Positions 1-64,000 of a DNA stretch of 64,000 bases are shown in pieces. The position numbers and the translations under genes were made by a program. Positions within the stretch are counted from its first letter, which is position 1. Each line of letters opens with the position of its first letter. The notes beneath the pieces were generated by a model. It did no database searches. It was not told the origin of the DNA and was given only the letters and a program-made list of their open reading frames with translations. This DNA comes from an uncultured Roseibium sp. (lineage in GTDB: Bacteria; Pseudomonadota; Alphaproteobacteria; Rhizobiales; Stappiaceae): the NCBI RefSeq assembly GCF_947496995.1, contig NZ_CANMFD010000001.1, forward strand, positions 1,484,692-1,548,691. Direction: 5' to 3'.

Positions 1-6
1 GGAACG

Positions 7-23
7 ATCCCCATATAGGGACA
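7..23. promoter_or_regulatory. Copy 1 of the shared CCCCAT..GGGA palindrome
   Basis: The sequence reads ATCCCCATATAGGGACA, matching TCCCCA-N2-TGGGGA except for one position in the right half. The same motif lies upstream of three genes in this cluster (2705-2721, 5587-5603, 7663-7678). Here it lies downstream of the leftmost visible gene, so it probably serves a minus-strand gene beyond the left edge. That assignment is inference. Confidence 0.55.
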
Positions 24-215
24 AAATTTACTCCTTTCTTCCTTGGTAAACACTTAGGGCGTAAACTCATAAATGAAGACGGAATGGCATGGGAAATGGC
101 GAAACCCCGTTAGGAAGCGTGCGATGAGCGGGCTTCCTGCCCGGTCAAGCACGCTGACGACAAGGGGTGAAGCCATTTCCATGTCCTTCGGATTTGACCG
201 AATTGGTCCTCCAAA

Positions 216-259
216 GATCAACCTGCTTTCGTGTGAACACGAAAGCAGACAAGTTGATC
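216..259. repeat. Bulged hairpin 1 inside the MITE-like element
   Basis: The outer stem is GATCAAC (216-222) with GTTGATC (253-259). The inner stem is CTGCTTTCGTG (223-233) with CACGAAAGCAG (238-248). The tetraloop is TGAA and there is a one-sided ACAA bulge at 249-252. All 18 pairs are Watson-Crick. Confidence 0.85.
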
Positions 260-272
260 GCATGCCAAGTGG

Positions 273-314
273 TCGAGCATCTTGTCCGTGTTCGAGTGAA
301 CACGGGATGCTCGA
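273..314. repeat. Bulged hairpin 2 inside the MITE-like element
   Basis: The outer stem is TCGAGCATC (273-281) with GATGCTCGA (306-314). The inner stem is CCGTGTTC (286-293) with GAACACGG (298-305). The tetraloop is GAGT and a one-sided TTGT bulge lies at 282-285. Read on the minus strand it has the same plan as hairpin 1, including an ACAA bulge on the 3' side, but with unrelated stem sequence. Confidence 0.85.
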
Positions 315-418
315 GCGTCGCAAAAGGCTTGAAAATGAACCACATTTCCTGCGCTTTCGCTCCTTGATGAAGACCAATTCGCCTCAAACCATTTCATCTT
401 CATTCATGAGTTTACGCC

Positions 419-1627
419 CTAGGAAACGAGGGCCGTTTGCTGCGGTTCGTCTGAAACCGGCGCGCCTTCACGCCAGACATCGATGGAGGAGTCGGCCTCT
501 ACAAGTGTCCGCATCGAGCGAAGTCTTTTCAGCGTGATTTCGCTCAACAGACTTCCCGTTGCAAGCAACAACCTGTCATCTGTGTCGCGAATATCGGAGG
601 CAAGGAGGTCTCCCGCCTGAAGCTGCAGAACAGGTACGGAAATACGTTGCGCATTCGGGCTTCCGGCAAAATGCTGGTCTCCGCCAAGAACTTTTCGCAT
701 GGCCTCAAGTATGCGCGGGTCATAGCGCGGAGCGTTTTGTTTCAGCTCCTCCATACAGGCCAGATAAGATGGCGACTCGCCGGTCGAAATCTCGGCCAGA
801 TCGATGAGTGCACACAATACCCGGGCCGCCTCAGGGATGTCTTCTCCCTTGATGTCATCCTTCGGGAACCCGCTGCCGTCAAATCCCTTGCGGCAATAGT
901 AGATCGCATCTGCAATGCCTTCCATTCTGGGGATGTGCAACACAAGGTCGCGTGCCATGGCAGCAGATTCATTCACGACATTCTTTTCCTCAGGCGTTAG
1001 CGTAGAACCGCAGAAATATCTCTCGGCAAGGTCGTCGGCCAATGTCAGATAGCCAAGTGTGCAAAGCATCGCGGAGATACCCTGTTCGAGTGAGGGTTTA
1101 GCTTCCAGAGCCTTGTTTACCTTGCGCGCCCAACGTTGAATCATCGTTGCGCGCAAGTGAGCTCGCGGACGCGACATGGCAATGACATCGACCAACATCT
1201 TGACGCTGCCTGACAATGTCTGTTCAAGCAGCTCTCGTTCAGCTGTGACTGTCTGGTGGTGTGCTATCCCTTCTTCGATTACTTTGGTGAGCGCATCGGA
1301 ATCGCATGGTTTTGTTAAGAAGCGAAAGATGCGCCCATCATTGACGGCGTTCATCGCCGTCTTCTGGTCGTTGTTCCCAGTCAGCATTATCCGCGTGGTC
1401 GATGGGGCTTTTTTTGATATGTGACCAAGCAGTTTAATACCGTCAACACCGGGCATGTTTTGGTCGCTAACCACAACTGCAAACGGACCTACGCTCTTGA
1501 TTTTTTCCAGCGCTTCTTGCGGACCGTTGGCCGTTACAACGTCTACCGAGCGGCGCAGCACGCGTTTGGCGGCGGCGAGAACGTGAATCTCGTCGTCGAC
1601 AAGAAGAACTTTGCGGTTCTGTGTCAT
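419..1627 (-). CDS. Response regulator with degenerate HD-GYP domain (HnoD-like)
   Basis: The 402-residue protein starts with a receiver domain (acidic pair D11/D12, phospho-acceptor D55, K106 in FRFLTKPC). A C-terminal HD-GYP-type domain spans about 140-330. The metal and catalytic residues are lost: the expected HD pair reads C189-T190, the HHE/WDGSGYP region reads YCRKGFDGSGFP, and the motif is GFP. It is therefore unlikely to hydrolyse c-di-GMP. In Shewanella and Vibrio H-NOX systems a receiver with a degenerate HD-GYP (HnoD) allosterically controls an EAL phosphodiesterase, and I infer the same role here. The ATG overlaps the stop of the upstream HDOD regulator (ATGA), so they form one transcription unit. 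The TAG stop is formed at the junction with the MITE-like element; the empty site would give TAA at the same codon. Confidence 0.85.
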   Translation of the reverse strand: MTQNRKVLLVDDEIHVLAAAKRVLRRSVDVVTANGPQEALEKIKSVGPFAVVVSDQNMPGVDGIKLLGHISKKAPSTTRIMLTGNNDQKTAMNAVNDGRIFRFLTKPCDSDALTKVIEEGIAHHQTVTAERELLEQTLSGSVKMLVDVIAMSRPRAHLRATMIQRWARKVNKALEAKPSLEQGISAMLCTLGYLTLADDLAERYFCGSTLTPEEKNVVNESAAMARDLVLHIPRMEGIADAIYYCRKGFDGSGFPKDDIKGEDIPEAARVLCALIDLAEISTGESPSYLACMEELKQNAPRYDPRILEAMRKVLGGDQHFAGSPNAQRISVPVLQLQAGDLLASDIRDTDDRLLLATGSLLSEITLKRLRSMRTLVEADSSIDVWREGAPVSDEPQQTALVS

Positions 1628-2643
1628 GCTGCGGCCTCGTTGTTGTTGGTTTGGTTTCCAAACTCATTGATGGCGTTGGCTATCAGCCGCGGCCATTGTT
1701 CAAAAGGAGCTGCCGCATTGGTTGCTGCCAGGCCCAGAAGAGAGACATGCAGCACTTGGGGCAGTCCGAATAAGACAGTCAGAAACGCCGCTCGCTTGGC
1801 AACCTGAGCGAGCGAGCCTGTGGTGTCGACGGCGCCGCATCGCAGTGCCAGTCCCAACAGGTACGCTGCCGCCAATGCTTCGGGATCATTCGTGAACTCT
1901 GCGCATTGGTTTCGGCAGGCGCGTGCGAGCCAATATGCCTCTTCCGTAGCCAGCTCGCTTTCAATCGGTGCTTTGCTGTCCTGACCCAGGCGCGCCGCAT
2001 CCATGAGATCGCGAAGCCGATCAATCCCGAGGTTCGCTACGGCCCTTCTTACGCAACATGTGCTGACAGGCTTTTTGAAGTAGGCAGAGTTGCTCAGCTG
2101 CAGCAGGCGAAGTGACAAACTTGGGTCGCTGCCCACAATTTGATGCACATGCTCGATATTGGGTTCATCAGCATTCAGTGCGCAGCGGAACTCCTCAAAG
2201 GTTGTTGCCGGAGTTCCAAGTTTGTCGAGCATGGACAGCTCGAAGCTGCCGTTTTCCACCTGGTCATGCAACTGGGCATTTACAATATCGCACAGCACGG
2301 AAAGGATGGCCTCCGGTGAGCATGGTTTGGCCAGAAAACGATGGCTGCGGCCGACGATACGATAGATTTCCTCGAGCTTGGCCTCTCCCGACAAAACGAT
2401 CCGAATGATTGTCGGGTGGTGTGCAGATATCCATTCCAGCAGCTTCGACCCGTCCACCTCGGGCATTCGCATATCCGTAACAACGATATCGATATTTTCG
2501 AGAGTGATGACCTTAACGGCCTCAACTCCGCCATTCGCAAAGTGCATGTCCCATTGATCTCGATAGTGACGCACTTGTCGGCGCACAGCTCTCAAGATGT
2601 TGGGTTCATCATCGACAAACAGGATGCTCACTTTGCGGGACAT
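1624..2643 (-). CDS. Response regulator with HDOD output domain
   Basis: This 339-residue protein has an N-terminal receiver domain (D11/D12, D57 in VVTDMRMP, S85, K106 in RFLAKPC) and a C-terminal HDOD domain from about residue 130 (SLSLRLLQLSNSAYF followed by VRRAVANLGIDRLRDL). HDOD domains are non-enzymatic scaffolds seen in bacterial signalling proteins. The start is placed at MSRKVSILFVDDE because the receiver fold begins there; an in-frame ATG 48 bp upstream would add a non-conserved extension. It is translationally coupled to the degenerate HD-GYP regulator through a 4-bp overlap. A shared palindrome lies about 70 bp upstream of the start. It is presumably phosphorylated by the H-NOX-linked kinase; that partnership is inferred from position. 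Confidence 0.85.
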   Translation of the reverse strand: MSRKVSILFVDDEPNILRAVRRQVRHYRDQWDMHFANGGVEAVKVITLENIDIVVTDMRMPEVDGSKLLEWISAHHPTIIRIVLSGEAKLEEIYRIVGRSHRFLAKPCSPEAILSVLCDIVNAQLHDQVENGSFELSMLDKLGTPATTFEEFRCALNADEPNIEHVHQIVGSDPSLSLRLLQLSNSAYFKKPVSTCCVRRAVANLGIDRLRDLMDAARLGQDSKAPIESELATEEAYWLARACRNQCAEFTNDPEALAAAYLLGLALRCGAVDTTGSLAQVAKRAAFLTVLFGLPQVLHVSLLGLAATNAAAPFEQWPRLIANAINEFGNQTNNNEAAA

Positions 2644-2704
2644 TTTTCTTTTCACCCTCTCGCTACTCACAGCGAGGAAGATAAATGCCAAGAGCGTGCG
2701 CCAA

Positions 2705-2721
2705 TATCCCCATTTGGGAAC
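2705..2721. promoter_or_regulatory. Copy 2 of the shared palindrome, upstream of the HDOD regulator
   Basis: The sequence reads TATCCCCATTTGGGAAC, with 5 of 6 half-site pairs of TCCCCA-N2-TGGGGA. The centre is about 70 bp before the ATG at 2643. The 2-bp spacing between half sites resembles NarL/FixJ-type operators, which would fit the LuxR-HTH response regulator encoded at 2896-3888. Confidence 0.65.
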
Positions 2722-2895
2722 AACGCTTGCCCACGATCATTTTTGTACTCAAATCTGGAGTTTCTTGCCGCTGCTGCCCGTGACGACACGCATGGTTCCC
2801 GGCGATAAAATTAATTAAAGCAATGCTTTATGGTTTTCTGCCGCAGATCTGATTGCCGTCTATCTATGGATCAGCAGAAAACTTGTCAGAAGAAT

Positions 2896-3888
2896 CTAGT
2901 CCGTCACAACGGTCCGTGAACGAACCAATGCTGCGGGTGTCGTCAGTATCAGTTGCACCAGGTCGACCTGACGTCGGACGCCGGTTTTTTGAAAAATGCG
3001 TTTGAGATAAGTCCGGGCTGTCTCCTGGGTGACATTACAGTTCGCCGCCGCGTCCTCAACGGTTCCGCTGTTGGCTATTGTCTGCGCAATCACGGCTTCC
3101 ACGGGGGTCAATCCAAATAGATCGATCAGACTTTCGGCTGAAGGCGGCTCAAAACGCCCTGGGACAGTGAACATGATTGCAACCCGTTTCTGTCCCAGTG
3201 GGGTGATCACTGCGGTAAGCGGCTCAAGATCATGCGGATCGGTTAGCGACACGAATTTTGGCATTTTGTCGATGTCCATGGAGGCCTTTTGCACGGCCTC
3301 CTTGAACTCCTGCCGGTCTACCGAAGCATTGACTTTCAAGGCACCGTTGCGATCAACAACGATGCCGCTGTGTGTTTTCAGAACTTCGGCGGCACTGTCA
3401 TTGTAGTAGACAATCCTGCAATCCCCGTCGACGACGGCGACCGCCGGCGACATGGCGGAAAGCGCCGCTGTCGCCATATTTCCGGGGTGTTCCTGACGGC
3501 ATCTGATCGCAGACAGGGCGACGTCCAGAGCCTCCACCAGGTTCTCTGCCGAACATGGTTTTGTCAAAAAACGAAAAACGCCTGTCTTGTTGATGGCATC
3601 TATCGCAGATGCCAGGTCTGCATTGCCGGTGAGCAGGATGAACTCTGTATCCGCAGTTTGCTGCAGACGTATCTTCTCGATCATTTCGATGCCCGTCATG
3701 CCGGGCATGCGCAGATCGCTGACGACCACGTCAAAATGGTCTGAACGCACTAACTCGATTGCTGTCAACGGGTCGGACTCGAAGACTATCTCCCAACGTT
3801 CGCGCTCGCCCCGCAGGACCCGGCGAAGGGAATCCAGTACAATGACTTCGTCATCGACGAAAAGGATACGTTGCCGCTCTGCATTCAT
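2896..3888 (-). CDS. Response regulator with LuxR-type HTH (HnoC-like role)
   Basis: The 330-residue protein has a receiver domain (D12/D13, D58 in VVSDLRMP, T87, K110 in FRFLTKPC). A middle region of about residues 140-235 resembles a PAS fold (AVVDGDCRIVYYNDSAAEVL). A C-terminal LuxR/FixJ helix-turn-helix lies around 255-320 (LTPVEAVIAQTIA ... QETARTYLKRIFQKTGV). It is the only DNA-binding protein of the cluster and so is the best candidate for the protein that reads the CCCCATTTGGGG palindromes. No such palindrome lies upstream of its own gene. All three receivers of the cluster share the unusual RFL(T/A)KPCS/D segment, suggesting a common kinase. The gene stands alone, with 250-bp and 140-bp gaps around it. 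Confidence 0.85.
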   Translation of the reverse strand: MNAERQRILFVDDEVIVLDSLRRVLRGERERWEIVFESDPLTAIELVRSDHFDVVVSDLRMPGMTGIEMIEKIRLQQTADTEFILLTGNADLASAIDAINKTGVFRFLTKPCSAENLVEALDVALSAIRCRQEHPGNMATAALSAMSPAVAVVDGDCRIVYYNDSAAEVLKTHSGIVVDRNGALKVNASVDRQEFKEAVQKASMDIDKMPKFVSLTDPHDLEPLTAVITPLGQKRVAIMFTVPGRFEPPSAESLIDLFGLTPVEAVIAQTIANSGTVEDAAANCNVTQETARTYLKRIFQKTGVRRQVDLVQLILTTPAALVRSRTVVTD

Positions 3889-4027
3889 GCGGCAACACTA
3901 GTACCACAAAGTAAAACAAATGTTTAGACGCATAACAAGAAAACATATTGATAATATTTACAAGGGTAGAGGTAGATTTTTTCTTCTATTCGAACTGCGC
4001 GATCTGGTGAAAGTCTGCAAAAGCGTA

Positions 4028-5500
4028 TTACTGTTTGTTCAGGACATGCGGCGATAGATTGAGATCTGCGTATGCCATCGGTCTGGCATAAAAAAAGCCT
4101 TGTGCAACCTGGTAGCCTATGGAAGCAAACAGATCTCGCTGCGCCGAGGTTTCTATTCCCTCTACTGTCAGTCGGGCCTTCATTTTCTCGGCGATTCCGC
4201 CGATCGTCTGCGCAATATGTTGTGCCTTGTCGCATTTCAGAGCCTTTGCGACAAAACTTCTGTCGATTTTCAATTCGTCCCATTCGAAATCGGTCAGATA
4301 GGACAGCGCCGAATAGCCAGTCCCGAAATCGTCCAGTGAGATCGAAACGCCAAGCGCCTTCAAACTGGTGAGCGTGTCGAAAATTCTCTTGCTGTCTTTG
4401 ATGATGGCGGATTCAGTGACTTCCAGCTTTAATCGCGAAGGCTTGAGACCCGTAGCGCTGAGCACATGTCTGGTGAACTCCGGCACATCGTCCTGAACAA
4501 TCTGGAGCACGGAGAGATTGACCGACACGCATGGGGCACCGCGCATGGCAACCGCGTCTCGGCAAGCGAGTCTCAAGATATGTTGTCCAAGCGGGACGAT
4601 ACTTCCCGTGCGCTCCGCCACGTCAATGAATTCAGTTGGCGGGATCATTCCCAATTCCGGGTGTTTCCAACGTGCGAGTGCCTCCATGCCGACCATTTGG
4701 CCACTGATAATGTCAAACTGGGGTTGATACACGGCGTAAATCTCACGGGATTCAATCGCTAACCGAAGCTCGCTCTCGATCTTTCGATTTCGAATTGGCC
4801 CGGTTTTAAGAGAAGGCGTATAAACGGCGGTCTCATTGCTCCCGTTCTTGCAAGCCTCTTGCATGGCCAGGTCAGCTCTGAGTATCAGTTCACGAGCGGA
4901 CAGGCATTCGCTGTTGGCAACGGCAACGCCGACATTGCCATCCAGCCGTGCATAGAAGTTCTCGTGAATGTGTGGAACATTTGCGATTGCCAGCAGGATG
5001 TACCCAAGGACCTTGAGTTCGCAATCATCCTCCACATTGTGCACTATAAACGAAAACTCGGCATCTCCGGTCCGTGCAATGTAGTTTCGTTGATCAAGTT
5101 TACGAACGTATGTTGCCAGTTCGTTGCTGACATGGGCCAGCATCATGTCTCCACGGCCATAGCCGAAATGAGCATTTATATGTTTCAAACGGCTCAGTTT
5201 CAGAACAATCAAACCGAAAGAGGGTGTGTCATCGGCGCTGCTGCAGACCCTGTTCACATGATCGAAAAAAACCTTGCGATTGGGCAGTTGCGTGAGGGCA
5301 TCGATTTGCCTGCTGCAATCTTGATCGTCGGCAGGGTGGCCACAAGATTCAGGATCACTTTGAAAAAGCCGGTCTTTGGCTTGCGCACCCGTACCCGGAT
5401 CGAACAAGCACGCAATTCCACTTGCCGCGTCCCCGAGGACCTGGGCAATGCCACTCGATGTCCTGGACATCAGATCCGTTCTACGATTGCCCTTGAACAT
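4028..5500 (-). CDS. GGDEF-EAL protein; likely active c-di-GMP phosphodiesterase
   Basis: The protein has 490 residues. An N-terminal GGDEF-type domain (about 67-230) begins with DALTQLPNRKVFF, but the signature that should read GGDEF is TGDAEF near residue 144, so cyclase activity is unlikely. The EAL domain (about 240-485) keeps its motifs: EAL at 273-275, the LEVTES glutamate near 361, DDFGTGYS at 390-397, K411 and EGIE near 450. These are the metal and catalytic residues of c-di-GMP phosphodiesterases. It has no receiver domain, unlike HnoB of Shewanella, so control must come through another partner such as the degenerate HD-GYP protein. No transmembrane segment is visible. An SD-like GGAAGG sits 8 nt before the ATG, and the shared palindrome lies 95 bp upstream. 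Confidence 0.88.
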   Translation of the reverse strand: MFKGNRRTDLMSRTSSGIAQVLGDAASGIACLFDPGTGAQAKDRLFQSDPESCGHPADDQDCSRQIDALTQLPNRKVFFDHVNRVCSSADDTPSFGLIVLKLSRLKHINAHFGYGRGDMMLAHVSNELATYVRKLDQRNYIARTGDAEFSFIVHNVEDDCELKVLGYILLAIANVPHIHENFYARLDGNVGVAVANSECLSARELILRADLAMQEACKNGSNETAVYTPSLKTGPIRNRKIESELRLAIESREIYAVYQPQFDIISGQMVGMEALARWKHPELGMIPPTEFIDVAERTGSIVPLGQHILRLACRDAVAMRGAPCVSVNLSVLQIVQDDVPEFTRHVLSATGLKPSRLKLEVTESAIIKDSKRIFDTLTSLKALGVSISLDDFGTGYSALSYLTDFEWDELKIDRSFVAKALKCDKAQHIAQTIGGIAEKMKARLTVEGIETSAQRDLFASIGYQVAQGFFYARPMAYADLNLSPHVLNKQ

Positions 5501-5586
5501 TCAACTTGCCTTCCCGATCGAACCGCCACACTGGCGGACGAAACCAATTTGTTCCGGCATTAAAGCTGAACGGACGGGCCGAACGA

Positions 5587-5603
5587 TATCCTCATTTGGG
5601 GAC
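5587..5603. promoter_or_regulatory. Copy 3 of the shared palindrome, upstream of the GGDEF-EAL gene
   Basis: The sequence reads TATCCTCATTTGGGGAC, a match to TCCCCA-N2-TGGGGA with one substitution in the left half. Its centre is about 95 bp before the ATG at 5500. It lies between the GGDEF-EAL gene and the end of the histidine kinase gene, consistent with a separate promoter for the EAL gene. Confidence 0.65.
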
Positions 5604-5707
5604 GCTTGGACACATTGGACGAGAAAACTCCAAAACAGGTGACAATGCTCATGATCCGAGACCTGTCTGGAGCGATCGGCGTCGCCCTGAACGTCAGACA
5701 GGTTGCG

Positions 5708-7096
5708 TCAGTGATCGGTTTGCTGCGCGCGAGGAAACCTCAGTCGGAAGGTCGTTCCTTCCCCAGGTGTGCTGTCTACCATAACCTGGCCGCCATGCTT
5801 GACGTGAACGATCTTGTAGACGATGGCGAGACCCTGACCGGTTCCCTTGCCAGGTGCCTTGGTGGTGAAAAAAGGGTCGAAAATCCGCTCTCGGGTGGCT
5901 TCATCGATACCCATGCCATTGTCCGAGATCGAAACCTCGACCCATTTTCCGGCTTTGCGTGTTCCAATGCGGATCTGGCCGCCCGCTGATGGCGAGCTCT
6001 CCTCGATCGCATCCGCGGCGTTGCCTATCAAATTCAGCAATACCTGGTGCAAGTCGCCCGGCTGACCGATGATCTCGGGCAGGTCTTCGTCAATGTCCTG
6101 CTCCAATTCGGCCACATGCTTCCAACTGTTGCGTGAAACCGACACCGTGGTTTCAATGATGCTATTGATATCCACGGCTTGAAGTTCAGCATCGCCTGGA
6201 TGCGAAAACTCCCGGATCGCCGATACGATGGAGGCGACCTGCTGGAGGCCATGAAGGGATTGCTCGATGGCGACCGGAGCCTCTTCAAGAATGAACTCGA
6301 TATCGCCTTCTTCATACTGTTCCGAGATCGCGGCCGTCAGATCGGCCAGGATACCTTTTTCGATCACGGCCTCTTTGAGCGGCTCATAGGCCTTCAGCAA
6401 GCCGACAATACCATCGTAGAATTCCTGAAAGAACTTTACGTTGTCTCCAACATATTGAATTGGCGTGTTGATTTCATGCGCAACGCCACTCGCGAGCGTG
6501 CCCAGCGCTTCCATTTTCTGTGCCTGGTTAAGGCTGCGTTCCAGCAGCTCCTTCTCGGCTTCGACTAACAGATGCTGTCTGATGTCCACCAAAATCCACA
6601 GAAGCAGCCCATCGTGCCCGATCTCGGTGCATGAAATTCTGACGGGTAATTTCTCACCATCCGGGCGTGTCACTTCCCCTTCTGCCGTGCTGTCATCGAA
6701 ACGGGCATGCGGCCCGGAGCGCGCGTTTATCCATGCACTGGTTTCCTCGGATCCTCCGAGAAACGTGGTCAGTGGCGCTGCCAATTCCGGCTTTTGCGGT
6801 ACGTCCAGAAGTGTGGATGCCGACAGGTTCAATCTGACAATTCGAAGCGCATTGTCCGTAAGGACGAGCCCTGAAGAGCGTGCATTGAAGACAGCACTCA
6901 GCAGCGTGCTCTCCTTGTCGAACATGACAAGTGAAGCGGCGAGATCCTGGTTCTTTTCGTAGAGCTCAAGGCTCTTTTTCTCCAAAAGATTCTCAGCTTC
7001 CAGTCGAGCATTCCGCTCCCTTGCAAGCCGTCTGACCAAAGTGTCGTAAGGCAGATTTGTCAGGGTCACCTCCTCACGAGTGTAAACTGGGCACAT
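5708..7096 (-). CDS. H-NOX-associated PAS histidine kinase (HnoK/HahK-like)
   Basis: This soluble sensor kinase has about 450-462 residues. After a short coiled coil rich in R/E/A ([20 protein letters not shown]), typical of kinases paired with H-NOX proteins, comes a PAS domain (about 65-175). The HisKA helix has its phospho-acceptor at H207 ([11 protein letters not shown]), and the ATPase domain has the N box ([14 protein letters not shown]), the G1 box (DNGMGID) and the G2 box ([11 protein letters not shown]). In known pairs, NO-bound H-NOX inhibits autophosphorylation. The start is uncertain: the ATG at 7096 overlaps the H-NOX gene by 31 bp and has no good SD, whereas a GTG at 7069 overlaps the H-NOX stop but abuts a GAGGAG. 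Either way it is coupled to the H-NOX gene. No transmembrane helices are seen. Confidence 0.88.
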
Positions 7097-7611
7097 TGGT
7101 CGCCGTTCACGTCCGGCAGTTCGGTTCTCGTCAGATCTATTGCCTCACCGTAGTGGTCGATCGCGCCCCACAACAGGCCCTCGGCCAGATCAGCCATACG
7201 CCTGCTTGAGCGGTAAACCAGACGGAGTTCGTCATTGCTGACCTGCGTGGCTGTCAGGTGCGGTAATTCTGCATCCGGATAAAGCTTCAGCACATCGACA
7301 TGGATCTGATCTTCGACCGACCGGACGAATTCAAACAGGCTTTTGCAAGATTCGAAATAGGCAGTGTGCCCAGCCTTGAAGATTCCCAGAAGATGTTTTC
7401 CGAATGTTTGCAGCAAGTCGGCGACAGGAACGTTCGATTCCGCGTGCAGACATTTGACAAGCCGAACCATTTCCGCTGCGTCGTAGTTGCCAACTCCTGT
7501 GTAAGCCCCATCATTCGCGAGCTCTGCATCAACGATGATCTTTTCGGTTACCTCTGCACCGAATGCCTCGTCGACCAAAGAGAAAAACTCATTGAAAACG
7601 ATACCTTTCAT
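7066..7611 (-). CDS. H-NOX (haem nitric oxide/oxygen-binding) sensor protein
   Basis: The 181-residue protein matches the stand-alone bacterial H-NOX length. It opens with the family start MKGIVFNEF. The haem proximal histidine fits H104 in IHVDVLKLYPDAELPHL, and the Y-x-S-x-R haem-propionate motif is Y133-R-S-S-R137. I see no tyrosine in the distal-pocket segment after that motif, which would fit NO selectivity over O2, but this needs an alignment. The protein is cytosolic. In facultative anaerobes such proteins bind NO and gate the adjacent kinase, feeding c-di-GMP and biofilm control. It is the first gene of a two-gene unit with the kinase, with an AGGAGA ribosome site before ATG 7611 and the shared palindrome 60 bp upstream. 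Confidence 0.93.
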   Translation of the reverse strand: MKGIVFNEFFSLVDEAFGAEVTEKIIVDAELANDGAYTGVGNYDAAEMVRLVKCLHAESNVPVADLLQTFGKHLLGIFKAGHTAYFESCKSLFEFVRSVEDQIHVDVLKLYPDAELPHLTATQVSNDELRLVYRSSRRMADLAEGLLWGAIDHYGEAIDLTRTELPDVNGDQCAQFTLVRR

Positions 7612-7662
7612 GGTGTTCTCCTTTTCCGAGACCAGACCTAGCCTCTTATCCCGACGTCCGCA

Positions 7663-7678
7663 GTACCCATTTGGGGAG
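7663..7678. promoter_or_regulatory. Copy 4 of the shared palindrome, upstream of H-NOX
   Basis: The sequence reads GTACCCATTTGGGGAG, a match to TCCCCA-N2-TGGGGA with one mismatch. Its centre is about 60 bp before the H-NOX ATG. With the copies at 2705 and 5587 it suggests that the H-NOX/kinase, EAL and HDOD/HD-GYP units are co-regulated. Confidence 0.65.
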
Positions 7679-7785
7679 CTAAAGGTGAAAATTTATCTTG
7701 ATTGAACCGCGCCGGGTTTGCCGGGCGGCTCCCTGTGTGGATGCCCCGGTTCATGCAAGTGTCTTTTCCGCCATCGTGCATGTGA

Positions 7786-8082
7786 TCAGGTGCGCCCTGG
7801 GCAAACCACCTGATCCGCCACAAAAGTCCCCTGATATCGGATGGCCATTCGGCCATCCGCGCCCATTTCGACGATCACGCCGCGATCATCGCGCTTGGAA
7901 TCCAGTCCATCGTCAACTTTCCGTTCCTGTCGGACGATGATGAGTGCCTTGGAAGCGTGAACTGCCTCTATACGCGCCTCCCGGCCCATCCGGACCCGGT
8001 GCTTGCAAAGGCCGTTGACGACCTTGGGCGGGCTGTAGTGGAGACACTCGTAACACCACCGAGCGATCAAGGCGCCTGACAT
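7786..8082 (-). CDS. Possible small hypothetical protein
   Basis: This is an open frame of 98 codons between the H-NOX cluster and tRNA-Thr. The product is mixed and basic, with two clustered cysteines near the N-terminus (WCYECLHY) and no family I recognise. There is no clear ribosome binding site before the ATG. It may be a real small gene or a chance open frame; the 430-bp gap has nothing better. Confidence 0.25.
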   Translation of the reverse strand: MSGALIARWCYECLHYSPPKVVNGLCKHRVRMGREARIEAVHASKALIIVRQERKVDDGLDSKRDDRGVIVEMGADGRMAIRYQGTFVADQVVCPGRT

Positions 8083-8111
8083 CTTTAGTGTTGATTGGTT
8101 CTGGATTTTGA

Positions 8112-8186
<75 letters not shown>

Positions 8187-8716
8187 ATCCGGTGCGTCTT
8201 TAAGAGGCGGGCCGCATGGGGCTTTTCCGGGGGAAAAGCGCGGCTTTAAGGACGCAAATGCCTGGTCCGATCAGCGGGGCCGACCGGATTGAGGGCGCTT
8301 TTGCCATATGCGGGCCGGGGACGCAAGCGGTGATTTGGATTTTTTACCACCCTCGAATCCGGCCGGCGGAAGACCTTGCCTCACAGGACGGCTTTCGCCC
8401 CGTAACCTCCTGCAAAGGTGCGGGTTTTGCCGCCTGTGGATATCGGCTGCGGTCGGGCTGGGGCTGGTTCATATGGGGAGCCGGGAGCGAAAGGGGGTGT
8501 CAAAGCCGGATAGGGGGGCGACATGCGCTGCCCGATGGAAATGCGACACTTGGACCACGCGACTGGATGAAGAGACAGCCCCGATCCAACCGGCAGGGCC
8601 GGGTTGCAAGGGAGATGGGGGCGGAAGGCGATGGCTGCATGTCGGCATGGCGGACTGTTCAGCAGAGGGCGGGCTTGGTAAAGAGAAGGGGATCCAGTCA
8701 TTTGAAGCGCATTGCC
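8187..8716. other. 530-bp gap without a convincing gene
   Basis: Long open frames cross this GC-rich stretch on both strands, but none shows a family signature or a good ribosome site. A GCTTTTCC / GGAAAAGC hairpin with a GGG loop lies at 8221-8239 without a T tract. The region should hold the tRNA-Thr promoter (minus) and the promoter of the small basic gene and murA (plus), but I could not pin them down. Confidence 0.5.
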
Positions 8717-8896
8717 ATGAGCGAAAAAGATCAGCCCGGCCAACCTGTTGCCAAAGATCCCGGCGAGGCGGCCGGGACCGGGGACAAGGACGTCCGCAAG
8801 GACAGGGAAACTTTGCGGCAGGAGCGTCTTGCCGAGGCCCTGAGGGCAAACCTGCGCCGCCGCAAGAGCGCCGCCAAAAGCCGCAAGGAGGAGTGA
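8717..8896 (+). CDS. Small basic hypothetical protein upstream of murA
   Basis: The 59-residue product is highly charged: an acidic/proline-rich N-terminal half, then an Arg/Lys/Ala-rich amphipathic stretch (RQERLAEALRANLRRRKSAAKSRKEE). It has no cysteine and no membrane segment. Short proteins of this kind are often found before murA in alphaproteobacteria; the function is not known to me. The ATG at 8717 is preceded by an in-frame TTG at 8702 that lies about 9 nt after AAGGGG, so the true start could be five codons earlier. Confidence 0.6.
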   Translation: MSEKDQPGQPVAKDPGEAAGTGDKDVRKDRETLRQERLAEALRANLRRRKSAAKSRKEE

Positions 8897-9136
8897 GGCG
8901 CACTGACGGCACGAATCCGGCGATCCGTCTCCCGTTTGATTGCCTCTGCAATGCCCGTGCTCTGCCTTGCATGGGCCACAAGTTGCGTGTAGATCGCAGG
9001 ACTTGTTTGAATTTGGCCGGATCAGCCTTGATATGAAGATGATCGGCCGTGCGATTTTCACAGCCTGCGTTCATCCGGACGCGGGAGGTTCCAGGAAAAG
9101 ACCGCGCCGGTTCGCGGTTCGGGTTCGGGGAAGACT

Positions 9137-10426
9137 ATGGACAGTATCAAGGTTGTCGGCGGCAGGGAACTGAACGGGGTCATCCCGATTTCCGGAGCCA
9201 AGAACGCGACGCTGCCGCTGATGATCGCCTCGCTCCTGACGGACGAGACCCTGACGCTGACCAACGTGCCGCGCCTGCGCGACGTGGCGCAGCTCACGCA
9301 GATCCTTTCCAACCACGGCGTCGACTATTCGGTGAACGGCAAGCGCAACGGCCAGGACGAACTGGCCGGTCAGACGCTGAACCTGACCGCCCGCGAGATC
9401 GTCGACACCACCGCGCCCTATGAACTTGTCTCCAAGATGCGCGCCAGCTTCTGGGTCGTCGGCCCGCTGGTCGCCCGCTGCCGCGAAGCCCGGGTCTCGC
9501 TGCCCGGCGGCTGCGCCATCGGCACCCGCCCGGTGGACTTCTTCATCGACGGTCTGGCCGCGCTCGGCGCCGATATCGAGATCGAGGCAGGATATGTGGT
9601 CGTCAAGGCGCCCGGCGGCCTGAAGGGCGCCCGCGTTGAATTTCCGAAAGTCTCCGTCGGCGCCACCCACACCATCATGATGGCCGCGACGCTTGCGCAG
9701 GGCGAAACGGAAATCATCAACGCCGCCCGCGAGCCGGAAGTGGTCGATCTGGCCAAGTGTCTCAAGGCGATGGGCGCGGAGATTGAAGGCGAGGGCACCT
9801 CCACCATCCGCATTCAGGGCAAGCCGCGCCTGCACGGTGCGCGCCATGCCGTGGTGCCGGACCGGATCGAGACCGGCACCTATGCCATGGCGGTTGCCAT
9901 GACCGGCGGCGATGTGCTGCTGCAGGGCGCTCGCTCGGATCTCTTGGAATCGGCGCTGGACACCCTGCGCCAGGCCGGCGCCGAGATCACCCAGACAGCG
10001 GACGGCATCAAGGTTTACCGCAACGGCAACGGCATTCAGCCCGTCGATGTGACCACGGAACCTTTCCCGGGTTTCCCGACGGACCTGCAGGCGCAGTTCA
10101 TGGCGCTGATGACAAAGGCGGGCGGGTCCAGCCGGATCACCGAAACCATCTTCGAAAACCGCTTCATGCATGTGCAGGAACTGGCGCGGCTGGGGGCCAA
10201 CATCCATGTGGACGGCCGCACGGCGACGGTCGAGGGTGTCTCCACCCTGCGCGGCGCGCCGGTGATGGCGACCGACCTCAGGGCTTCCGTGTCGCTGGTG
10301 ATCGCCGGTCTCGCGGCGGAGGGAGAAACCACCGTCAACCGCGTCTACCATCTCGACCGGGGCTTTGAGCGCCTGGAAGACAAGCTCACCCGCTGCGGTG
10401 CGCAGATCGAGCGGATTTCGAGCTGA
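9137..10426 (+). CDS. murA: UDP-N-acetylglucosamine 1-carboxyvinyltransferase
   Basis: MurA catalyses the first committed step of peptidoglycan synthesis, adding enolpyruvate from PEP to UDP-GlcNAc in the cytosol. The 429-residue length is normal. The N-terminus has the substrate-binding K22-N23 ([11 protein letters not shown]). The catalytic, fosfomycin-target cysteine is C126 in [11 protein letters not shown]. The C-terminal EPSP-synthase fold contains [18 protein letters not shown] and the terminal [14 protein letters not shown] block. It has the cysteine form, so fosfomycin sensitivity of the enzyme is expected. It heads the conserved alphaproteobacterial block running to yacG, although a minus-strand DUF3124 gene interrupts it here. 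Confidence 0.98.
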
Positions 10427-10456
10427 AGCTTCACTTCCCGGATACGTTTCACGATA

Positions 10457-10936
10457 TCAGTCCGCCGGGATCCGCTGCTCGATCACCCGCCCGCGCGAGG
10501 TGAAGGATGGCCCCGGTCCGCCGCTGCCGCTGGTCATGATCGCCTCGGCGATAGGGCTGAGCGCCGGCGTTGCCGAAGTCCATTCCAGAAGAAAATTCGC
10601 ACCGACACCGCCCGTGGTGTCGTTGATCGGAACCAGAACGGTTCCGGACTGCAACGGGCCAAGATCGAGCGGATTGTCCAGAAGTTCACGCAAGAGCGTT
10701 CCGTCCTCGCCGTGATATTCGACAGACTGCAGCGTGATCGGCGTGTCCGGATCGATGTTGTGGACCGCCAGCGTCGCGGCGAGCAGGTCCGACCGGTCCG
10801 GATGGGAAAAGATGCGCGAATAGGCCGGCACATAAACGATCTCACCGAGCACCCTTGCTGCGACTTCCTGCGCATTGGCAGGCGTGAGCAGCACAGCACC
10901 GACGACAACGACGAGCGACATCAGGATCTTGATCAT
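10457..10936 (-). CDS. DUF3124 exported protein
   Basis: The product has 159 residues. The N-terminus is a signal peptide (MIKILMSLVVVVGAVLLTPANA followed by QEV). The mature part has the DUF3124 signature: VYVPAYSRIF, LLAATLAVHNID, PITLQSVEYH, and GGVGANFLLEW near the middle. It is probably periplasmic. The function of the family is unknown. The ATG at 10936 is chosen because the signal peptide begins there; a TTG five codons upstream is the alternative. The gene is convergent with murA, with only 30 bp between the stops. Confidence 0.8.
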   Translation of the reverse strand: MIKILMSLVVVVGAVLLTPANAQEVAARVLGEIVYVPAYSRIFSHPDRSDLLAATLAVHNIDPDTPITLQSVEYHGEDGTLLRELLDNPLDLGPLQSGTVLVPINDTTGGVGANFLLEWTSATPALSPIAEAIMTSGSGGPGPSFTSRGRVIEQRIPAD

Positions 10937-11083
10937 GGGCAATCCGGGCAAACGGCTTGAAGAACGCAGGATGATGGTCCACTTTCCCGGAACCCGGTGT
11001 CAAGTGCAAGCCGCTGCCGTCACCGGCGGTCCTGATCGGTCCCGGTAGGGCGCTTAAGTTTGCAGGGCGGGAGGGGAAACATC

Positions 11084-11329
11084 ATGGGCGCGCAGACGAT
11101 CCGGTTTCTGATCCAGCTGGGATTTGCTTTCGCCGGGATGGCCGCCGTGGTTTTGCTGCCGCCCCCCTATGGCCCCACCCTGGGCCTGTTCCTGGTGGTT
11201 GCCGGCCTCTGGCTCGGCAGGCGCGTCTTCAGGCGCATCGCAAGACTGGATGAGGAGAAAGCGGACCTGCGGCGACGGTTGGAGGAAGGCAAGGCGGACC
11301 TTCGCCGGCGGCTGGATGAGGAGCAATAG
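11084..11329 (+). CDS. Small membrane protein with charged coiled-coil tail
   Basis: The 81-residue protein has two hydrophobic segments (about 6-26 and 30-46, separated by LPPPYGPT). A very charged C-terminal tail repeats KADLRRRLEE almost exactly twice (residues about 59-80), a heptad-like coiled coil. An SD GGAGGGG stands 7 nt before the ATG. I do not recognise the family. The tail repeats are also near-identical at the DNA level (GGACCT-CGGCGGCTG type), suggesting recent tandem duplication. Confidence 0.7.
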   Translation: MGAQTIRFLIQLGFAFAGMAAVVLLPPPYGPTLGLFLVVAGLWLGRRVFRRIARLDEEKADLRRRLEEGKADLRRRLDEEQ

Positions 11330-11471
11330 CCCCAGGGCACGGCCGGTCTGCCGCATTCGACATTGCCAAAGGCCGGTTTCCGCATTACGTCAACAGCCTT
11401 GGGACTGGCGCGCATTGCGCTTATATGCCTTCCGCCCAGAAACGCATGACCGGATCGGAATTCAGGCCAAC

Positions 11472-11909
11472 ATGGATCAATTGAAACTCGCCGCCCTTGA
11501 TCAGGAGGACCTTCAGGTTCTCTCCGCCCATCTGCAGGACGCCGTCCTGACCGTCGCCGATATCCGCTATCTGCCGAAGGAAAAGAAGGCGGTCTTCGTC
11601 GTGAACCGGTTTGTCTGGGACAAGGAAACCGACAAACGGTCGAAAAAACACGAACGCCGCCGCTCGGCTCTGGCTTTTGCCCAGGTCAACGCCATGAAGG
11701 CGCAGAATATCCGTCAGGATGCCAAGGGCGCCGTGTTGGAACTGCTGGCCGTGACCTTCAAGCCCGGCAAGGAGCCTTCCGGCCAGATCGAGCTTGCCTT
11801 TGCCGGTGGTGCGAGCCTGAACCTGGATGTGGAATGTATCGAGGCACAGCTCTCCGACCTTGGCGCTGCCTGGTCGACCCCGAACCTGCCGCAGCACGAT
11901 CTGGATTGA
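11472..11909 (+). CDS. DUF2948 family protein
   Basis: This 145-residue soluble protein contains the family features DLQVLSAHLQDAVL, YLPKEKKAVFVVNRFVWD, ERRRSALAF and a C-terminal LDVECIEAQLSDLG. DUF2948 genes lie just upstream of hisD throughout alphaproteobacteria, as here (87-bp gap). The biochemical role is unknown; genomic context is the only link to the murA-hisD-infA block. Confidence 0.88.
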   Translation: MDQLKLAALDQEDLQVLSAHLQDAVLTVADIRYLPKEKKAVFVVNRFVWDKETDKRSKKHERRRSALAFAQVNAMKAQNIRQDAKGAVLELLAVTFKPGKEPSGQIELAFAGGASLNLDVECIEAQLSDLGAAWSTPNLPQHDLD

Positions 11910-11996
11910 CCGCTCCTAAGCCCGAGGGTGCCGGACCCGCGAGTTGGGGCTGAGAACCGGCAGCGAGAATTACCGCCGAAAAAAATGGAGAATTGC

Positions 11997-13292
11997 GTGG
12001 TTCAACGCCTTTCAGACAAGGACGCCGGGTTTGAGGCGAAATTCGCGGACCTTTTGGCCGGAAAGCGGGAAGTGTCGGAAGATGTCGATCACATCGTCCG
12101 GGACATTCTTGAAAACGTCCGCAGCCATGGCGACCGGGCCGTTCTGGACTACACACGCAAGTTCGACCGGCTTGATGCGGCCGATATGGCGGAACTGACG
12201 GTTTCGTCCGCGGAGATCGAAGCCGCCGCCGGAAAGGTTCCGCGCGAAACGCTGGATGCGTTGCAACTCGCCCATGACCGGATCCACGCGCATCATGCCC
12301 GGCAGATGCCGAAGGACGATCGCTACACTGACCCGATCGGCGTGGAACTGGGGTCCCTGTGGACTGCCGTCGAAGCGGTCGGGATCTATGTGCCGGGCGG
12401 AACGGCGAGCTATCCGAGTTCCGTGCTGATGAACGCGGTCCCGGCGAAGGTCGCCGGCGTGGAGCGTATCGTCATGGTGGTTCCCAGCCCGGACGGCGTG
12501 CTCAATCCTCTGGTTCTTGCCGCTGCCCGGATCGCCGGCGTTACGGAAATCTACCGGATCGGCGGCGCCCAGGCTGTTGCGGCCCTTGCCTATGGCACCG
12601 AGACGATTGCGCCGGTCGCCAAGATCGTCGGGCCCGGCAACGCCTTCGTGGCAGCGGCCAAGCGCCGGGTGTTCGGTACGGTCGGCATCGACATGATCGC
12701 CGGCCCCTCGGAAGTCCTGATCGTCGCCGATGGCGACAACAATGCCGACTGGGTGGCAGCCGACCTTCTGGCGCAGGCCGAACACGATACCGCAGCCCAG
12801 TCGATCCTGATCACCGACAGCGCGGACCTGGCCGACGAGGTGGAAACCGCCGTCGAGGCGCAGCTGAAGACGCTGCCGCGCGAAGACGTCGCCCGGGCAA
12901 GCTGGCGCGATTTCGGCGCCATCATTCTGGTGGACACTCTCGAAGCGGCCATGCCGCTCGCCAACCGGATCGCGCCGGAGCATCTGGAGCTGGCGGTGGC
13001 CGACCCGGAAGCGCTGTTGAAAAAGGTGCGCAACGCCGGAGCGGTGTTCCTCGGGCACTATACGCCCGAAGCCATCGGCGACTATGTCGGCGGTTCAAAC
13101 CACGTTTTGCCGACGGCACGCTCGGCCCGGTTCTCCTCCGGCCTTTCCGTGCTGGAGTTCGTCAAGCGCACGTCGGTTCTCAAATGCAGCGCGGATAATC
13201 TGAGAGCGCTCGGCCCGGCGGCCATCGCCCTTGGTGAATCGGAGGGGTTGTCTGCGCACGCGCGCTCTGTTTCCATCAGACTGAACCTGTAG
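11997..13292 (+). CDS. hisD: Histidinol dehydrogenase
   Basis: HisD performs the last two steps of histidine synthesis, oxidising L-histidinol to L-histidine with two NAD+ and a Zn2+ site. The product has 431 residues, the usual length. Visible motifs include YVPGGTASYPSSVLMNAVPAK, IGGAQAVAALAYGTE, KIVGPGNAFVAAAKR, IDMIAGPSEVL, AEHDTAAQ and the C-terminal GGSNHVLPT. I prefer the GTG at 11997 because GGAGA lies 5-7 nt upstream and relatives start VQRL; an ATG at 11985 has no SD. The gene is the only histidine gene in the window, as is common in this conserved block. Confidence 0.97.
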   Translation: MVQRLSDKDAGFEAKFADLLAGKREVSEDVDHIVRDILENVRSHGDRAVLDYTRKFDRLDAADMAELTVSSAEIEAAAGKVPRETLDALQLAHDRIHAHHARQMPKDDRYTDPIGVELGSLWTAVEAVGIYVPGGTASYPSSVLMNAVPAKVAGVERIVMVVPSPDGVLNPLVLAAARIAGVTEIYRIGGAQAVAALAYGTETIAPVAKIVGPGNAFVAAAKRRVFGTVGIDMIAGPSEVLIVADGDNNADWVAADLLAQAEHDTAAQSILITDSADLADEVETAVEAQLKTLPREDVARASWRDFGAIILVDTLEAAMPLANRIAPEHLELAVADPEALLKKVRNAGAVFLGHYTPEAIGDYVGGSNHVLPTARSARFSSGLSVLEFVKRTSVLKCSADNLRALGPAAIALGESEGLSAHARSVSIRLNL

Positions 13293-13319
13293 CCGATACC
13301 CGAGAGAGGCTTCTGCAGC

Positions 13320-13823
13320 ATGAGCGAACCGCAAGCGGACACAGATCCGAACGCCTCCGGCGGCAAGCTGGTGGATGTGATCCTGGATGAAGCCTCCATT
13401 TCCCGTTCAACTCCGGAAGTGGAGCACGACAGGGCGGTCGCGATCTACGACCTGATCGAGGAAAACAGGTTCCAGCCGGTGGGGCATCCGTCCGCCCGGT
13501 TTATCCTCGATCTTTCGGTGATCGAAAAGAAACTTGTTTTCCGGATCAAGCTGGAAGACGGGCAGGAGGTCGTCACCCACGTCCTGTCCCTGTCGCCGCT
13601 GCGCAAGATCGTCAAGGACTACGACATGATCTGCCAGAGTTATTACGACGCGATCCGCCACGCGACGCCCAGCCAGATCGAGGCCATCGACATGGGCAGG
13701 CGCGGTGTTCACAACGAGGGCTCGACCGTCCTCATGGAGCGCCTGGAAGGCAAGGTCGAGGTGGACATGCAAACCGCACGACGGCTGTTCACGCTCGTCT
13801 ATGCCCTTCACTGGAAGGGCTGA
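13320..13823 (+). CDS. UPF0262 family protein
   Basis: The product has 167 residues. It shows the family pattern [67 protein letters not shown] and [18 protein letters not shown]. The family is restricted mainly to alphaproteobacteria and lies between hisD and the phosphatase gene, as here. The function is unknown. It starts 28 bp after hisD and ends 6 bp before the next gene, so the genes are very likely cotranscribed. Confidence 0.9.
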
Positions 13824-13828
13824 CCGGA

Positions 13829-14281
13829 ATGACCGGGCCGGGCCTGCGTCCGACTGCGGTAATGTTCGCCTGCGGGATGAATTCCGTGCGCTCGCCCATG
13901 GCCGAGGCCCTGACGCGGACACTGTTTCCCAACCAGGTCTATGTGCGTTCCGCCGGTGTGCGCCAGGGCAAGATCGACCCCTTCGTCGATGCGGTCATGG
14001 CCGAAATCGGCGTGGACATGAGCAAGCATCAGCCCAGAACCTTCGAACAGCTGGACGAATCCGGGTTCGACCTGGTCGTGACGCTGGCGCCTGAAGCCCA
14101 CCACAAGGCGCTCGACATGACCCGCACGGAGGCCGTCGACGTGGAATACTGGCCGACGCTCGACCCGACCCTGGCGACCGGCAGCCGCGAGCAGATCCTG
14201 AATGAATACCGGGCCGTCCGGGACCAGCTGATGATGCGCATCAAGAAGCGCCTGGACTGGGCTCCGCCGCCGAGCGGCTGA
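13829..14281 (+). CDS. Low-molecular-weight phosphatase family protein
   Basis: The 150-residue protein has the CX5R phosphate-binding loop of LMW protein tyrosine phosphatases and arsenate reductases: C15-GMNSV-R21-S. The aspartate in YWPTLDPT fits the general acid region. Members of the UPF0262-infA block are usually annotated as LMW phosphotyrosine phosphatases; arsenate reductase activity cannot be excluded from sequence alone. The gene is 6 bp from UPF0262 and is followed by 243 bp that must hold the infA promoter. Confidence 0.85.
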   Translation: MTGPGLRPTAVMFACGMNSVRSPMAEALTRTLFPNQVYVRSAGVRQGKIDPFVDAVMAEIGVDMSKHQPRTFEQLDESGFDLVVTLAPEAHHKALDMTRTEAVDVEYWPTLDPTLATGSREQILNEYRAVRDQLMMRIKKRLDWAPPPSG

Positions 14282-14524
14282 TCTGACCGGTGCACTTCCG
14301 GCCTGGATGGACAAGGTTTCCAGCACTTCGAATTGACGTGCAAATGCCGTAATTCCGCGGCTCATGGGTCCCCTGCAGGGCCTGAAAACCCCTATCCGCC
14401 GCAGGGGATCTGTATAAGCCGGGGTTTCTTTGGTCGGCTGTCGAAAGAAAGGTTCACTTTCTGTCCCTAATCCGTTAGTTTCCCCCGCACCCGCGGGCAG
14501 GACCCGCTTTATTCAGGATATCAA

Positions 14525-14743
14525 ATGGCCAAAGAAGAAGCTCTGGAGTTTCCGGGCGTCGTAACAGAACTGTTGCCGAACGCGACGTTCCGCGTAAAAC
14601 TTGAAAATGAACACGAAATCATCGCCCACACAGCCGGGCGCATGCGCAAGAACCGTATCCGCGTTCTGGCGGGCGACAAGGTTCTCGTCGAGATGACCCC
14701 GTATGACCTCACGAAGGGGCGGATCACCTACCGCTTCAAGTAA
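14525..14743 (+). CDS. infA: Translation initiation factor IF-1
   Basis: The 72-residue protein is the normal IF-1 size and a single S1-like OB fold: [32 protein letters not shown], then [37 protein letters not shown]-1 binds the A site of the 30S subunit and assists IF-2 and IF-3 in start selection. It stands alone after a 243-bp leader, with the phosphatase gene upstream and maf 41 bp downstream. Confidence 0.98.
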
Positions 14744-14784
14744 GCGGATTGCATGGTGACCCCTGCTGCAAGGTTCGCGTTTTC

Positions 14785-15411
14785 ATGATGAATGCCCCTC
14801 AGTTGATCCTGGCCTCCGCATCGCCGCGCCGCCTCGCGCTGCTGCAGCAGATCGGGCTGGAACCGGATCATCTCCTGCCTGCCGATATCGACGAGACGCC
14901 GAAGAAGCACGAGACGCCGCGCGCTCTCGCGTTGCGGCTCGCCCGTTCGAAGGCCGAAGCCGTCCGCCAGACGGTCGACGCTTCGGACCGTCTGGCAGAC
15001 AGCGTGGTCCTTGCCGCCGATACGGTGGTCGCCGTCGGCCGTCGGGCCCTTCCGAAAGCGGAGCTTACGGATCAGGCGATCATGTGCCTGTCGCTCCTGT
15101 CCGGCAGGGGACACCGGGTCTTCACGGCCGTTGCCGTGGCTGAGGCCAGCGGCAAGGTGCGTTCCAAGCTGGTGGAAACCCGTGTCCGCTTCAAGCGCCT
15201 GTCGCGCAAGGACATGGACGACTACGTCGCCTCCGGCGAATGGCGCGGCAAGGCCGGTGGCTATGCCATCCAGGGACTGGCGGGCAGCTTTGTCGTCAAG
15301 CTGGTCGGTTCCTATCCGGCTGTCGTCGGACTGCCGCTGGTGGAGACCGCGTATCTGCTGACCGCGGCCGGATATCCGGTTCACAAGGGCTGGGCGACGG
15401 CCGCCGCCTGA
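14785..15411 (+). CDS. maf: Maf-like nucleoside triphosphate pyrophosphatase
   Basis: The product has 208 residues. It carries the Maf signature [18 protein letters not shown], the catalytic region VVLAADTVV, and [16 protein letters not shown] with [11 protein letters not shown] at the C-terminus. Maf proteins hydrolyse non-canonical or modified NTPs and so clean the nucleotide pool; the exact substrate (dTTP/UTP-type or m7GTP-type) is not assigned. Two adjacent ATGs (14785, 14788) are possible starts. An earlier ATG at 14749 would add a non-conserved stretch. Confidence 0.92.
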
Positions 15412-15460
15412 CCTCGCTCGGGGCATCCGCTCGCTCACACTCAGGAAAGGGGAGGCCGCC

Positions 15461-15661
15461 ATGGCCGGCACCACAGCCCAGAAACCGCAGCGCCGCATGC
15501 GCCCCTGTCCGATCTGCTCGAAACTGTCGACGCCGGACGATTATCCGTTCTGCTCCGACCGCTGCGCCAAGATCGACATGAACCGCTGGTTCACCGGAAG
15601 CTACGCCATTCCGGCGGTCGAAACCGACGACATTGACGAAAGCAATATCCCGGAAGATTGA
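15461..15661 (+). CDS. yacG: YacG zinc protein, DNA gyrase inhibitor
   Basis: The product has 66 residues. The four zinc ligands are visible as CPIC near residue 16 and CSDRC near residue 33, followed by the family motif CAKIDMNRWFTGSYAIP. YacG binds the GyrB C-terminal region and blocks DNA binding by gyrase in E. coli. It follows maf by 49 bp with an AAGGGGAGG ribosome site. This is the last gene of the conserved housekeeping block. Confidence 0.95.
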   Translation: MAGTTAQKPQRRMRPCPICSKLSTPDDYPFCSDRCAKIDMNRWFTGSYAIPAVETDDIDESNIPED

Positions 15662-15727
15662 CCGGTTTGCCCAATTTGTTATTTGGCTAAATTTCCAGCA
15701 GCGTGACTTTGCGTAAGTTACTTGCAG

Positions 15728-15745
15728 CCGTCATAAATCTGCACC
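15728..15745 (+). promoter_or_regulatory. Possible Pho box upstream of the 5'-nucleotidase
   Basis: The sequence CCGTCATAAATCTGCACC resembles the rhizobial PhoB box (CTGTCAT-AAAT-CTGTCAC type): the left half and spacer match well, the right half poorly. It lies 170 bp before a secreted nucleotidase gene, a typical Pho target. A CTACAC that could act as a -10 lies about 10 bp downstream. Confidence 0.4.
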
Positions 15746-15916
15746 AAGATCGCTCTACACCGACAAGCTCGGTCCGTTTGATCTCGTTTGTGGTTTGCCT
15801 GGCCGTACCTTCCGGCGGCAAGCCCGCTGGGGATCGGCAGCGGATACGGGAGGTGAGGGCCGGAGCACATGACCTCCGGCTTCGGCACAATAACCAATCC
15901 GAAGGGTGAGGGTCCG

Positions 15917-17512
15917 ATGAACAAACGTTTTCTGAGCGCCGCGGTGCTGTCCATGACGACGGCGCTGTCGACAGCAGCTTATGCTGATTATTCGCTGACG
16001 ATTTTGCACACCAACGACTTCCACAGCCGCATCGAGCCGATCAGCAAATACGATTCGAGCTGCAGCGCCGAAGACAACGCTGAAGGCAAATGCTTCGGCG
16101 GCACGGCGCGTCTGGACACGGTCATCAAGGACCGCCGGGCAGCCAGCAACAACGCCATCCTCGTCGATGGCGGCGACCAGTTCCAGGGCACGCTGTTCTA
16201 CACCTACTACAAGGGCAAGGCTGCTGCCGAGTTCATGAACAAGCTCGGCTACGACGCCATGACCGTCGGCAACCACGAATTTGACGACGGCCCGGAAATC
16301 CTGCGCGGCTTCATGGATGCGGTCGATTTTCCGGTTCTCATGTCCAACGCGGATGTCTCCAACGAACCGCAGCTCGCCGACGTTCTCAAGCCTTCCATCG
16401 TCATCGAGCGCGGCGGCGAGAAGATCGGTCTGATCGGTCTGACGCCGGAAGACACCGACGAACTGGCCAGCCCGGGCGACAACATCACCTTCTCCGATCC
16501 GGTCGAGGCGGTGACGAAGGAAGCTGAAAAGCTTGCGGCCGAAGGCGTCAACAAGATCATCGTCCTCAGCCACTCCGGCTACAAGGTCGACCAGGAAGTT
16601 GCCGCCAAGGCGCCGGGCATCGATGTTATCGTCGGCGGCCATTCCAACACCTATCTCTCCAACACGTCGGACAAGGCTGAAGGCCCCTATCCGACCATGG
16701 TCGACGGCCCGGACGGCACACCGACCGCCATTGTCCAGGCCTACGCCTACGGCAAGTTCCTGGGCGAATTGAACGTGACCTTCGACGACAACGGTGTCCT
16801 CACCGAAGCCGTCGGCGAGCCGATCATCATTGACGGTCAGATTGTTGAAAATCCGGAGCTGGTCGCCCGCATCAAGGCGCTGGCCGAGCCGCTTGACGAA
16901 ATCCGTCAGGAAGTCGTTGCCCAGGCCACGGCGCCGATCGGCGCCGACCGGGAAGTCTGCCGCGCCAAGGTCTGCGAAATGGGTGTTCTCGTCGCCGACG
17001 CCATGCTGGAGCGTGTGAAGGACCAGGGTGTCCAGATCGCCATCCAGAACGGCGGCGGTCTGCGCGCCTCCATTGATGGCGGTGAAATTACCAAGGGCGA
17101 GGTTCTCACCGTCCTGCCGTTCCAGAACACGCTGTCCACCTTCGAGCTGAAGGGCTCGGACGTGATCGCTGCCCTTGAAAACGGCGTAAGCCAGGTGGAA
17201 GAAGGCGCAGGCCGCTTCCCGCAGGTTGCCGGGCTGAAGTTCAGCTTCGACGCCACCAAGCCGGCCGGCGAGCGCGTCTCCGACGTGATGGTTCAAGATG
17301 GTGACGGCTTCGTGCCGCTCGATCCGGAAAAGGTCTACGGCGTCGTCTCCAACAACTACATGCGTGGCGGCGGCGACGGCTATGACATCTTCGAGACCAA
17401 CGGCATGAACGCCTATGACTTCGGCCCGGATCTGGCCGATGTGGTGTCCGAATATCTCGCCGCCCAGAACGGATACACGGCCTACACCGACGACCGCATC
17501 ACCGTGAAGTAG
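15917..17512 (+). CDS. Periplasmic 5'-nucleotidase / 2',3'-cyclic phosphodiesterase (UshA family)
   Basis: The 531-residue exported protein has a signal peptide (MNKRFLSAAVLSMTTALSTAAYA, then DYS). The N-terminal metallophosphatase domain has the two-metal motifs TNDFHSR, DGGDQFQGT, GNHEFDDG, SHSGY and GGHSN. The C-terminal 5'-nucleotidase domain (from about 340) has QNGGGLRASI and the substrate-binding NNYMRGGGDGYDIF. It should release inorganic phosphate and nucleosides from nucleotides in the periplasm. The start at 15917 is set by the signal peptide and a GGTGAGGG ribosome site. Pairs of cysteines (SCSAEDNAEGKC and VCRAKVC) may form disulfides. A possible Pho box lies upstream. Confidence 0.92.
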   Translation: MNKRFLSAAVLSMTTALSTAAYADYSLTILHTNDFHSRIEPISKYDSSCSAEDNAEGKCFGGTARLDTVIKDRRAASNNAILVDGGDQFQGTLFYTYYKGKAAAEFMNKLGYDAMTVGNHEFDDGPEILRGFMDAVDFPVLMSNADVSNEPQLADVLKPSIVIERGGEKIGLIGLTPEDTDELASPGDNITFSDPVEAVTKEAEKLAAEGVNKIIVLSHSGYKVDQEVAAKAPGIDVIVGGHSNTYLSNTSDKAEGPYPTMVDGPDGTPTAIVQAYAYGKFLGELNVTFDDNGVLTEAVGEPIIIDGQIVENPELVARIKALAEPLDEIRQEVVAQATAPIGADREVCRAKVCEMGVLVADAMLERVKDQGVQIAIQNGGGLRASIDGGEITKGEVLTVLPFQNTLSTFELKGSDVIAALENGVSQVEEGAGRFPQVAGLKFSFDATKPAGERVSDVMVQDGDGFVPLDPEKVYGVVSNNYMRGGGDGYDIFETNGMNAYDFGPDLADVVSEYLAAQNGYTAYTDDRITVK

Positions 17513-17547
17513 GTCTGTTGCCGGCCGGAAACGGCCCTGAACCACGA

Positions 17548-17573
17548 AAGCGCGCCGCCGCGGCGGCGCGCTT
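17548..17573. terminator. Perfect 26-bp GC palindrome after the nucleotidase gene
   Basis: AAGCGCGCCGCCG at 17548-17560 is followed directly by its exact complement (17561-17573). As RNA it would fold into a very stable hairpin 35 nt after the stop codon. There is no T tract, so it is either a weak terminator or an mRNA 3'-end stabiliser. Confidence 0.55.
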
Positions 17574-17766
17574 GAGACCGCCTTGTCCGGCGACTTTTGG
17601 AACGGCTGATCAATAGCCCCGTCACCCACTCTTGTGGCCGTGCAGGAGGGACGCCGTTTACGGTATCGCGGTCACGAGAAAATTATTGTTTTTCAGCCGT
17701 TTAACAGACGGTGACGTTTTCCCCCGTTACCTTGCCGTGAACCGGCAAAAAACTTTGCCGGGACGC
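17574..17766. other. Non-coding leader region before tRNA-Phe
   Basis: Together with the palindrome and promoter, this fills the 332-bp gap between the nucleotidase and tRNA-Phe. It contains a short AT-rich patch (AAAATTATTGTTTTTC near 17679) but no gene that I can support. Confidence 0.5.
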
Positions 17767-17795
17767 TGGACAAGGTCATGGGGAGCCTCTATAAG
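17767..17795 (+). promoter_or_regulatory. Sigma-70-type promoter of tRNA-Phe
   Basis: The -35 TGGACA (17767-17772) and -10 TATAAG (17790-17795) are separated by 17 bp. Transcription would begin near 17802, about 43 nt before the mature tRNA. It is one of the clearest consensus promoters in the window. Confidence 0.7.
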
Positions 17796-17844
17796 GACCG
17801 GGCTTTCAGCGAACGGACACCGTTCCGGACGCTTCGCAAGGCAC

Positions 17845-17920
17845 GCCCAGATAGCTCAGTTGGTAGAGCAGCGGATTGAAAATCCGCGTGTCGCTGGTTC
17901 GATTCCGGCTCTGGGCACCA
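17845..17920 (+). tRNA. tRNA-Phe(GAA)
   Basis: The acceptor stem is GCCCAGA with TCTGGGC. The D arm is TAGCTCAGTTGGTAGAGC, the anticodon loop ATTGAAAAT gives GAA, the T arm is GGTTCGATTCC-like, and CCA is encoded. It is 76 nt long with its own promoter 50 bp upstream. Confidence 0.97.
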
Positions 17921-18203
17921 CTTCCCCCTGAATTTCTCTTCAAGACCAAGCTTCTAACGGCCTCATTGTGATCTTGAGTGCCCGTCGGCTTTTACAATGT
18001 GCACGTTCGTACAGTGGCGTGTTGTTGTTGCTGTCTGAATAAGAGAAGAGAACTCGGAAATCTGCCGCGGCCTCCCTCGCAATCAACATCGCTGGCGATG
18101 GGCACGCAGGGGTCGTAGCTTGGGTGGCAGCCGGACTGCGACTGTGTTACCACCGTCATCAACTCTGTTGAGTGAACCGAAAAAACTGAGTACCTCCCTC
18201 GGC

Positions 18204-18245
18204 TGTCACCCCGGCCAAGCGCAGCGCTGAGCCGGGGCCTACTCG
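18204..18245 (+). repeat. GC-rich intergenic repeat, copy A
   Basis: The copy begins TGTCACCCCGG, contains CGCAGCG and ends CCGGGGCCTACTCG. It is itself a hairpin (CCCCGG with CCGGGG). Similar 'GTCACCCCGG...GCGCAGCG...CCGGGG' repeats are common between alphaproteobacterial genes. Copy B lies 130 bp away in the opposite orientation. Confidence 0.65.
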
Positions 18246-18378
18246 TTCGCAGAGGCTTTGTAGGATATCTCCAAGGCTGCTTCACACACAGCCCCCGGGA
18301 CAAACAATACGGCGCGCAGGCCCGAAGCGGGTGGCGTCCGCCGATGAACAATCGCCCTTGCTTCAGCAAGCGGCACCG

Positions 18379-18421
18379 CGAGTGGGCCCCGGGTCTCCGC
18401 TTCGCTGCGCCCGGGGTGACA
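18379..18421 (-). repeat. GC-rich intergenic repeat, copy B (inverted)
   Basis: Read on the minus strand it begins TGTCACCCCGGGCGCAGCG and ends CCCGGGGCCCACTCG, aligning with copy A over its full length with a few differences and a small indel. The two copies could form a large cruciform or a double-stranded RNA stem. Confidence 0.65.
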
Positions 18422-18770
18422 CCCGCTGCAAGGAAGCATTGCCAAACCAAGACGGTATCCGCCCGGGCTTCCCCGAAAGACTGGGAAGATTCCTCCGGAT
18501 ACCATGAACCCGATTGCAGCAGCAGCCCCTCGTCCGTATTCCCGGCCAGGTGAAATGCAAACGGAGTCGGAAGAGACGCACACCCTCATGTGAGAAGAGG
18601 CTCGGCCAAAGATCCGCCAGTTCACCGATCCCGGATCTGCGCGACACTGCATCCGGGATAGCGACCGTGAGGGCGGTTCTCAGCCGCTCCATACATTCAA
18701 CGGAGGTGATGACGAATTGAAGGGTCGTCAGCACTCCGAGCCGCTTTGAGAAATGCGGTCTGTGCCTGCC

Positions 18771-20546
18771 TTACGGCGCCACCTGCACATCCAGCAGCGC
18801 CATCGTTCCCTGTTCATCGATATGCTTCAGCGCCGCTTCGATCGCACCCGGCAGGTCCGCGCCGTGTTCGACGCGTTGGGCGTGGGCGCGGCTGGCGCGG
18901 GCGATCATTGCGAAGTCGGGGACCGGCGAGAGGCCTGTCAGGGGCACCTGGTTGCTGCGGGCGGCGTGGCCGTCGGGATAGAGGCCGAGCACCGACTGGC
19001 GGACGGCGCCCCATTCCGCGTTGTTGAGGATGACCAGCAGGATGGGCAGCCGGTGGGCCTCGGCGATCTGGTGGCAGGCGACCGGATTGGAAAAGATGTA
19101 GGAGCCGTCGCCCATGGTGGCGACGATGGTGCGTTCCGGCGCGCCGATCTTCATGCCGAGCGCCGCCGGGAACGACCAGCCCAGCCCGCCGGAATGCGGT
19201 TCCTGAAACCAGGCCTTGGCGTGGGTGAGGGACATGGCGTCCATCGGGCAACCCAGTTCGGACAGAACCGAGGCGTCCCGTCCGGCCAGCGCTTCGGACA
19301 GGCACAGGCTGACCCAGCTTTTGGTCATCGGGTCCCGTTCGCCGGATTTTGCGGAGGCAATGGCCTTCTGGCGGGTTCCGGCGTTCGTGTCCGCCCAGAA
19401 CCTGCGCCTTGCTTCCTCCCGCCCTGACGGGGTGAATACCTCGAGTTTCTTTTTCAGGGCCAGCAGACCAGGCTCGACATCCGCAGCAAGGGCCAGATCG
19501 CACTGGAAGTTGCGCACCGGCACGCGGCTGAAAAGCGGGTCCTGGGCAAGATGAATGACTTTCGCGCCCGGGCGCGGGCCGTGAGCGTCCGGCGCCCAGG
19601 GGGCGAGGCAGTCGATCACCAGAATGACGTCCGCCTTTTCCAGCAGCGGGGCGGGCGGGGCGGCCGCGGCCATGGGGTGGTCGCTGTCGATGGCGCATTG
19701 CACGGCCCAGTACTGGCACACAGGTATGCCCCATTTTTCCGCCAGCTCGCTGAGCGCGGCAAATCCGTCCGGACCGCCCGCGCCGTGCTGGGCGAAGATG
19801 ACCGGGTTTTCCGCTTCCGCGAGCCATTTTGCTGCCGTCTCGAAATCCGCGTCGCTCAGGCCCGGGCGGGCAGGGCGCATGATCGGGGGAAGGTCGAGCT
19901 GCTCAGTGCCTGTCGGCTCGCACAGGACCTCGCGCGGCAGGCTGACGTAGACGGGACCGCGCGGCGCGGTCTCCGCGATGGCCTTCGCCCGGTCTGCGGT
20001 TTCCACCGCCTGTTCGGGAAACCGCAGCTCGTAATCCCATTTCGACGCTTCGCGCACCAGGGCCGTCTGGTCGCGCATTTCCTGGCCCCAGCCGATGGGC
20101 ACCGTCCGCGAACCGAAACGGTCTTTTTCCGTCGTCGGCGTGCGCCCGGAAAACAGCAGCACGGGGACATGTTCGGTGGCCGCGTTGATCGCGCCAATGG
20201 AACAGTTGGCAAGGCCCACATTGGTGTGCGCCATCACCGCCGCCGTCTTGCCGGTGGCAAGATAATAGCCGTGCGCCATCCCCATGGCGGCCGATTCATG
20301 CGGAATGACCAGGCTTTCCGGCAGGTCTATGCCGCTTGCGGCAGCTTCCGCGAGGCCCTCGATGATCGGCGGGAAGTCGGTGCCCGAATTGGCGAAGATG
20401 TAATCGATACCGAGTGCTTTCAGCCGGGAGAGCAGCGCGCCTCCGCACGTCATCGTGCCCGACCCGGTCTTGCCTGCCGGGGATGCGGATTTACTCTTCT
20501 GCGCTGGGGACTTCGGACCTGCCGCCGCCATCTTGACATTCTCCAT
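18771..20546 (-). CDS. Thiamine diphosphate-dependent enzyme, acetolactate synthase-like
   Basis: The 591-residue protein has the three domains of the ThDP decarboxylase/acetolactate synthase superfamily. The N-terminal pyrimidine-binding domain has the catalytic glutamate in VIPHESAAMGMAHGYY. There is a central domain, and a C-terminal PP domain with GDGSYIFSN then about 25 residues to NNAEW, the GDG-N30-N metal motif. The substrate is not evident. It is not the normal biosynthetic IlvB, since it has a Lys/Ser-rich N-terminal extension of about 30 residues and no IlvN partner gene nearby. The divergent IclR regulator 98 bp away suggests a catabolic role. Confidence 0.82.
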   Translation of the reverse strand: MENVKMAAAGPKSPAQKSKSASPAGKTGSGTMTCGGALLSRLKALGIDYIFANSGTDFPPIIEGLAEAAASGIDLPESLVIPHESAAMGMAHGYYLATGKTAAVMAHTNVGLANCSIGAINAATEHVPVLLFSGRTPTTEKDRFGSRTVPIGWGQEMRDQTALVREASKWDYELRFPEQAVETADRAKAIAETAPRGPVYVSLPREVLCEPTGTEQLDLPPIMRPARPGLSDADFETAAKWLAEAENPVIFAQHGAGGPDGFAALSELAEKWGIPVCQYWAVQCAIDSDHPMAAAAPPAPLLEKADVILVIDCLAPWAPDAHGPRPGAKVIHLAQDPLFSRVPVRNFQCDLALAADVEPGLLALKKKLEVFTPSGREEARRRFWADTNAGTRQKAIASAKSGERDPMTKSWVSLCLSEALAGRDASVLSELGCPMDAMSLTHAKAWFQEPHSGGLGWSFPAALGMKIGAPERTIVATMGDGSYIFSNPVACHQIAEAHRLPILLVILNNAEWGAVRQSVLGLYPDGHAARSNQVPLTGLSPVPDFAMIARASRAHAQRVEHGADLPGAIEAALKHIDEQGTMALLDVQVAP

Positions 20547-20548
20547 TA

Positions 20549-20563
20549 TTACTATAATAGTAA
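20549..20563. promoter_or_regulatory. 15-bp palindrome between the ThDP enzyme and IclR genes
   Basis: TTACTATAATAGTAA is perfectly symmetrical about its central base. It lies in an AT-rich 98-bp divergent intergenic region, immediately upstream of the ThDP enzyme start. It is a good candidate operator for the IclR protein encoded next to it. Confidence 0.6.
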
Positions 20564-20644
20564 CTTATATATCTTATATTGAAATAATAGAGATCATCCG
20601 TCAACAGTCCCGTTTGCGGATCAGGAAAGCAGGCTCATTCGGCG

Positions 20645-21412
20645 ATGGTGGCGCAGATCAACGGTTCCGTGGTGAAGGCCTTTGAAATCCTGAAGCTATT
20701 CAACGCGGACAGGACGGTGATCGCCGCTGCCGACGTGATGGCCGAACTGGGCGTGAATGCCGTCACCGCGCATCGTTTCCTCAAGACGCTGGAGCACGTC
20801 GGCGCGCTCATTGCCGTTGAGCGCGGCCGCTATCGGCTGGGGTTCCTGTTCGCCGGTCTGGCGGAGCGGCTGCTTGACGGCGGCTCGCTGGCGGGCCTTC
20901 TGCAGCCGGCCCTGAACGCGCTCACGGATCGTCTTGGTGAAGCCTCCATGGCAACCCTGTTCCGCTCGGACAAGGTGGTCTGCATCGCGCGCGCCGTGCC
21001 TGACCGGCCCGTGCTGGTCGATATCCGCGTGGGCTCGGAACTTGAGGCCTGGTGCACCGCGCACGGCAAGCTCTGGCTGGCGCATCTGCCGGACAAGGAA
21101 TTGGACGCCTATTTCAAGCGGGTCGAGCCGAAGACGTTTACCGGCGCGACCATCATCGGCGAGGACGCGCTGCGCGCGGAGCTTGTAAAGGTCCGCCGCG
21201 ACGGCTTTGCGGAAAACCGCGGCGAGCGGGAAGACACGCTCCACGCAGTCGCCGTGCCTCTGTTCAGCGGTAGCGGCCGGATGATCTCGGGCGTGTCGGT
21301 CTTTGGCCCGGCAGCGCGCCTGTCGGGCGCCGGAGCAGGCAAGGCATTGGCGCAACTGAAAGCCACGGCGGAAAATCTTCGCAGCAGCCTTGCTGCTGAA
21401 CCGCAGAGATAA
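20645..21412 (+). CDS. IclR-family transcriptional regulator
   Basis: The 255-residue protein has an N-terminal winged helix (about 5-65: SVVKAFEILKLFN, AADVMAELGVNAVTAHRFLKTLEHVG, RYRLG). A C-terminal IclR effector domain follows (TLFRSDKVVCIARA, HGKLWLAHLPDKELDAYF, FAENRGEREDTLHAVAVPLFSGSGRMISGVSVFGPAARL). It is divergent from the ThDP enzyme gene and probably controls it through the TTACTATAATAGTAA palindrome. The effector is unknown. Confidence 0.9.
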   Translation: MVAQINGSVVKAFEILKLFNADRTVIAAADVMAELGVNAVTAHRFLKTLEHVGALIAVERGRYRLGFLFAGLAERLLDGGSLAGLLQPALNALTDRLGEASMATLFRSDKVVCIARAVPDRPVLVDIRVGSELEAWCTAHGKLWLAHLPDKELDAYFKRVEPKTFTGATIIGEDALRAELVKVRRDGFAENRGEREDTLHAVAVPLFSGSGRMISGVSVFGPAARLSGAGAGKALAQLKATAENLRSSLAAEPQR

Positions 21413-21486
21413 CCGGCGGGAAGCAGGACGGTTTCGATCCCTGCAAGGCGTGCCGCTCCGAGCGTGCCGAAACCACCCTGACCTAG

Positions 21487-22935
21487 CTATCCGCTGCCGA
21501 ACATCAGTGTCGTCAGCAGCGTGATCACCGCGACAGCTGCAAGGTTCACGAGAAAGCCCGCCCGCATCATCTGGGGAATGCTGACCTGCCCGGTGCCGAA
21601 AACGATGGCATTCGGAGGGGTCGCCACGGGAAGCATGAAGGCGCAGGAGGCGGCAATGGCGGCCGGCGCGGCAAGGAACAGCGGATCGAGGCCGGCCTGA
21701 ACGGCGACAGCGCCGACAACAGGCAGGAACGCCGCTGTCGTCGCCGTGTTGCTCGTCAGCTCGGTCAGAAAGATGACGAGCAGTGAAACAGCCAGCACAA
21801 GCGCGAACACCGGCCAGGTTTCGAAAAAGGACAGGCCGTTGCCGATCCACGAGGCAAGGCCGGTCTTGTCGACCGCCTGAGCCAGGCTCAGGCCGCCGCC
21901 GAACAGGATGAGAATATCCCAGGGAGCCCGCTTCGCCCAATTCCAGTCGAGCAGAAAGACGCGCGCATGGGTGCCGGAGGGGATCAGAAACAGCAGGAGT
22001 GCGCCGGAGACTGCGATGCCTGCGTCATGAAGACCGGACAGCCCGGTCAAGTCGGCGGTCAGGGGATTGAAGATCCAGAGCGCCGCGACGAGCGCGAATA
22101 CCGCCGCGACCCGTTTTTCCGCGGCGCTGACCGAACCCATTTTGTCCAGTTCCTGCCTTATGACCTCCGAGCCCGTCTGGGTGGATGTGTCTTCCAGGTG
22201 AAAATCCACCCTGGTGAGCAGAAACCAGGTGATCGGCAACATTGCCAGAACTACCGGGAGAGCGATGACCATCCAGTCGAGAAACCCGACATGAATGCCA
22301 TGGCGTTGCTCCATATATGCGGCGAGCAGGGCATTGGGCGGCGAGCCGACAAGGGTGGCCAGTCCCCCTATCGATGCGGAATAGGCAACGGCGAGCAGAA
22401 GCGCGGAGGAGATGCCGGACTTTTCGCGTTGTCCCGCATCCGTGAGGACCGACGTCAGGGACACGGCCAGCGGCATCATCATCATGGCTGTCGCCGTGTT
22501 GCTGATCCACATGCTCAGGAAGGCCGTTGCCGCCATCACGCCGCCAATCAGCGCTGAGGGGCTGCTGCCGACGACCGACAGGATATGAAGCGCGATGCGA
22601 CGGTGGAGGTTCCATCGCTGCAGGGCCAGCGAAATCAGGAAACCGCCGAGAAACAGAAATATCAGCGGATTGGCGAAGGGGGCGGCCGTCTGGCCGAAGT
22701 CGGAGATGTCGAACAGCGGAAAGAAGACAAGCGGTAACAGGGCCGTCGCGGCAACCGGCAGCGCCTCGCTCGCCCACCAGATCGCCATCCAGACGGCGAT
22801 GGCGGCTGTCGCCCAGCCCTGGAACGTCAAACCTGCCGGAACAGGCAGAGCCAGCATCATCAGCGCGGCAGCCGGACCGGCCAGCATGCCGGCCAGACTG
22901 TAACCTTTCAGGACCGTCTGCCCCTCTTCGCTCAT
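21487..22935 (-). CDS. DASS/SLC13 family sodium:anion symporter
   Basis: The product has 482 residues and about 11-12 hydrophobic segments. Both SNT signature motifs of the divalent-anion:Na+ symporter family are present: WISNTATAMMMMP in the first half and TELTSNTATTAAFLP in the second, typical of dicarboxylate or sulfate carriers. It is an inner-membrane protein. Its substrate may relate to the ThDP enzyme and IclR gene next door, but nothing in the sequence proves this. It reads in the same direction as the LysR gene upstream, 229 bp away. Confidence 0.88.
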   Translation of the reverse strand: MSEEGQTVLKGYSLAGMLAGPAAALMMLALPVPAGLTFQGWATAAIAVWMAIWWASEALPVAATALLPLVFFPLFDISDFGQTAAPFANPLIFLFLGGFLISLALQRWNLHRRIALHILSVVGSSPSALIGGVMAATAFLSMWISNTATAMMMMPLAVSLTSVLTDAGQREKSGISSALLLAVAYSASIGGLATLVGSPPNALLAAYMEQRHGIHVGFLDWMVIALPVVLAMLPITWFLLTRVDFHLEDTSTQTGSEVIRQELDKMGSVSAAEKRVAAVFALVAALWIFNPLTADLTGLSGLHDAGIAVSGALLLFLIPSGTHARVFLLDWNWAKRAPWDILILFGGGLSLAQAVDKTGLASWIGNGLSFFETWPVFALVLAVSLLVIFLTELTSNTATTAAFLPVVGAVAVQAGLDPLFLAAPAAIAASCAFMLPVATPPNAIVFGTGQVSIPQMMRAGFLVNLAAVAVITLLTTLMFGSG

Positions 22936-23164
22936 GTCTTCGCCGATACCATGTCGGGGCGGACGCCGTTTCGGCGCGCGAGCCCGAACCCCGGGGCAGG
23001 CAGCGCGACTATCGGAACATCGAGTAAGGACAAGGTCTGGTTTCCCTCAAGGCTGCGCTCGAATCTCGTGACATTTCTTGGCTCGGTCAAGCATCGGCCC
23101 CACCGTGCCACGGCAAGGATCGAAGCGGAATATATTTCATTTGCCTGCTGCCAGCTCCGGCTCT

Positions 23165-24121
23165 TCAGCCAGGACCCGACCCATCGCCGATGGCCCTCAG
23201 CACTTCTCTGGCGACCACTTGCGCAACAGGCGTCAGCACCTGACCCTTGCGCGTCAGGAAGGAATAGGTCTCCACCGACAGCGGCAGGTCGCTTTGAAGT
23301 TCCGTGAGTGTTCCGGGTGTTCCGTCGGTGCCTTCGGCAAAACTTCTGGCGACGGACTGGGCGACCGGAGCGATGGCGTTGGTTCTCTGGACGGTCGCCA
23401 GCGTGAACAGGAAGGAGGAGGTGGTCAGCACTCTGGAGGGCAGGGTCAGCCCCTTGTCCCGCAACGCCTGTTCCGCCGTTGCCCGGATCGGCGTTCCGGC
23501 CGGGGGCAGAACCCAGTCGAAGCCGAGAAGGGCTTCCGCCGGTATGGGAGTGCCGGTTCGTGTCAGCGGATGATCGATGCGGGCGATGATCGACGCCGGT
23601 TCCCGAAGGAGTGGCCGTTCCTCGAAAAGGGCAGGGTCCTCATCCACGGGCACCCGGCTGAGAGAGAAATCCAGCCGCCCGTCCTCCAGTTTCGGCGCAA
23701 GGTCGCGGCTGGGGGCAACATCGACGGAAATCGAGATGTCCGGGTAACTGAGCCGGATATGGCGCAGCGCGGGCAGCACATATTCGATGGCCGGTCCGGT
23801 AACCGAGCCGATGCTGACATGGCCGCTCTGGCCGGACATATGCTGCTCGATGTCCCGGCCCGCGTCGCCGAGTTCCTGCAAGATGCGCACGCAGCGTTCC
23901 GCGAGCTTTCGGCCCACGTCGGTCAGCTCGATACCCCGGCCGCTGCGCACATAGACGGCGGCTTCCGTGATCCGTTCGATCTCCGAAATCAGCCGTGAGG
24001 CTGCCGGTTGGGTGATGCCGAGCGCGGTCGCGGCGTTGGTCAGTCGCGATTGCCGCGCCAGTTCGGCGAGCAGGCGCAGATGCGAAATTTTCAGGCCGCG
24101 CCGCAGCAGGTCCAGGCTCAT
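23165..24121 (-). CDS. gbpR: LysR-family regulator, GbpR-like
   Basis: The product has 318 residues. The N-terminal winged HTH (about 10-68) reads ISHLRLLAELARQSRLTNAATALGITQPAASRLISEIERI, followed by a type 2 periplasmic-binding-like effector domain. In Agrobacterium, gbpR lies divergent to chvE and activates the sugar-binding protein operon in response to arabinose, galactose and fucose; the arrangement here is the same. The symbol is assigned mainly from this synteny. A 16-bp imperfect palindrome in the divergent region is its likely target. Confidence 0.82.
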   Translation of the reverse strand: MSLDLLRRGLKISHLRLLAELARQSRLTNAATALGITQPAASRLISEIERITEAAVYVRSGRGIELTDVGRKLAERCVRILQELGDAGRDIEQHMSGQSGHVSIGSVTGPAIEYVLPALRHIRLSYPDISISVDVAPSRDLAPKLEDGRLDFSLSRVPVDEDPALFEERPLLREPASIIARIDHPLTRTGTPIPAEALLGFDWVLPPAGTPIRATAEQALRDKGLTLPSRVLTTSSFLFTLATVQRTNAIAPVAQSVARSFAEGTDGTPGTLTELQSDLPLSVETYSFLTRKGQVLTPVAQVVAREVLRAIGDGSGPG

Positions 24122-24150
24122 GATGGCTCGCTTCAGGAGAGATCAAATCT

Positions 24151-24166
24151 ATACCGATATGGATAT
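24151..24166. promoter_or_regulatory. Candidate GbpR operator, imperfect palindrome
   Basis: ATACCGATATGGATAT is symmetric at 12 of 16 positions and sits 30 bp upstream of the gbpR start and 123 bp before chvE. LysR proteins usually bind such T-N11-A-type dyads in divergent promoters. Confidence 0.4.
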
Positions 24167-24288
24167 GTAACGATAATGAATAATAATTTGACCGTCATGT
24201 TGTTTTTCTCGCATTTGTAGCCGCGGCATCATCAGTTCATGCCGGAAATAAGTTTGTGGCCGGTCGCAAACCGGCACGGGAGGAAAAT

Positions 24289-25353
24289 ATGAAGTTTGTT
24301 TCCAAGGCTCTGGTCGCGGCTGCGGCTGTGGCAACTCTCATGTCCGGTGCCGTTATGGCGCAGGACAAGGGCACCATCGGCATCGCCATGCCGACCAAAT
24401 CCTCGGCCCGCTGGATCTCCGACGGCAACTCCATGGTCGAGCAGTTCACCGAAGCCGGTTACACCACCGACTTGCAGTATGCCGAAGACGACATTCCGAA
24501 CCAGCTGGCCCAGATCGAAAACATGATCACCAAGGGCGCCGATGTGCTCGTGATCGCGGCAATCGACGGCACCACGCTTTCCAATGCACTCGAAAATGCC
24601 GCTGCTGCCGGCATCAAGGTCATCGCTTATGACCGGCTGATCCGCGACAGCGGCGATGTCGACTATTACGCGACCTTCGACAATTTCAAGGTGGGTGTTC
24701 AGCAGGCAACGTCGCTGGTCGGCGGCCTGAAGGAACGCTTCGGCGACGGCCCGTACAATGTTGAATTGTTTGGCGGTTCTCCGGACGACAACAACGCCTA
24801 TTTCTTCTACGATGGCGCAATGTCCGTTCTCCAGCCGCTGATCGATGACGGTACCATCATCATCCAGTCCGGTCAGACGGGCATGGACACGGTCGGCACA
24901 CTGCGCTGGGACGGCGCTGTCGCCCAGGCCCGTATGGATAACCTGCTGTCCGCCCATTACACCGACAAGACGCTACATGGCGCATTGAGCCCCTACGATG
25001 GCCTGTCCATCGGCATCCTGTCGTCGCTGAAGGGCGTCGGTTACGGCTCCGGCGACCAGAAAATGCCGATCGTCACCGGCCAGGACGCGGAAGTTCCGTC
25101 CGTGAAGTCCATCCTTGCCGGCGAACAGTATTCCACGGTCTTCAAGGACACCCGCGAACTTGCCCGTGTCACGGTCGGCATGGTCGACGCGCTGCTGGAA
25201 GGCGGCGAGCCGGAAATCAACGACACCAAGACCTACAACAACGGTGTCAAGATCGTGCCGTCCTACCTGCTGGAGCCGGTCGCGGTCGATGCGAGCAACT
25301 GGGAAGAAATCCTGATCGGCAGCGGTTACTACACGGCTGACCAGGTCAAATAA
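24289..25353 (+). CDS. chvE: Sugar-binding periplasmic protein ChvE
   Basis: This 354-residue secreted protein has a signal peptide ([24 protein letters not shown], then QDK). The mature protein starts with the ChvE-type [23 protein letters not shown] and has the periplasmic-binding fold with [14 protein letters not shown] and [14 protein letters not shown]. ChvE binds L-arabinose, D-galactose, D-glucose and related aldoses, delivers them to the GguAB transporter and in Agrobacterium also touches the VirA sensor. There is a GGGAGG ribosome site 5 nt before the ATG. A hairpin follows the gene, which fits higher expression of binding protein than of transporter. Confidence 0.93.
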
Positions 25354-25395
25354 ACAAGAGCTCCCAAGCAGCACCTCCCGCCCGCAGACCCGGTC

Positions 25396-25433
25396 CTTCC
25401 TTCATTTCCGTGCAGACCCGGAAATGAGGGAAG
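25396..25433 (+). terminator. Stem-loop between chvE and gguA
   Basis: CTTCCTTCATTTCCG (25396-25410) pairs with CGGAAATGAGGGAAG (25419-25433) at 14 of 15 positions over an 8-nt loop. There is no T tract. It probably stabilises the chvE mRNA or partly terminates, adjusting the binding-protein to transporter ratio. Confidence 0.6.
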
Positions 25434-25498
25434 CCGACCGAGTTCGGAACCACCGGACTTGCGGGCGGATCTTTTTCGGAATTCGGAGACCGGGGGCC

Positions 25499-27013
25499 AT
25501 GGCACTCCTTTCCATGCAGAACATCAGCAAGACCTTTCCGGGCGTGAAAGCGCTGGACCGGGTCAGTCTCGATGTTCAAAAGGGCGAAATCCATGCAGTC
25601 GTCGGTGAGAACGGCGCGGGAAAATCAACGCTCATGAAAATCCTGTCGGGGGTTTATGCCCACGGCGACTATGACGGCGACATTCTGTTCGACGGCAAGC
25701 CGGCCCGGTTTGCCGGTATTTCGGACAGCGAGAAACAGGGCATCATCATCATCCACCAGGAACTGGCCCTCGTGCCGCAACTCTCCATCGCGGAGAATAT
25801 TTTCCTGGGCAATGAATGCGCATCGAACGGTGTGATCGACTGGCGCCGGACCAACCAGTTCACCGAAGAACTCCTCGCCAAGGTCGGGCTGGTGGAAGCT
25901 CCGACGACCAAGGTCGACAACATCGGCGTGGGCAAGCAGCAGCTCGTCGAAATCGCCAAGGCGCTCTCCAAGGACGTCAAGCTGCTCATTCTGGACGAAC
26001 CGACCGCCGCGCTGCAGGAAAACGACAGCCGCAAGCTGCTCGACCTCATGCTGGAACTGAAGGCGCAGGGTGTTACCTGCATCATCATTTCCCACAAGCT
26101 CAACGAGGTCCGTTATGTGGCCGACAGCGTGACCGTCATTCGCGACGGCATGACGGTGTCCAAGCTGGACGCCAGCAAGGGTCTCAGCGAGGACGAGATT
26201 GTCCGCGACATGGTCGGCCGGGACATGACCCACCGCTTCCCGGACCACAAGCGCACGCCCGGAAAAGTGCTTCTGGAAGTTGAGGGCTGGAATGTCTGGC
26301 ATCCCGAGCATGCCGAGCGCCAGGTCATCCGCAACGCCTCGTTCAATGTGCGCGCCGGGGAAGTCGTGGGGATCGCGGGCCTGATGGGCTCCGGCCGGAC
26401 CGAGCTCGCCATGTCCATCTTCGGCCGCTCCTATGGCCGCAACATATCCGGCGAAGTCAGGCTGAACGGCAAGACGGTGGATGTCAGCTCGGTGGACAGG
26501 GCGATTGACGCCGGGATTTCCTATGTGACGGAAGACCGCAAGGCCCTCGGGCTCGTGCTCGACGAAACCATCCGGTTCAACACCACACTTGCCAATTTGG
26601 AGGGCGTTTCCTCCGGCTCCGTGCTGAAGCGCAACGAGGAAACGAAGGTCGCCGAAAGATACCGCAAGGCGCTGGCGATCCGGACCCCGTCGGTGTTCCA
26701 GAAAACGGTCAATCTGTCCGGCGGGAACCAGCAAAAGGTGGTGCTGGCGAAATGGCTGTTCACCGCACCGGAAGTCCTGATCCTGGACGAGCCGACGAGA
26801 GGCATCGATGTCGGCGCGAAATACGAAATCTATTCCATCATCAACGACCTCGCCGCCGAAGGGAAGGGCGTGGTCATGATCTCGTCGGAAATGCCGGAAC
26901 TCCTCGGCATGTGCGACCGGATCTACGTCATGAATGAAGGGGCTCTTGTCGGCGAACTTGCCGCCGGCGATGCGAGCCAGGAGCGCATCATGTCGCTCAT
27001 CGTCAACGAATGA
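25499..27013 (+). CDS. gguA: Sugar ABC transporter ATPase GguA
   Basis: The 504-residue protein has two fused ABC domains, typical of CUT2 sugar importers. The first has Walker [10 protein letters not shown] and Walker [12 protein letters not shown]. The second has a degenerate Walker A ([11 protein letters not shown]) but a good [15 protein letters not shown] signature and [19 protein letters not shown]. It energises uptake with GguB and ChvE. The N-terminus [15 protein letters not shown] sets the start at 25499. Confidence 0.94.
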
Positions 27014-27026
27014 AAGAGTGAACCCC

Positions 27027-28271
27027 ATGGAAGTGGCTGAAAGCGATACCAATGCGGCGCCGGCGGTAAGGTCCAAAGGCATCGGTGCGTATATTTCCGC
27101 GAACCTTCGGCAATACGGCCTGCTTTTCGCGCTGATCGCGGTGATGGTGTTTTTCCAGATCGTGACCGACGGCACGTTGCTGCGTGCCGTCAACGTCACC
27201 AATCTGCTTTTGCAGAATTCCTACATCATCATCATGGCGCTGGGCATGCTGGTCGTCATCGTCTCCGGCAATATCGACCTGTCGGTCGGTTCGGTGATGG
27301 GCTTCATCGGCGCCCTGGCCGCCGTGTTGATCGTCGAACTCAACCAGCCGGTCATCCTCACGATCCTCATCTGCCTGGTCACGGGAGGTCTTATCGGCGC
27401 GGCCCAGGGGTATTGGGTCGCCTACTGGAAGATCCCGTCCTTCATCGTGACGCTAGCCGGCATGCTGGTGTTCCGCGGCCTGTCGCTGTGGCTTCTGGAA
27501 GGCCAGTCGGTCGGCCCGTTCCCGAAAGAGTTCCAGTTGATCGCAACCGGCTTCGTTCCGGATATCTTCCCCACTGGTCTGGGGGCATGGCTCGCGGAGT
27601 TTTTCGGCGCCCGCAAGGTGAATGTCCTGGCGCTGGTGACGGGCATTGCCGCTGCCGCGCTGGTTGTCTGGATCGGTCTGCGCCAGCGGGCCCAGAACAA
27701 GGCCTATGGCATCGAGGACGAGCCGAAAAGTTTCTTCATCGCCCGCACAGCCATCATCGCCACGGCGCTGATCTTCGTCATGTACAAGCTCTCCCTGTTC
27801 CGGGGCATGCCGAATGTGCTGATCACCATGGGTGTCCTGACGGTGATCTATGCCTTCATCACCGAGACCACGACAGTCGGGCGGCGGATCTACGCGCTGG
27901 GCGGCAACCAGAAGGCCGCCAAGCTGTCCGGCATCAAGACTGAGCGGCTTACGTTCCTGGCCTTCGCGAACATGGGTGTTCTGGCGGCCGCTGCCGGTCT
28001 CGTCTTCGCGGCCCGTCTCAACACTGCAACACCAAAGGCCGGTTTCGCGCTTGAACTGGACGTGATCGCCGCGGTCTTCATCGGCGGGGCGTCGATGTCG
28101 GGCGGGGTCGGGACAATCGTCGGCGCGGTGGTCGGGGCCTTCCTGATGGGCGTGCTCAACAACGGCATGTCGATCATGGGCATCGGCATCGATTACCAGC
28201 AGATGATCAAGGGCCTGGTGCTGCTCGCAGCCGTGATTTTCGACGTCTACAACAAGAACAAGCAGGGATAA
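27027..28271 (+). CDS. gguB: Sugar ABC transporter permease GguB
   Basis: The 414-residue permease has about ten hydrophobic segments. It carries the CUT2 permease signature (GNIDLSVGSVMGFIGALAAVL), VTLAGMLVFRGLSLWLLEGQSVGPF and, near the end, ALELDVIAAVFIGGASMSGGVGTIVGA. It is longer than ordinary RbsC-type permeases, as is usual for GguB/XylH-like proteins. The start MEVAESD at 27027 follows gguA by 13 bp. Confidence 0.93.
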   Translation: MEVAESDTNAAPAVRSKGIGAYISANLRQYGLLFALIAVMVFFQIVTDGTLLRAVNVTNLLLQNSYIIIMALGMLVVIVSGNIDLSVGSVMGFIGALAAVLIVELNQPVILTILICLVTGGLIGAAQGYWVAYWKIPSFIVTLAGMLVFRGLSLWLLEGQSVGPFPKEFQLIATGFVPDIFPTGLGAWLAEFFGARKVNVLALVTGIAAAALVVWIGLRQRAQNKAYGIEDEPKSFFIARTAIIATALIFVMYKLSLFRGMPNVLITMGVLTVIYAFITETTTVGRRIYALGGNQKAAKLSGIKTERLTFLAFANMGVLAAAAGLVFAARLNTATPKAGFALELDVIAAVFIGGASMSGGVGTIVGAVVGAFLMGVLNNGMSIMGIGIDYQQMIKGLVLLAAVIFDVYNKNKQG

Positions 28272-28275
28272 GAGG

Positions 28276-29277
28276 ATGCTGATTTCCCAGATACTGGACG
28301 ACGGCGGCAATCAGGCCGTTGTCATTCGCAATGGTAGCGAAGCCTGCATCCTGAAAGGCGTGGGCTCGACCTATGATCTCGTCCGCGAAGCAATCGGCAA
28401 AGGCCAGAGCCTGGCGGAATGCATCCGCGGTCATGAACTTGGCAAGGCGGTCGATCTGGAAAAGCTGGCCGAGGAAAAACGCCTCCTGCTGCCGATCACC
28501 CATCCCGATAGCGCCCATCTGCATCTGACGGGCACCGGTCTCACCCATCTGGGATCCGCAGCGACGCGCGATGCCATGCACGCCAAGGCCGGCGCCGGTG
28601 ACGAAGAGGCCAATATTTCCGACTCCATGAAGATTTTCCGCATGGGGCTTGAAGGCGGACGGCCCGAAGGCGGGAAGGTCGGCGTGCAGCCGGAATGGTT
28701 CTACAAGGGAAACGGCACCTGTGCCGTCGCGCCGGGCGGCGATCTGGTCAGCCCCGGTTTTTGCGAGGACGGCGGCGAGGAACCGGAAATCGCCGGTATC
28801 TACATCATAGCCGATGACGGGACGCCTTTCCGGATCGGTTTTGCGCTTGCCAACGAGTTTTCCGATCACGTGATGGAGCGGCAGAACTATCTCTTCCTGG
28901 CCCATTCCAAGCTGCGTCCGGCATCCTTCGGTCCCGAACTGCTGGTCGGAGCCCTGCCGGAGAACGTCAACGGAACCAGCCGCATTCGCCGGGATGGCAA
29001 GGTATTGTGGGAAAAGCCGTTCGTGTCGGGCGAGGCGAACATGTCCCACACGCTGGCCAATCTGGAACACCACCATTTCAAATATGATGTCTTCCGCCAG
29101 CCGGGCGACATTCACGTTCACATGTTCGGCACGGCGACGCTGTCCTTTGCCGACGGCATTTCCTGCAAGGAAGGGGATGAAGTGGAGATTTCCGCGCCGG
29201 GCTTCGGCGTCGCGCTCCGCAATCGCCTGACTTTCCAGCCTGCGGAGACAGCGGCCACGCAAGTGAAGGTTCTTTAG
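28276..29277 (+). CDS. gguC: GguC / AraD1-family protein (FAH superfamily)
   Basis: The product has 333 residues and a fumarylacetoacetate hydrolase-type fold. Metal-binding and catalytic regions are suggested by QPEWFYKG, FCEDGGEEPEIAGIY, FALANEFSDHVMERQNYLFLAHSKLRP and the C-terminal GDIHVHMFGTATLSFADG. Members of this family are placed in sugar-acid catabolism as AraD1 proteins and replace the DapA-like 2-keto-3-deoxy-L-arabinonate dehydratase. It starts 4 bp after gguB, and the dehydratase gene starts 3 bp after it, so the chvE-gguABC operon continues directly into the catabolic genes. Confidence 0.88.
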   Translation: MLISQILDDGGNQAVVIRNGSEACILKGVGSTYDLVREAIGKGQSLAECIRGHELGKAVDLEKLAEEKRLLLPITHPDSAHLHLTGTGLTHLGSAATRDAMHAKAGAGDEEANISDSMKIFRMGLEGGRPEGGKVGVQPEWFYKGNGTCAVAPGGDLVSPGFCEDGGEEPEIAGIYIIADDGTPFRIGFALANEFSDHVMERQNYLFLAHSKLRPASFGPELLVGALPENVNGTSRIRRDGKVLWEKPFVSGEANMSHTLANLEHHHFKYDVFRQPGDIHVHMFGTATLSFADGISCKEGDEVEISAPGFGVALRNRLTFQPAETAATQVKVL

Positions 29278-29280
29278 ATC

Positions 29281-31023
29281 ATGAGCTTCAAACCCGCGAA
29301 ATGGCCGCGCAAGCTGCGGTCGGCCGAATGGTTCGGCGGCACCAGCCGCGACCACATCTATCATCGCAGCTGGATGAAGAACCAGGGCCTGCCGGACGAC
29401 CTTTTTGACGGCCGCCCGGTGATCGGCATCTGCAACACCTGGTCCCAGCTCACACCCTGCAACGCGCATCTGAGGGACCTGGCCGAGCGGGTCAAACACG
29501 GCATTTACGAAGCGGGTGGATTTCCCCTCGAGTTTCCCGTCTTCTCGACCGGCGAAAGCACACTGCGTCCCACCGCAATGATGTTCCGCAACCTCGCCAG
29601 CATGGATGTGGAGGAAGCCCTTCGGGGAACCCCGCTCGATGGGGTTGTGCTTCTGGTCGGCTGCGACAAGACAACCCCGTCGCTTCTCATGGGCGCGGCC
29701 TCCGTCGACCTGCCGTCCATCGTGGTCACCGGCGGTCCGATGCTCAATGGCTGGTTCCAGGGCGAGCGCGTCGGCTCGGGCACCCACCTGTGGAAGTTCT
29801 CCGAAGCGGTCAAGGCCGGCGAGATGACACAGGAGGAGTTCCTGGAAGCGGAAGCGGCCATGAGCCGGTCACCAGGCTCCTGCAACACCATGGGCACGGC
29901 GTCCACCATGGCCTCCATGGCCGAGGCGCTCGGCATGGCGCTGTCCGGCAACGCGGCCATACCCGCCGTCGACAGCCGCCGCCGCGTCATGGCGCATCTC
30001 TCCGGCCGCCGGATCGTGCAGATGGTGAAGGACGACCTCAAGCCGTCGGACATCCTGACCCGGGAGGCATTTGAAAACGCCATCCGCACCAACGGTGCCA
30101 TCGGCGGATCGACCAACGCCGTGATCCATCTGCTGGCGATTGCCGGCCGGGTGGGGGTGGACCTGTCGCTGGAGGACTGGGACAAGCTCGGACGGGATGT
30201 TCCGACCGTCGTCAATCTGATGCCCTCCGGCAAATACCTGATGGAGGAGTTCTTCTATGCCGGCGGATTGCCGGTGGTGATCAAGCGTCTTGGCGAAGCG
30301 GGCATGCTCAACAAGGACGCGATTACCGTGGCGGGTGATACGGTCTGGGATCAGGTGAAGAACGCCCGGAACTGGAACGAGGATGTCATTCTGCCCGTCG
30401 AGAAGGCCCTGACGCAGCAAGGCGGCATTGCCGTATTGAAAGGCAATCTGGCGCCTCACGGAGCGGTTCTGAAACCCTCGGCGGCTTCACCGCATCTTCT
30501 GCAGCATCGGGGCAGGGCGGTCGTCTTTGAAGATATCGACGACTACAAGGCCCGTATCGAAGACGATGCGCTCGACATCGACGAAACCTGCATCATGGTG
30601 CTCAAGAACTGCGGGCCCAAGGGCTATCCGGGCATGTCCGAGGTCGGCAACATGGGGCTGCCGCCGAAGGTGCTGAAGAAAGGCATCACTGACATGGTGC
30701 GGATCTCCGACGCGCGCATGTCGGGCACGGCCTATGGCACGGTCGTCCTGCACACGTCGCCGGAAGCTGCCGCCGGCGGCCCCCTGGCCGTGGTGCGCAC
30801 GGGGGACATGATCGAACTGGACGTTCCGAACCGGAAGCTTCACCTGGAGATTTCGGAAGAGGAGCTTGCCCTGAGGCTTGACGAGTGGACGCCCTCCCAC
30901 CACGTACCGGACAGTGGCTACGCACGTCTGTTCCACGATCATGTTCAAGGTGCCGACACCGGCGCCGATTTCGACTTCCTGAAAGGATGCCGCGGGTCCG
31001 CGGTACCAAAGGACTCTCATTGA
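29281..31023 (+). CDS. L-arabinonate (or related sugar acid) dehydratase, IlvD/EDD family
   Basis: The product has 580 residues. It shows the iron-sulfur and magnesium motifs of the dihydroxyacid/sugar-acid dehydratases: GICNTWSQLTPCNAHL, LVGCDKTTPSLLMGAASVD, and PGSCNTMGTASTMASMAEALGMALSGNAAIPA. It dehydrates aldonates such as L-arabinonate or D-fuconate/galactonate to 2-keto-3-deoxy acids. Synteny with chvE-gguABC and the aldehyde dehydrogenase downstream favours L-arabinonate; D-galactonate is possible. Its TGA overlaps the ATG of the next gene. Confidence 0.88.
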   Translation: MSFKPAKWPRKLRSAEWFGGTSRDHIYHRSWMKNQGLPDDLFDGRPVIGICNTWSQLTPCNAHLRDLAERVKHGIYEAGGFPLEFPVFSTGESTLRPTAMMFRNLASMDVEEALRGTPLDGVVLLVGCDKTTPSLLMGAASVDLPSIVVTGGPMLNGWFQGERVGSGTHLWKFSEAVKAGEMTQEEFLEAEAAMSRSPGSCNTMGTASTMASMAEALGMALSGNAAIPAVDSRRRVMAHLSGRRIVQMVKDDLKPSDILTREAFENAIRTNGAIGGSTNAVIHLLAIAGRVGVDLSLEDWDKLGRDVPTVVNLMPSGKYLMEEFFYAGGLPVVIKRLGEAGMLNKDAITVAGDTVWDQVKNARNWNEDVILPVEKALTQQGGIAVLKGNLAPHGAVLKPSAASPHLLQHRGRAVVFEDIDDYKARIEDDALDIDETCIMVLKNCGPKGYPGMSEVGNMGLPPKVLKKGITDMVRISDARMSGTAYGTVVLHTSPEAAAGGPLAVVRTGDMIELDVPNRKLHLEISEEELALRLDEWTPSHHVPDSGYARLFHDHVQGADTGADFDFLKGCRGSAVPKDSH

Positions 31024-31946
31024 TGGCTGAAAAACTGGCGCTGGTGGGTATCGGAAAGATTGCCCGGGACCAGCATATTCCCGCGATTACGGCAAATCCC
31101 GACTGGTCTCTCGAGGCGGCGGTCAGTCGCAATTCCGCTGTCGAGGGCGTGGAGCATTTCGAGTCGATGGACGCGCTGCTGGAAACCCGCCCGGACATCA
31201 CCACTGTGTCGCTCGCAATCCCGCCACAGCCTCGCTTTGCCTATGCCGCCGCAGCGCTCAAGGCCGGCAGGAATGTCATGCTGGAAAAGCCTCCGGGCCA
31301 GAGCCTTGCCGAATGTTATGCGCTTGAAGCGCTGGCGAAGGAAAACGGCGTGACGATCTTCGCGACCTGGCATTCGCGCCATGCCGATTGCGTTCCGGAT
31401 CTGAAAGCCTGGCTGGCGGAGCGGCCCCTGAAAAAGCTGGAAATCACCTGGAAAGAAGATGTCCGCCGCTGGCATCCGGGTCAGGAGTGGATCTGGGAAC
31501 CGGGCGGGATGGGGGTCTTCGATCCGGGCATCAACGCGCTCTCGATCCTGACGGAAATTCTGCCCTATCCGGTGCACCTGTCGGGTGCGACGCTGGAGGT
31601 CCCGGAAAACCGCGACACACCGATTGCCGCCCGGCTCGATTTCGTGGATCCGTCCGGTGCTCGGATGACCGCCGATTTCGACTGGCGGCAGGAAGGCCCA
31701 CAGACCTGGAATATCGAAATCGAGACGGATCGCGGCAGTGCCAGCCTGTCGCTCGGCGGTGAACGGCTGGAGATTGACGGAAAACTCGTCAAACAGGGCG
31801 CAAATCATGAATATGCGAACCTTTATGCGCGCATGGCGGCCTTGGTAAAAGCCGGCGAAAGCGATATGGATCTCTCACCCATGATTCACGTCTGTGACGC
31901 CTTTTCCCTTGGAAAGCGGGTCGTCACCGCACCGTTCCACTATTGA
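31023..31946 (+). CDS. D-galactose / L-arabinose 1-dehydrogenase (Gfo/Idh/MocA)
   Basis: The product has 307 residues. The N-terminal Rossmann motif is degenerate (LALVGIGKIARDQHIPAI). MLEKPPGQSLAE is the Gfo/Idh EKP motif, and WEPGGMGVFDPGINALSIL carries the likely catalytic aspartate. It resembles galactose dehydrogenases of rhizobia that oxidise D-galactose and L-arabinose to the lactones, the first step of the route. The start ATG at 31023 overlaps the dehydratase stop (TGATG). No separate lactonase gene is visible in the operon. Confidence 0.85.
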   Translation: MAEKLALVGIGKIARDQHIPAITANPDWSLEAAVSRNSAVEGVEHFESMDALLETRPDITTVSLAIPPQPRFAYAAAALKAGRNVMLEKPPGQSLAECYALEALAKENGVTIFATWHSRHADCVPDLKAWLAERPLKKLEITWKEDVRRWHPGQEWIWEPGGMGVFDPGINALSILTEILPYPVHLSGATLEVPENRDTPIAARLDFVDPSGARMTADFDWRQEGPQTWNIEIETDRGSASLSLGGERLEIDGKLVKQGANHEYANLYARMAALVKAGESDMDLSPMIHVCDAFSLGKRVVTAPFHY

Positions 31947-31973
31947 TACCCTATTGAAACCGGAAGGTTTGAC

Positions 31974-33482
31974 ATGACTTTTATGCCGCACGGAAAACAG
32001 CTCATCGCGGGCGAATGGTCCACGAGCGAAAAGACTTTCAGCTCCCAGCCGGCGCACGGCCAGTCCTTCAACTTCTCCTCCGGAACCGTGAAGGACGTCG
32101 ATGCGGCCTGCAAGGCTGCCGAAGAGGCCTTCTGGAGCTACGGCTATTCCTCCAGCGAGGAACGGGCGAAGTTCCTGAATGCGATCGCCGATGAAATCGA
32201 GGCGCGCGCGGAAGCGATCACGGCCATCGGTACCTCGGAGACCGGCCTTCCCGAAGCACGCCTTCAGGGTGAGCGCGGACGCACCACCGGTCAGTTGCGC
32301 CTGTTCGCCAGCCATATCCTGAAAGGCGATTATCTGGATATGCGTCACGACGAGGCGCTGCCGGACCGCCAGCCTCTGCCGCGTCCGGACCTGAAACTCG
32401 TCCAGCGGCCGATCGGCCCAGTCGCCGTCTTCGGCGCTTCCAATTTCCCGCTCGCTTTTTCCACCGCCGGCGGCGACACGGCATCGGCTCTGGCAGCCGG
32501 CTGTCCGGTCGTGGTGCGTGGCCATCCGGCGCATCCTGGAACCGGTGAAATCGTTGCCGAAGCCATCGCGGCTGCCGTGAAATCCTGCGGACTGCATCCC
32601 GGCGTATTCTCCTTCATCCAGGGCAACGGCTATGACGTCGGCCAGGCTCTGGTCCAGCATCCGCTGATCACTGCCGTCGGTTTCACCGGCTCGTTGCGCG
32701 GCGGACGCGCGCTGTTCGATCTGTGTGCACAGCGTCCGGTGCCGATCCCGTTCTTCGGAGAGCTTGGCTCGGTCAATCCGATGTTCGTTCTTCCCGTCGC
32801 CCTGGGGGCTCGCGGCGAAGCAATCGCCAAGGGCTGGGCAGGGTCGCTGACCATGGGGGCAGGGCAGTTCTGCACCAATCCGGGCATCGTGCTCGTCATC
32901 GACGGACCGGATGCGGACGCTTTCCTCAACACCGCCAAGAGTGCGCTGTCGGAAATCGGCGCACAGACCATGCTTACCGACGGTATCGCCGAGGCTTTCC
33001 GCTTCGGGAGCCGCAAGGTGTCCGGCTCGACCGGTGTCCGCGAGCTGATCGGAACCTCATGCGAAACCCGGGAAGCAGCACCCTATCTCTTTGAGACCAC
33101 CGGCGAAGCGTGGCTGGCCGACGAAGAACTTGGCGAGGAGGTCTTCGGTCCCCTCGGCATCGTTGTGCGCGTCAAGGACGAAGCGCAACTCCTGCAGATC
33201 GCCAGGGGTCTGGAGGGACAGCTCACCTGCACGCTGCAGATGGATGACGGCGACACGGACCTCGCCCGGCGTCTGATGCCTGTCCTGGAACGCAAGGCCG
33301 GCCGTGTGCTCGCCAATGCCTTTCCGACCGGTGTTGAAGTGGCGGATGCGATGGTTCATGGCGGACCTTATCCGGCGTCCACCAATTTTGGTGCGACCTC
33401 GGTCGGAACCCTTGCCATCCGCCGCTTCCTGCGCCCGGTATGCTACCAGAACATCCCGGACGCGCTCCTGCCGACGCGCTGA
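31974..33482 (+). CDS. 2-oxoglutarate semialdehyde dehydrogenase
   Basis: The 502-residue aldehyde dehydrogenase has GPVAVFGASNFPLAFSTAGGDTASALAAGCPVV for NAD(P) binding, the catalytic glutamate in FGELGSVNP and the nucleophilic cysteine in GAGQFCTNPG. These variants are those of alpha-ketoglutaric semialdehyde dehydrogenases, which complete the L-arabinose oxidative route to 2-oxoglutarate. It is the last gene of the operon, 27 bp after the dehydrogenase, and is followed by a strong terminator. Confidence 0.9.
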   Translation: MTFMPHGKQLIAGEWSTSEKTFSSQPAHGQSFNFSSGTVKDVDAACKAAEEAFWSYGYSSSEERAKFLNAIADEIEARAEAITAIGTSETGLPEARLQGERGRTTGQLRLFASHILKGDYLDMRHDEALPDRQPLPRPDLKLVQRPIGPVAVFGASNFPLAFSTAGGDTASALAAGCPVVVRGHPAHPGTGEIVAEAIAAAVKSCGLHPGVFSFIQGNGYDVGQALVQHPLITAVGFTGSLRGGRALFDLCAQRPVPIPFFGELGSVNPMFVLPVALGARGEAIAKGWAGSLTMGAGQFCTNPGIVLVIDGPDADAFLNTAKSALSEIGAQTMLTDGIAEAFRFGSRKVSGSTGVRELIGTSCETREAAPYLFETTGEAWLADEELGEEVFGPLGIVVRVKDEAQLLQIARGLEGQLTCTLQMDDGDTDLARRLMPVLERKAGRVLANAFPTGVEVADAMVHGGPYPASTNFGATSVGTLAIRRFLRPVCYQNIPDALLPTR

Positions 33483-33530
33483 TCGGGAAAAGAGCGGGCT
33501 GACGCTCTGCAGCCGGTTCGAAAAAACACC

Positions 33531-33567
33531 AAAACCATCCTGAAGGCTTTCTTCAGGATGGTTTTTT
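33531..33567 (+). terminator. Rho-independent terminator of the chvE-ggu-arabinose operon
   Basis: The stem AAAACCATCCTGAAG (33531-33545) pairs with CTTCAGGATGGTTTT (33551-33565) over the loop GCTTT, followed by more T. It is 50 bp after the stop codon and the most canonical terminator in the window. Confidence 0.92.
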
Positions 33568-33680
33568 GTTGCCGGAAGATGAGCGGAAATGACACGTTCA
33601 TCCCGGTTTCTCATTGGGTCGGGATCGCGTGTTATCTGCCGATTTCGGTGCCCGAGAGTATGATCTTATGGGGTCGTACC

Positions 33681-34436
33681 CTAGATCAGCTTGATGCCCG
33701 ATGTGGTCAGAAGGCCGTCGAGTGCGGTCGTGGCCGGGGCGCTGGCGGCCAGAAGATCGACCTCGCTGAGATGGCAGAGTTCGAACAGGCTTTTCACACC
33801 GATCTTGTCTGACGTGAGCATGAGGATCGATTTGTCGGCCTGCTGCATGGCCGCCTGCACCCTCTTGACCTCGAACAGGTCGTTGTCGGCCAGCCGCCCG
33901 CTATCATCCAGGCCGGAAACGGCGATGATGGCGTAGTCGAACCGGAACTGCTTCATGAAGTCGTCGTTGTGGGGGCCGACGATCGCGCCATCTTCCTGCC
34001 GGACAATCCCTCCGGGGATGGCGACGGTAATATCGTCCCGATCCAGAAAATGCGCCGCGATGCGAATGCTGTAGGTGGTGACGCGCAAGTTCTTGCGTGC
34101 CAGAAGCGCCTCAGCGGCCGCTTCCGACGTGGTGCCGTGGTCGAGAAACACCGAAGCGCCATCCTTCACGAAATTCGCAGCCTTCAGGGCAACGGAGGTC
34201 TTTTCGCTGGATGCGATGCGAAGACGCTTTGAATAGTCGCCCTTGGCGATGGGCTGGACAAGCGTGATGCCCCCATGAGTGCGCCGGATATTGGGCTGTT
34301 CCTCAAGCGCCTGAAAGTCCCGGCGGATCGTCTGCTCGGACACGTCCAGCGACTTCGCGATCTCCGAGAGGCTCAGATAGCCTTCTTCGGCGACCAGCTT
34401 CAGCAGAGCATCCCTACGCTGCTGTTTCTTTCTCAT
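33681..34436 (-). CDS. DeoR-family transcriptional regulator
   Basis: The 251-residue protein has the DeoR HTH (RRDALLKLVAEEGYLSLSEIAKSLDVSEQTIRRDFQALEE, then RRTHGGI) and the sugar-phosphate sensing domain (FLDHGTTSEAAAEALL, VAIPGGIVR, AIIAVSGLDDSGRLADND). DeoR/GlpR proteins generally sense phosphorylated sugars. It is divergent from the ABC transporter operon at 34643, so it is the probable repressor of that operon. The gene ends 113 bp from the terminator of the convergent arabinose operon. Confidence 0.9.
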   Translation of the reverse strand: MRKKQQRRDALLKLVAEEGYLSLSEIAKSLDVSEQTIRRDFQALEEQPNIRRTHGGITLVQPIAKGDYSKRLRIASSEKTSVALKAANFVKDGASVFLDHGTTSEAAAEALLARKNLRVTTYSIRIAAHFLDRDDITVAIPGGIVRQEDGAIVGPHNDDFMKQFRFDYAIIAVSGLDDSGRLADNDLFEVKRVQAAMQQADKSILMLTSDKIGVKSLFELCHLSEVDLLAASAPATTALDGLLTTSGIKLI

Positions 34437-34539
34437 TGCATCTCACACCCGCGCTTTTCCGTCTGTTTCCCTTAGACAGTTTGCCTCTTCAATTCAATCG
34501 GGGGAGGCTTTCAGCCCCAAATGTCATCAAAACAGAAAA

Positions 34540-34566
34540 TGTAAGCTTTCCTACTTTTATTGTAAG
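34540..34566. promoter_or_regulatory. TGTAAG direct repeats in the DeoR divergent region
   Basis: TGTAAG occurs at 34540-34545 and 34561-34566, 21 bp apart, in an AT-rich patch about 80-100 bp before the binding-protein gene. DeoR proteins often bind direct repeats spaced by whole helical turns. The short length makes this only suggestive. Confidence 0.35.
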
Positions 34567-34642
34567 AAAAATTCCATAAACTGTCCTCTGCCGGGTGCCG
34601 TCGGAGAAATGTGCGCCGCGGCCAAACCTTGAGGAGGGTGAA

Positions 34643-35641
34643 ATGAAAAATACAGTTCTCGCAGGCGTTCTGGCTGCCTTGTTGCCGACGGCTGCACTTG
34701 CAGGCGAAATCACGGTTTACACGGCTTACGAAGAAGATGAAGCGGCAGCGTTTCTGGAGCTGGCCAAACAGGCGATGCCTGATATTGAAGTGAACATGCT
34801 GCGTTTGTCGACGGGCGATCTTGCCGCCCGCATCATCGCGGAAAAGGGCAACCCCCAGCATGACGTGATCTGGGGCTTTGCCGCCTCAACCATCGTCAAT
34901 CCGGAGATTGCCGACACCCTGGAGGCTTATGCGGCCAATGGCGTCGACGCGATTCCGGCGGCGTTCCGGGACGGAGACAACATGTGGTTCGCCGTTACCG
35001 GCTACATGGCGGCTTTCTGCGTCAACACGGAACGTGTCGAGAAGCTCGGTCTGGACGTGCCGAAATCATGGGCCGATCTTGTCGACCCGAAATACAAGGG
35101 TGAAGTGGTGATGCCGAACCCGGCCTCGTCCGGCACCGGCTACATCCAGGTCAGCTCGATCCTGCAGATGAAGGGCGAGGACGAAGGCTGGTCTTTCCTG
35201 GATCAGTTGGATGGCAATATCGCCCAATACATCAAGTCGGGTTCCAAACCCTGCAACGCGGCGGCCGCGGGCGAATATGCCGTAGGGGCCTCGTTCGACA
35301 TGCGGGCAATCAAGAACATCGAGGAAGGGTTCCCGATGGTCATGGTCATCCCGGCCGAGGGCGCCGGCAATGAGCTGGAAGCCAACGCACTGGTCGCCTC
35401 GTCGAAGAACAAGGAAGACGCGCGCCGCTTCCTGGACTGGACTTTGACGCCGGAAGCGGTCAACGCCTATTACGACTGGAAAGCCATCGTCACCGTGCCG
35501 GGCGGGTCCTTGCCGGAGCGTTTCAGGTCCGCAGGAATGCCGGAAGACACCAACAGCATCCTTTACCCGACTGACTTTCAGGCCGCGGGCAAGGACCGGG
35601 ACCGGATCATCTCCGAGTGGCAGCGCCGCTACGAGAACTGA
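34643..35641 (+). CDS. ABC transporter substrate-binding protein (AfuA/PhnS2-like)
   Basis: The product has 332 residues. The signal peptide MKNTVLAGVLAALLPTAALA is followed by GEITVYTAYEEDEAAAFLELAK, the start typical of family 1 iron/phosphonate-type binding proteins; further motifs are WADLVDPKYKGEVVMPNPASSGTGY. Related proteins carry Fe3+, 2-aminoethylphosphonate or hexose phosphates. The DeoR regulator and a HAD phosphatase in the same locus favour a phosphorylated organic substrate over iron. This is inference. GAGGAGGGTG stands before the ATG. Confidence 0.82.
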   Translation: MKNTVLAGVLAALLPTAALAGEITVYTAYEEDEAAAFLELAKQAMPDIEVNMLRLSTGDLAARIIAEKGNPQHDVIWGFAASTIVNPEIADTLEAYAANGVDAIPAAFRDGDNMWFAVTGYMAAFCVNTERVEKLGLDVPKSWADLVDPKYKGEVVMPNPASSGTGYIQVSSILQMKGEDEGWSFLDQLDGNIAQYIKSGSKPCNAAAAGEYAVGASFDMRAIKNIEEGFPMVMVIPAEGAGNELEANALVASSKNKEDARRFLDWTLTPEAVNAYYDWKAIVTVPGGSLPERFRSAGMPEDTNSILYPTDFQAAGKDRDRIISEWQRRYEN

Positions 35642-35808
35642 TCGGAACCAGGGTTCCGGGTGTGACTTGTCAGGATCGAACCGCTTTTCCGCATTCGTGC
35701 GGATAAGCGGGGCATTGATCCTGACCGGCCATGCCGGGATCTCCCCTCGGATGCTGGCGCGCGAGGGCGCCTTCACAACGACTTCCGGAAATCGCATGGG
35801 ATGAATTG

Positions 35809-36852
35809 ATGGCTTTGCAGATTGAAGGACTGACCAAATCCTTCGGGAAGGTCAAGGCGCTGAGCGACCTGACGCTGACGATCCCGGAATCGAGCTTCAC
35901 CTGTTTCCTCGGGCCATCGGGATGCGGCAAGACGACCTTGCTGCGCGTGATCGCCGGACTGGAAGTCGCCGAGGAGGGCTCCATCCGGTTGTCGGACCGG
36001 GACATGTCCAGGACGCCGCCGGCCGAGCGCAATTTCGGCATGGTATTCCAGTCCTATTCGCTGTTCCCGAACCTGACTGCGCTTCAAAACGTGCTCTACG
36101 GCCTGGAATGCCGGGGATGGGCGAAACCGGAACGCACCAGCCGAGCGATGGAAATGCTCGATCTGGTGCAGCTTGCCGACCAGGCACACAAGCTGCCCTC
36201 GCAAATGTCCGGGGGGCAGCAGCAGCGGGTTGCCATCGCCCGCGCCCTTGCTCCCCGTCCCACCTTGCTGTTGCTGGACGAACCCCTGTCGGCGCTCGAC
36301 GCCAATGTCCGGGCAGAGCTGCGCGGCGAGTTCCGCAGCATCCAGAAGGAACTGGCCATCACCACCATCATGGTCACCCACGACCAGAGCGAAGCGCTGG
36401 AAATGGCGGACCGGATCGTCGTCCTCAACGGCGGGCGGATCGAACAGGTCGGATCGCCGTTCGAGATCTACACACATCCGAAGAACCGCTTCGTGGCCGA
36501 TTTCATCGGCAATTTCAACGTGATGCAGGTGGGAGTTGCCGCTAACGGCGCGATCGAATTCGGCTCGCAGACCCTGACTGCCGGACCGGACGCCGAAGGC
36601 ATGGATCTTCTCGGCATCAGGCCGGAGGCAATCAGCATCTCCCCGGAACCGCTCGATATGGGCAATGCCCTTTTCGGCGAGGTCACCAAGGTCAGGTTTC
36701 TCGGCAACATCCAGGTCCTGACTGTGCGACCGGACTGCGCGCCGGACCAGCCGCTCGACGTCCAATTGCACGGACCTGAGTATATTCCGCAGCCACGCGA
36801 CCGCGTCTGTCTGAATTTCGGCGCAGAATCGCTCTGCGGGTTGAGCCAATGA
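35809..36852 (+). CDS. ABC transporter ATPase (FbpC/PotA-type)
   Basis: The product has 347 residues. Walker A is GPSGCGKTT, the signature is MSGGQQQRVAIARAL, Walker B is LLLLDEPLSALD, and the H-loop is TIMVTHDQ. A C-terminal TOBE-like domain (about 260-345) follows, as in iron, polyamine and 2-AEP importers. Its stop overlaps the permease start (ATGA), giving translational coupling. Confidence 0.9.
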   Translation: MALQIEGLTKSFGKVKALSDLTLTIPESSFTCFLGPSGCGKTTLLRVIAGLEVAEEGSIRLSDRDMSRTPPAERNFGMVFQSYSLFPNLTALQNVLYGLECRGWAKPERTSRAMEMLDLVQLADQAHKLPSQMSGGQQQRVAIARALAPRPTLLLLDEPLSALDANVRAELRGEFRSIQKELAITTIMVTHDQSEALEMADRIVVLNGGRIEQVGSPFEIYTHPKNRFVADFIGNFNVMQVGVAANGAIEFGSQTLTAGPDAEGMDLLGIRPEAISISPEPLDMGNALFGEVTKVRFLGNIQVLTVRPDCAPDQPLDVQLHGPEYIPQPRDRVCLNFGAESLCGLSQ

Positions 36853-38531
36853 CGGACCAGGCCGTTGCACCCACACCGCCGGTCCGTCGCTTCAGGATCG
36901 GCGACCGTTCGTTTGCGCTGGTGGTGTCCATCGCCGTTCTGGTCATGATGATCCTGTTTCTCGTCATACCGGTGGCCAGCATCCTGTTGCGCAGCTTTGT
37001 CGGTGAGACCGGGTGGGGCCTGGAAAACTACACCGAAACCCTGCAGTCCGGGCGTGTCTGGGAACTTGTCGGCAACAGTCTCGCCGTTGCCGTCCTGACA
37101 ACGATACTCTCGCTCAGTCTCGCCTATACCTACGCTTACGCCATCCAGCGCACGCATGTCGTCTTCAAGGGGTTCTTGCGTCTGGTGGTAATGACACCGC
37201 TGTTCGCGCCCTCGCTGGTGCAGGCCCAGGGGTTGATCTTCCTGTTCGGCCGCAATGGCGCCTTCAACCGGTTCCTCGGTTTCGATTTCGATATCTACGG
37301 CTTCTGGGGCATTGTCCTGGCGGACGTGCTTTACACCTTCCCCTATGCCTTCCTGATCCTGTCTGCGGCCCTGGCCGCATCCGATGCGCGGCTCTACGAG
37401 GGAGCTGTGGTGATGGGAGCAAAGCCATTCCGCATCTTCCGGACCATCACGCTGCCTTCGACCCGCTACGGCATTGCCGCGGCAGGCTTTGTCGTCTTCT
37501 CGCTGACGATCACGGATTTCGGCAACGCCATCGTCATCGGCGGCGACTTCAACGTGCTTGCGACCGAGATCTACAACAAGGTCATCGGTCAGGGGAAATT
37601 CGGTCTCGGCGCGGTGATCGGCGTGTTGCTGCTGGCACCCGCGGTGATCTCCAAACTGCTGGAGCGCAGGATCGCGAAGCGGCAGCACGCGTTGATTACC
37701 GACCAGTCCAAACCGCTGACTGTCCGTGACAACCGCCGTCGGGATCTGGTCTTCGGTCTTTACACATATGCCGTCGCCTGTGTCTTCATGGCCGTGCCGC
37801 TGATCGTGCTTCTGGCCAGCCTTGTGAAGCTCTGGCCGTACAATCTGGCTTTCTCCCTGAAGCACTATTCCTTCGATGTTCAAAACGGGGCGCAGCCGTT
37901 GTGGAACTCGATAGGCGTTGCCTTCGCGACCGCGATCTTTGGCGTCATTCTGGTGACGGTCGCTGCGATCGTCTCCCAGAAATTCCGCACGCCCCTGCGA
38001 GGTCCGATCTCTTTCCTTGCCATTCTGCCGACCTCCATCCCCGGCATGGTGCTGGGCCTCGGATACGTCCTGGCGTTCAACAGTACGGCAAACCCGCTCA
38101 ACGTCCTCTACGGGACGTTCCCCCTGATCGTGCTGCTCTACGTCTATTACAACCACGCCCAGGGGTTTTTGATCGCGACCACGTCGCTAAAGCAGATCAG
38201 CGCCACTTTCGACGAAGCGTCGACCATGCTCGGCGGCAGCCAGCTGCGCACCCTGTTCCGGGTGACGTTGCCGATCCTGTGGCCGACGCTCTTCGGGGTC
38301 GGGGTGTTTTTCTTCATGCGGGCAATGGTGTCGCTTTCCGCCGTGATCTTCCTGATCACACCGCAGACACAGGTCGCGGCTGTCTCGGTGTTGCAGCTAT
38401 CCGACAGGGGCGCCAACAACCAGGCGGCGGCGTTCTCCGTCTGCATCATGCTGATCGTGCTCGGCGCACTGCTCCTCGCACGGTGCGTCCTCTGGCTGGC
38501 CGGCGCGCGGCATGTCTCTCTGATCAGGTAG
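36849..38531 (+). CDS. Fused two-domain ABC permease (FbpB/PhnU2-like)
   Basis: The 560-residue protein has about twelve transmembrane segments in two homologous halves. Each half has the binding-protein-dependent transport loop: EGAVVMGAKPFRIFRTITLPSTRYG in the first and DEASTMLGGSQLRTLFRVTLPILWP in the second. One polypeptide therefore replaces the usual permease dimer. Fused permeases of this size are known for Fe3+ and putative 2-aminoethylphosphonate transporters. Confidence 0.9.
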   Translation: MTDQAVAPTPPVRRFRIGDRSFALVVSIAVLVMMILFLVIPVASILLRSFVGETGWGLENYTETLQSGRVWELVGNSLAVAVLTTILSLSLAYTYAYAIQRTHVVFKGFLRLVVMTPLFAPSLVQAQGLIFLFGRNGAFNRFLGFDFDIYGFWGIVLADVLYTFPYAFLILSAALAASDARLYEGAVVMGAKPFRIFRTITLPSTRYGIAAAGFVVFSLTITDFGNAIVIGGDFNVLATEIYNKVIGQGKFGLGAVIGVLLLAPAVISKLLERRIAKRQHALITDQSKPLTVRDNRRRDLVFGLYTYAVACVFMAVPLIVLLASLVKLWPYNLAFSLKHYSFDVQNGAQPLWNSIGVAFATAIFGVILVTVAAIVSQKFRTPLRGPISFLAILPTSIPGMVLGLGYVLAFNSTANPLNVLYGTFPLIVLLYVYYNHAQGFLIATTSLKQISATFDEASTMLGGSQLRTLFRVTLPILWPTLFGVGVFFFMRAMVSLSAVIFLITPQTQVAAVSVLQLSDRGANNQAAAFSVCIMLIVLGALLLARCVLWLAGARHVSLIR

Positions 38532-38537
38532 GTACGT

Positions 38538-39257
38538 ATGAACCGTCCGGACATTCGAGGCGTCCTTTTCGACAAGGACGGAACCCTGCTGCACTTCGAG
38601 GAAAGCTGGGGGCGCACCAACCGGAGGGCTGCGCTGCTGGCCGCAGGCGGGGAACAGGGGCTTGCTCAGCAACTGCTTGTGACTGCCGGAGTCGATCCGG
38701 ACACAGGCAAGACCCGAAGCGGCAGCGTGCTCGCCGCTGGCAACAGTTCGGAAATCGCGGAACTCTGGGCTGCAGTCGGAGCCCGGTTGCCGGAGACCCA
38801 GCTGGTGGCAGAACTCGATGTCCTCTTCGGCTCATCCATGCAGACGGCATCGGCCATAGAAGGCACGGCCAGCCTGCTTGAAATGCTGAAGGCCAGGGGT
38901 CTGATACTGGGCGTTGCCAGCAGCGACAGCGAGGCGGCGATCCGTATCTTTCTTCAGACAACGGGGCTGGCGCATCACTTCGACTTCGTCACCGGTTATG
39001 ACACGGGGCATGGCCACAAGCCGTCACCGGGAATGCTCGACGCCTTCTGCCGCTCCTGCGATCTGGCATCCGCGTCCGTCGCCGTCGTCGGTGACAATCC
39101 GCAGGACATCCTGATGGCCCGTGAGGGCCGTGCGGGTCTGGCCATCGGCGTGTTGACGGGCACGGGGTCCGAGGAAGAGCTGAAATCCCTGGCCGACGTG
39201 GTCCTGGCCGATATCACCGGCCTGACGGCTCTGTTCGGTCTCACGGCGGTGGGATAG
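38538..39257 (+). CDS. HAD-family phosphatase
   Basis: The product has 239 residues. Motif I is FDKDGTLL (DxDGT, nucleophile and acid aspartates), motif II is the serine in VASSDSE, and motif IV is VVGDNPQDILMA. It resembles Gph-type phosphoglycolate phosphatases, not phosphonatase PhnX. It is 6 bp after the permease, so it probably dephosphorylates what the transporter brings in or a product of it. Confidence 0.86.
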   Translation: MNRPDIRGVLFDKDGTLLHFEESWGRTNRRAALLAAGGEQGLAQQLLVTAGVDPDTGKTRSGSVLAAGNSSEIAELWAAVGARLPETQLVAELDVLFGSSMQTASAIEGTASLLEMLKARGLILGVASSDSEAAIRIFLQTTGLAHHFDFVTGYDTGHGHKPSPGMLDAFCRSCDLASASVAVVGDNPQDILMAREGRAGLAIGVLTGTGSEEELKSLADVVLADITGLTALFGLTAVG

Positions 39258-39348
39258 ATAACCTCTTTCCTCGAGGCAGGCCTTGAGGTCGTCTCCGGAC
39301 TAGGTTTTTTGGAGCGGACGGTCTTTCCTGCCGAATGACGGAACGGAC

Positions 39349-40068
39349 TTAAACGTTCAATTCGATCTTCCGTCCGGCCAGAATGACAGCTTCCATCGCG
39401 TCATAAGCGCCCTTCGCATCGCCCGCCTTGATCGCGGTGACGATGGCCCTGTGGCGTTCGACGAATTCGTAGGTTTCCTGATCGTTGCGCTCGTTGGCTT
39501 CGGCAATGAACAGCGAATAGAGCGCGGCCTGCACGAGATCTCCCAGAGATTGCAGGAAGCGGTTGCCGGACAGTTTCAGGATCAGCTTGTGGAACTCCAG
39601 GTCCGCGACCGCAACGGCGGCCCGGTCCTTGCCGGTTGCGAGATTGTCGCAAAGCTTCGACAGGGCGACGCATTCCGCATCGGATACGCGTCTGGCCGCC
39701 TGGCTCGCGGCGGCGGGTTCGAAAATCAGCCGGATCTCGAAGAGATCTTCCAGGAACGGACGCTGGTTCTTGAGCGCAGCGTGCCAGCGCAGCACGTCCG
39801 GATCGAACATGTTCCATTCCGAAGCCGGGCGCACATGGGTGCCCACCTTGGCCTTGGACTGGATCAGGCCCTTGGCAATGAGGGTTTTCTTTGCCTCGCG
39901 TACGACGGTGCGCGACACGGAGAACATTTCCGAAATATCCGGGTCGAGCGGGATCATCGTTTCCGGGGGATACTCGCCGGCAACGATGGCCCTGCCGATC
40001 TGTTCTACAACCTGATCGGTGTGATTGCCGGTCTGACTTCCCAATCCGCCGGTGGCGACGAATGTCAT
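39349..40068 (-). CDS. GntR-family regulator, FadR subfamily
   Basis: The 239-residue protein has a winged HTH (HTDQVVEQIGRAIVAGEYPPETMIPLDPDISEMFSVSRTVVREAKKTLIAKGLIQSKAKVGTHVRP). An FCD effector domain has metal-binding histidines (LEFHKLIL, RHRAIVTAI). The start at MTFVATGG overlaps the stop of the permease gene by 4 bp, so it is the last gene of the galactofuranose-type transporter operon and its likely regulator. A longer in-frame reading to 40185 would lie inside the permease gene and is not supported. Confidence 0.87.
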   Translation of the reverse strand: MTFVATGGLGSQTGNHTDQVVEQIGRAIVAGEYPPETMIPLDPDISEMFSVSRTVVREAKKTLIAKGLIQSKAKVGTHVRPASEWNMFDPDVLRWHAALKNQRPFLEDLFEIRLIFEPAAASQAARRVSDAECVALSKLCDNLATGKDRAAVAVADLEFHKLILKLSGNRFLQSLGDLVQAALYSLFIAEANERNDQETYEFVERHRAIVTAIKAGDAKGAYDAMEAVILAGRKIELNV

Positions 40069-41057
40069 GATTGCGCGGCGAACTCTGGCGCTGGTTTTCT
40101 GCGCAGTGTCGTTGCCCAAGTGAGACCCTTCTGAAGCAGGATGAAGCCAAAGAGCAGACCGCCAATCACGATTTTGGTCCACCAACTCGACAGTGTTCCG
40201 TCGAACACGATAAAGGTTTGTATCAACCCCATGATCAAAATGCCAAAGAATGTACCTGCGACGAAACCGGTGCCACCGGTCAGCAGGGTGCCGCCGATCA
40301 CCACCGCGGCGATGGCATCGAGCTCGACGCCGACGGTGGCGAGAGAGTAGCCGGCGGAGGTGTAGAGCGAAAAGACGATCCCCGCCAGCCCGGCAAGTCC
40401 GCCGGAAGTGGCGTAGATCCCGATGGTGGTTTTCGCCAGCGGAACGCCCATCAGCCGGGCGGTCTGAAGCCCGCCGCCCAGGGCGTAGACATTCTGACCG
40501 AAGCGGGTGCGATGCGCGGCGATGATCCCGGCCGCAAAGGTCAGCAGCATGATCATGCCGGTCAACCGGAAACGCCCGCCGCCCGGAGCCTTCCAGTAAA
40601 GCGACTGCAGCGTGTCGTAGAATTCATGGGTGATGGGAACGCTGTCGGTCGACAGGACGTAAGCTGCCCCGCGCGCCAGAAACATACCTGCAAGCGTGAC
40701 GATGAAGGGCGGCATTTCCAGATAATGGATCATGGCCCCCATGGATGCGCCGAACGAGATCGTGATCGCAAGAATGAGCGCGAAGGCGAGCAGAGGGTGG
40801 ATCGAGGTGTCGCGCAGGATCACCGCGAGAAAGACGCCGGTAAAGGCAATGACAGACCCGATCGAGAGGTCGATGCCGCCCGACAGGATGACGAATGTCA
40901 TCCCGACGGCTGCGATGCCGAGGAAGGCGTTGTCCGTCAGGAGGTTCGCCAGAACCCGGGTCGACAGCATTGACGGGTATTGCCAGGCACACAGGGTGTA
41001 GGCCAGCAGGAAGGTGGCGATGGTGATCAGCAGCGGAAGATGCGTGGAACGGATCAT
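40065..41057 (-). CDS. Sugar ABC permease, YjfF-like
   Basis: The 330-residue membrane protein has the CUT2 signature SGGIDLSIGSVIAFTGVFLAVI, VTLAGMFLARGAAYVLSTDSVPI and VELDAIAAVVIGGTLLTGGTGFVAG. The pairing of two different permease genes with a YtfQ-like binding protein matches the E. coli ytfQRT-yjfF transporter for galactofuranose. It overlaps both neighbours by 4 bp. Confidence 0.87.
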   Translation of the reverse strand: MIRSTHLPLLITIATFLLAYTLCAWQYPSMLSTRVLANLLTDNAFLGIAAVGMTFVILSGGIDLSIGSVIAFTGVFLAVILRDTSIHPLLAFALILAITISFGASMGAMIHYLEMPPFIVTLAGMFLARGAAYVLSTDSVPITHEFYDTLQSLYWKAPGGGRFRLTGMIMLLTFAAGIIAAHRTRFGQNVYALGGGLQTARLMGVPLAKTTIGIYATSGGLAGLAGIVFSLYTSAGYSLATVGVELDAIAAVVIGGTLLTGGTGFVAGTFFGILIMGLIQTFIVFDGTLSSWWTKIVIGGLLFGFILLQKGLTWATTLRRKPAPEFAAQS

Positions 41058-42094
41058 TGCGGACTTTCTTTCGCTTCCTTGATGGATCCGGGGGGAATTG
41101 GGTCCGCCGAGGCACGCAGGATATAGAGCGCGTGTTTGACGGTCGGCGACTGGATCACCAGAATTGCGATGATAATCAGCGCCTTGATGACAAGGTTCAA
41201 TTCCGGCGGCATGCCCGACAGCAGGATGACCGAATTGACCGACTGGATGATCAGGGCTCCGAGCAGCGAAGCGATGATGGAAAACCGGCCGCCCAGCAGG
41301 GAATTGCCGCCGATCACCACCGCCAGAATGGCGTCGAGCTCCAGCCAGAGCCCGGCATTGTTGGCATCCGCGCCCTTGATGTCCGCTGCGACGATCACGC
41401 CGGCCAGCGCTGCGCAGAAACCGGAAATCAGATAGACCGAAATGATCAGCACCCGGCTGTTGATGCCTGCCAGACGCGACGAGCTTTCATTGATGCCGAT
41501 TGCCTCGATCAACATGCCGAGCGCGGTCTTGCGGACGATGGCCGTCACGGCCAGGCCGAGGCCGAGCCAGATGAGAATGGGGGTCGGGATACCCGCGACG
41601 GTGCCAGCGCCCAGATGGATCAGGCCTGGATTGAGGAAGGTCAGGATCGTGCCTTCGGTGACGAGCTGGGCAATGCCGCGCCCGGCCACCATCAATACCA
41701 GGGTCGCGACGATCGGCTGGATGCGCAGCACGGCAACCAGAACGCCGTTCCATGCGCCGCACACGGCACCGGCGCACAGCGCGCCGAGCAGCGCCACCTG
41801 CCAGCTGTGACCGTCCACGACCAGCGCTGCCGCCACCGCCCCGGCAATCGCCATGGCTGCACCCACCGAGAGGTCGATGCCTTTGGTCGCGATGACGAGG
41901 GTCATTCCGATGCACAGGAGGGCAGTGGGCGCGCCGCGGTTGAGCACGTCGATCAGGTTGCCGAAAAGGCGGCCGTGCTGGAACTCGATCCGGAAAAAGT
42001 CCGGAAAGACCAGGAAATTCAGCAGAAGAACGCCGGCTAGAATGACCAGCTGCGGCGCGATGCGCCTCAGGGTGGTGTTGATGTGATGCTTCAT
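41054..42094 (-). CDS. Sugar ABC permease, YtfT-like
   Basis: The 346-residue membrane protein contains ALLCIGMTLVIATKGIDLSVGAAMAIAGAVAA, VATLVLMVAGRGIAQLVTEG and WLELDAILAVVIGGNSLLGGRFS, as in YtfT. It lies between the ATPase gene (1-bp overlap) and the YjfF-like permease, and should form a heterodimeric channel with the latter. Confidence 0.87.
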   Translation of the reverse strand: MKHHINTTLRRIAPQLVILAGVLLLNFLVFPDFFRIEFQHGRLFGNLIDVLNRGAPTALLCIGMTLVIATKGIDLSVGAAMAIAGAVAAALVVDGHSWQVALLGALCAGAVCGAWNGVLVAVLRIQPIVATLVLMVAGRGIAQLVTEGTILTFLNPGLIHLGAGTVAGIPTPILIWLGLGLAVTAIVRKTALGMLIEAIGINESSSRLAGINSRVLIISVYLISGFCAALAGVIVAADIKGADANNAGLWLELDAILAVVIGGNSLLGGRFSIIASLLGALIIQSVNSVILLSGMPPELNLVIKALIIIAILVIQSPTVKHALYILRASADPIPPGSIKEAKESPQ

Positions 42095-43623
42095 CAGACC
42101 ACCCCTTCCATAGGTTCGTTGGTCATGGGTTCGTCGGCAATCGCCGAGACAATGTTGGCGGTGGTGATCTCGTCGCCTTTCAATTCGCGCATCTGGCGCC
42201 GGTCCCGCAACACGATCACCCGCGTCGAATAGGCAACCAGCTCCTCCATTTCAGAGGACGCCACGAGCAGGGCAAGGCCATCTTCGCGCAGGCGCTCGAT
42301 CAGGGCGATGATTTCCGCATGCGCGCCGACATCGATGCCGCGTGTCGGTTCGTCCAGGATCAGGAAAGCAGGGTTTGTCGCCAGCCAGCGGGCCAGAAGC
42401 GCCTTCTGCTGGTTACCGCCCGACAGCAGCCGGATAGGCATGTCGAGACTGGCGAGACGAATATCGAGAGCCTTGACATAGGCCTCCGCCAGTTCGTTGA
42501 TCTTGGCCCTGGGCAACGGGCGGAACCAGCCCTGCCGCGCCTGAAGCGCCAGAATGATGTTTTCGCGCACCGAGAGATCACCGACAATGCCGTCGTTCTT
42601 GCGGTCTTCGGGACACAGGGCAAACCGGTGTGCCACCGCCTCCCGGGGATTCTTCAGGCTGATCTTGCGGCCTTCCAGTAGGGCCTCGCCCTGATCGGCC
42701 TGGATGGCGCCGAAAATCAGGTTCGCGGTTTCCGTCCGGCCCGAGCCCAGCAGTCCGGCCAGACCGACAACTTCGCCCTTGCGCACCGTCAGGCCGAAAG
42801 GTTCGATAACCCCGCGCCGGCCGTAGTTGCGCAGTTCAACCAGAACGTCGCCGGCCTCTGTCGGGGCGCGATCCTGGATGCGCGCCTCCAGCTGACGGCC
42901 GAGCATGAGCGTGATGATCTCGGTCTGGGTCGTGTCCGCAAGCCGCTTTGTTCCGATGATGCGGCCGTTCCTGAGAATGGTGGCACGGTCCGAGATTTCG
43001 AACACCTGATCGAGAAAATGGGTAATGAAAACAATGGCGAGGCCGCGGGCCTTCAGCTTTTCGATCACCGAAAAGACCAGGTCCACCTCGTCCCTGTCGA
43101 GACTTGCGGTCGGCTCATCGAGAATAAGCACCTTGCCCGACAGCTCGACGGCGCGGGCAATGGCAATGACCTGCTGAACCGCGACGGAATAGGCCGAAAG
43201 CGGCTCGGCGGGATTGATGGCAAGACCGAATTCCGCCAGCAGATCGCTGGCCATGGCAAGCATCCTACGCTGTGATATCAGGCCGTGTTTCATGGGTTGC
43301 CGGCCAAGAAACAGGTTTTCGGCAACGCTCAGGTTCGGCAGCAGATTGACTTCCTGATAGACTGTGCCGATGCCGAGCTTCTGGCTTTCCTGGGTGCTGT
43401 GCGGAGAGATCTCGCGGTTGTCCAGCACGATCGTTCCGGCGTCGCGCCGATAGGCTCCGGTCAGGCACTTGATCAGGGTAGACTTGCCGGCGCCGTTCTC
43501 ACCGAGCAGCGCATGAACCTCTCCCGGGTACAGGGTCAGGTCTACCGCATCCAGGGCAATCGCCCCGGGAAAAAACTTGGAAATGCCCTTGCACTCAAGC
43601 ACAGGGCCGGTCGCTCGCGCCAT
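42094..43623 (-). CDS. Sugar ABC ATPase, YtfR-like
   Basis: The 509-residue protein has two ABC domains: Walker [44 protein letters not shown], and in the second half [28 protein letters not shown] and [18 protein letters not shown]. The VYQEVNLLPNLSV segment is that of YtfR. It is separated from the binding-protein gene by 79 bp with a GC-rich hairpin. Confidence 0.9.
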   Translation of the reverse strand: MARATGPVLECKGISKFFPGAIALDAVDLTLYPGEVHALLGENGAGKSTLIKCLTGAYRRDAGTIVLDNREISPHSTQESQKLGIGTVYQEVNLLPNLSVAENLFLGRQPMKHGLISQRRMLAMASDLLAEFGLAINPAEPLSAYSVAVQQVIAIARAVELSGKVLILDEPTASLDRDEVDLVFSVIEKLKARGLAIVFITHFLDQVFEISDRATILRNGRIIGTKRLADTTQTEIITLMLGRQLEARIQDRAPTEAGDVLVELRNYGRRGVIEPFGLTVRKGEVVGLAGLLGSGRTETANLIFGAIQADQGEALLEGRKISLKNPREAVAHRFALCPEDRKNDGIVGDLSVRENIILALQARQGWFRPLPRAKINELAEAYVKALDIRLASLDMPIRLLSGGNQQKALLARWLATNPAFLILDEPTRGIDVGAHAEIIALIERLREDGLALLVASSEMEELVAYSTRVIVLRDRRQMRELKGDEITTANIVSAIADEPMTNEPMEGVV

Positions 43624-43666
43624 CGAGTGGCATCCCCCCGAATTTACTTTCTTGAAGACTTATCAT

Positions 43667-43693
43667 GTGCCGGGCGGTAAAGCCGCCCGGCAC
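43667..43693 (-). terminator. GC-rich hairpin between the binding-protein and ATPase genes
   Basis: GTGCCGGGCGG (43667-43677) pairs perfectly with CCGCCCGGCAC (43683-43693) over a 5-nt loop. It lies directly after the ytfQ-like gene, without a T tract, and probably protects or partly terminates its mRNA. Confidence 0.65.
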
Positions 43694-43702
43694 GGGATCA
43701 TA

Positions 43703-44656
43703 TCAGTATCCAAGGTCTTTCTTCATCTCGTAGATGGCCATGTTATCATCTTCGAGAGTGTAGAGTTTGGACTCGGTCTGGATCCACTTCGGCGGGGTTG
43801 TGCCGTCCGCGAGATAGGCTTCGAGCGCATCCAGTGCGGGACCGGCCATGTTCGGGGTCAGCTCGATCGTGGCATTCGCCTCGCCTTTCGACATCGCCAG
43901 ATGAATATCCGGAACGCTGTCGATGGACACGATCTTGATGTCCTCGCCCGGCTTCAGTCCGGCTTCCTTGACGGCCTGGATCGCTCCGACAGCCATGTCG
44001 TCGTTATGGGCGTAGAGTGCACAGATGTTTTCGCCGCCGACAGCTTTCAGGAAGCTCTCCATCACGACCTTGCCCTGGCTGCGGGTAAAGTCGCCTGTCT
44101 GACTGCGGACGATGTTCAGGTTGTCATGACCGGCGATGGCTTCTTCGAAGCCTTTCTTTCTGTCAATCGCCGGTGAAGAACCGGTGGTTCCCTGCAATTC
44201 GACGATGTCGCATTTGGCGCCGGCCGTCTCGTCGACAAGCCATTGTCCGGCAACCCGTCCCTCGTGGACGAGGTCGGAGGTGACGGCAGTCATGTAAAGA
44301 TCATCGGGCGCGTCGATCGTCCGGTCGAGCAGGACCACCGGAATTTCGGCGTCCCTGGCTTCTTCCAGAACATCGTCCCAGCCGGTCGCGACGACAGGGG
44401 CGAGCAGGATGGCATCGACGCCCTGGGCGACGAAGGACCGGATGGCCTTGATCTGGTTTTCCTGTTTCTGCTGGGCATCGGCGAATTTCAGATTGATGCC
44501 CCGCTTTTCCGCTTCCTGCTTGGTCACGGTTGTCTCGGCGGCACGCCAGCCTGATTCAGATCCGATCTGCGAAAAACCGATGGTCAGGTCGGCCGCCATG
44601 GCGGTCATCGGGACGAACGACATCGCCCCGGCAATGAGCATTGCCTTTAATTTCAT
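43703..44656 (-). CDS. YtfQ-like sugar-binding protein (galactofuranose type)
   Basis: The product has 317 residues. The signal peptide MKLKAMLIAGAMSFVPMTAMA is followed by ADLTIGFSQIGSESGWRAAETTVTK, with KFADAQQKQENQIKAIRSFVAQGVDAILLAPVVATGW and NICALYAHNDDMAVGAIQAVKEAGLKPG. These stretches are very close to E. coli YtfQ, the binding protein for D-galactofuranose. It should be secreted and feed the YtfRT-YjfF-like transporter. The ATG at 44656 follows AGGAGACT. Confidence 0.92.
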   Translation of the reverse strand: MKLKAMLIAGAMSFVPMTAMAADLTIGFSQIGSESGWRAAETTVTKQEAEKRGINLKFADAQQKQENQIKAIRSFVAQGVDAILLAPVVATGWDDVLEEARDAEIPVVLLDRTIDAPDDLYMTAVTSDLVHEGRVAGQWLVDETAGAKCDIVELQGTTGSSPAIDRKKGFEEAIAGHDNLNIVRSQTGDFTRSQGKVVMESFLKAVGGENICALYAHNDDMAVGAIQAVKEAGLKPGEDIKIVSIDSVPDIHLAMSKGEANATIELTPNMAGPALDALEAYLADGTTPPKWIQTESKLYTLEDDNMAIYEMKKDLGY

Positions 44657-44695
44657 AGTCTCCTCCACAAGGTAAATTTTCCTCACAAGGTCATT

Positions 44696-44714
44696 AAGTA
44701 ATACTTTATTACTT
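44696..44714. promoter_or_regulatory. 19-bp palindrome upstream of the YtfQ-like operon
   Basis: AAGTAATACTTTATTACTT has two perfect 8-bp arms around CTT. Its centre is about 50 bp before the ytfQ-like ATG, in an AT-rich patch. The operon encodes a FadR-type GntR protein at its 3' end, which is the most likely ligand. Confidence 0.62.
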
Positions 44715-44837
44715 TTGTAAAGCGAGACGGTTTGTTCGCGTGAGAGAAATAGCCTAACCATCAGATAAGTAACGTGAAATATGTGAAGTTTGCCATCGGG
44801 GAACAGTGACGTTCCGGGCAGGCGACCCGTTCCGGAC

Positions 44838-44871
44838 ACAAAAAAGCCCGGGCAAGGGATGCCCGGGCTGT
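44838..44871 (-). terminator. Rho-independent terminator of the LacI-controlled operon
   Basis: On the minus strand a 10-bp GC stem (arms 44845-44854 and 44860-44869, AGCCCGGGCA / TGCCCGGGCT) is followed by a run of six T. It lies 22 bp after the stop of the Gfo/Idh gene at 44891. Confidence 0.9.
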
Positions 44872-44890
44872 CTGTGGAATGACAGGCAAT

Positions 44891-46051
44891 CTAGCCGTTC
44901 AGTTTCACCCATGCGGCGTTTCTGGTCGAAGAGCGGACGCAGGCGTCGATGAACTGCTCGCCCGCCAGACCGTCGTCAATGCCGGGCACCAGCGTGGCGG
45001 TGGACTTGCCGTCCTGATGCGCCCGGATGGCGTCGGCTGCTTCAGTGTAGAGATTGGCGAAGCCTTCCAGATAGCCTTCCGGATGGCCCGGCGGAACACG
45101 GGTGGTCGGGGCCAGCGAGGCGGACATGCCGGCCCCGCCGCGGGTGAGCAGTCTCTGCGGTTCGCCGAGAGGGGTGAACTGCAGATAGTTCGGATCCTCC
45201 TGGTGCCATTCCAGCCCGCCCTTGTCGCCATAGACCCGGATCTTGAGACTGTTCTCGTTGCCGGGGGCCACCTGCGAACACCACAACATGCCCCGCGCGC
45301 CGCCGTCGAACCGCAGCATGACGTGCGCGTTGTCGTCGACCTTGCGGCCCGGCACGAAGGACTGCAGATCGGCCGCAAGGCTTTCGGCGGTAAGCCCGGT
45401 GATGAAGCAGGCCAGATTGAAGGCATGCGTGCCGATGTCGCCTGTCGATCCGCCAATCCCGGAGCGGGCCGGATCCGTGCGCCAGTCGGCCTGCTTGTTG
45501 TGCACGTCGGTCGACAGCCAATCCTGGGCATATTCGACCTGCACAACGCGCAGGGTGCCGAGATCGCCATTGTTGACCAGTTCCCGAGCCTGGCGGACCA
45601 TCGGATAGCCGGTGTAATTGTGGGTCAGGAAGAAAAGGGCATCGGAGCTTTTCGCCGCCTTGGCGAGCTTCTTGGCATCGGGCAACGTCGAGGTTAGCGG
45701 CTTGTCGCAGATCACATGGATCCCGCGCTTCAGGAATTCCTTCGCCACCGGATAATGCATGTGGTTGGGTGTGACGATGGCGACCGCCTCGATACCGTCT
45801 TTCAACCGGGCCTCGCGCTTTGCCATGTCGAGGAAGCAATCGTAAATCCGGTCTTCCTTCAGGCCGAGCACCCGTCCGGACTCCTGCGCCTTCTCCGGGG
45901 TCGAGGACAGTGCTCCCGCGACCAGTTCATACCGCCCGTCGATGCGGGAGGCGATCCGGTGAACCGCGCCGATAAAGGCGTCCTTGCCACCGCCGACCAT
46001 GCCCAGCCGGATCGGGCGGGTCTGCGGGTTATCCTTGCCTTCAATCGCCAT
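44891..46051 (-). CDS. Gfo/Idh/MocA family oxidoreductase
   Basis: The product has 386 residues. The N-terminal Rossmann fold reads IRLGMVGGGKDAFIGAVHR, the EKP-equivalent motif is HVICDKPLTSTL, and GIGGSTGDIGTHAFNLACFITG contains the catalytic D/H pair. It is a sugar or polyol dehydrogenase of unknown substrate. It is the last gene of the operon with the CUT2 transporter and TIM-barrel isomerase, a grouping typical of inositol- or pyranoside-like catabolism. Confidence 0.87.
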   Translation of the reverse strand: MAIEGKDNPQTRPIRLGMVGGGKDAFIGAVHRIASRIDGRYELVAGALSSTPEKAQESGRVLGLKEDRIYDCFLDMAKREARLKDGIEAVAIVTPNHMHYPVAKEFLKRGIHVICDKPLTSTLPDAKKLAKAAKSSDALFFLTHNYTGYPMVRQARELVNNGDLGTLRVVQVEYAQDWLSTDVHNKQADWRTDPARSGIGGSTGDIGTHAFNLACFITGLTAESLAADLQSFVPGRKVDDNAHVMLRFDGGARGMLWCSQVAPGNENSLKIRVYGDKGGLEWHQEDPNYLQFTPLGEPQRLLTRGGAGMSASLAPTTRVPPGHPEGYLEGFANLYTEAADAIRAHQDGKSTATLVPGIDDGLAGEQFIDACVRSSTRNAAWVKLNG

Positions 46052-46205
46052 ATTGCTCCTCCTGTTTCGTCTTCCCGGCTATAGCGCCGGGTTATTCAGC
46101 CGTTCTTGTGTCTTCATGCTGCCCGCATCCCTCGGGACGGACCTGGTGGTCTTTCCGGAGATGAGGTTCTCGAGTGACTTGCTTGCAGCAACTCGACTTC
46201 AGCAT

Positions 46206-47261
46206 TTAACCGATGCCGAGCATCTTGCGGTTGGCTGCCTCATCAGTACCGCCACCGGCAAAATCATCAAAGGCTTTTTCGGTTACGCGGATGATGTGGT
46301 CGCGGACGAACTGCGCCCCTTCGCGGGCTCCGTCCTCCGGATGTTTCAGGCAGCATTCCCATTCTACGACAGCCCAGCCGTCGAAATCTATGGCAGCCAT
46401 CTTCGAGAAAACGGCGCCGAAATCGACCTGTCCGTCCCCGAGTGAGCGGAACCGTCCGGCGCGCTCCACCCAGGGCTGGTACCCGCCATAGACACCCTGG
46501 CGCCCGGTCGGATTGAACTCCGCGTCCTTGACGTGGAACATGCCGATCCGCTCGCTGTAGATGTCGATGTTGTCCAGATAATCCAGACACTGCAGCACGT
46601 AATGGGAGGGATCGTAGAGCATCTTGCAGCGGCCGTGCCCGTTCACACGCTCAAGAAACATCTCGAAGGTGATGCCGTCGTGCAGGTCTTCGCCCGGGTG
46701 AATTTCATAGCAGACATCGACACCCATTTCGTCCGCATAGTCGAGGATCGGCCGCCAGCGCCGGGCGAGCTCGTCGAATGCCGTCTCGACAAGCCCGGCG
46801 GGACGTTGCGGCCAAGGGTAGATGTATGGCCAGGCGAGTGCGCCGGAAAAGGTGGCGTGCGCTGAAATGCCGAGATTTCGGCTCGCCGCAAGAGCAAGTT
46901 TCACCTGATCCACCGCCCAGGCCTGCCGCGCCGACGGATTGCCGCGGACTTCCGGAACAGCGAAGCCGTCGAAAGCCGTGTCATACGCCGGATGAACCGC
47001 GACCAGCTGGCCCTGAAGATGGGTGGACAGCTCGGTGATCTCGATGCCGTTGTCGCGGGCGGTTCCAACCAGTTCGTCGCAATAGGTCTTGGAACTGGCG
47101 GCTTTTTCCAGGTCGATCAGCCGGCCGTCCCAGCTGGGAATCTGGACGCCGATGTAGCCACAGTCCGCGGCCCATCTTGTGATCGAGTTCCAGGAATTGA
47201 ACGGCGCGTCGTCCCCTGCAAACTGGGCAAGAAACAACGCAGGGCCTTTTATCGTCTTCAT
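46206..47261 (-). CDS. Sugar phosphate isomerase/epimerase-like TIM barrel protein
   Basis: The product has 351 residues and a xylose isomerase-like fold with metal-ligand regions VDVCYEIHPGEDLHDG, KMLYDPSHYVLQ, MFHVKDAEF and the C-terminal AVVEWECCLKHPEDG. Such proteins isomerise or epimerise keto-sugars or act on keto-inositols. The ATG at 47261 has an AGGAGG ribosome site 6 nt upstream. The gene follows the binding-protein gene after a terminator-like hairpin. Confidence 0.85.
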   Translation of the reverse strand: MKTIKGPALFLAQFAGDDAPFNSWNSITRWAADCGYIGVQIPSWDGRLIDLEKAASSKTYCDELVGTARDNGIEITELSTHLQGQLVAVHPAYDTAFDGFAVPEVRGNPSARQAWAVDQVKLALAASRNLGISAHATFSGALAWPYIYPWPQRPAGLVETAFDELARRWRPILDYADEMGVDVCYEIHPGEDLHDGITFEMFLERVNGHGRCKMLYDPSHYVLQCLDYLDNIDIYSERIGMFHVKDAEFNPTGRQGVYGGYQPWVERAGRFRSLGDGQVDFGAVFSKMAAIDFDGWAVVEWECCLKHPEDGAREGAQFVRDHIIRVTEKAFDDFAGGGTDEAANRKMLGIG

Positions 47262-47303
47262 GATTGCCTCCTGGAGATGGGAATTGGAAATCGGGAAATT
47301 CGG

Positions 47304-47340
47304 GAAAAAGAGCCGGAACCCCATCGCGAAAGGTCCCGGC
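47304..47340 (-). terminator. Terminator/attenuator between the binding-protein and isomerase genes
   Basis: On the minus strand a 9-bp stem (8 of 9 pairs, arms 47332-47340 and 47312-47320) is followed by TCTTTTTC. It lies within the transporter-enzyme operon, so partial read-through would set enzyme levels below those of the binding protein. Confidence 0.6.
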
Positions 47341-47358
47341 CCGTTACTCTCCGGTGCC

Positions 47359-48315
47359 TTAGAACGGCGAATCCGGGAAGTAATAGTTTGCTGCGTTCTC
47401 GGGCGTGATCAACGTCGCGCCGAGGATGTAGCGGCCCGCGACCGGTCCGTTCGACTTGAAGGCCGCGACGGTTGCATCCATCGCGGTGGCGATCATCGCG
47501 GGCGGGTAGAGAACATCGACCGGGATCAACGTGTCGCCGTCCATGATGCTCTTGATGGTTTCCTTCATGCCGGCACCGCCGACGACAAACATGCCGTCAC
47601 CGTCACGGCCTGCCTGTTTCAGGGCAGCGACCACGCCGATGGCGATGTCGTCATCCTGTGCCCAGACCGCGTCGATGTCCGGGAAACGGGACAGGAAATC
47701 CTGCATGACTTCGAAGCCGTCGTCGCGGTTCCAGTTGGCATGCTTGTGGTCGAGCACATTGATGCCGGCCCCTTCGATCTCTTCCATGAACGCGTCGAAA
47801 CGTTCATTGTCGATCACGGTCGGAATGCCGCGCAGGATAACGATGTTGTCGCCATCCTTCAGACGGGTCTTCATGTACTGGGCGGAGACCCGTCCCAGTT
47901 CCGGATTGTTGCCGGCGACATAAAGGTCCTCGATGCCCGGCTGGCTGAGGCCGCGGTCCACCACGGTGATCCAGGCACCGGATTTCTTGACGTTGAGCAC
48001 CGGGTCGGTGAGCGGCTCGGATTCGAACGGCAGCACAACCAGCGCGTCGATCTGATGGACCGAGACAAGATCTTCCAGCGCGCTGGCCTGCGCACCCGGA
48101 TCCGGTGAATTGACCAGGATCAGGTCCACATCCGGATAAAGCTCTTCCAGACGCTTTTCAGCCTGCTCCGCGTGCCAGTTCATGCCGGCCGCCCACGCAT
48201 GGGTCGGGGTCGGATAGCTGACGCCGATCTTGATGGTGTCCTGTGCGACCGCGGATCCGGCAAATGCCAGTGCCCCGGTCACGGCCATCATGCCTAAAGT
48301 TTTCCTCATGAGCAT
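47359..48315 (-). CDS. CUT2 sugar ABC transporter substrate-binding protein
   Basis: The 318-residue exported protein has a signal peptide (MLMRKTLGMMAVTGALAFAGSAVA, then QDT). The RbsB-like fold begins with IKIGVSYPTPTHAWAAGMNWHAEQAEKRLEE and contains DALVVLPFESEPLTDPVLNVKKSGAWITVVDRG and AVWAQDDDIAIGVVAALKQAG. The ligand is unknown and could be a polyol, inositol or modified hexose. ATG 48315 is chosen because GGAGG lies 5 nt before it. Confidence 0.88.
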   Translation of the reverse strand: MLMRKTLGMMAVTGALAFAGSAVAQDTIKIGVSYPTPTHAWAAGMNWHAEQAEKRLEELYPDVDLILVNSPDPGAQASALEDLVSVHQIDALVVLPFESEPLTDPVLNVKKSGAWITVVDRGLSQPGIEDLYVAGNNPELGRVSAQYMKTRLKDGDNIVILRGIPTVIDNERFDAFMEEIEGAGINVLDHKHANWNRDDGFEVMQDFLSRFPDIDAVWAQDDDIAIGVVAALKQAGRDGDGMFVVGGAGMKETIKSIMDGDTLIPVDVLYPPAMIATAMDATVAAFKSNGPVAGRYILGATLITPENAANYYFPDSPF

Positions 48316-48418
48316 TGTTTCCTCCTCCAATACTGGTGATCTGGACGCACCTCTCCCGTCCGGTGCGAACCGTTCTTCTTGAATTTGGGGACGGGTCCCG
48401 ATCTCTATGGGTTGCGTG

Positions 48419-49441
48419 TTACGACTTTTTGCTCTTGCCGAGCTTCCAGTCGCTGCGCTGTAAAAAAACCGCAACGATAATGATCAGACCCTGCATGGTG
48501 CCATTCAGGTAATTTGAGATCATATCGGTGAAGTTCAAAATGTTGCCGATGGTCGTCAGGATCAGGGCGCCGAGTATGGTGCCGCCGATCCGTCCGTAAC
48601 CGCCCTTGAGCACGGTGCCGCCGATGATGACCGCGGCAATCGCCTCCAGTTCCCAGAGCACGCCGGTCGAGGCGGATGCGGAGCCGAGGCGTGGAACATA
48701 GATGATCGTGGCGAACGAGACGCACAGTCCCTGGATGATGTAGGTGAGCGTTTTGACCCGGTCGACATTGATGGCCGAGTATTTCGCCACCGCCTCGTTC
48801 GAACCGATCGCCGTGCAATAGCGTCCGAACGCCGTCCTGTTGAGCAGCAGCCAGCCGCAGATAGCGACCGCGATAAACACCCAGACAGGGAAGGGGAGGC
48901 CGAGAAAACTGTCGTAATAGACGGGCCGGTACGTGCCGCGCACCTCGAAGTTCAGCGAAAGCGTGCCGCCATCGGCGAAGTAAGTCACCAGCGAGCGGTA
49001 GATCCCCATGGTTCCCAGGGTGACGATGAAGGCCTCGATCTTGCCCTTCGTCGTCAGTGCGCCGTTGACCCAGCCTGCGCCGATGCCAAGGATGATGGCA
49101 ACGCCGCAGCCCAGCAGCACGGTGGGAACACCGCTGCCGAGCGTTTCCACCGCATTGTCCATGACGATGATCATGACGCCGGCGATGGCGGCTGCCATCG
49201 AGCCGACCGAAAGATCGATACCGCCCGCGGTGATCACGAAAGTCGCGCCGACGGCGATGATGCCGATGAAGGCAGAGCGGGTCAGAAGATTGGTGAGGTT
49301 GCCCTCGCTGATGAAGGCCGGGTTCAGCAGAAACCCGATGATGCACAGCAGCAGCAATGCAATCGCCGGACCGAGCGTCTTCAGATCGATGGAGACCCGT
49401 CTGGGGCTCTTGCCGGCCATGCCCTCGGATGCACGCGTCAT
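48419..49441 (-). CDS. CUT2 sugar ABC transporter permease
   Basis: The 340-residue membrane protein has ITAGGIDLSVGSMAAAIAGVMIIV, FIVTLGTMGIYRSLVTYFADGGTL and LWELEAIAAVIIGGTVLKGGYGRIGG, the RbsC-type pattern. The start is taken at MTRASEG, 2 bp after the ATPase stop. A basic tail RSDWKLGKSKKS ends the protein. Confidence 0.9.
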   Translation of the reverse strand: MTRASEGMAGKSPRRVSIDLKTLGPAIALLLLCIIGFLLNPAFISEGNLTNLLTRSAFIGIIAVGATFVITAGGIDLSVGSMAAAIAGVMIIVMDNAVETLGSGVPTVLLGCGVAIILGIGAGWVNGALTTKGKIEAFIVTLGTMGIYRSLVTYFADGGTLSLNFEVRGTYRPVYYDSFLGLPFPVWVFIAVAICGWLLLNRTAFGRYCTAIGSNEAVAKYSAINVDRVKTLTYIIQGLCVSFATIIYVPRLGSASASTGVLWELEAIAAVIIGGTVLKGGYGRIGGTILGALILTTIGNILNFTDMISNYLNGTMQGLIIIVAVFLQRSDWKLGKSKKS

Positions 49442-49443
49442 GG

Positions 49444-50967
49444 TCAATGGAGTTCCTCTCGCTTCAGCCCTGCGGCATAGCGCATGATTTCGTTTTCGTT
49501 GATGTGATCGCCCGTCAGCACACCGGTGATATGGCCTTCGCGCATCACGATGACCCGGTGGCAGATGCCGATGATCTCCGGCATCTCCGAGGAGATCACG
49601 ACAACGGAAACGCCTTCGGCGGCAAGCGCGGCGATGAAATGATAGATCTGTTGCTTGGTGCCCACGTCGATGCCGCGGGTCGGCTCGTCGATAATGACGA
49701 TTTTCGGATCGCACTCCATGATCTTGGCAAGCAGAAGTTTTTGCTGGTTGCCGCCGGAGAGCTTGCCGACCGTGATTTCCGGATCGAGGGTGCGCACGTC
49801 GAAACGGCGGATCGCGCGCTGTAGCGCGTCTTCTTCCGCCTTCCGGTCTATCGTGAAATTCTTCACGAACTTCGGCAATGCGAACAGGGTCAGGTTCGGC
49901 TGCATCTTCTTGTTGAGCAGCAGTCCTTTTTCTTTCCTGTCCTTGGTGAGATACGCAAGACCTGCGTTTCTCGCTTCCGCAACCGTCATGGGGCCAACGT
50001 CGCGGCCGAAAAGTCTGATTGTGCCGCTCTCCATGGGAGCGAGGCCGCAGATGGCCTCGAATACGGCGGTTCTGCCGGCGCCGATCAGGCCGGAAAATCC
50101 GAGAATTTCGCCCTTGCGCAGGCTGAAGCTGACGTTGTCGACATCGGCGGTGCAAAGACGATCGACCGCCAGCACGACTTCCGCATCGACATCGGCCTCC
50201 TGCATGGGCGGATAGAGATCGGAGAGTTCCCGCCCGACCATCATCTGCGCCATCATGTCCGGCGTCAGGTCCTGCGAGGAGCGGGTGTCGATCCACTGGC
50301 CATCGCGCAGGATAGTCACCCGGTCGGCAATCGCCTTCACCTCGTTGAGCTTGTGCGACACGAAGACGATGCCGACGCCACTGTTTTTCAGCTTTTCCAC
50401 CTGCCGGTAGAACACCAGGGTCTCTTCTTCGGTCAGAACCGCGGTCGGCTCGTCCATGATCAGGATCCGGGCGTTGCGGCTCACGGCCTTGACGATTTCG
50501 ACCATCTGCTTCTGGGCAATCGTCAGGCTGGAAATCCGGTCCGTCGGAAGAATGTCGAGGCCGATTTCATCCAGGTGTTTCTGGACGGCTGCCCGCATGG
50601 CAGCCCGGTCCAGAAAACCGTTTTTCTTCAACTCCCGGCCGAGAAAGACATTTTCCTCCACGGTCAGCTGTTCGGCAAGATTGAGTTCCTGGTGGATCAG
50701 CACCACGCCGAGTTTCTCCGCCGCGCCGTTCGGGGGGAGGGCGGCCGGTTTGCCGTCAAGCCGGATCTGGCCGGAGGTCGGGTCGTGAAACCCGGAAAGA
50801 ATTTTCATCAGGGTGGATTTGCCGGCGCCGTTTTCTCCGATCAGCGCATGGACCTCACCGGGACGTACATCCATGCTGACACTGAACAGCACGGGAACCG
50901 GCCCGAAAGATTTGCTGATGTTTACAGCTTCGATGATCGCCGCCGGAGCGGACGTTTCAGCGTGCAT
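49444..50967 (-). CDS. CUT2 sugar ABC transporter ATPase
   Basis: The 507-residue protein has two ABC domains: [34 protein letters not shown] and LIMDEPTAVLT in the first; [27 protein letters not shown] and [19 protein letters not shown] in the second. It is the first gene of the operon and is divergent from lacI-type gene 51170. The ATG at 50967 lies 8 nt after GGGAGG. Confidence 0.92.
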   Translation of the reverse strand: MHAETSAPAAIIEAVNISKSFGPVPVLFSVSMDVRPGEVHALIGENGAGKSTLMKILSGFHDPTSGQIRLDGKPAALPPNGAAEKLGVVLIHQELNLAEQLTVEENVFLGRELKKNGFLDRAAMRAAVQKHLDEIGLDILPTDRISSLTIAQKQMVEIVKAVSRNARILIMDEPTAVLTEEETLVFYRQVEKLKNSGVGIVFVSHKLNEVKAIADRVTILRDGQWIDTRSSQDLTPDMMAQMMVGRELSDLYPPMQEADVDAEVVLAVDRLCTADVDNVSFSLRKGEILGFSGLIGAGRTAVFEAICGLAPMESGTIRLFGRDVGPMTVAEARNAGLAYLTKDRKEKGLLLNKKMQPNLTLFALPKFVKNFTIDRKAEEDALQRAIRRFDVRTLDPEITVGKLSGGNQQKLLLAKIMECDPKIVIIDEPTRGIDVGTKQQIYHFIAALAAEGVSVVVISSEMPEIIGICHRVIVMREGHITGVLTGDHINENEIMRYAAGLKREELH

Positions 50968-51021
50968 GCATGTTTCCTCCCAAGCGCCGTTGCCCTCTTC
51001 CACAATGGCGCCACAGTCAAA

Positions 51022-51080
51022 ATGTAAACGTTTTCATAAGGCGTGTAAACCTTTACATTGACGAATGTAAACCTTTTCAT
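51022..51080. promoter_or_regulatory. Three phased LacI-type operators
   Basis: Three near-identical 16-mers occur: ATGTAAACGTTTTCAT (51022-51037), GTGTAAACCTTTACAT (51043-51058) and ATGTAAACCTTTTCAT (51065-51080). They start 21 and 22 bp apart, two turns of DNA. Each is an inverted repeat of the GTAAAC/GTTTAC kind usual for LacI proteins. They fill the region between the ATPase and LacI genes. Confidence 0.82.
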
Positions 51081-51169
51081 GAAACACATTAGGCGGTATA
51101 CAGCTTAGACAGTGTTGAAAATCATGCACTTAAATGACGCCCGCACCGCAGCATGGGCGAGGGTGGATT

Positions 51170-52204
51170 ATGGGTGAACCGGCAGACCGTCCGGCGACAA
51201 TTGAAGATGTTGCAAAGCTTGCGGGCGTGTCCATCGCCACAGTCAGCCGGGCCTTGCGTTCGCCGGAAAAGGTTGCCGAAAGCACCCGCAAGAAAGTCAC
51301 CGCCGCAATTGCCCGCACCGGCTACACTGCCAATGCCATGGCGCAGAACCTGCGCATGCAGCGCTCGCAGATGGTTCTGGTGCTGGCGTCCTCGATTGCC
51401 GATCCGAACTTTGCCGGTATCCTGACAGGGCTTGAAAAAGCCGCCAACGACAGGGGCTACGGTGTCCTGATCGGCAATACAGAGGGAACGACGGGTCTGG
51501 AGCAGAACTACCTGCGCTTCCTGTCGACCGGTATGGCCGACGGCCTGGTGCTGCTGACCGGGCACATTCCCGTGGCCGGTGAGCCGCAGGCACCGCTGGC
51601 GACCCTGCCGCCCATCGTGGCGACGGAACGGCCTGTCGCCAATGCGGAGATCAGTTATGTCGGCGTCGACGATGTCGCTGCCTCCAAGGTCGCGACCGAA
51701 TACCTGATTTCCCTCGGTCACAGAAAGATCACCTACATATCTGGCGGACCGGCGGACATCCGCAGCGACCTGCGTCATGCCGGTTACCGCAAGGGCCTCG
51801 GGGAATCGCCGGAACGGCTGCGCGACTGGAGAGTCGAGGGTGACGGCTCCAGCGAGAGCGGCCGCGCGGCGGTCGAACGGCTCTTCATCAAGGACGACCT
51901 GCCGACTGCCTTTTTCTGTTTCAACGACAACACCGCCATCGGGGTGATCTCCGCCCTGCAACTGCGTGGGTATCGGGTGCCGGAGGACTTTTCGGTGCTC
52001 GGCTTTGACGACATTCCCTTTGCCAACAACTTCACACCCGGCCTCACCACCATCCGCCAGCCCCGCCATCACATCGGCGAAAAGGCGATGAACATCCTTC
52101 TCGACCGTCTGGCGAACCGGTCTCTTTCCACGCAAACGCTGCTGCTGCACGGCGACCTCATCGTGCGCGAGAGCTGCTCCGGCGTTTCGCGCAAATCGCA
52201 GTAG
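51170..52204 (+). CDS. LacI-family transcriptional regulator
   Basis: The 344-residue protein has the LacI HTH (PATIEDVAKLAGVSIATVSRALRSPEKVAESTRKKVTAAIARTGYTANAMAQNLR) including the hinge helix, and a C-terminal periplasmic-binding-like domain with FFCFNDNTAIGVISALQLRGYRVPEDFSVLGFDDIPFANNFTPGLTTIRQP. It should regulate the divergent transporter operon and itself through the three phased operators. The ATG at 51170 follows GAGGGTGG. Confidence 0.93.
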   Translation: MGEPADRPATIEDVAKLAGVSIATVSRALRSPEKVAESTRKKVTAAIARTGYTANAMAQNLRMQRSQMVLVLASSIADPNFAGILTGLEKAANDRGYGVLIGNTEGTTGLEQNYLRFLSTGMADGLVLLTGHIPVAGEPQAPLATLPPIVATERPVANAEISYVGVDDVAASKVATEYLISLGHRKITYISGGPADIRSDLRHAGYRKGLGESPERLRDWRVEGDGSSESGRAAVERLFIKDDLPTAFFCFNDNTAIGVISALQLRGYRVPEDFSVLGFDDIPFANNFTPGLTTIRQPRHHIGEKAMNILLDRLANRSLSTQTLLLHGDLIVRESCSGVSRKSQ

Positions 52205-52229
52205 TCTTCCGGTAAGCTCCGTCTGTTCC

Positions 52230-53345
52230 TCAGGCGCTGGCCGATCTGCGCGTGGACGTCTGATCGGCGACGAGGGACAGCAACTGGTTGGTGACCGCTT
52301 TCGTTCCCATGTCTCCGCCAAATTCCATCGGCCGCAGGAGGTTTGCCGCAAAACCTTTCTCCACGGCGCCGTTGACGAGATCCGCCGCATCGGCAAGCCC
52401 CGGCCGGTCGAATTTTTCAGCCAGATAGTCCAGCATCAGCGCACCGCTGAGGATCGCCGCCAGCGGATTGGCCTTGTCCTGGCCCATGATGTCGGGTGCG
52501 CTGCCATGGGCGGGCTGAAAGAGGCCGGTCGTGTCGCCGATCTCCGCACAGGCCGCCATGCCCATACCGCCGACGAGCCCGCCCGCCAGATCGGAAAGGA
52601 TGTCGCCGAACATGTTTTCCGTCACAAGGACATCGAAATCCCAGGGTTTGCGTACCAGATCGAGCGCTTGCGCATCGACGTAATTATAGCCGACCGGAAC
52701 ATCCGGATAGGTCTGCTTCACTTCGTCGAATATCTTTCGGAAGAAGGCCATCGAGTTGAAGACATTGGCCTTGTCGACACAGGTCAGGGTGCCGGATTTC
52801 CCTCGTTCCCGGCGCTTGCGCGCAAGGTTGAAAGCAAAGTTGTGCAGCTTGGTCGTTGTCTTGCGGGTGATCCGCAGGACATCCTGCACCTCGTCGTCCG
52901 TGACAACCAGGCTGCGGTCATGGACGGCGGCTGAATAGAACAGGCCTTCGGTCGATTCCCTCAGAATGATCAGGTCGATGCCCGCCGCCCTTGGGTCGGC
53001 AAGTTTTTGTGGCGCGTTCGGGTAGGCCTTGACCGGACGCACGCCTGCATAAAGCCCGAAGCGGTCGCGCAGGCGCAGATGCGGTGAGATCTCCGTGCCG
53101 TTCTGGTGCCGGATCGACGGCAGTCCGATGGCGCCGAGAAAGATCGCATCGGCGGCTTCCGCCCGCTCTTCCCCGTCCGGCTCGATATCCAAACCGGTTT
53201 CCTTGAAGTATCCTGCACCCGCATGGATCGCGTCGTAAACGGGCAGGGGTTCACCGGCGCTCTGAAGAGCTGCCTCGACGACGGCGATAGTTGCCTCCGC
53301 CACATCGACGCCGATGCCGTCGCCTTTGATCAGGGCAATTTTCAT
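52230..53345 (-). CDS. Isocitrate/isopropylmalate dehydrogenase family enzyme (tartrate/D-malate DH-like)
   Basis: The product has 371 residues. It contains GDGIGVDV near the N-terminus, LRLRDRFGLYAGVRPVKAYP, LRESTEGLFY, VDKANVF and DILSDLAGGLVGGMGMAA with HGSAPDIMGQDKANP, the conserved substrate, metal and NAD sites of beta-decarboxylating dehydrogenases. It is not part of a leucine locus, so it may oxidise a hydroxy acid brought in by the nearby TRAP transporter, such as tartrate or D-malate. It is last in the minus-strand cluster. The ATG at 53345 (MKIALIK) is preferred over the one three codons earlier. Confidence 0.85.
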   Translation of the reverse strand: MKIALIKGDGIGVDVAEATIAVVEAALQSAGEPLPVYDAIHAGAGYFKETGLDIEPDGEERAEAADAIFLGAIGLPSIRHQNGTEISPHLRLRDRFGLYAGVRPVKAYPNAPQKLADPRAAGIDLIILRESTEGLFYSAAVHDRSLVVTDDEVQDVLRITRKTTTKLHNFAFNLARKRRERGKSGTLTCVDKANVFNSMAFFRKIFDEVKQTYPDVPVGYNYVDAQALDLVRKPWDFDVLVTENMFGDILSDLAGGLVGGMGMAACAEIGDTTGLFQPAHGSAPDIMGQDKANPLAAILSGALMLDYLAEKFDRPGLADAADLVNGAVEKGFAANLLRPMEFGGDMGTKAVTNQLLSLVADQTSTRRSASA

Positions 53346-53439
53346 GAGTGCCATTCCTTAAGTCCATTCAACGTCAAAATATTCAAGGATCGCGTCAACT
53401 GATGCCGGTTGAGGCAAGAGGCGGCGGTGATGCCGAATT

Positions 53440-54237
53440 TCATGTGCCGGGCTCCTTCAGGGGGCCGCGGTCGAGGCGAATGATGTGGTCTGCTCCCTCT
53501 GCCGGGAAAAACCTGCGCACAAGCGGGTCATGGCCCGGAATGACAAGCTTGTCGGAACTTGCCAGCCTGCGGATCGTGCTGAAGCCCTCCAGCATCTCCT
53601 GAAGATCGACGACAATCGGAAAAGGCTTGGCTTCCAGGAAGTTCTCGTAATAGTGCGCAGCATCGGAGGCCAGGCACATCCAGCCCGCATCCGTGAGAAC
53701 ACGCACCGCCTGAAGGCCTCTGCTGTGGCCGCCGATGCAATGCACCGTCACGCCTTCGCGGACTTCGCCTTCGCCCTCGTGAAAGACCAGCTTGCCGGAA
53801 TAAAGCCGCTGCACCGCCTCGCAGACATGATCCGCCGTAAACGGCGCCTGTAGGGTGCCGTGGCACATGCAGGGGCCGGTGGCATAGGCCATTTCGGCGG
53901 CCTGCAGATGGATGGTCGCATTGGGGAAGTGCCTGAGCCCGCCCGCGTGGTCGTAATGCAGGTGGGTGACGATGACGGTCGAGACATCTTCGGGCGCGAT
54001 TCCCAGCGGCGCCAGCGCTTCGGCCGGTTCCATCCGCACGGGCCGGCCGCGCCGGTCGCCTTCTTCCCGGTCGTAGCCTGTGTCGACCATCAGGATTTCG
54101 TCGTCCCGGCGCAGCACCCAGATGAAATAGTTCATCTCGTGCGGCTGGTCGTGATTGTCGTCGAACAGAAAACTGTCCTTGCGCGTCCGGGCGTTCCTGT
54201 CGGCGTATTTGACCGCGAAGACTTCCCAGGGCGTCAT
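53440..54237 (-). CDS. Metallo-beta-lactamase fold hydrolase
   Basis: The product has 265 residues. Zinc ligands appear in THLHYDHAGGL, GGHSRGLQ, LASDAAHYYENF and the final GHDP. The arrangement resembles AHL lactonases and lactone hydrolases. In this operon it may open a lactone intermediate of the catabolic route; quorum-quenching activity is an alternative. Its ATG overlaps the stop of the upstream ABM gene. Confidence 0.86.
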   Translation of the reverse strand: MTPWEVFAVKYADRNARTRKDSFLFDDNHDQPHEMNYFIWVLRRDDEILMVDTGYDREEGDRRGRPVRMEPAEALAPLGIAPEDVSTVIVTHLHYDHAGGLRHFPNATIHLQAAEMAYATGPCMCHGTLQAPFTADHVCEAVQRLYSGKLVFHEGEGEVREGVTVHCIGGHSRGLQAVRVLTDAGWMCLASDAAHYYENFLEAKPFPIVVDLQEMLEGFSTIRRLASSDKLVIPGHDPLVRRFFPAEGADHIIRLDRGPLKEPGT

Positions 54238-54524
54238 GAAGCCACCTGTGCGTAGGTGCGCAGGGTCTTGCCTGCGATCATGGGGCCGCCGGTCTTGTCG
54301 AATTCCTTGAAATGCGGGGTATCAAGATGGGCCTTGAAGGCGGCCTCATCGTCATAAAGCTCGTAGAGAAAGACCTCGCCGGGTCTTTCCGGATCGGTGC
54401 ATACGTCGAACCGGCTGCATCCGGGCTCCTGCTTCAGAGATGCCTGTGCGTTGGCAATCATGAGAGGCATGAAGGTCTCGAATTGGCCATCGTGGATCTC
54501 GAACACTACGGTGACTGCGAACAT
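54234..54524 (-). CDS. Antibiotic biosynthesis monooxygenase (ABM) domain protein
   Basis: The 96-residue protein is a single dimeric ferredoxin-like ABM fold: FAVTVVFEIHDGQFETFMPLMIANAQASLKQEPGCSRFDVC, then FLYELYDDEAAFKAHLDTPHFKEF. Small ABM proteins such as LsrG act as isomerases or oxygenases on small ketones. The GAGAGG ribosome site is 5 nt upstream. It overlaps the MBL gene by 4 bp. Confidence 0.88.
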   Translation of the reverse strand: MFAVTVVFEIHDGQFETFMPLMIANAQASLKQEPGCSRFDVCTDPERPGEVFLYELYDDEAAFKAHLDTPHFKEFDKTGGPMIAGKTLRTYAQVAS

Positions 54525-54634
54525 TCTTTCCTCTCCCTGGGTGTCTTCCGCGCTTGTCGGCTGCAGGTGACATTGACACTTTGAATTCAATTGCTTGCGA
54601 ACCTCCGGCCTCTGCCGGCCGGAGGGGCTATGAT

Positions 54635-55918
54635 CTAGCGGAACAGATGCACCATACCCATCGAAACGGCGGGGATGTAAGTCACCGCAAGCAGGGCGAC
54701 GATGGCGGCGACATAAAGAGGCGCCATCTTGCGCGCGATGGACAGGACGCCGACACCGGAAATCCGCGAGGCGACATAGAGCGTCGCGCCAACCGGCGGC
54801 GTGAACAGGCCGACGGCGACATTGCAGGTCATGATCACCCCGAGATGGACCGGGTCGACACCGAAAACCTGGGCCGTCGGCAGGAACAGGGGAGCGGTCA
54901 GGAGAATGGCCGGCACCGGGTCGAGAACAAGACCGAGAACCAGAAGCACGATGTTGACCATCAGCAGGAACATCCAGGGACCGGACGAATAGTCCTGGAC
55001 GAAGCCGACGAGAATTTGCGGCATCTGTTCCAGGGTGATCAGCCAGCCGAGCACGGTCGTCGCACCGATCACCACCATGACAACCGCGCTGGTGATGAAG
55101 GAATCGACCAAGAGGCGCGGCAGGTCCCTGAGATGAAAATCCCCATAGATGACGGTCGTGACGAACAGACCGTAGACGACCGCCAGCGCGGCGGATTCCG
55201 TCGGGGTGACCCAGCCGGTGAAAATGCCGCCGAGGATCAGGACCGGCATGAAGAGGGCAGGAGCCGTGCCGATAAAGGAGGATGTCAGTTCCTTCATGCT
55301 CGTCCTGCGGCCGCCCGGGTCGCATTTGGTAGTCTTGCCGACATAGTAGCAGACCGCCATGAACAAGGCTCCGAAGAGAAGCCCGGGAACCATGCCGCCC
55401 AGGAACAGGTCCGCGACGGAGACGTTGCCGACAAACCCGTAGATCAGCATGGGAATGGACGGCGGGATGATGATGCCGATCGTTCCGGCGGCGGCAACAA
55501 GCCCGGCGGCGAAGGCCGTATTGTAGCCCTCGCGGGACATGTTCTTGATCATCACCGAGCCGATGGCGGCCGAGTCGGCGATTGCCGATCCGGATATGCC
55601 GCCGAAGATCATCGAGGCGCCGACGACGACCATGCCGAGCCCGCCGGCCATGAAACCGAAGGCCGCGCGGGCAAAACCGATGATGCGCAGGCCGACACCG
55701 CCGCGGCTCATCATTTCGCCGGCAACGATAAACAGCGGGATCGCCAGGAAGTGGTTGGGTTCGACCCCGCCGATGAAATTCAGATACAGCGCCTGCAGCG
55801 GATAGCCGAGATCGAAGACCAGGATCGGCAGAACGGCGGTGATCAGGATCGCCCAGACCAGGGGGACACCGAGAAAGATGGTGGTCAGGAAGACCGCAAC
55901 AACGAAAAGCAGGATCAT
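54635..55918 (-). CDS. dctM: TRAP transporter large permease DctM
   Basis: The 427-residue integral membrane protein has the DctM features: VPLVWAILITAVLPIL, NHFLAIPLFIVAGEMMSRGGVGLRIIGFA, GASMIFGGISGSAIADSAAIGSVMIKNM, and AAGTIGIIIPPSIPMLIYGFVGNVSVADLF. With DctQ and DctP it performs sodium-driven uptake of an organic acid. The start overlaps the dctQ stop (ATGA). Confidence 0.93.
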   Translation of the reverse strand: MILLFVVAVFLTTIFLGVPLVWAILITAVLPILVFDLGYPLQALYLNFIGGVEPNHFLAIPLFIVAGEMMSRGGVGLRIIGFARAAFGFMAGGLGMVVVGASMIFGGISGSAIADSAAIGSVMIKNMSREGYNTAFAAGLVAAAGTIGIIIPPSIPMLIYGFVGNVSVADLFLGGMVPGLLFGALFMAVCYYVGKTTKCDPGGRRTSMKELTSSFIGTAPALFMPVLILGGIFTGWVTPTESAALAVVYGLFVTTVIYGDFHLRDLPRLLVDSFITSAVVMVVIGATTVLGWLITLEQMPQILVGFVQDYSSGPWMFLLMVNIVLLVLGLVLDPVPAILLTAPLFLPTAQVFGVDPVHLGVIMTCNVAVGLFTPPVGATLYVASRISGVGVLSIARKMAPLYVAAIVALLAVTYIPAVSMGMVHLFR

Positions 55919-56457
55919 GTCAGTGTCTCGCCGCCGTCGGTGTGGATTGCATGCGGAACCACCGGGTTCCTCATGTCGAACACCATGTTGAAGAGATGGA
56001 AAATCAGGCTGAGGCCCATGCCGACCGGCATGGAGGCGTACAGGAGACCGACCGGCCAGTAGAGCACCGTCGTCTTCTGCGCCCAGGTATGGGCCGAGAT
56101 GTTGTAGCCGGTGAAGATCAGGCTGATCAGCAGCACGACGATGATCAGGTCGATTGCGATGGACAGCAAGCGCTGGGCCGTGCGCGGGAAGAGTTTCTCG
56201 ACAATTTCCGTTACGCGCATGTGTGCGCCGCGCGCCACCGCTCCGGCGCAGCCGATAAAGGTGCTCCACAGCAGCAGGAAGCTGGTGACCTCCAGGGACC
56301 AGGCCAGATCGAACCCGGCAAAGCCCCGCAGAGACGCGTTGCAGAAGACCAGGGCGACAATCGAAAAACCACCGAGCACCAGGCAGGTGTCGACCAGGTG
56401 ACTGAGCCAGCGCAAAGCGGCCGGATAATGATCACGGTAATCCAAGGGACTTCTCAT
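55915..56457 (-). CDS. dctQ: TRAP transporter small permease DctQ
   Basis: The 180-residue membrane protein has four hydrophobic segments and the DctQ signature LLLWSTFIGCAGAVARGAHMRVTEIVEKL. It sits between dctP (72 bp) and dctM (4-bp overlap). Confidence 0.9.
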   Translation of the reverse strand: MRSPLDYRDHYPAALRWLSHLVDTCLVLGGFSIVALVFCNASLRGFAGFDLAWSLEVTSFLLLWSTFIGCAGAVARGAHMRVTEIVEKLFPRTAQRLLSIAIDLIIVVLLISLIFTGYNISAHTWAQKTTVLYWPVGLLYASMPVGMGLSLIFHLFNMVFDMRNPVVPHAIHTDGGETLT

Positions 56458-56529
56458 AATTTTGAGGATAGGGCCGGAACCGCAGCAAAAAGTGCCCGGG
56501 TTCCGGCCGGATTTAACTCAAGTCACTGA

Positions 56530-57543
56530 TCAGTTCTTGGCCGGCAGCTTTTCGCGGATGGCTGCGGCATCGGCCAGGATCTCGTCGACGGCTTCTGCGC
56601 CGTAAACGTCCTTGGCCTTGCCATAGACCGATTGCACCGCATCGCGGAACGGACCGATTTCGGGCACGCTCACCGTCGCGCCGTCTTCCTGCATTTCGGC
56701 GAGCTGGCTTTCCACCGAACTCTTGACCAGGTTGCGGCTGAACGCAGCGGATTCGACCGCGGCCTTCATCACGGCTTCCCTGTCTTCATCGGAAAACGAC
56801 TGCCAGGTTTTCTCGGCCACCGTCAGGGGCAGGGGGCTGTAAACGTGACGCGTCAGGGTGATGTAGGGCGCGACTTCGTAAAACCGCAGCGACTTGATCG
56901 TGTCGACCGGGTTTTCCTGGCCGTTCACGATGCCCTGCTGGATGGAAAGATAGACCTCGGTGATCGGCATGACGACGGTCTGAAAGCCGATTGCGTCCAT
57001 GGACCAGCGGATCATGTCATTCGGGAAAACGCGCATTTTCATGGATTTGGCGTCTTCCGGAGAATTCAGCGGTTCGTTGGTCGTGAAACTGCGGAAACCG
57101 GCTTCCCACGTCGACAGGACCCGGAAGCCCTTTTCCGGCAGCTTGGCGAATTCGCCCTGCAGCCAGTCCGAATTGTCATAGAGTTCCCAGCCCTGCTCAT
57201 AGGTGTCGACCAGGAAGGGCATGGCAGTCAGGTTGAGGCTCGGCAGATGGGTCGCGTAGCTGCCTGTTGCCGATACGGTGAAATCGATGCCGCCGAGCTG
57301 CAGCAGTTCGATGGCTTTCGGGTCGTTGGCGATCTGGCCTGACGGGAAGACCTGCACTTCATAGCGCCCGTCCGTATATTCCGCGACCTTTTCCGCAAAA
57401 AGTTCAGCTGCGGCCTGGCGCGATCCGCCCGGATTGTCCGTATGGCTGAAACGAAGGGTTTCCACGGCCCATGCGCTGCTCATGCCGGCCACCAGGATGG
57501 CGGTGCTCAAGGCCAGGCGGCTCAGGGTTCTCTCGTCTAACAT
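56530..57543 (-). CDS. dctP: TRAP transporter substrate-binding protein DctP
   Basis: The product has 337 residues. The signal peptide ends near SSAWA|VETLRF. It shows the DctP pattern SHTDNPGGSRQAAAELFAEKVAEYTDGRYEVQVFPSGQ, with the substrate-binding arginine region KSMKMRVFPNDMIRWSMDAIGFQTVVMPITEVYLSIQQGIVNGQENPVDTI. It likely binds a sugar acid or hydroxy acid. It is the first gene of the minus-strand cluster, and a GntR-like operator lies upstream. Confidence 0.93.
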   Translation of the reverse strand: MLDERTLSRLALSTAILVAGMSSAWAVETLRFSHTDNPGGSRQAAAELFAEKVAEYTDGRYEVQVFPSGQIANDPKAIELLQLGGIDFTVSATGSYATHLPSLNLTAMPFLVDTYEQGWELYDNSDWLQGEFAKLPEKGFRVLSTWEAGFRSFTTNEPLNSPEDAKSMKMRVFPNDMIRWSMDAIGFQTVVMPITEVYLSIQQGIVNGQENPVDTIKSLRFYEVAPYITLTRHVYSPLPLTVAEKTWQSFSDEDREAVMKAAVESAAFSRNLVKSSVESQLAEMQEDGATVSVPEIGPFRDAVQSVYGKAKDVYGAEAVDEILADAAAIREKLPAKN

Positions 57544-57600
57544 ATCAATCTCCTCCCACGGCGGCTTCGGAAAAAAGGCCGTATTGATTTAAACATTGAA

Positions 57601-57614
57601 TTACGTATACGCAA
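57601..57614. promoter_or_regulatory. GntR/FCD-type operator in the TRAP divergent region
   Basis: TTACGTATACGCAA has the perfect 8-bp core CGTATACG, similar to the GTATAC-centred sites of FCD-type GntR regulators. It lies about 58 bp before dctP and 116 bp before the divergent Gfo/Idh gene, which is followed by a gntR-type gene. Confidence 0.58.
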
Positions 57615-57729
57615 ACCAATCCCTTGTCAACGACGGTAATGTCGACTATCAAAAATCCAGCAACGCAATTGCTGTCTCGAACAGGCTGCCCGTACGAGTG
57701 GCAGGGGCGTTGGCAGGAGGACTGGGAGG

Positions 57730-58776
57730 ATGAAGTCCATGAACGAAGGCTCGAAAGCCATGCGGGTTGCCTGTCTGGGGGCCGGTTATTTCGCGCAGTT
57801 TCATTACGAAGCCTGGCGCCGGGTCACGCGCGCCCATCTCGTTGGTGCCTGTGACAGGGATCAGGAGAAGGCCGAAGCCACCGGCCTGGCAGCTTTCGGC
57901 GACCTGGACACCATGCTGGAAACGGCGAAGCCCGACCTGCTGGACATCATCACCCCGCCGCCAACCCATTTTGACGCAATTGAGCGGGCGATTGCCGGGG
58001 GCGTGAAGGCCATCATCTGCCAGAAGCCCTTCTGCACCTCACTGGAGGAAGCCACGAAAGCCACGGATCTGGCCGAAGCCTCCGGCGTCACGCTTGTCAT
58101 CCATGAGAACTTCCGCTTCCAGCCGTGGTACCGCACCATCCGGCAGGCCCTGGAGAGCAACCTGCTTGGCGATCTGCTGCAGCTCACCTTCCGGCTCCGG
58201 ACCGGGGACGGGCAGGGGCCGCGCGCCTATCTCGACCGCCAGCCCTATTTCCAGGAGATGCCGCGGCTTCTGATCCACGAGACAGGCGTTCACTGGATCG
58301 ACACCTTCCGCTACCTGCTCGGGGAACCTGAGGCGGTCTATGCGGATCTGCGCAGGCTGAACCCCGTGATCGAGGGAGAGGACGCCGGCTATTTTGTCTT
58401 CGACTATGCGGGTGGGGTCCGGGCCCTGTTCGACGGCAACCGTCTGCTGGACCACGCGGCGGAGAACTGCCGCACGACCCTCGGGGAAGCTCTGGTGGAA
58501 GGCACGCAGGGAACGATCACGCTTTCAGGCGACGGTTCGGTGCGCCTGCGGGCCTTCGGCGAACAGCAGGAAAAGGTCCTGCTGGCCGCAAGGCAGTGGC
58601 AAGGCTTTGGCGGTGACTGTGTCGGGAATCTGATAAACCATGTGATCGACGGCCTTCTGGACGGAAAGCCGTTGGAGAACAAGGCACGCGACTATCTCAA
58701 GGTTATCGCGATCGAACAGGCGATTTACGACTCGGATCGGCTGGGACAGAAAATCCGGGAGTTTGACAGTGCTTGA
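57730..58776 (+). CDS. Gfo/Idh/MocA family oxidoreductase
   Basis: The product has 348 residues. The Rossmann motif MRVACLGAGYFAQFHYEAW, the QKPFCTSLEEA motif (in place of EKP) and LLIHETGVHWIDTFRYLLGEPEAVYADLRRL identify the family; the substrate is not clear. It is divergent from the TRAP operon and probably acts on the imported acid or sugar. An ATG 9 nt further in (57739) fits the GGGAGG ribosome site better and may be the true start. Confidence 0.87.
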   Translation: MKSMNEGSKAMRVACLGAGYFAQFHYEAWRRVTRAHLVGACDRDQEKAEATGLAAFGDLDTMLETAKPDLLDIITPPPTHFDAIERAIAGGVKAIICQKPFCTSLEEATKATDLAEASGVTLVIHENFRFQPWYRTIRQALESNLLGDLLQLTFRLRTGDGQGPRAYLDRQPYFQEMPRLLIHETGVHWIDTFRYLLGEPEAVYADLRRLNPVIEGEDAGYFVFDYAGGVRALFDGNRLLDHAAENCRTTLGEALVEGTQGTITLSGDGSVRLRAFGEQQEKVLLAARQWQGFGGDCVGNLINHVIDGLLDGKPLENKARDYLKVIAIEQAIYDSDRLGQKIREFDSA

Positions 58777-59443
58777 GGCACAGAAACCCAAAACGATCAC
58801 CACGCAGGCGATGGAGCAGATCCGCCAGTTGATTTTCGACGGCGAGCTGGCCGCGGGGTCCGATCACCTGGAGAGTGAGCTGGCCGACCGGCTCGGCATG
58901 TCCCGCACTCCCGTGCGCGAGGCAACGCTCATGCTGGCGCAGCAGGGGCTTCTGGAAGTACGCCCGCGCAAGGGCGTCCGGATCGCGACCCTGTCGCTCA
59001 AGGACATGGAAGAGATCTACGCTGTCCTGACCGAACTCGAGAGCCTGGCGGCAGAAGAAGCTGCGAAGGCGGGATATGCCGACAAGGACCTCGGAGCGCT
59101 CAAACAGGCGATCGAGGCCATGGAGGAAGCGCTGGTCCGCGAGGACCGGGAAGCCTGGGCGGTCGCCGATAACGCCTTCCACGACGAACTGGTGCGCCTC
59201 GGTGGAAACTCGCGCGTCCAGTCGATTGTCTCGATGATGTCCAATCAGGTCCGCCGAGCCCGTGCGATGACGCTCTACATCCGGCCTCTGCCGGTGAAAT
59301 CCAACGCCGATCACCGGGCGGTTTTCGATGCCATCTGCAAGGGCGACGCGGCGCTGGCCCGCGAAAGCCACAGAAGCCACCGGCAGGACGCACGCGAAGT
59401 GCTGATCGAGCTGTTGAAGAAGCACAAGCTCTTCCATCTGTGA
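58769..59443 (+). CDS. GntR-family regulator with FCD domain
   Basis: The 224-residue protein has the HTH TTQAMEQIRQLIFDGELAAGSDHLESELADRLGMSRTPVREATLMLAQQGLLEVRPRKGVRI. An FCD domain follows (NAFHDELVRLGGN, SNADHRAVFDAICKGDAALARESHRSHRQDAREVL) with metal-binding histidines. I choose the GTG at 58769, 7 nt after GGGAG; a TTG at 58763 is too close to it. It overlaps the dehydrogenase gene by 8 bp. It probably represses both divergent units. Confidence 0.88.
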   Translation: MLEAQKPKTITTQAMEQIRQLIFDGELAAGSDHLESELADRLGMSRTPVREATLMLAQQGLLEVRPRKGVRIATLSLKDMEEIYAVLTELESLAAEEAAKAGYADKDLGALKQAIEAMEEALVREDREAWAVADNAFHDELVRLGGNSRVQSIVSMMSNQVRRARAMTLYIRPLPVKSNADHRAVFDAICKGDAALARESHRSHRQDAREVLIELLKKHKLFHL

Positions 59444-59497
59444 CCAACTGGGGCGCGGACGTTCAAAAGACCGGTCTGCGCTCCTGGAGCGTCACGG

Positions 59498-60052
59498 TCA
59501 TCCGCCCTGCCAGACCTTGATCGCCTCGATCGGGTAGACCAGCATCAGGACGTTCAGCGTGAGATTGTCCCGGATCACCCACAGGGCAATCAGTTCGAAG
59601 ACAACGCCGGTCAGAACCGTCACCCAGACCGGCAGGCGCCAGGCGAAGAAGAAGCCGGCAAGCATCCACAGGATGTCGAAAACCGAGTTCAGAACGCTGT
59701 CGCCGGTATAGCCGACCGCAATCGTCGCCTCCCGGTAGCGGTCGATGATCCACGGGCTGTTTTCGAAGAGCTCCCAGACGGCTTCTATGAAGATCGCGCC
59801 AAGAGCCCGTTCGCACACGCTGCTGCGCCGGAACAGCAGCCACAGGAACCAATAGAACAGAAACCCGTGGATGATGTGCGAGAACGTGTACCAGTCGGCA
59901 ATGTGCTGGGACGAGCCGGCAAGATCGTCGGCCGGTGTCCAGAACAGCACATAGCCGCAGTCGCAGATCGGGATCCGCCCCATCGCCAGCAGAATGGCGG
60001 CGGTTGCGGCGATCATCACGAGGCCGATGATCAGGCATTTACGGTGGCTCAA
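59498..60052 (-). CDS. DUF2585 / UPF0314 family membrane protein
   Basis: The 184-residue protein has several hydrophobic segments and the family features GRIPICDCGYVLFW, DWYTFSHIIHGFLFYWFLW, EAVWELFENSPWIIDRYREATIAVGYTGDSVLNSVFDILWM. The function is unknown; it is widespread in alphaproteobacteria. The start is taken at a TTG (60052) because AAGGAG stands 6 nt before it; the ATG at 60145 would add a basic, non-conserved 31-residue extension. Confidence 0.82.
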   Translation of the reverse strand: MSHRKCLIIGLVMIAATAAILLAMGRIPICDCGYVLFWTPADDLAGSSQHIADWYTFSHIIHGFLFYWFLWLLFRRSSVCERALGAIFIEAVWELFENSPWIIDRYREATIAVGYTGDSVLNSVFDILWMLAGFFFAWRLPVWVTVLTGVVFELIALWVIRDNLTLNVLMLVYPIEAIKVWQGG

Positions 60053-60234
60053 GGTGGACTCCTTGCTGCGGAAAGGGGCACCGGCGATTCTATGCTGGAA
60101 ATTTCGCCTGATTCTCTCTATGACCTTGCGCCAACGATACATCAATCCGTCCGGCCATGAAGATTGAAGGTGCGCCCCGGTTCCAACCGTCGCGTTTGCG
60201 CAGCTCTTCAGGATCAGCGGACCAGGAGACCTTC

Positions 60235-61836
60235 ATGACGAGCCTCAACGGCGCGGCGCCCTATCAAGCCCGGCGCACCTTCGCGATCATTTCCCACCCG
60301 GACGCCGGCAAGACCACGCTGACGGAAAAGCTGCTGCTGTCGGGCGGCGCGATCCGGGCCGCCGGTCAGGTGCGTGCCCGCGGGGAACGTCGCCGCGCCC
60401 GCTCCGACTGGATGAAGATCGAGCAGGAACGCGGCATCTCCGTGTCCTCCTCCGTCATGACCTTCGAGCGCCGCGGCATCATCTACAATCTGCTCGACAC
60501 GCCGGGCCACGAGGACTTTTCCGAGGACACCTATCGCACCCTGACCGCCGTCGATGCCGCTGTCATGGTGATCGACGCCGCCAAGGGTATCGAGACCCAG
60601 ACCCGCAAGCTGTTCGAGGTCTGCCGCCTGCGCGACATCCCGATCATCACCTTCGTCAACAAGATCGACCGCGAAGGCCGCCATGCCCTGGAAATCCTCG
60701 ACGAGGTGCAGGAAGCGCTGGCGCTGGACGTCAGCCCGCAGACCTGGCCGGTCGGCATGGGCTCCGACTTCTTCGGCGTCTACGACTGGCAGAAGAAGAA
60801 ATTCCACACCTCCGCCGGCGAGCGGGGAGGGGCCTACACCCAGACAAAGGACGTTTCGGGCCTGGACGACGAGATCCTGACCGGCACGGTCTTCGACCGG
60901 GTTCTGAACGAACTTGAGGAAAACGTTGAACTCGGTGCGGAAGGTTATGCCGAATTCGACCGGGAAAGCTTCCTGGAAGGCCACCTGACGCCGGTCTTCT
61001 TCGGCTCGGCGCTGCGCGACTACGGTATCGAGGAACTGCTCGATTTCATCGCCGAATTCGCACCGCCGCCGCATTCCCAGCCGGCCACCGGCGGCCGCAC
61101 GATCATGCCGGGCGAGGACAAGGTCACCGGCTTTGTCTTCAAGGTCCAGGCCAACATGGACCCGAAACACCGCGACCGGATTGCCTTCCTGCGCCTGTGC
61201 TCGGGCACCTTCAAGCGGGGCATGAAGCTGAAACACGTGCGCGCCGGCAAACAGATCGCGGTCACCGCGCCGATATTCTTCTTTGCCGAGGAGCGCGAGA
61301 TCGCCGACCTTGCCTATCCGGGCGATGTCATCGGCGTGCCCAACCACGGCCAGCTTCGTGTCGGCGACACGCTGACGGAGGGCGAGAATATCCACGTCAC
61401 CGGCCTGCCGGCCTTCGCGCCGGAAATCCTGCGCCGGGTACGTCTTGCAGACACCATGCGCGTTAAACAGATGCGTCAGGGCCTGCAGGACCTGGCCGAG
61501 GAAGGCCTCGTGCAGATCTTCAAGCCGGATCTGGGGTCGAACTGGATCGTCGGCGTCGTCGGCGCGCTGCAGCTCGATGTGGTGGTCGACCGGCTGAACG
61601 CCGAATACGGCACCGAGATCGGCTTTGAAACCGTGCCCTATACCACCGCACGCTGGATCGAGACCGACAACCAGACCCTTCAGAAAATGATTGAAGGCCA
61701 CCGCATGTCGATCGCCAACGACCGCGACGACAAACCGGTGTTCCTGTTCAAGAACGCCTGGGAAATCGGCCATATCACCGAGAAATTCCCGGACGTGAAA
61801 TTCCGCGAGACGCGCGAGATCGTCTACGAGGCTTAA
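60235..61836 (+). CDS. prfC: Peptide chain release factor 3
   Basis: RF3 is a GTPase that removes RF1/RF2 from the ribosome after peptide release. The 533-residue length is normal. G motifs: HPDAGKTTLTEK (P-loop), DTPGHEDFSEDTYRT (G3) and FVNKIDREGR (G4). The C-terminal half has the RF3 landmarks GDVIGVPNHG and RVKQMRQGLQDLAEEGLVQIFKP-like text. AGGAG lies 6 nt before the ATG at 60235. Confidence 0.97.
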   Translation: MTSLNGAAPYQARRTFAIISHPDAGKTTLTEKLLLSGGAIRAAGQVRARGERRRARSDWMKIEQERGISVSSSVMTFERRGIIYNLLDTPGHEDFSEDTYRTLTAVDAAVMVIDAAKGIETQTRKLFEVCRLRDIPIITFVNKIDREGRHALEILDEVQEALALDVSPQTWPVGMGSDFFGVYDWQKKKFHTSAGERGGAYTQTKDVSGLDDEILTGTVFDRVLNELEENVELGAEGYAEFDRESFLEGHLTPVFFGSALRDYGIEELLDFIAEFAPPPHSQPATGGRTIMPGEDKVTGFVFKVQANMDPKHRDRIAFLRLCSGTFKRGMKLKHVRAGKQIAVTAPIFFFAEEREIADLAYPGDVIGVPNHGQLRVGDTLTEGENIHVTGLPAFAPEILRRVRLADTMRVKQMRQGLQDLAEEGLVQIFKPDLGSNWIVGVVGALQLDVVVDRLNAEYGTEIGFETVPYTTARWIETDNQTLQKMIEGHRMSIANDRDDKPVFLFKNAWEIGHITEKFPDVKFRETREIVYEA

Positions 61837-61938
61837 CCGCCGCAAAACGGAACGATCGCAGCGGGGAAGCCCTCCCCGGGGCCGTGCCATTGATAGCATG
61901 GCGGAGCGTTCTGCCCCCATCACCCGGACACCTGGATA

Positions 61939-61972
61939 AAGCGCTATTTCGACAAAATTCGAAATAGCGCTT
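61939..61972. promoter_or_regulatory. ArsR-type operator A (7-N10-7) within a 14-bp stem palindrome
   Basis: CTATTTC (61944-61950), 10 bp, GAAATAG (61961-61967) form the core of a longer perfect 14-bp inverted repeat (AAGCGCTATTTCGA and its complement, 61939-61952 / 61959-61972). The right end runs into TTGACA (61971-61976), a -35 element, so binding would block the arsR promoter. Confidence 0.8.
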
Positions 61973-61997
61973 GACAGAAACGTCCGGATGACCAAAT

Positions 61998-62021
61998 TTA
62001 TTTCCATGAATATAGAAATAG
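61998..62021. promoter_or_regulatory. ArsR-type operator B, overlapping the arsR start
   Basis: TTATTTC (61998-62004), 10 bp, GAAATAG (62015-62021). The spacer contains the ATG at 62006. It matches operators A and C in both arms and spacing. Confidence 0.7.
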
Positions 62022-62347
62022 TATCCCGGCAACTTGAAGCCTTAGGCAATCGGACGAGACTGCAGATCTACCGCACTCTGGTCAGGGCCGGACGTGGCGG
62101 AATGACTGTCGGAAGTCTTCAGGAGCGCATGGAAATCGCCGGATCAACCTTGTCGCATCATCTCAAGCGGTTGATCGACACAGGGCTGGTGCGGCAGGAG
62201 CGGTCCGGGACAAGCCTGATCTGTCACGCGGAGTATCCGGCCATGTCGGCGCTGATCGGCTTTCTTTCGGACGAATGCTGCGCGGATGAAGGTGGATGCG
62301 GCCCATCCACCCATGAGGATCTTTCGACACCACCGGGCCGCTGCTGA
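62006..62347 (+). CDS. arsR: ArsR-family metalloregulator
   Basis: The product has 113 residues. The winged HTH reads LEALGNRTRLQIYRTLVRAGRGGMTVGSLQERMEIAGSTLSHHLKRLIDTGLVRQERSGTSL. The C-terminus has a cysteine cluster, SDECCADEGGCG, and a final C, which fits trivalent arsenic or antimony binding in the style of C-terminal-site ArsR proteins. The ATG at 62006 is preferred because the domain starts there. With TTGACA at 61971 and AAATTT 17 bp later, transcription would start at about this ATG, so the mRNA may be leaderless. A 61988 start is the alternative. Confidence 0.88.
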   Translation: MNIEIVSRQLEALGNRTRLQIYRTLVRAGRGGMTVGSLQERMEIAGSTLSHHLKRLIDTGLVRQERSGTSLICHAEYPAMSALIGFLSDECCADEGGCGPSTHEDLSTPPGRC

Positions 62348-62359
62348 CTTTTTTGTCTT

Positions 62360-62383
62360 TTATTTCCATTATTCCGGAAATAC
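62360..62383. promoter_or_regulatory. ArsR-type operator C, before the flavin monooxygenase gene
   Basis: TTATTTC (62360-62366), 10 bp, GAAATAC (62377-62383), sharing the TATTTC-N10-GAAATA core with operators A and B. It lies between the arsR stop and the next start codon, just before its ribosome site. Confidence 0.7.
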
Positions 62384-62397
62384 AGAAGGAGAGTGAA

Positions 62398-63846
62398 ATG
62401 ACTCAGGGGAAATCACTTCCTGTTGCCGTGATCGGCGCAGGTCCTGTCGGCCTTGCTGCAGCTGCACGGCTTGTCGAACGGGGCATGACCCCAATGGTAT
62501 TCGAGCTTGGCGCGATTGCCGGCGCATCGGTTTCCAGATGGTCCCACGTTCGCGTGTTTTCTCCCTGGCGCTACAACATCGATGCATCGGCACGCGCCTT
62601 GCTGGAAAGCAGCGGTTGGCAGGCCCCGGACGCCGACCACCTGCCGACCGGAGGCGAACTGATCCGGGACTATCTGGCTCCGCTGGCAGCCCACCCCGGC
62701 ATCGCGCGGCATGTGAATCTGAGGGCGGAAGTTGTTTCGGTCAGCAGGAAGGATCGGTCGAAACTTGCTTCCGAAGGGAGGGGGGAAAGTCCCTTTGTTG
62801 TTGTCTGGCGTGACCGGAACGGCAGCCGCCACCGGGAGCTGGTGAGTGCCGTCATCGACGCATCCGGCACCTGGATAAAGCCGAACCCGATAGGTGTGGA
62901 CGGTCTTGCCGTCGAGGGTGAGCCGGAAAACATCTGCAACATCGCCTATGGCATTCCCGATGTTAAGGGAGAGGTGCGGCAGCGTTACGAGGGCAGGCAC
63001 ACGCTCGTGGTCGGAGCGGGACACTCGGCTATCAATGCGGTGCTCGATCTGGTCGACCTACAGGAAGAAGCCCCGCAGACGCGGGTAACCTGGGCAACCC
63101 GGGCAGGCGGCATTTCCAGACTGCTCGGAGGCGGGCTGAACGATGAGTTGCCGGGCCGAGGCAGGCTGGGTTTGCGCGCTGTCGAAGCCATACGCGCGGG
63201 GCGCGTGGATCTGAAATCTCCCTTTTCGATCCGGCGTATCCGCAATTTGGAAGAGACGATGTTCGTGGATGCGCTTCACGGGGAGCAAACGGTCGAAATC
63301 GGGGTGGACAGAATAATCGTTGCGACCGGGTTCCGTCCGGATCTATCTATCTTGAGTGAATTGCGCCTGTCCCTTGATCCTGCGGTGGAGGCAACGCCTG
63401 CGCTGGCGCCGTTGATCGATCCGAACCTGCATTCATGCGGAACCGTGCGTCCGCATGGCGTCACCGAACTCACGCATCCGGAGAAGGATTTTTATATTGT
63501 GGGATCCAAAAGCTACGGGCGGGCCCCGACCTTCCTCATGACAACCGGATACGAGCAGGTGCGCTCGGTTGTTGCCGAACTCGCCGGTGATCATCTTGCG
63601 GCTCGTGAAGTTCATCTCGAGTTGCCGGAAACCGGTGTCTGCAAGAGCGATCCGGTGGACAGCAGCGGCAGTTGCTGCGGGGGTGGTGCTGAAACCGAAC
63701 CAGCCGGGGAAACCGGTTGTTGTGGCGGAGCGCCGCTGAAAAATGACGATGCCTGTTGCCTGAAGGACGAACAGGCGAAGGCCGAGGGGCAAGCCGGATG
63801 CGGCTGTGGCACGGCCGATCAGCTCGCAGAGCCCGTTCCGGCATGA
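62398..63846 (+). CDS. Flavin-dependent monooxygenase with cysteine-rich tail (ArsO-like)
   Basis: The 482-residue protein has an FAD-binding motif (VAVIGAGPVGLAAAARLVERG), a second nucleotide-binding motif (TLVVGAGHSAINAVLDL) and ATGFRPD near 310. This is the pattern of flavin monooxygenases and of the ArsO proteins found in arsenic operons. The last 60 residues are unlike the enzyme core and hold nine cysteines, mostly in CC or CGC clusters (SGSCCGGG, TGCCGG, DACC, CGCG). These could bind arsenite or another soft metal. AAGGAGAGTG stands before ATG 62398. Its stop overlaps the next start (ATGA). Confidence 0.83.
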   Translation: MTQGKSLPVAVIGAGPVGLAAAARLVERGMTPMVFELGAIAGASVSRWSHVRVFSPWRYNIDASARALLESSGWQAPDADHLPTGGELIRDYLAPLAAHPGIARHVNLRAEVVSVSRKDRSKLASEGRGESPFVVVWRDRNGSRHRELVSAVIDASGTWIKPNPIGVDGLAVEGEPENICNIAYGIPDVKGEVRQRYEGRHTLVVGAGHSAINAVLDLVDLQEEAPQTRVTWATRAGGISRLLGGGLNDELPGRGRLGLRAVEAIRAGRVDLKSPFSIRRIRNLEETMFVDALHGEQTVEIGVDRIIVATGFRPDLSILSELRLSLDPAVEATPALAPLIDPNLHSCGTVRPHGVTELTHPEKDFYIVGSKSYGRAPTFLMTTGYEQVRSVVAELAGDHLAAREVHLELPETGVCKSDPVDSSGSCCGGGAETEPAGETGCCGGAPLKNDDACCLKDEQAKAEGQAGCGCGTADQLAEPVPA

Positions 63847-64000
63847 TCGGGAACGAGCGGGCGCGCACGATTTCCGTACTCGGTATTGTCGAGATCTTTG
63901 CCTGGGGCAGCTCGTTCTACCTGCTGGCTGTTCTCGCCGCCCCGATGGCCCGGGACACCGGCTGGAGCTCCGCGGCGATCACGGGAGGGATTTCGCTCGG
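63843..64000 (+). CDS. MFS transporter, N-terminal part (cut by window end)
   Basis: The visible 52 residues (MIGNERARTISVLGIVEIFAWGSSFYLLAVLAAPMARDTGWSSAAITGGISLG) contain a first membrane helix and the start of a second with the loop DTGWSS, typical of MFS carriers. It is coupled to the flavin enzyme by a 4-bp overlap. In arsenic operons such carriers export organoarsenical or oxidised products. The remainder lies outside the window. Confidence 0.7.
   Translation, partial: MIGNERARTISVLGIVEIFAWGSSFYLLAVLAAPMARDTGWSSAAITGGISL

Follow-up and report, generated by a model that had tools for sequence, protein, structure and literature searches.

A probable alphaproteobacterial Hno-type nitric oxide network with two kinases, three receivers and a shared upstream palindrome

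How might one haem nitric oxide (NO) sensor govern several unlike outputs, one of which, an EAL protein, carries no receiver domain? This question is raised by a locus in a 64,000-nucleotide stretch of DNA (the window) from an uncultured Roseibium sp., in which six genes, all on the minus strand and placed as the earlier note had described, encode an H-NOX protein, a histidine kinase, the EAL protein and three receiver proteins (Table 1). The cluster extends beyond the window, where a gene for a PhnD-family periplasmic protein comes next, followed by one for a second kinase. We propose that the locus is probably an alphaproteobacterial Hno-type NO network, in which two kinases feed one hub of three receivers and a receiver–PAS–LuxR-type regulator acts on a palindrome that precedes four transcription units.

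Table 1. Features of the cluster, in window positions except where a contig coordinate is given.
Feature	Position	Strand	Remarks
H-NOX (HNOB), predicted haem NO sensor	7066..7611	-	Pfam
H-NOX-linked histidine kinase (N-terminal helix, weak PAS, HATPase)	5708..7096	-	
Predicted H-NOX-docking helix, kinase residues 22-63	6908..7033	-	
Degenerate GGDEF + EAL protein, EAL motifs intact	4028..5500	-	
Receiver-PAS-LuxR-type HTH regulator, predicted palindrome binder	2896..3888	-	
Receiver-HDOD	1624..2643	-	start ATG checked
Receiver-HD-GYP without HD dyad (dead)	419..1627	-	
PhnD-type protein	G000:C1:1483750-1484646	same strand as cluster	outside window
Second kinase	G000:C1:1481813-1483765	same strand as cluster	outside window
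Palindrome	7663..7678	.	17.0 bits; 52 bp before H-NOX start codon
Palindrome	5588..5603	.	21.1 bits; 88 bp before EAL gene
Palindrome	2706..2721	.	20.5 bits; 63 bp before receiver-HDOD/receiver-HD-GYP unit
Palindrome	7..22	.	21.6 bits; 52 bp from PhnD start; PhnD-type/second-kinase unit outside window

The H-NOX protein, the only one found genome-wide, matched HNOB (PF07700) at 127.5 bits compared to a Pfam cut-off of 25.5, and its alignment contained IH...YP and YRSSR, fitting what we take to be the proximal-histidine region and the Y-x-S-x-R haem motif, respectively. Domain and motifs together predict a haem NO sensor. Where the alignment covers the zinc/thiol site reported for H-NOX, the protein has a single cysteine, at the C-terminal end. 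The gene of the adjacent histidine kinase overlaps that of H-NOX by 31 bp, and its product has a HATPase_c match (Pfam) and a weak PAS match.

This kinase, and not the EAL protein of the cluster, has an N-terminal helix of ~40 residues that was present in 54 of the 68 genes lying immediately downstream of H-NOX, irrespective of output type (11 of the 54 being the helix model's own seeds), and in 0 of 1702 other open reading frames of the same loci. The remaining partner genes had no helix (11) or a weak one (3); six of the 11 encode GGDEF-EAL proteins of ~600 amino acids, one of which was scanned and gave a sub-threshold HNOBA match. Among 299 genomes across the phylum, 22 of 31 helix matches adjoin H-NOX, and all 29 genomes with a match also contain H-NOX. 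Strict adjacency does not hold fully: nine matches lie elsewhere, in hybrid kinases from seven genomes of one alphaproteobacterial family and in kinases beside a CZB chemoreceptor-type protein from two gammaproteobacterial genomes. No description of the helix, or of the palindrome considered below, was found in literature titles and abstract openings, a search that left most subscription papers aside; the helix finding may be partly in print already, since studies of the H-NOX/kinase interface exist (known from references).

All three regulators matched Response_reg (Pfam), and the acceptor aspartate, the threonine or serine and the lysine, which we presume to have their usual receiver roles, were kept in each alignment. 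The outputs named in the earlier note withstood closer inspection. The putative LuxR-type regulator scored 22.0 bits against GerE, below the Pfam cut-off of 23.5, yet fold alignment supports the assignment: its AlphaFold model (mean pLDDT 88.2) aligned over ~310 columns with full-length FixJ and StyR and over 317 columns with RcsB. A weak PAS match lies between its receiver and HTH. The second regulator has an HDOD match (Pfam). The third matched HD_5 (Pfam) and scored 214.5 bits against NF053512 (NosR-family response-regulator phosphodiesterase), under the curated cut-off of 400; the HD dyad that marks an active HD-GYP phosphodiesterase is missing from it, and from 16 of 16 aligned alphaproteobacterial homologues, so the description of a dead HD-GYP output stands.

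The second kinase is the closest relative within the genome of the C-terminal half of the H-NOX-linked kinase (216.8 bits); the other 14 matches reached at most 88 bits and all started past the phospho-accepting histidine, around which 24 of 32 residues are identical between the two kinases. No third kinase of this phosphotransfer type was found in the genome. Because their phosphotransfer domains are so closely related, the two kinases likely feed the same three receivers. A search for the second kinase in 39 genomes gave three matches at E<=1e-40, all to the C-terminal part only, and 53 relatives of its N-terminal part were found. ArrX is among the closest solved relatives of the PhnD-type protein; inspection by eye revealed no arsenic genes in the annotated part of the neighbourhood.

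When related genomes were searched for the gene set, it was found elsewhere too. Most of it occurs in three genomes from other alphaproteobacterial families; G795, G333 and G425 each combine H-NOX, its kinase, the HDOD and HD-GYP receivers, the PhnD-type protein and the second kinase. The loci compared are mutually related. A search of the available literature found no paper combining H-NOX, HDOD and histidine kinase.

A 16-bp palindrome, RTCCCCAwATGGGGAY, precedes four transcription units of the cluster, the EAL gene among them. Scanning the window with a matrix built without its genome and OB1 gave four sites of 17.0-21.6 bits, all before cluster genes, with the next score at 13.3; the best score was 14.5 in 400 kb elsewhere on the same contig and 16.8 in 3.84 Mb of simulated sequence. 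The palindrome was first spotted in these upstream regions, and the sites of the window's genome are therefore not fully independent of its discovery; the observed number of pattern matches was reached in 1 of 100 window shuffles. In the relatives G043, G057, G031 and G037, sites come and go together with the genes. An inverted repeat of 7-2-7 form is a fitting target for a dimer of NarL/FixJ-type HTH proteins. The receiver–PAS–HTH protein is the predicted binder.

The palindrome might instead belong to a different regulator, such as a general NO or redox regulator whose gene lies elsewhere, with the receiver–PAS–HTH protein acting on other promoters. The receiver–HTH gene has no palindrome in front of it, and G128 carries a site of 21.7 bits in a stretch that showed no receiver–HTH gene, both of which favour this reading. 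The 7-2-7 geometry argues against it, as does co-occurrence: site and receiver–HTH gene are found together in each of the six Roseibium-type genomes that have the module, and among 15 distant loci, a non-random set in which six were found through a receiver–HTH protein search and two come from one genome, a site of at least 16 bits was present in five of six with the gene (the sixth, L134, reaching 14.7 bits) and in one of nine without it. Counting against our own proposal, G333 and G425 have the hub, with neither site nor receiver–HTH gene in the stretch. We consider the reading of another regulator unlikely, and give about the same low weight to the idea that two insulated pathways are mere neighbours, each kinase serving its own receivers and only the operator being common. 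Such insulation would fit G031, which has the receivers and the second kinase and no H-NOX, and G037, where the H-NOX/kinase pair is located on another contig; it sits poorly with the phosphotransfer halves, which resemble each other far more than either resembles any other in the genome, and with both kinases adjoining the same receivers in seven of 11 loci that have an H-NOX kinase of the cluster's type. Because G031 has the receivers without H-NOX, we also rejected the reading that they are dedicated to H-NOX.

Still less probable, in our judgement, is a circuit that centres on the EAL phosphodiesterase as its output and has contact with the dead HD-GYP protein as the sole control of this enzyme, in the manner of HnoB and HnoD, here without the HnoB receiver. 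The EAL protein has intact EAL motifs (EAL match 209 bits, Pfam) and, as domain search and alignment bear out, no receiver; a dead HD-GYP receiver is present; and PMC6335343 describes HnoD as acting through contact with HnoB. These observations are countered by the palindrome in front of the EAL gene and by two relatives, G043 and G057: both retain H-NOX and the three receivers, the dead HD-GYP protein included, and a search for an EAL orthologue at E<=1e-60 found none in either. In addition, the EAL proteins of G031 and G037 carry roughly 170-190 extra N-terminal residues with two hydrophobic segments, which the cluster's protein lacks. The earlier claim of control by protein contacts only is thus unlikely as stated; because the EAL gene shares its palindrome with the H-NOX, HDOD and PhnD units, transcriptional control is predicted. 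Contact between the dead HD-GYP regulator and the EAL protein is possible. Missed in the earlier note was a GGDEF domain in the EAL protein, its motif degenerate (RTGDAEF). Many H-NOX neighbours are GGDEF-EAL proteins, and we therefore considered direct action of H-NOX on the EAL protein; we set this aside because the EAL gene is not beside H-NOX and its product lacks the helix that EAL partners of H-NOX carry elsewhere.

In the Hno-type network that we favour, the N-terminal helix of the kinase would be the docking site for H-NOX, which, when NO-bound, would lower kinase autophosphorylation, by analogy with HnoX and HnoK. A periplasmic solute would give a further input by way of the second kinase, as AioX/AioS- and ArrX-type systems suggest. 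The HTH, HDOD and dead HD-GYP receivers, whose acceptor sites are intact, would then be phosphorylated. Through the palindrome, the HTH receiver is predicted to regulate four units at the level of transcription (H-NOX/kinase, EAL, HDOD/HD-GYP and PhnD/second kinase), so that one receiver would switch the whole circuit. The other two receivers would work through contact with proteins; for the dead HD-GYP receiver the EAL phosphodiesterase is a possible partner, as HnoB is for HnoD. A broader model, in which we have somewhat less than even confidence, is a plug-in platform: unrelated sensors (H-NOX, FIST/NosP-type and PhnD-type), each with a kinase of common phosphotransfer face and with the 7-2-7 operator, would join one hub, and the ~40-residue helix would be a general adaptor of H-NOX to kinases, GGDEF-EAL enzymes and receiver-less dead HD-GYP proteins. 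The palindrome offers a cheap, direct test of the regulatory links and a sequence route to regulon members, and the shared helix is a testable docking site for asking how one haem sensor controls unrelated outputs.

The closest parallel is the Shewanella oneidensis Hno network (HnoX, HnoK, HnoS, HnoB, HnoC, HnoD), compared here at the level of its descriptions in reviews. The available parts of PMC6335343 and PMC8738867 describe H-NOX beside a kinase and, as in the cluster, two kinases, which in Shewanella feed several receivers, among them a transcription factor and a protein with a degenerate HD-GYP domain (PMC6335343); the cluster likewise has a transcription-factor receiver (the HnoC role), a degenerate HD-GYP receiver (the HnoD role) and an EAL protein. 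Unlike the network in those descriptions, the cluster adds the receiver–HDOD protein, a PhnD-type protein with the second kinase, and a palindrome before four units; its EAL protein has no receiver (HnoB is a receiver–EAL protein) and is absent in some relatives. Because the EAL protein lacks a receiver, we regard the cluster as a variant working like Hno rather than as a plain member. The earlier suggestion of an alphaproteobacterial variant of the NO circuit is thus supported as regards the recurring gene set and the Hno-like layout, and is unlikely as regards an EAL protein governed by contacts only. The stimulus of HnoS is not known and is worth finding, according to the available part of PMC6335343; if the kinases play the same part, the PhnD-family protein found here with a second kinase in the equivalent position lets it be sought by screening ligands. 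Arsenic sensing by AioX/AioS/AioR and ArrX-type systems likewise starts from a membrane kinase and an adjacent PhnD-like periplasmic binding protein (PMC5908839, as far as available); in contrast to those described there, the pair in the cluster is joined to an H-NOX/receiver hub. NosP (FIST) two-component systems resemble the arrangement in G037, where the neighbours of the hub include a FIST/FIST_C protein and a kinase that shares the phosphotransfer type, with a 21.9-bit palindrome in front; unlike these systems, the window's cluster has no FIST protein. Finally, Legionella, Shewanella woodyi and Dinoroseobacter resemble it in having a GGDEF-EAL protein clustered with H-NOX (available part of PMC8846402), whereas here the neighbour of H-NOX is a kinase, and the EAL protein is without the N-terminal helix common to most H-NOX-adjacent EAL partners.

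The six-gene H-NOX set that the earlier note had read from the sequence is present, with the domains named for each protein matched in Pfam (see table) and a single copy of H-NOX found in a search of the genome. The EAL protein carries an additional GGDEF domain, whose motif is degenerate (RTGDAEF), and its EAL motifs are intact. The HTH regulator has a receiver–PAS–HTH architecture: its PAS (19.2 bits) and GerE (22.0 bits) matches are both under the Pfam cut-offs, and an AlphaFold model built on an input alignment of 49 rows (mean pLDDT 88.2, pTM 0.56) aligned structurally with full-length FixJ, StyR, and RcsB over 308–317 columns. The description of the HD-GYP output as dead also held, as the HD dyad is absent from this protein and from all 16 alphaproteobacterial homologs aligned. 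By alignment, the acceptor Asp, the Thr/Ser, and the Lys are retained in all three receivers.

Downstream on the same strand, beyond the window, the cluster continues with genes for a PhnD-family protein (PF12974, 199 bits; N-terminal hydrophobic stretch), whose best solved relatives are PtxB and ArrX, and for a second kinase of 650 residues with two hydrophobic segments, a HAMP domain, and a PAS domain. When the C-terminal half of the H-NOX kinase was used as a query against its own genome, the second kinase scored 217 bits, whereas the other 14 matches scored ≤88 bits and all began past the phospho-accepting His. Around this His, 24 of 32 residues are identical in the two kinases. Because of this similarity, the H-NOX kinase and the second kinase are likely to share receivers.

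The earlier note had proposed a search for the gene set in relatives, and the set recurs, complete or partial, in six genomes of the family and in others. Searching named genomes turned up relatives of the window H-NOX at six loci, the nearest being those of Labrenzia sp. OB1 (96% identity) and Roseibium polysiphoniae (genome G043; 67%). Among 87 family genomes, H-NOX occurs in 24 and the receiver–HDOD ortholog in six (348–758 bits; next match 64). All eight genes are found in the window genome and in OB1. The OB1 locus also contains an IS4/5-type transposase gene between the EAL and receiver–HTH genes, and ~7 kb including a peptide-type ABC transporter separates receiver–HTH from receiver–HDOD. 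No EAL ortholog was detected at E ≤ 1e-60 in genomes G043 and G057, which have the rest of the set; G031 encodes the EAL protein, three receivers, PhnD, and the second kinase without H-NOX; and G037 has the module on one contig and H-NOX with its kinase on another. The EAL proteins of G031 and G037 have roughly 170–190 extra N-terminal residues with two hydrophobic segments, and those of the window genome and OB1 have no N-terminal hydrophobic segment. In other alphaproteobacterial families, H-NOX, its kinase, receiver–HDOD, receiver–HD-GYP, PhnD, and the second kinase occur together in three genomes (G795, G333, and G425), the first of which also has a receiver–PAS–HTH homolog. H-NOX adjoins a kinase of the same type (C-terminal-half match over 200 bits) at 11 loci, with the PhnD/second-kinase pair nearby at seven of these; most remaining H-NOX loci examined have other partners.

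Comparison of 19 upstream regions revealed a common palindrome, RTCCCCAwATGGGGAY. In the 64-kb window, a matrix constructed from nine sites, taken only from G043, G031, and G037, found four sites that score 21.6, 21.1, 20.5, and 17.0 bits and each precede cluster genes; the fifth-best score was 13.3 bits. Maximum scores were 14.5 bits in 400 kb sampled elsewhere on the contig, 15.3 bits across 20 other family loci (397 kb), at a site (L102) adjoining a receiver–PAS–HTH homolog, and 16.8 bits in 3.84 Mb of simulated sequence, which contained five sites of at least 16 bits. A plain pattern search of the window returned the same four places only, with five strand matches compared to 0.56 expected; one of 100 window shuffles also gave five. 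The EAL site is missing together with the EAL gene in G043 and G057, and the H-NOX site together with H-NOX in G031; H-NOX on its separate contig in G037 has a site of 16.9 bits, itself in the training set. Beside the G037 receiver hub, a 21.9-bit palindrome outside the training set precedes genes for a FIST/FIST_C (NosP-type) protein and for a third kinase whose phosphotransfer domain is of the same type; together these appear to form a third sensor input. In a non-random sample of 15 distant loci, sites of at least 16 bits were found at five of six with a receiver–PAS–HTH gene (L135, L136, L138, L189, and L204; 14.7 bits at the sixth, L134) compared to one of nine without it (L193). Because the sites go with this gene, we predict that the receiver–PAS–HTH protein binds the palindrome.

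At L138 and at L136, a membrane-type kinase is paired with a small protein that has a molybdopterin-binding domain, and the pair, possibly another plug-in sensor, adjoins the receiver–HDOD genes; two 19.1-bit palindromes precede the L138 pair. L134 and L189 contain, near H-NOX loci, Response_reg-HisKA-HATPase proteins with the receiver N-terminal of the kinase; the strongest distant palindrome (22.3 bits) lies ~10 bp before the L189 ORF as called.

The N-terminus of the H-NOX kinase is a helix-like stretch with the consensus xRLxRERxARxEAExLLExKSxELYxxN. A model seeded with 11 H-NOX-linked kinases, containing no EAL or HD-GYP protein and applied at a threshold of 16 bits, matched 54 of the 68 genes that lie immediately downstream of H-NOX (43 of 57 without seeds) and none of 1702 other ORFs in the same 69 loci (≥150 aa, six-frame mechanical calls). 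The 54 carriers comprise 28 kinases, seven kinases with a receiver, 15 EAL proteins, and four stand-alone dead HD-GYP proteins. Among the 87 family genomes, 17 have one match each, all directly downstream of H-NOX by coordinates; seven of the 24 with H-NOX have none, one of them owing to a contig end. In a phylum-wide set of 299 genomes, matches occurred in 29, all of which encode H-NOX; 22 of the 31 matches adjoin H-NOX and nine do not. These counts make the helix a strong marker for partners of H-NOX, and we predict that it is a docking element for H-NOX. The EAL protein of the window cluster lacks the helix, and the kinase is therefore the predicted target of H-NOX. Helices away from H-NOX were observed in hybrid-kinase-like proteins of a single alphaproteobacterial family (seven genomes) and in kinases beside an MCP-CZB protein (two gammaproteobacterial genomes). 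The helix of the H-NOX kinase also stands at the start of the four stand-alone dead HD-GYP proteins, which are candidates for catalytically dead regulators under direct H-NOX control. A ~600-residue GGDEF-EAL partner of another H-NOX subtype (L032) lacks the helix and has an N-terminal HNOBA match that falls below threshold.

Locations of features in the window and in compared loci (L, locus stretches from other genomes)
Feature	Location	Strand	Remark
H-NOX, kinase, EAL protein, three receiver proteins	419-7611	-	Pfam matches for named domains
OB1 cluster	L101:4422-13810		
FIST/FIST_C protein and third kinase, G037	L100:2316-5007		
Molybdopterin-binding-domain protein and kinase	L138:11774-13771		
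Molybdopterin-binding-domain protein and kinase	L136:5644-7624		
Response_reg-HisKA-HATPase	L134:8449-9612		
Response_reg-HisKA-HATPase	L189:4743-6017		
Stand-alone dead HD-GYP, receiver-less	L192:10187-11191	+	directly downstream of H-NOX
Stand-alone dead HD-GYP, receiver-less	L194:10348-11265	+	directly downstream of H-NOX
Stand-alone dead HD-GYP, receiver-less	L195:10255-11181	+	directly downstream of H-NOX
Stand-alone dead HD-GYP, receiver-less	L200:10306-11232	+	directly downstream of H-NOX
GGDEF-EAL partner of another H-NOX subtype	L032:10453-12258		
Helix proteins away from H-NOX	L273, L274, L275, L277, L280, L281, L284; L276, L278		

In the mechanism that we propose, NO would control the H-NOX kinase via the helix, a periplasmic ligand would be sensed for the second kinase, and both kinases would pass phosphate to all three receivers. 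The receiver–PAS–HTH protein would then act on the palindrome, and the HDOD and dead HD-GYP outputs would operate by protein contact. Our default guess is repression by the receiver–PAS–HTH protein, relieved on phosphorylation, because HnoC of Shewanella is reported to act as a repressor of the hno regulon as long as it is unphosphorylated (PMC8738867).

As outlined in PMC6335343 and PMC8738867, the Shewanella Hno network has two kinases and several receivers, one of them a transcription factor and another a degenerate HD-GYP protein, and the cluster likewise has all of these. These reviews disagree about HnoD, which is a degenerate HD-GYP protein in PMC6335343 but has an inactive DGC domain in PMC8738867. 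HnoB, a receiver–EAL protein, is a defining feature of the Hno network, whereas the cluster has no receiver–EAL protein and adds receiver–HDOD and a PhnD-type protein. We class the cluster as a likely variant that works like Hno rather than a plain member, with a PhnD/second-kinase pair that resembles AioX/ArrX-type sensing (PMC5908839).
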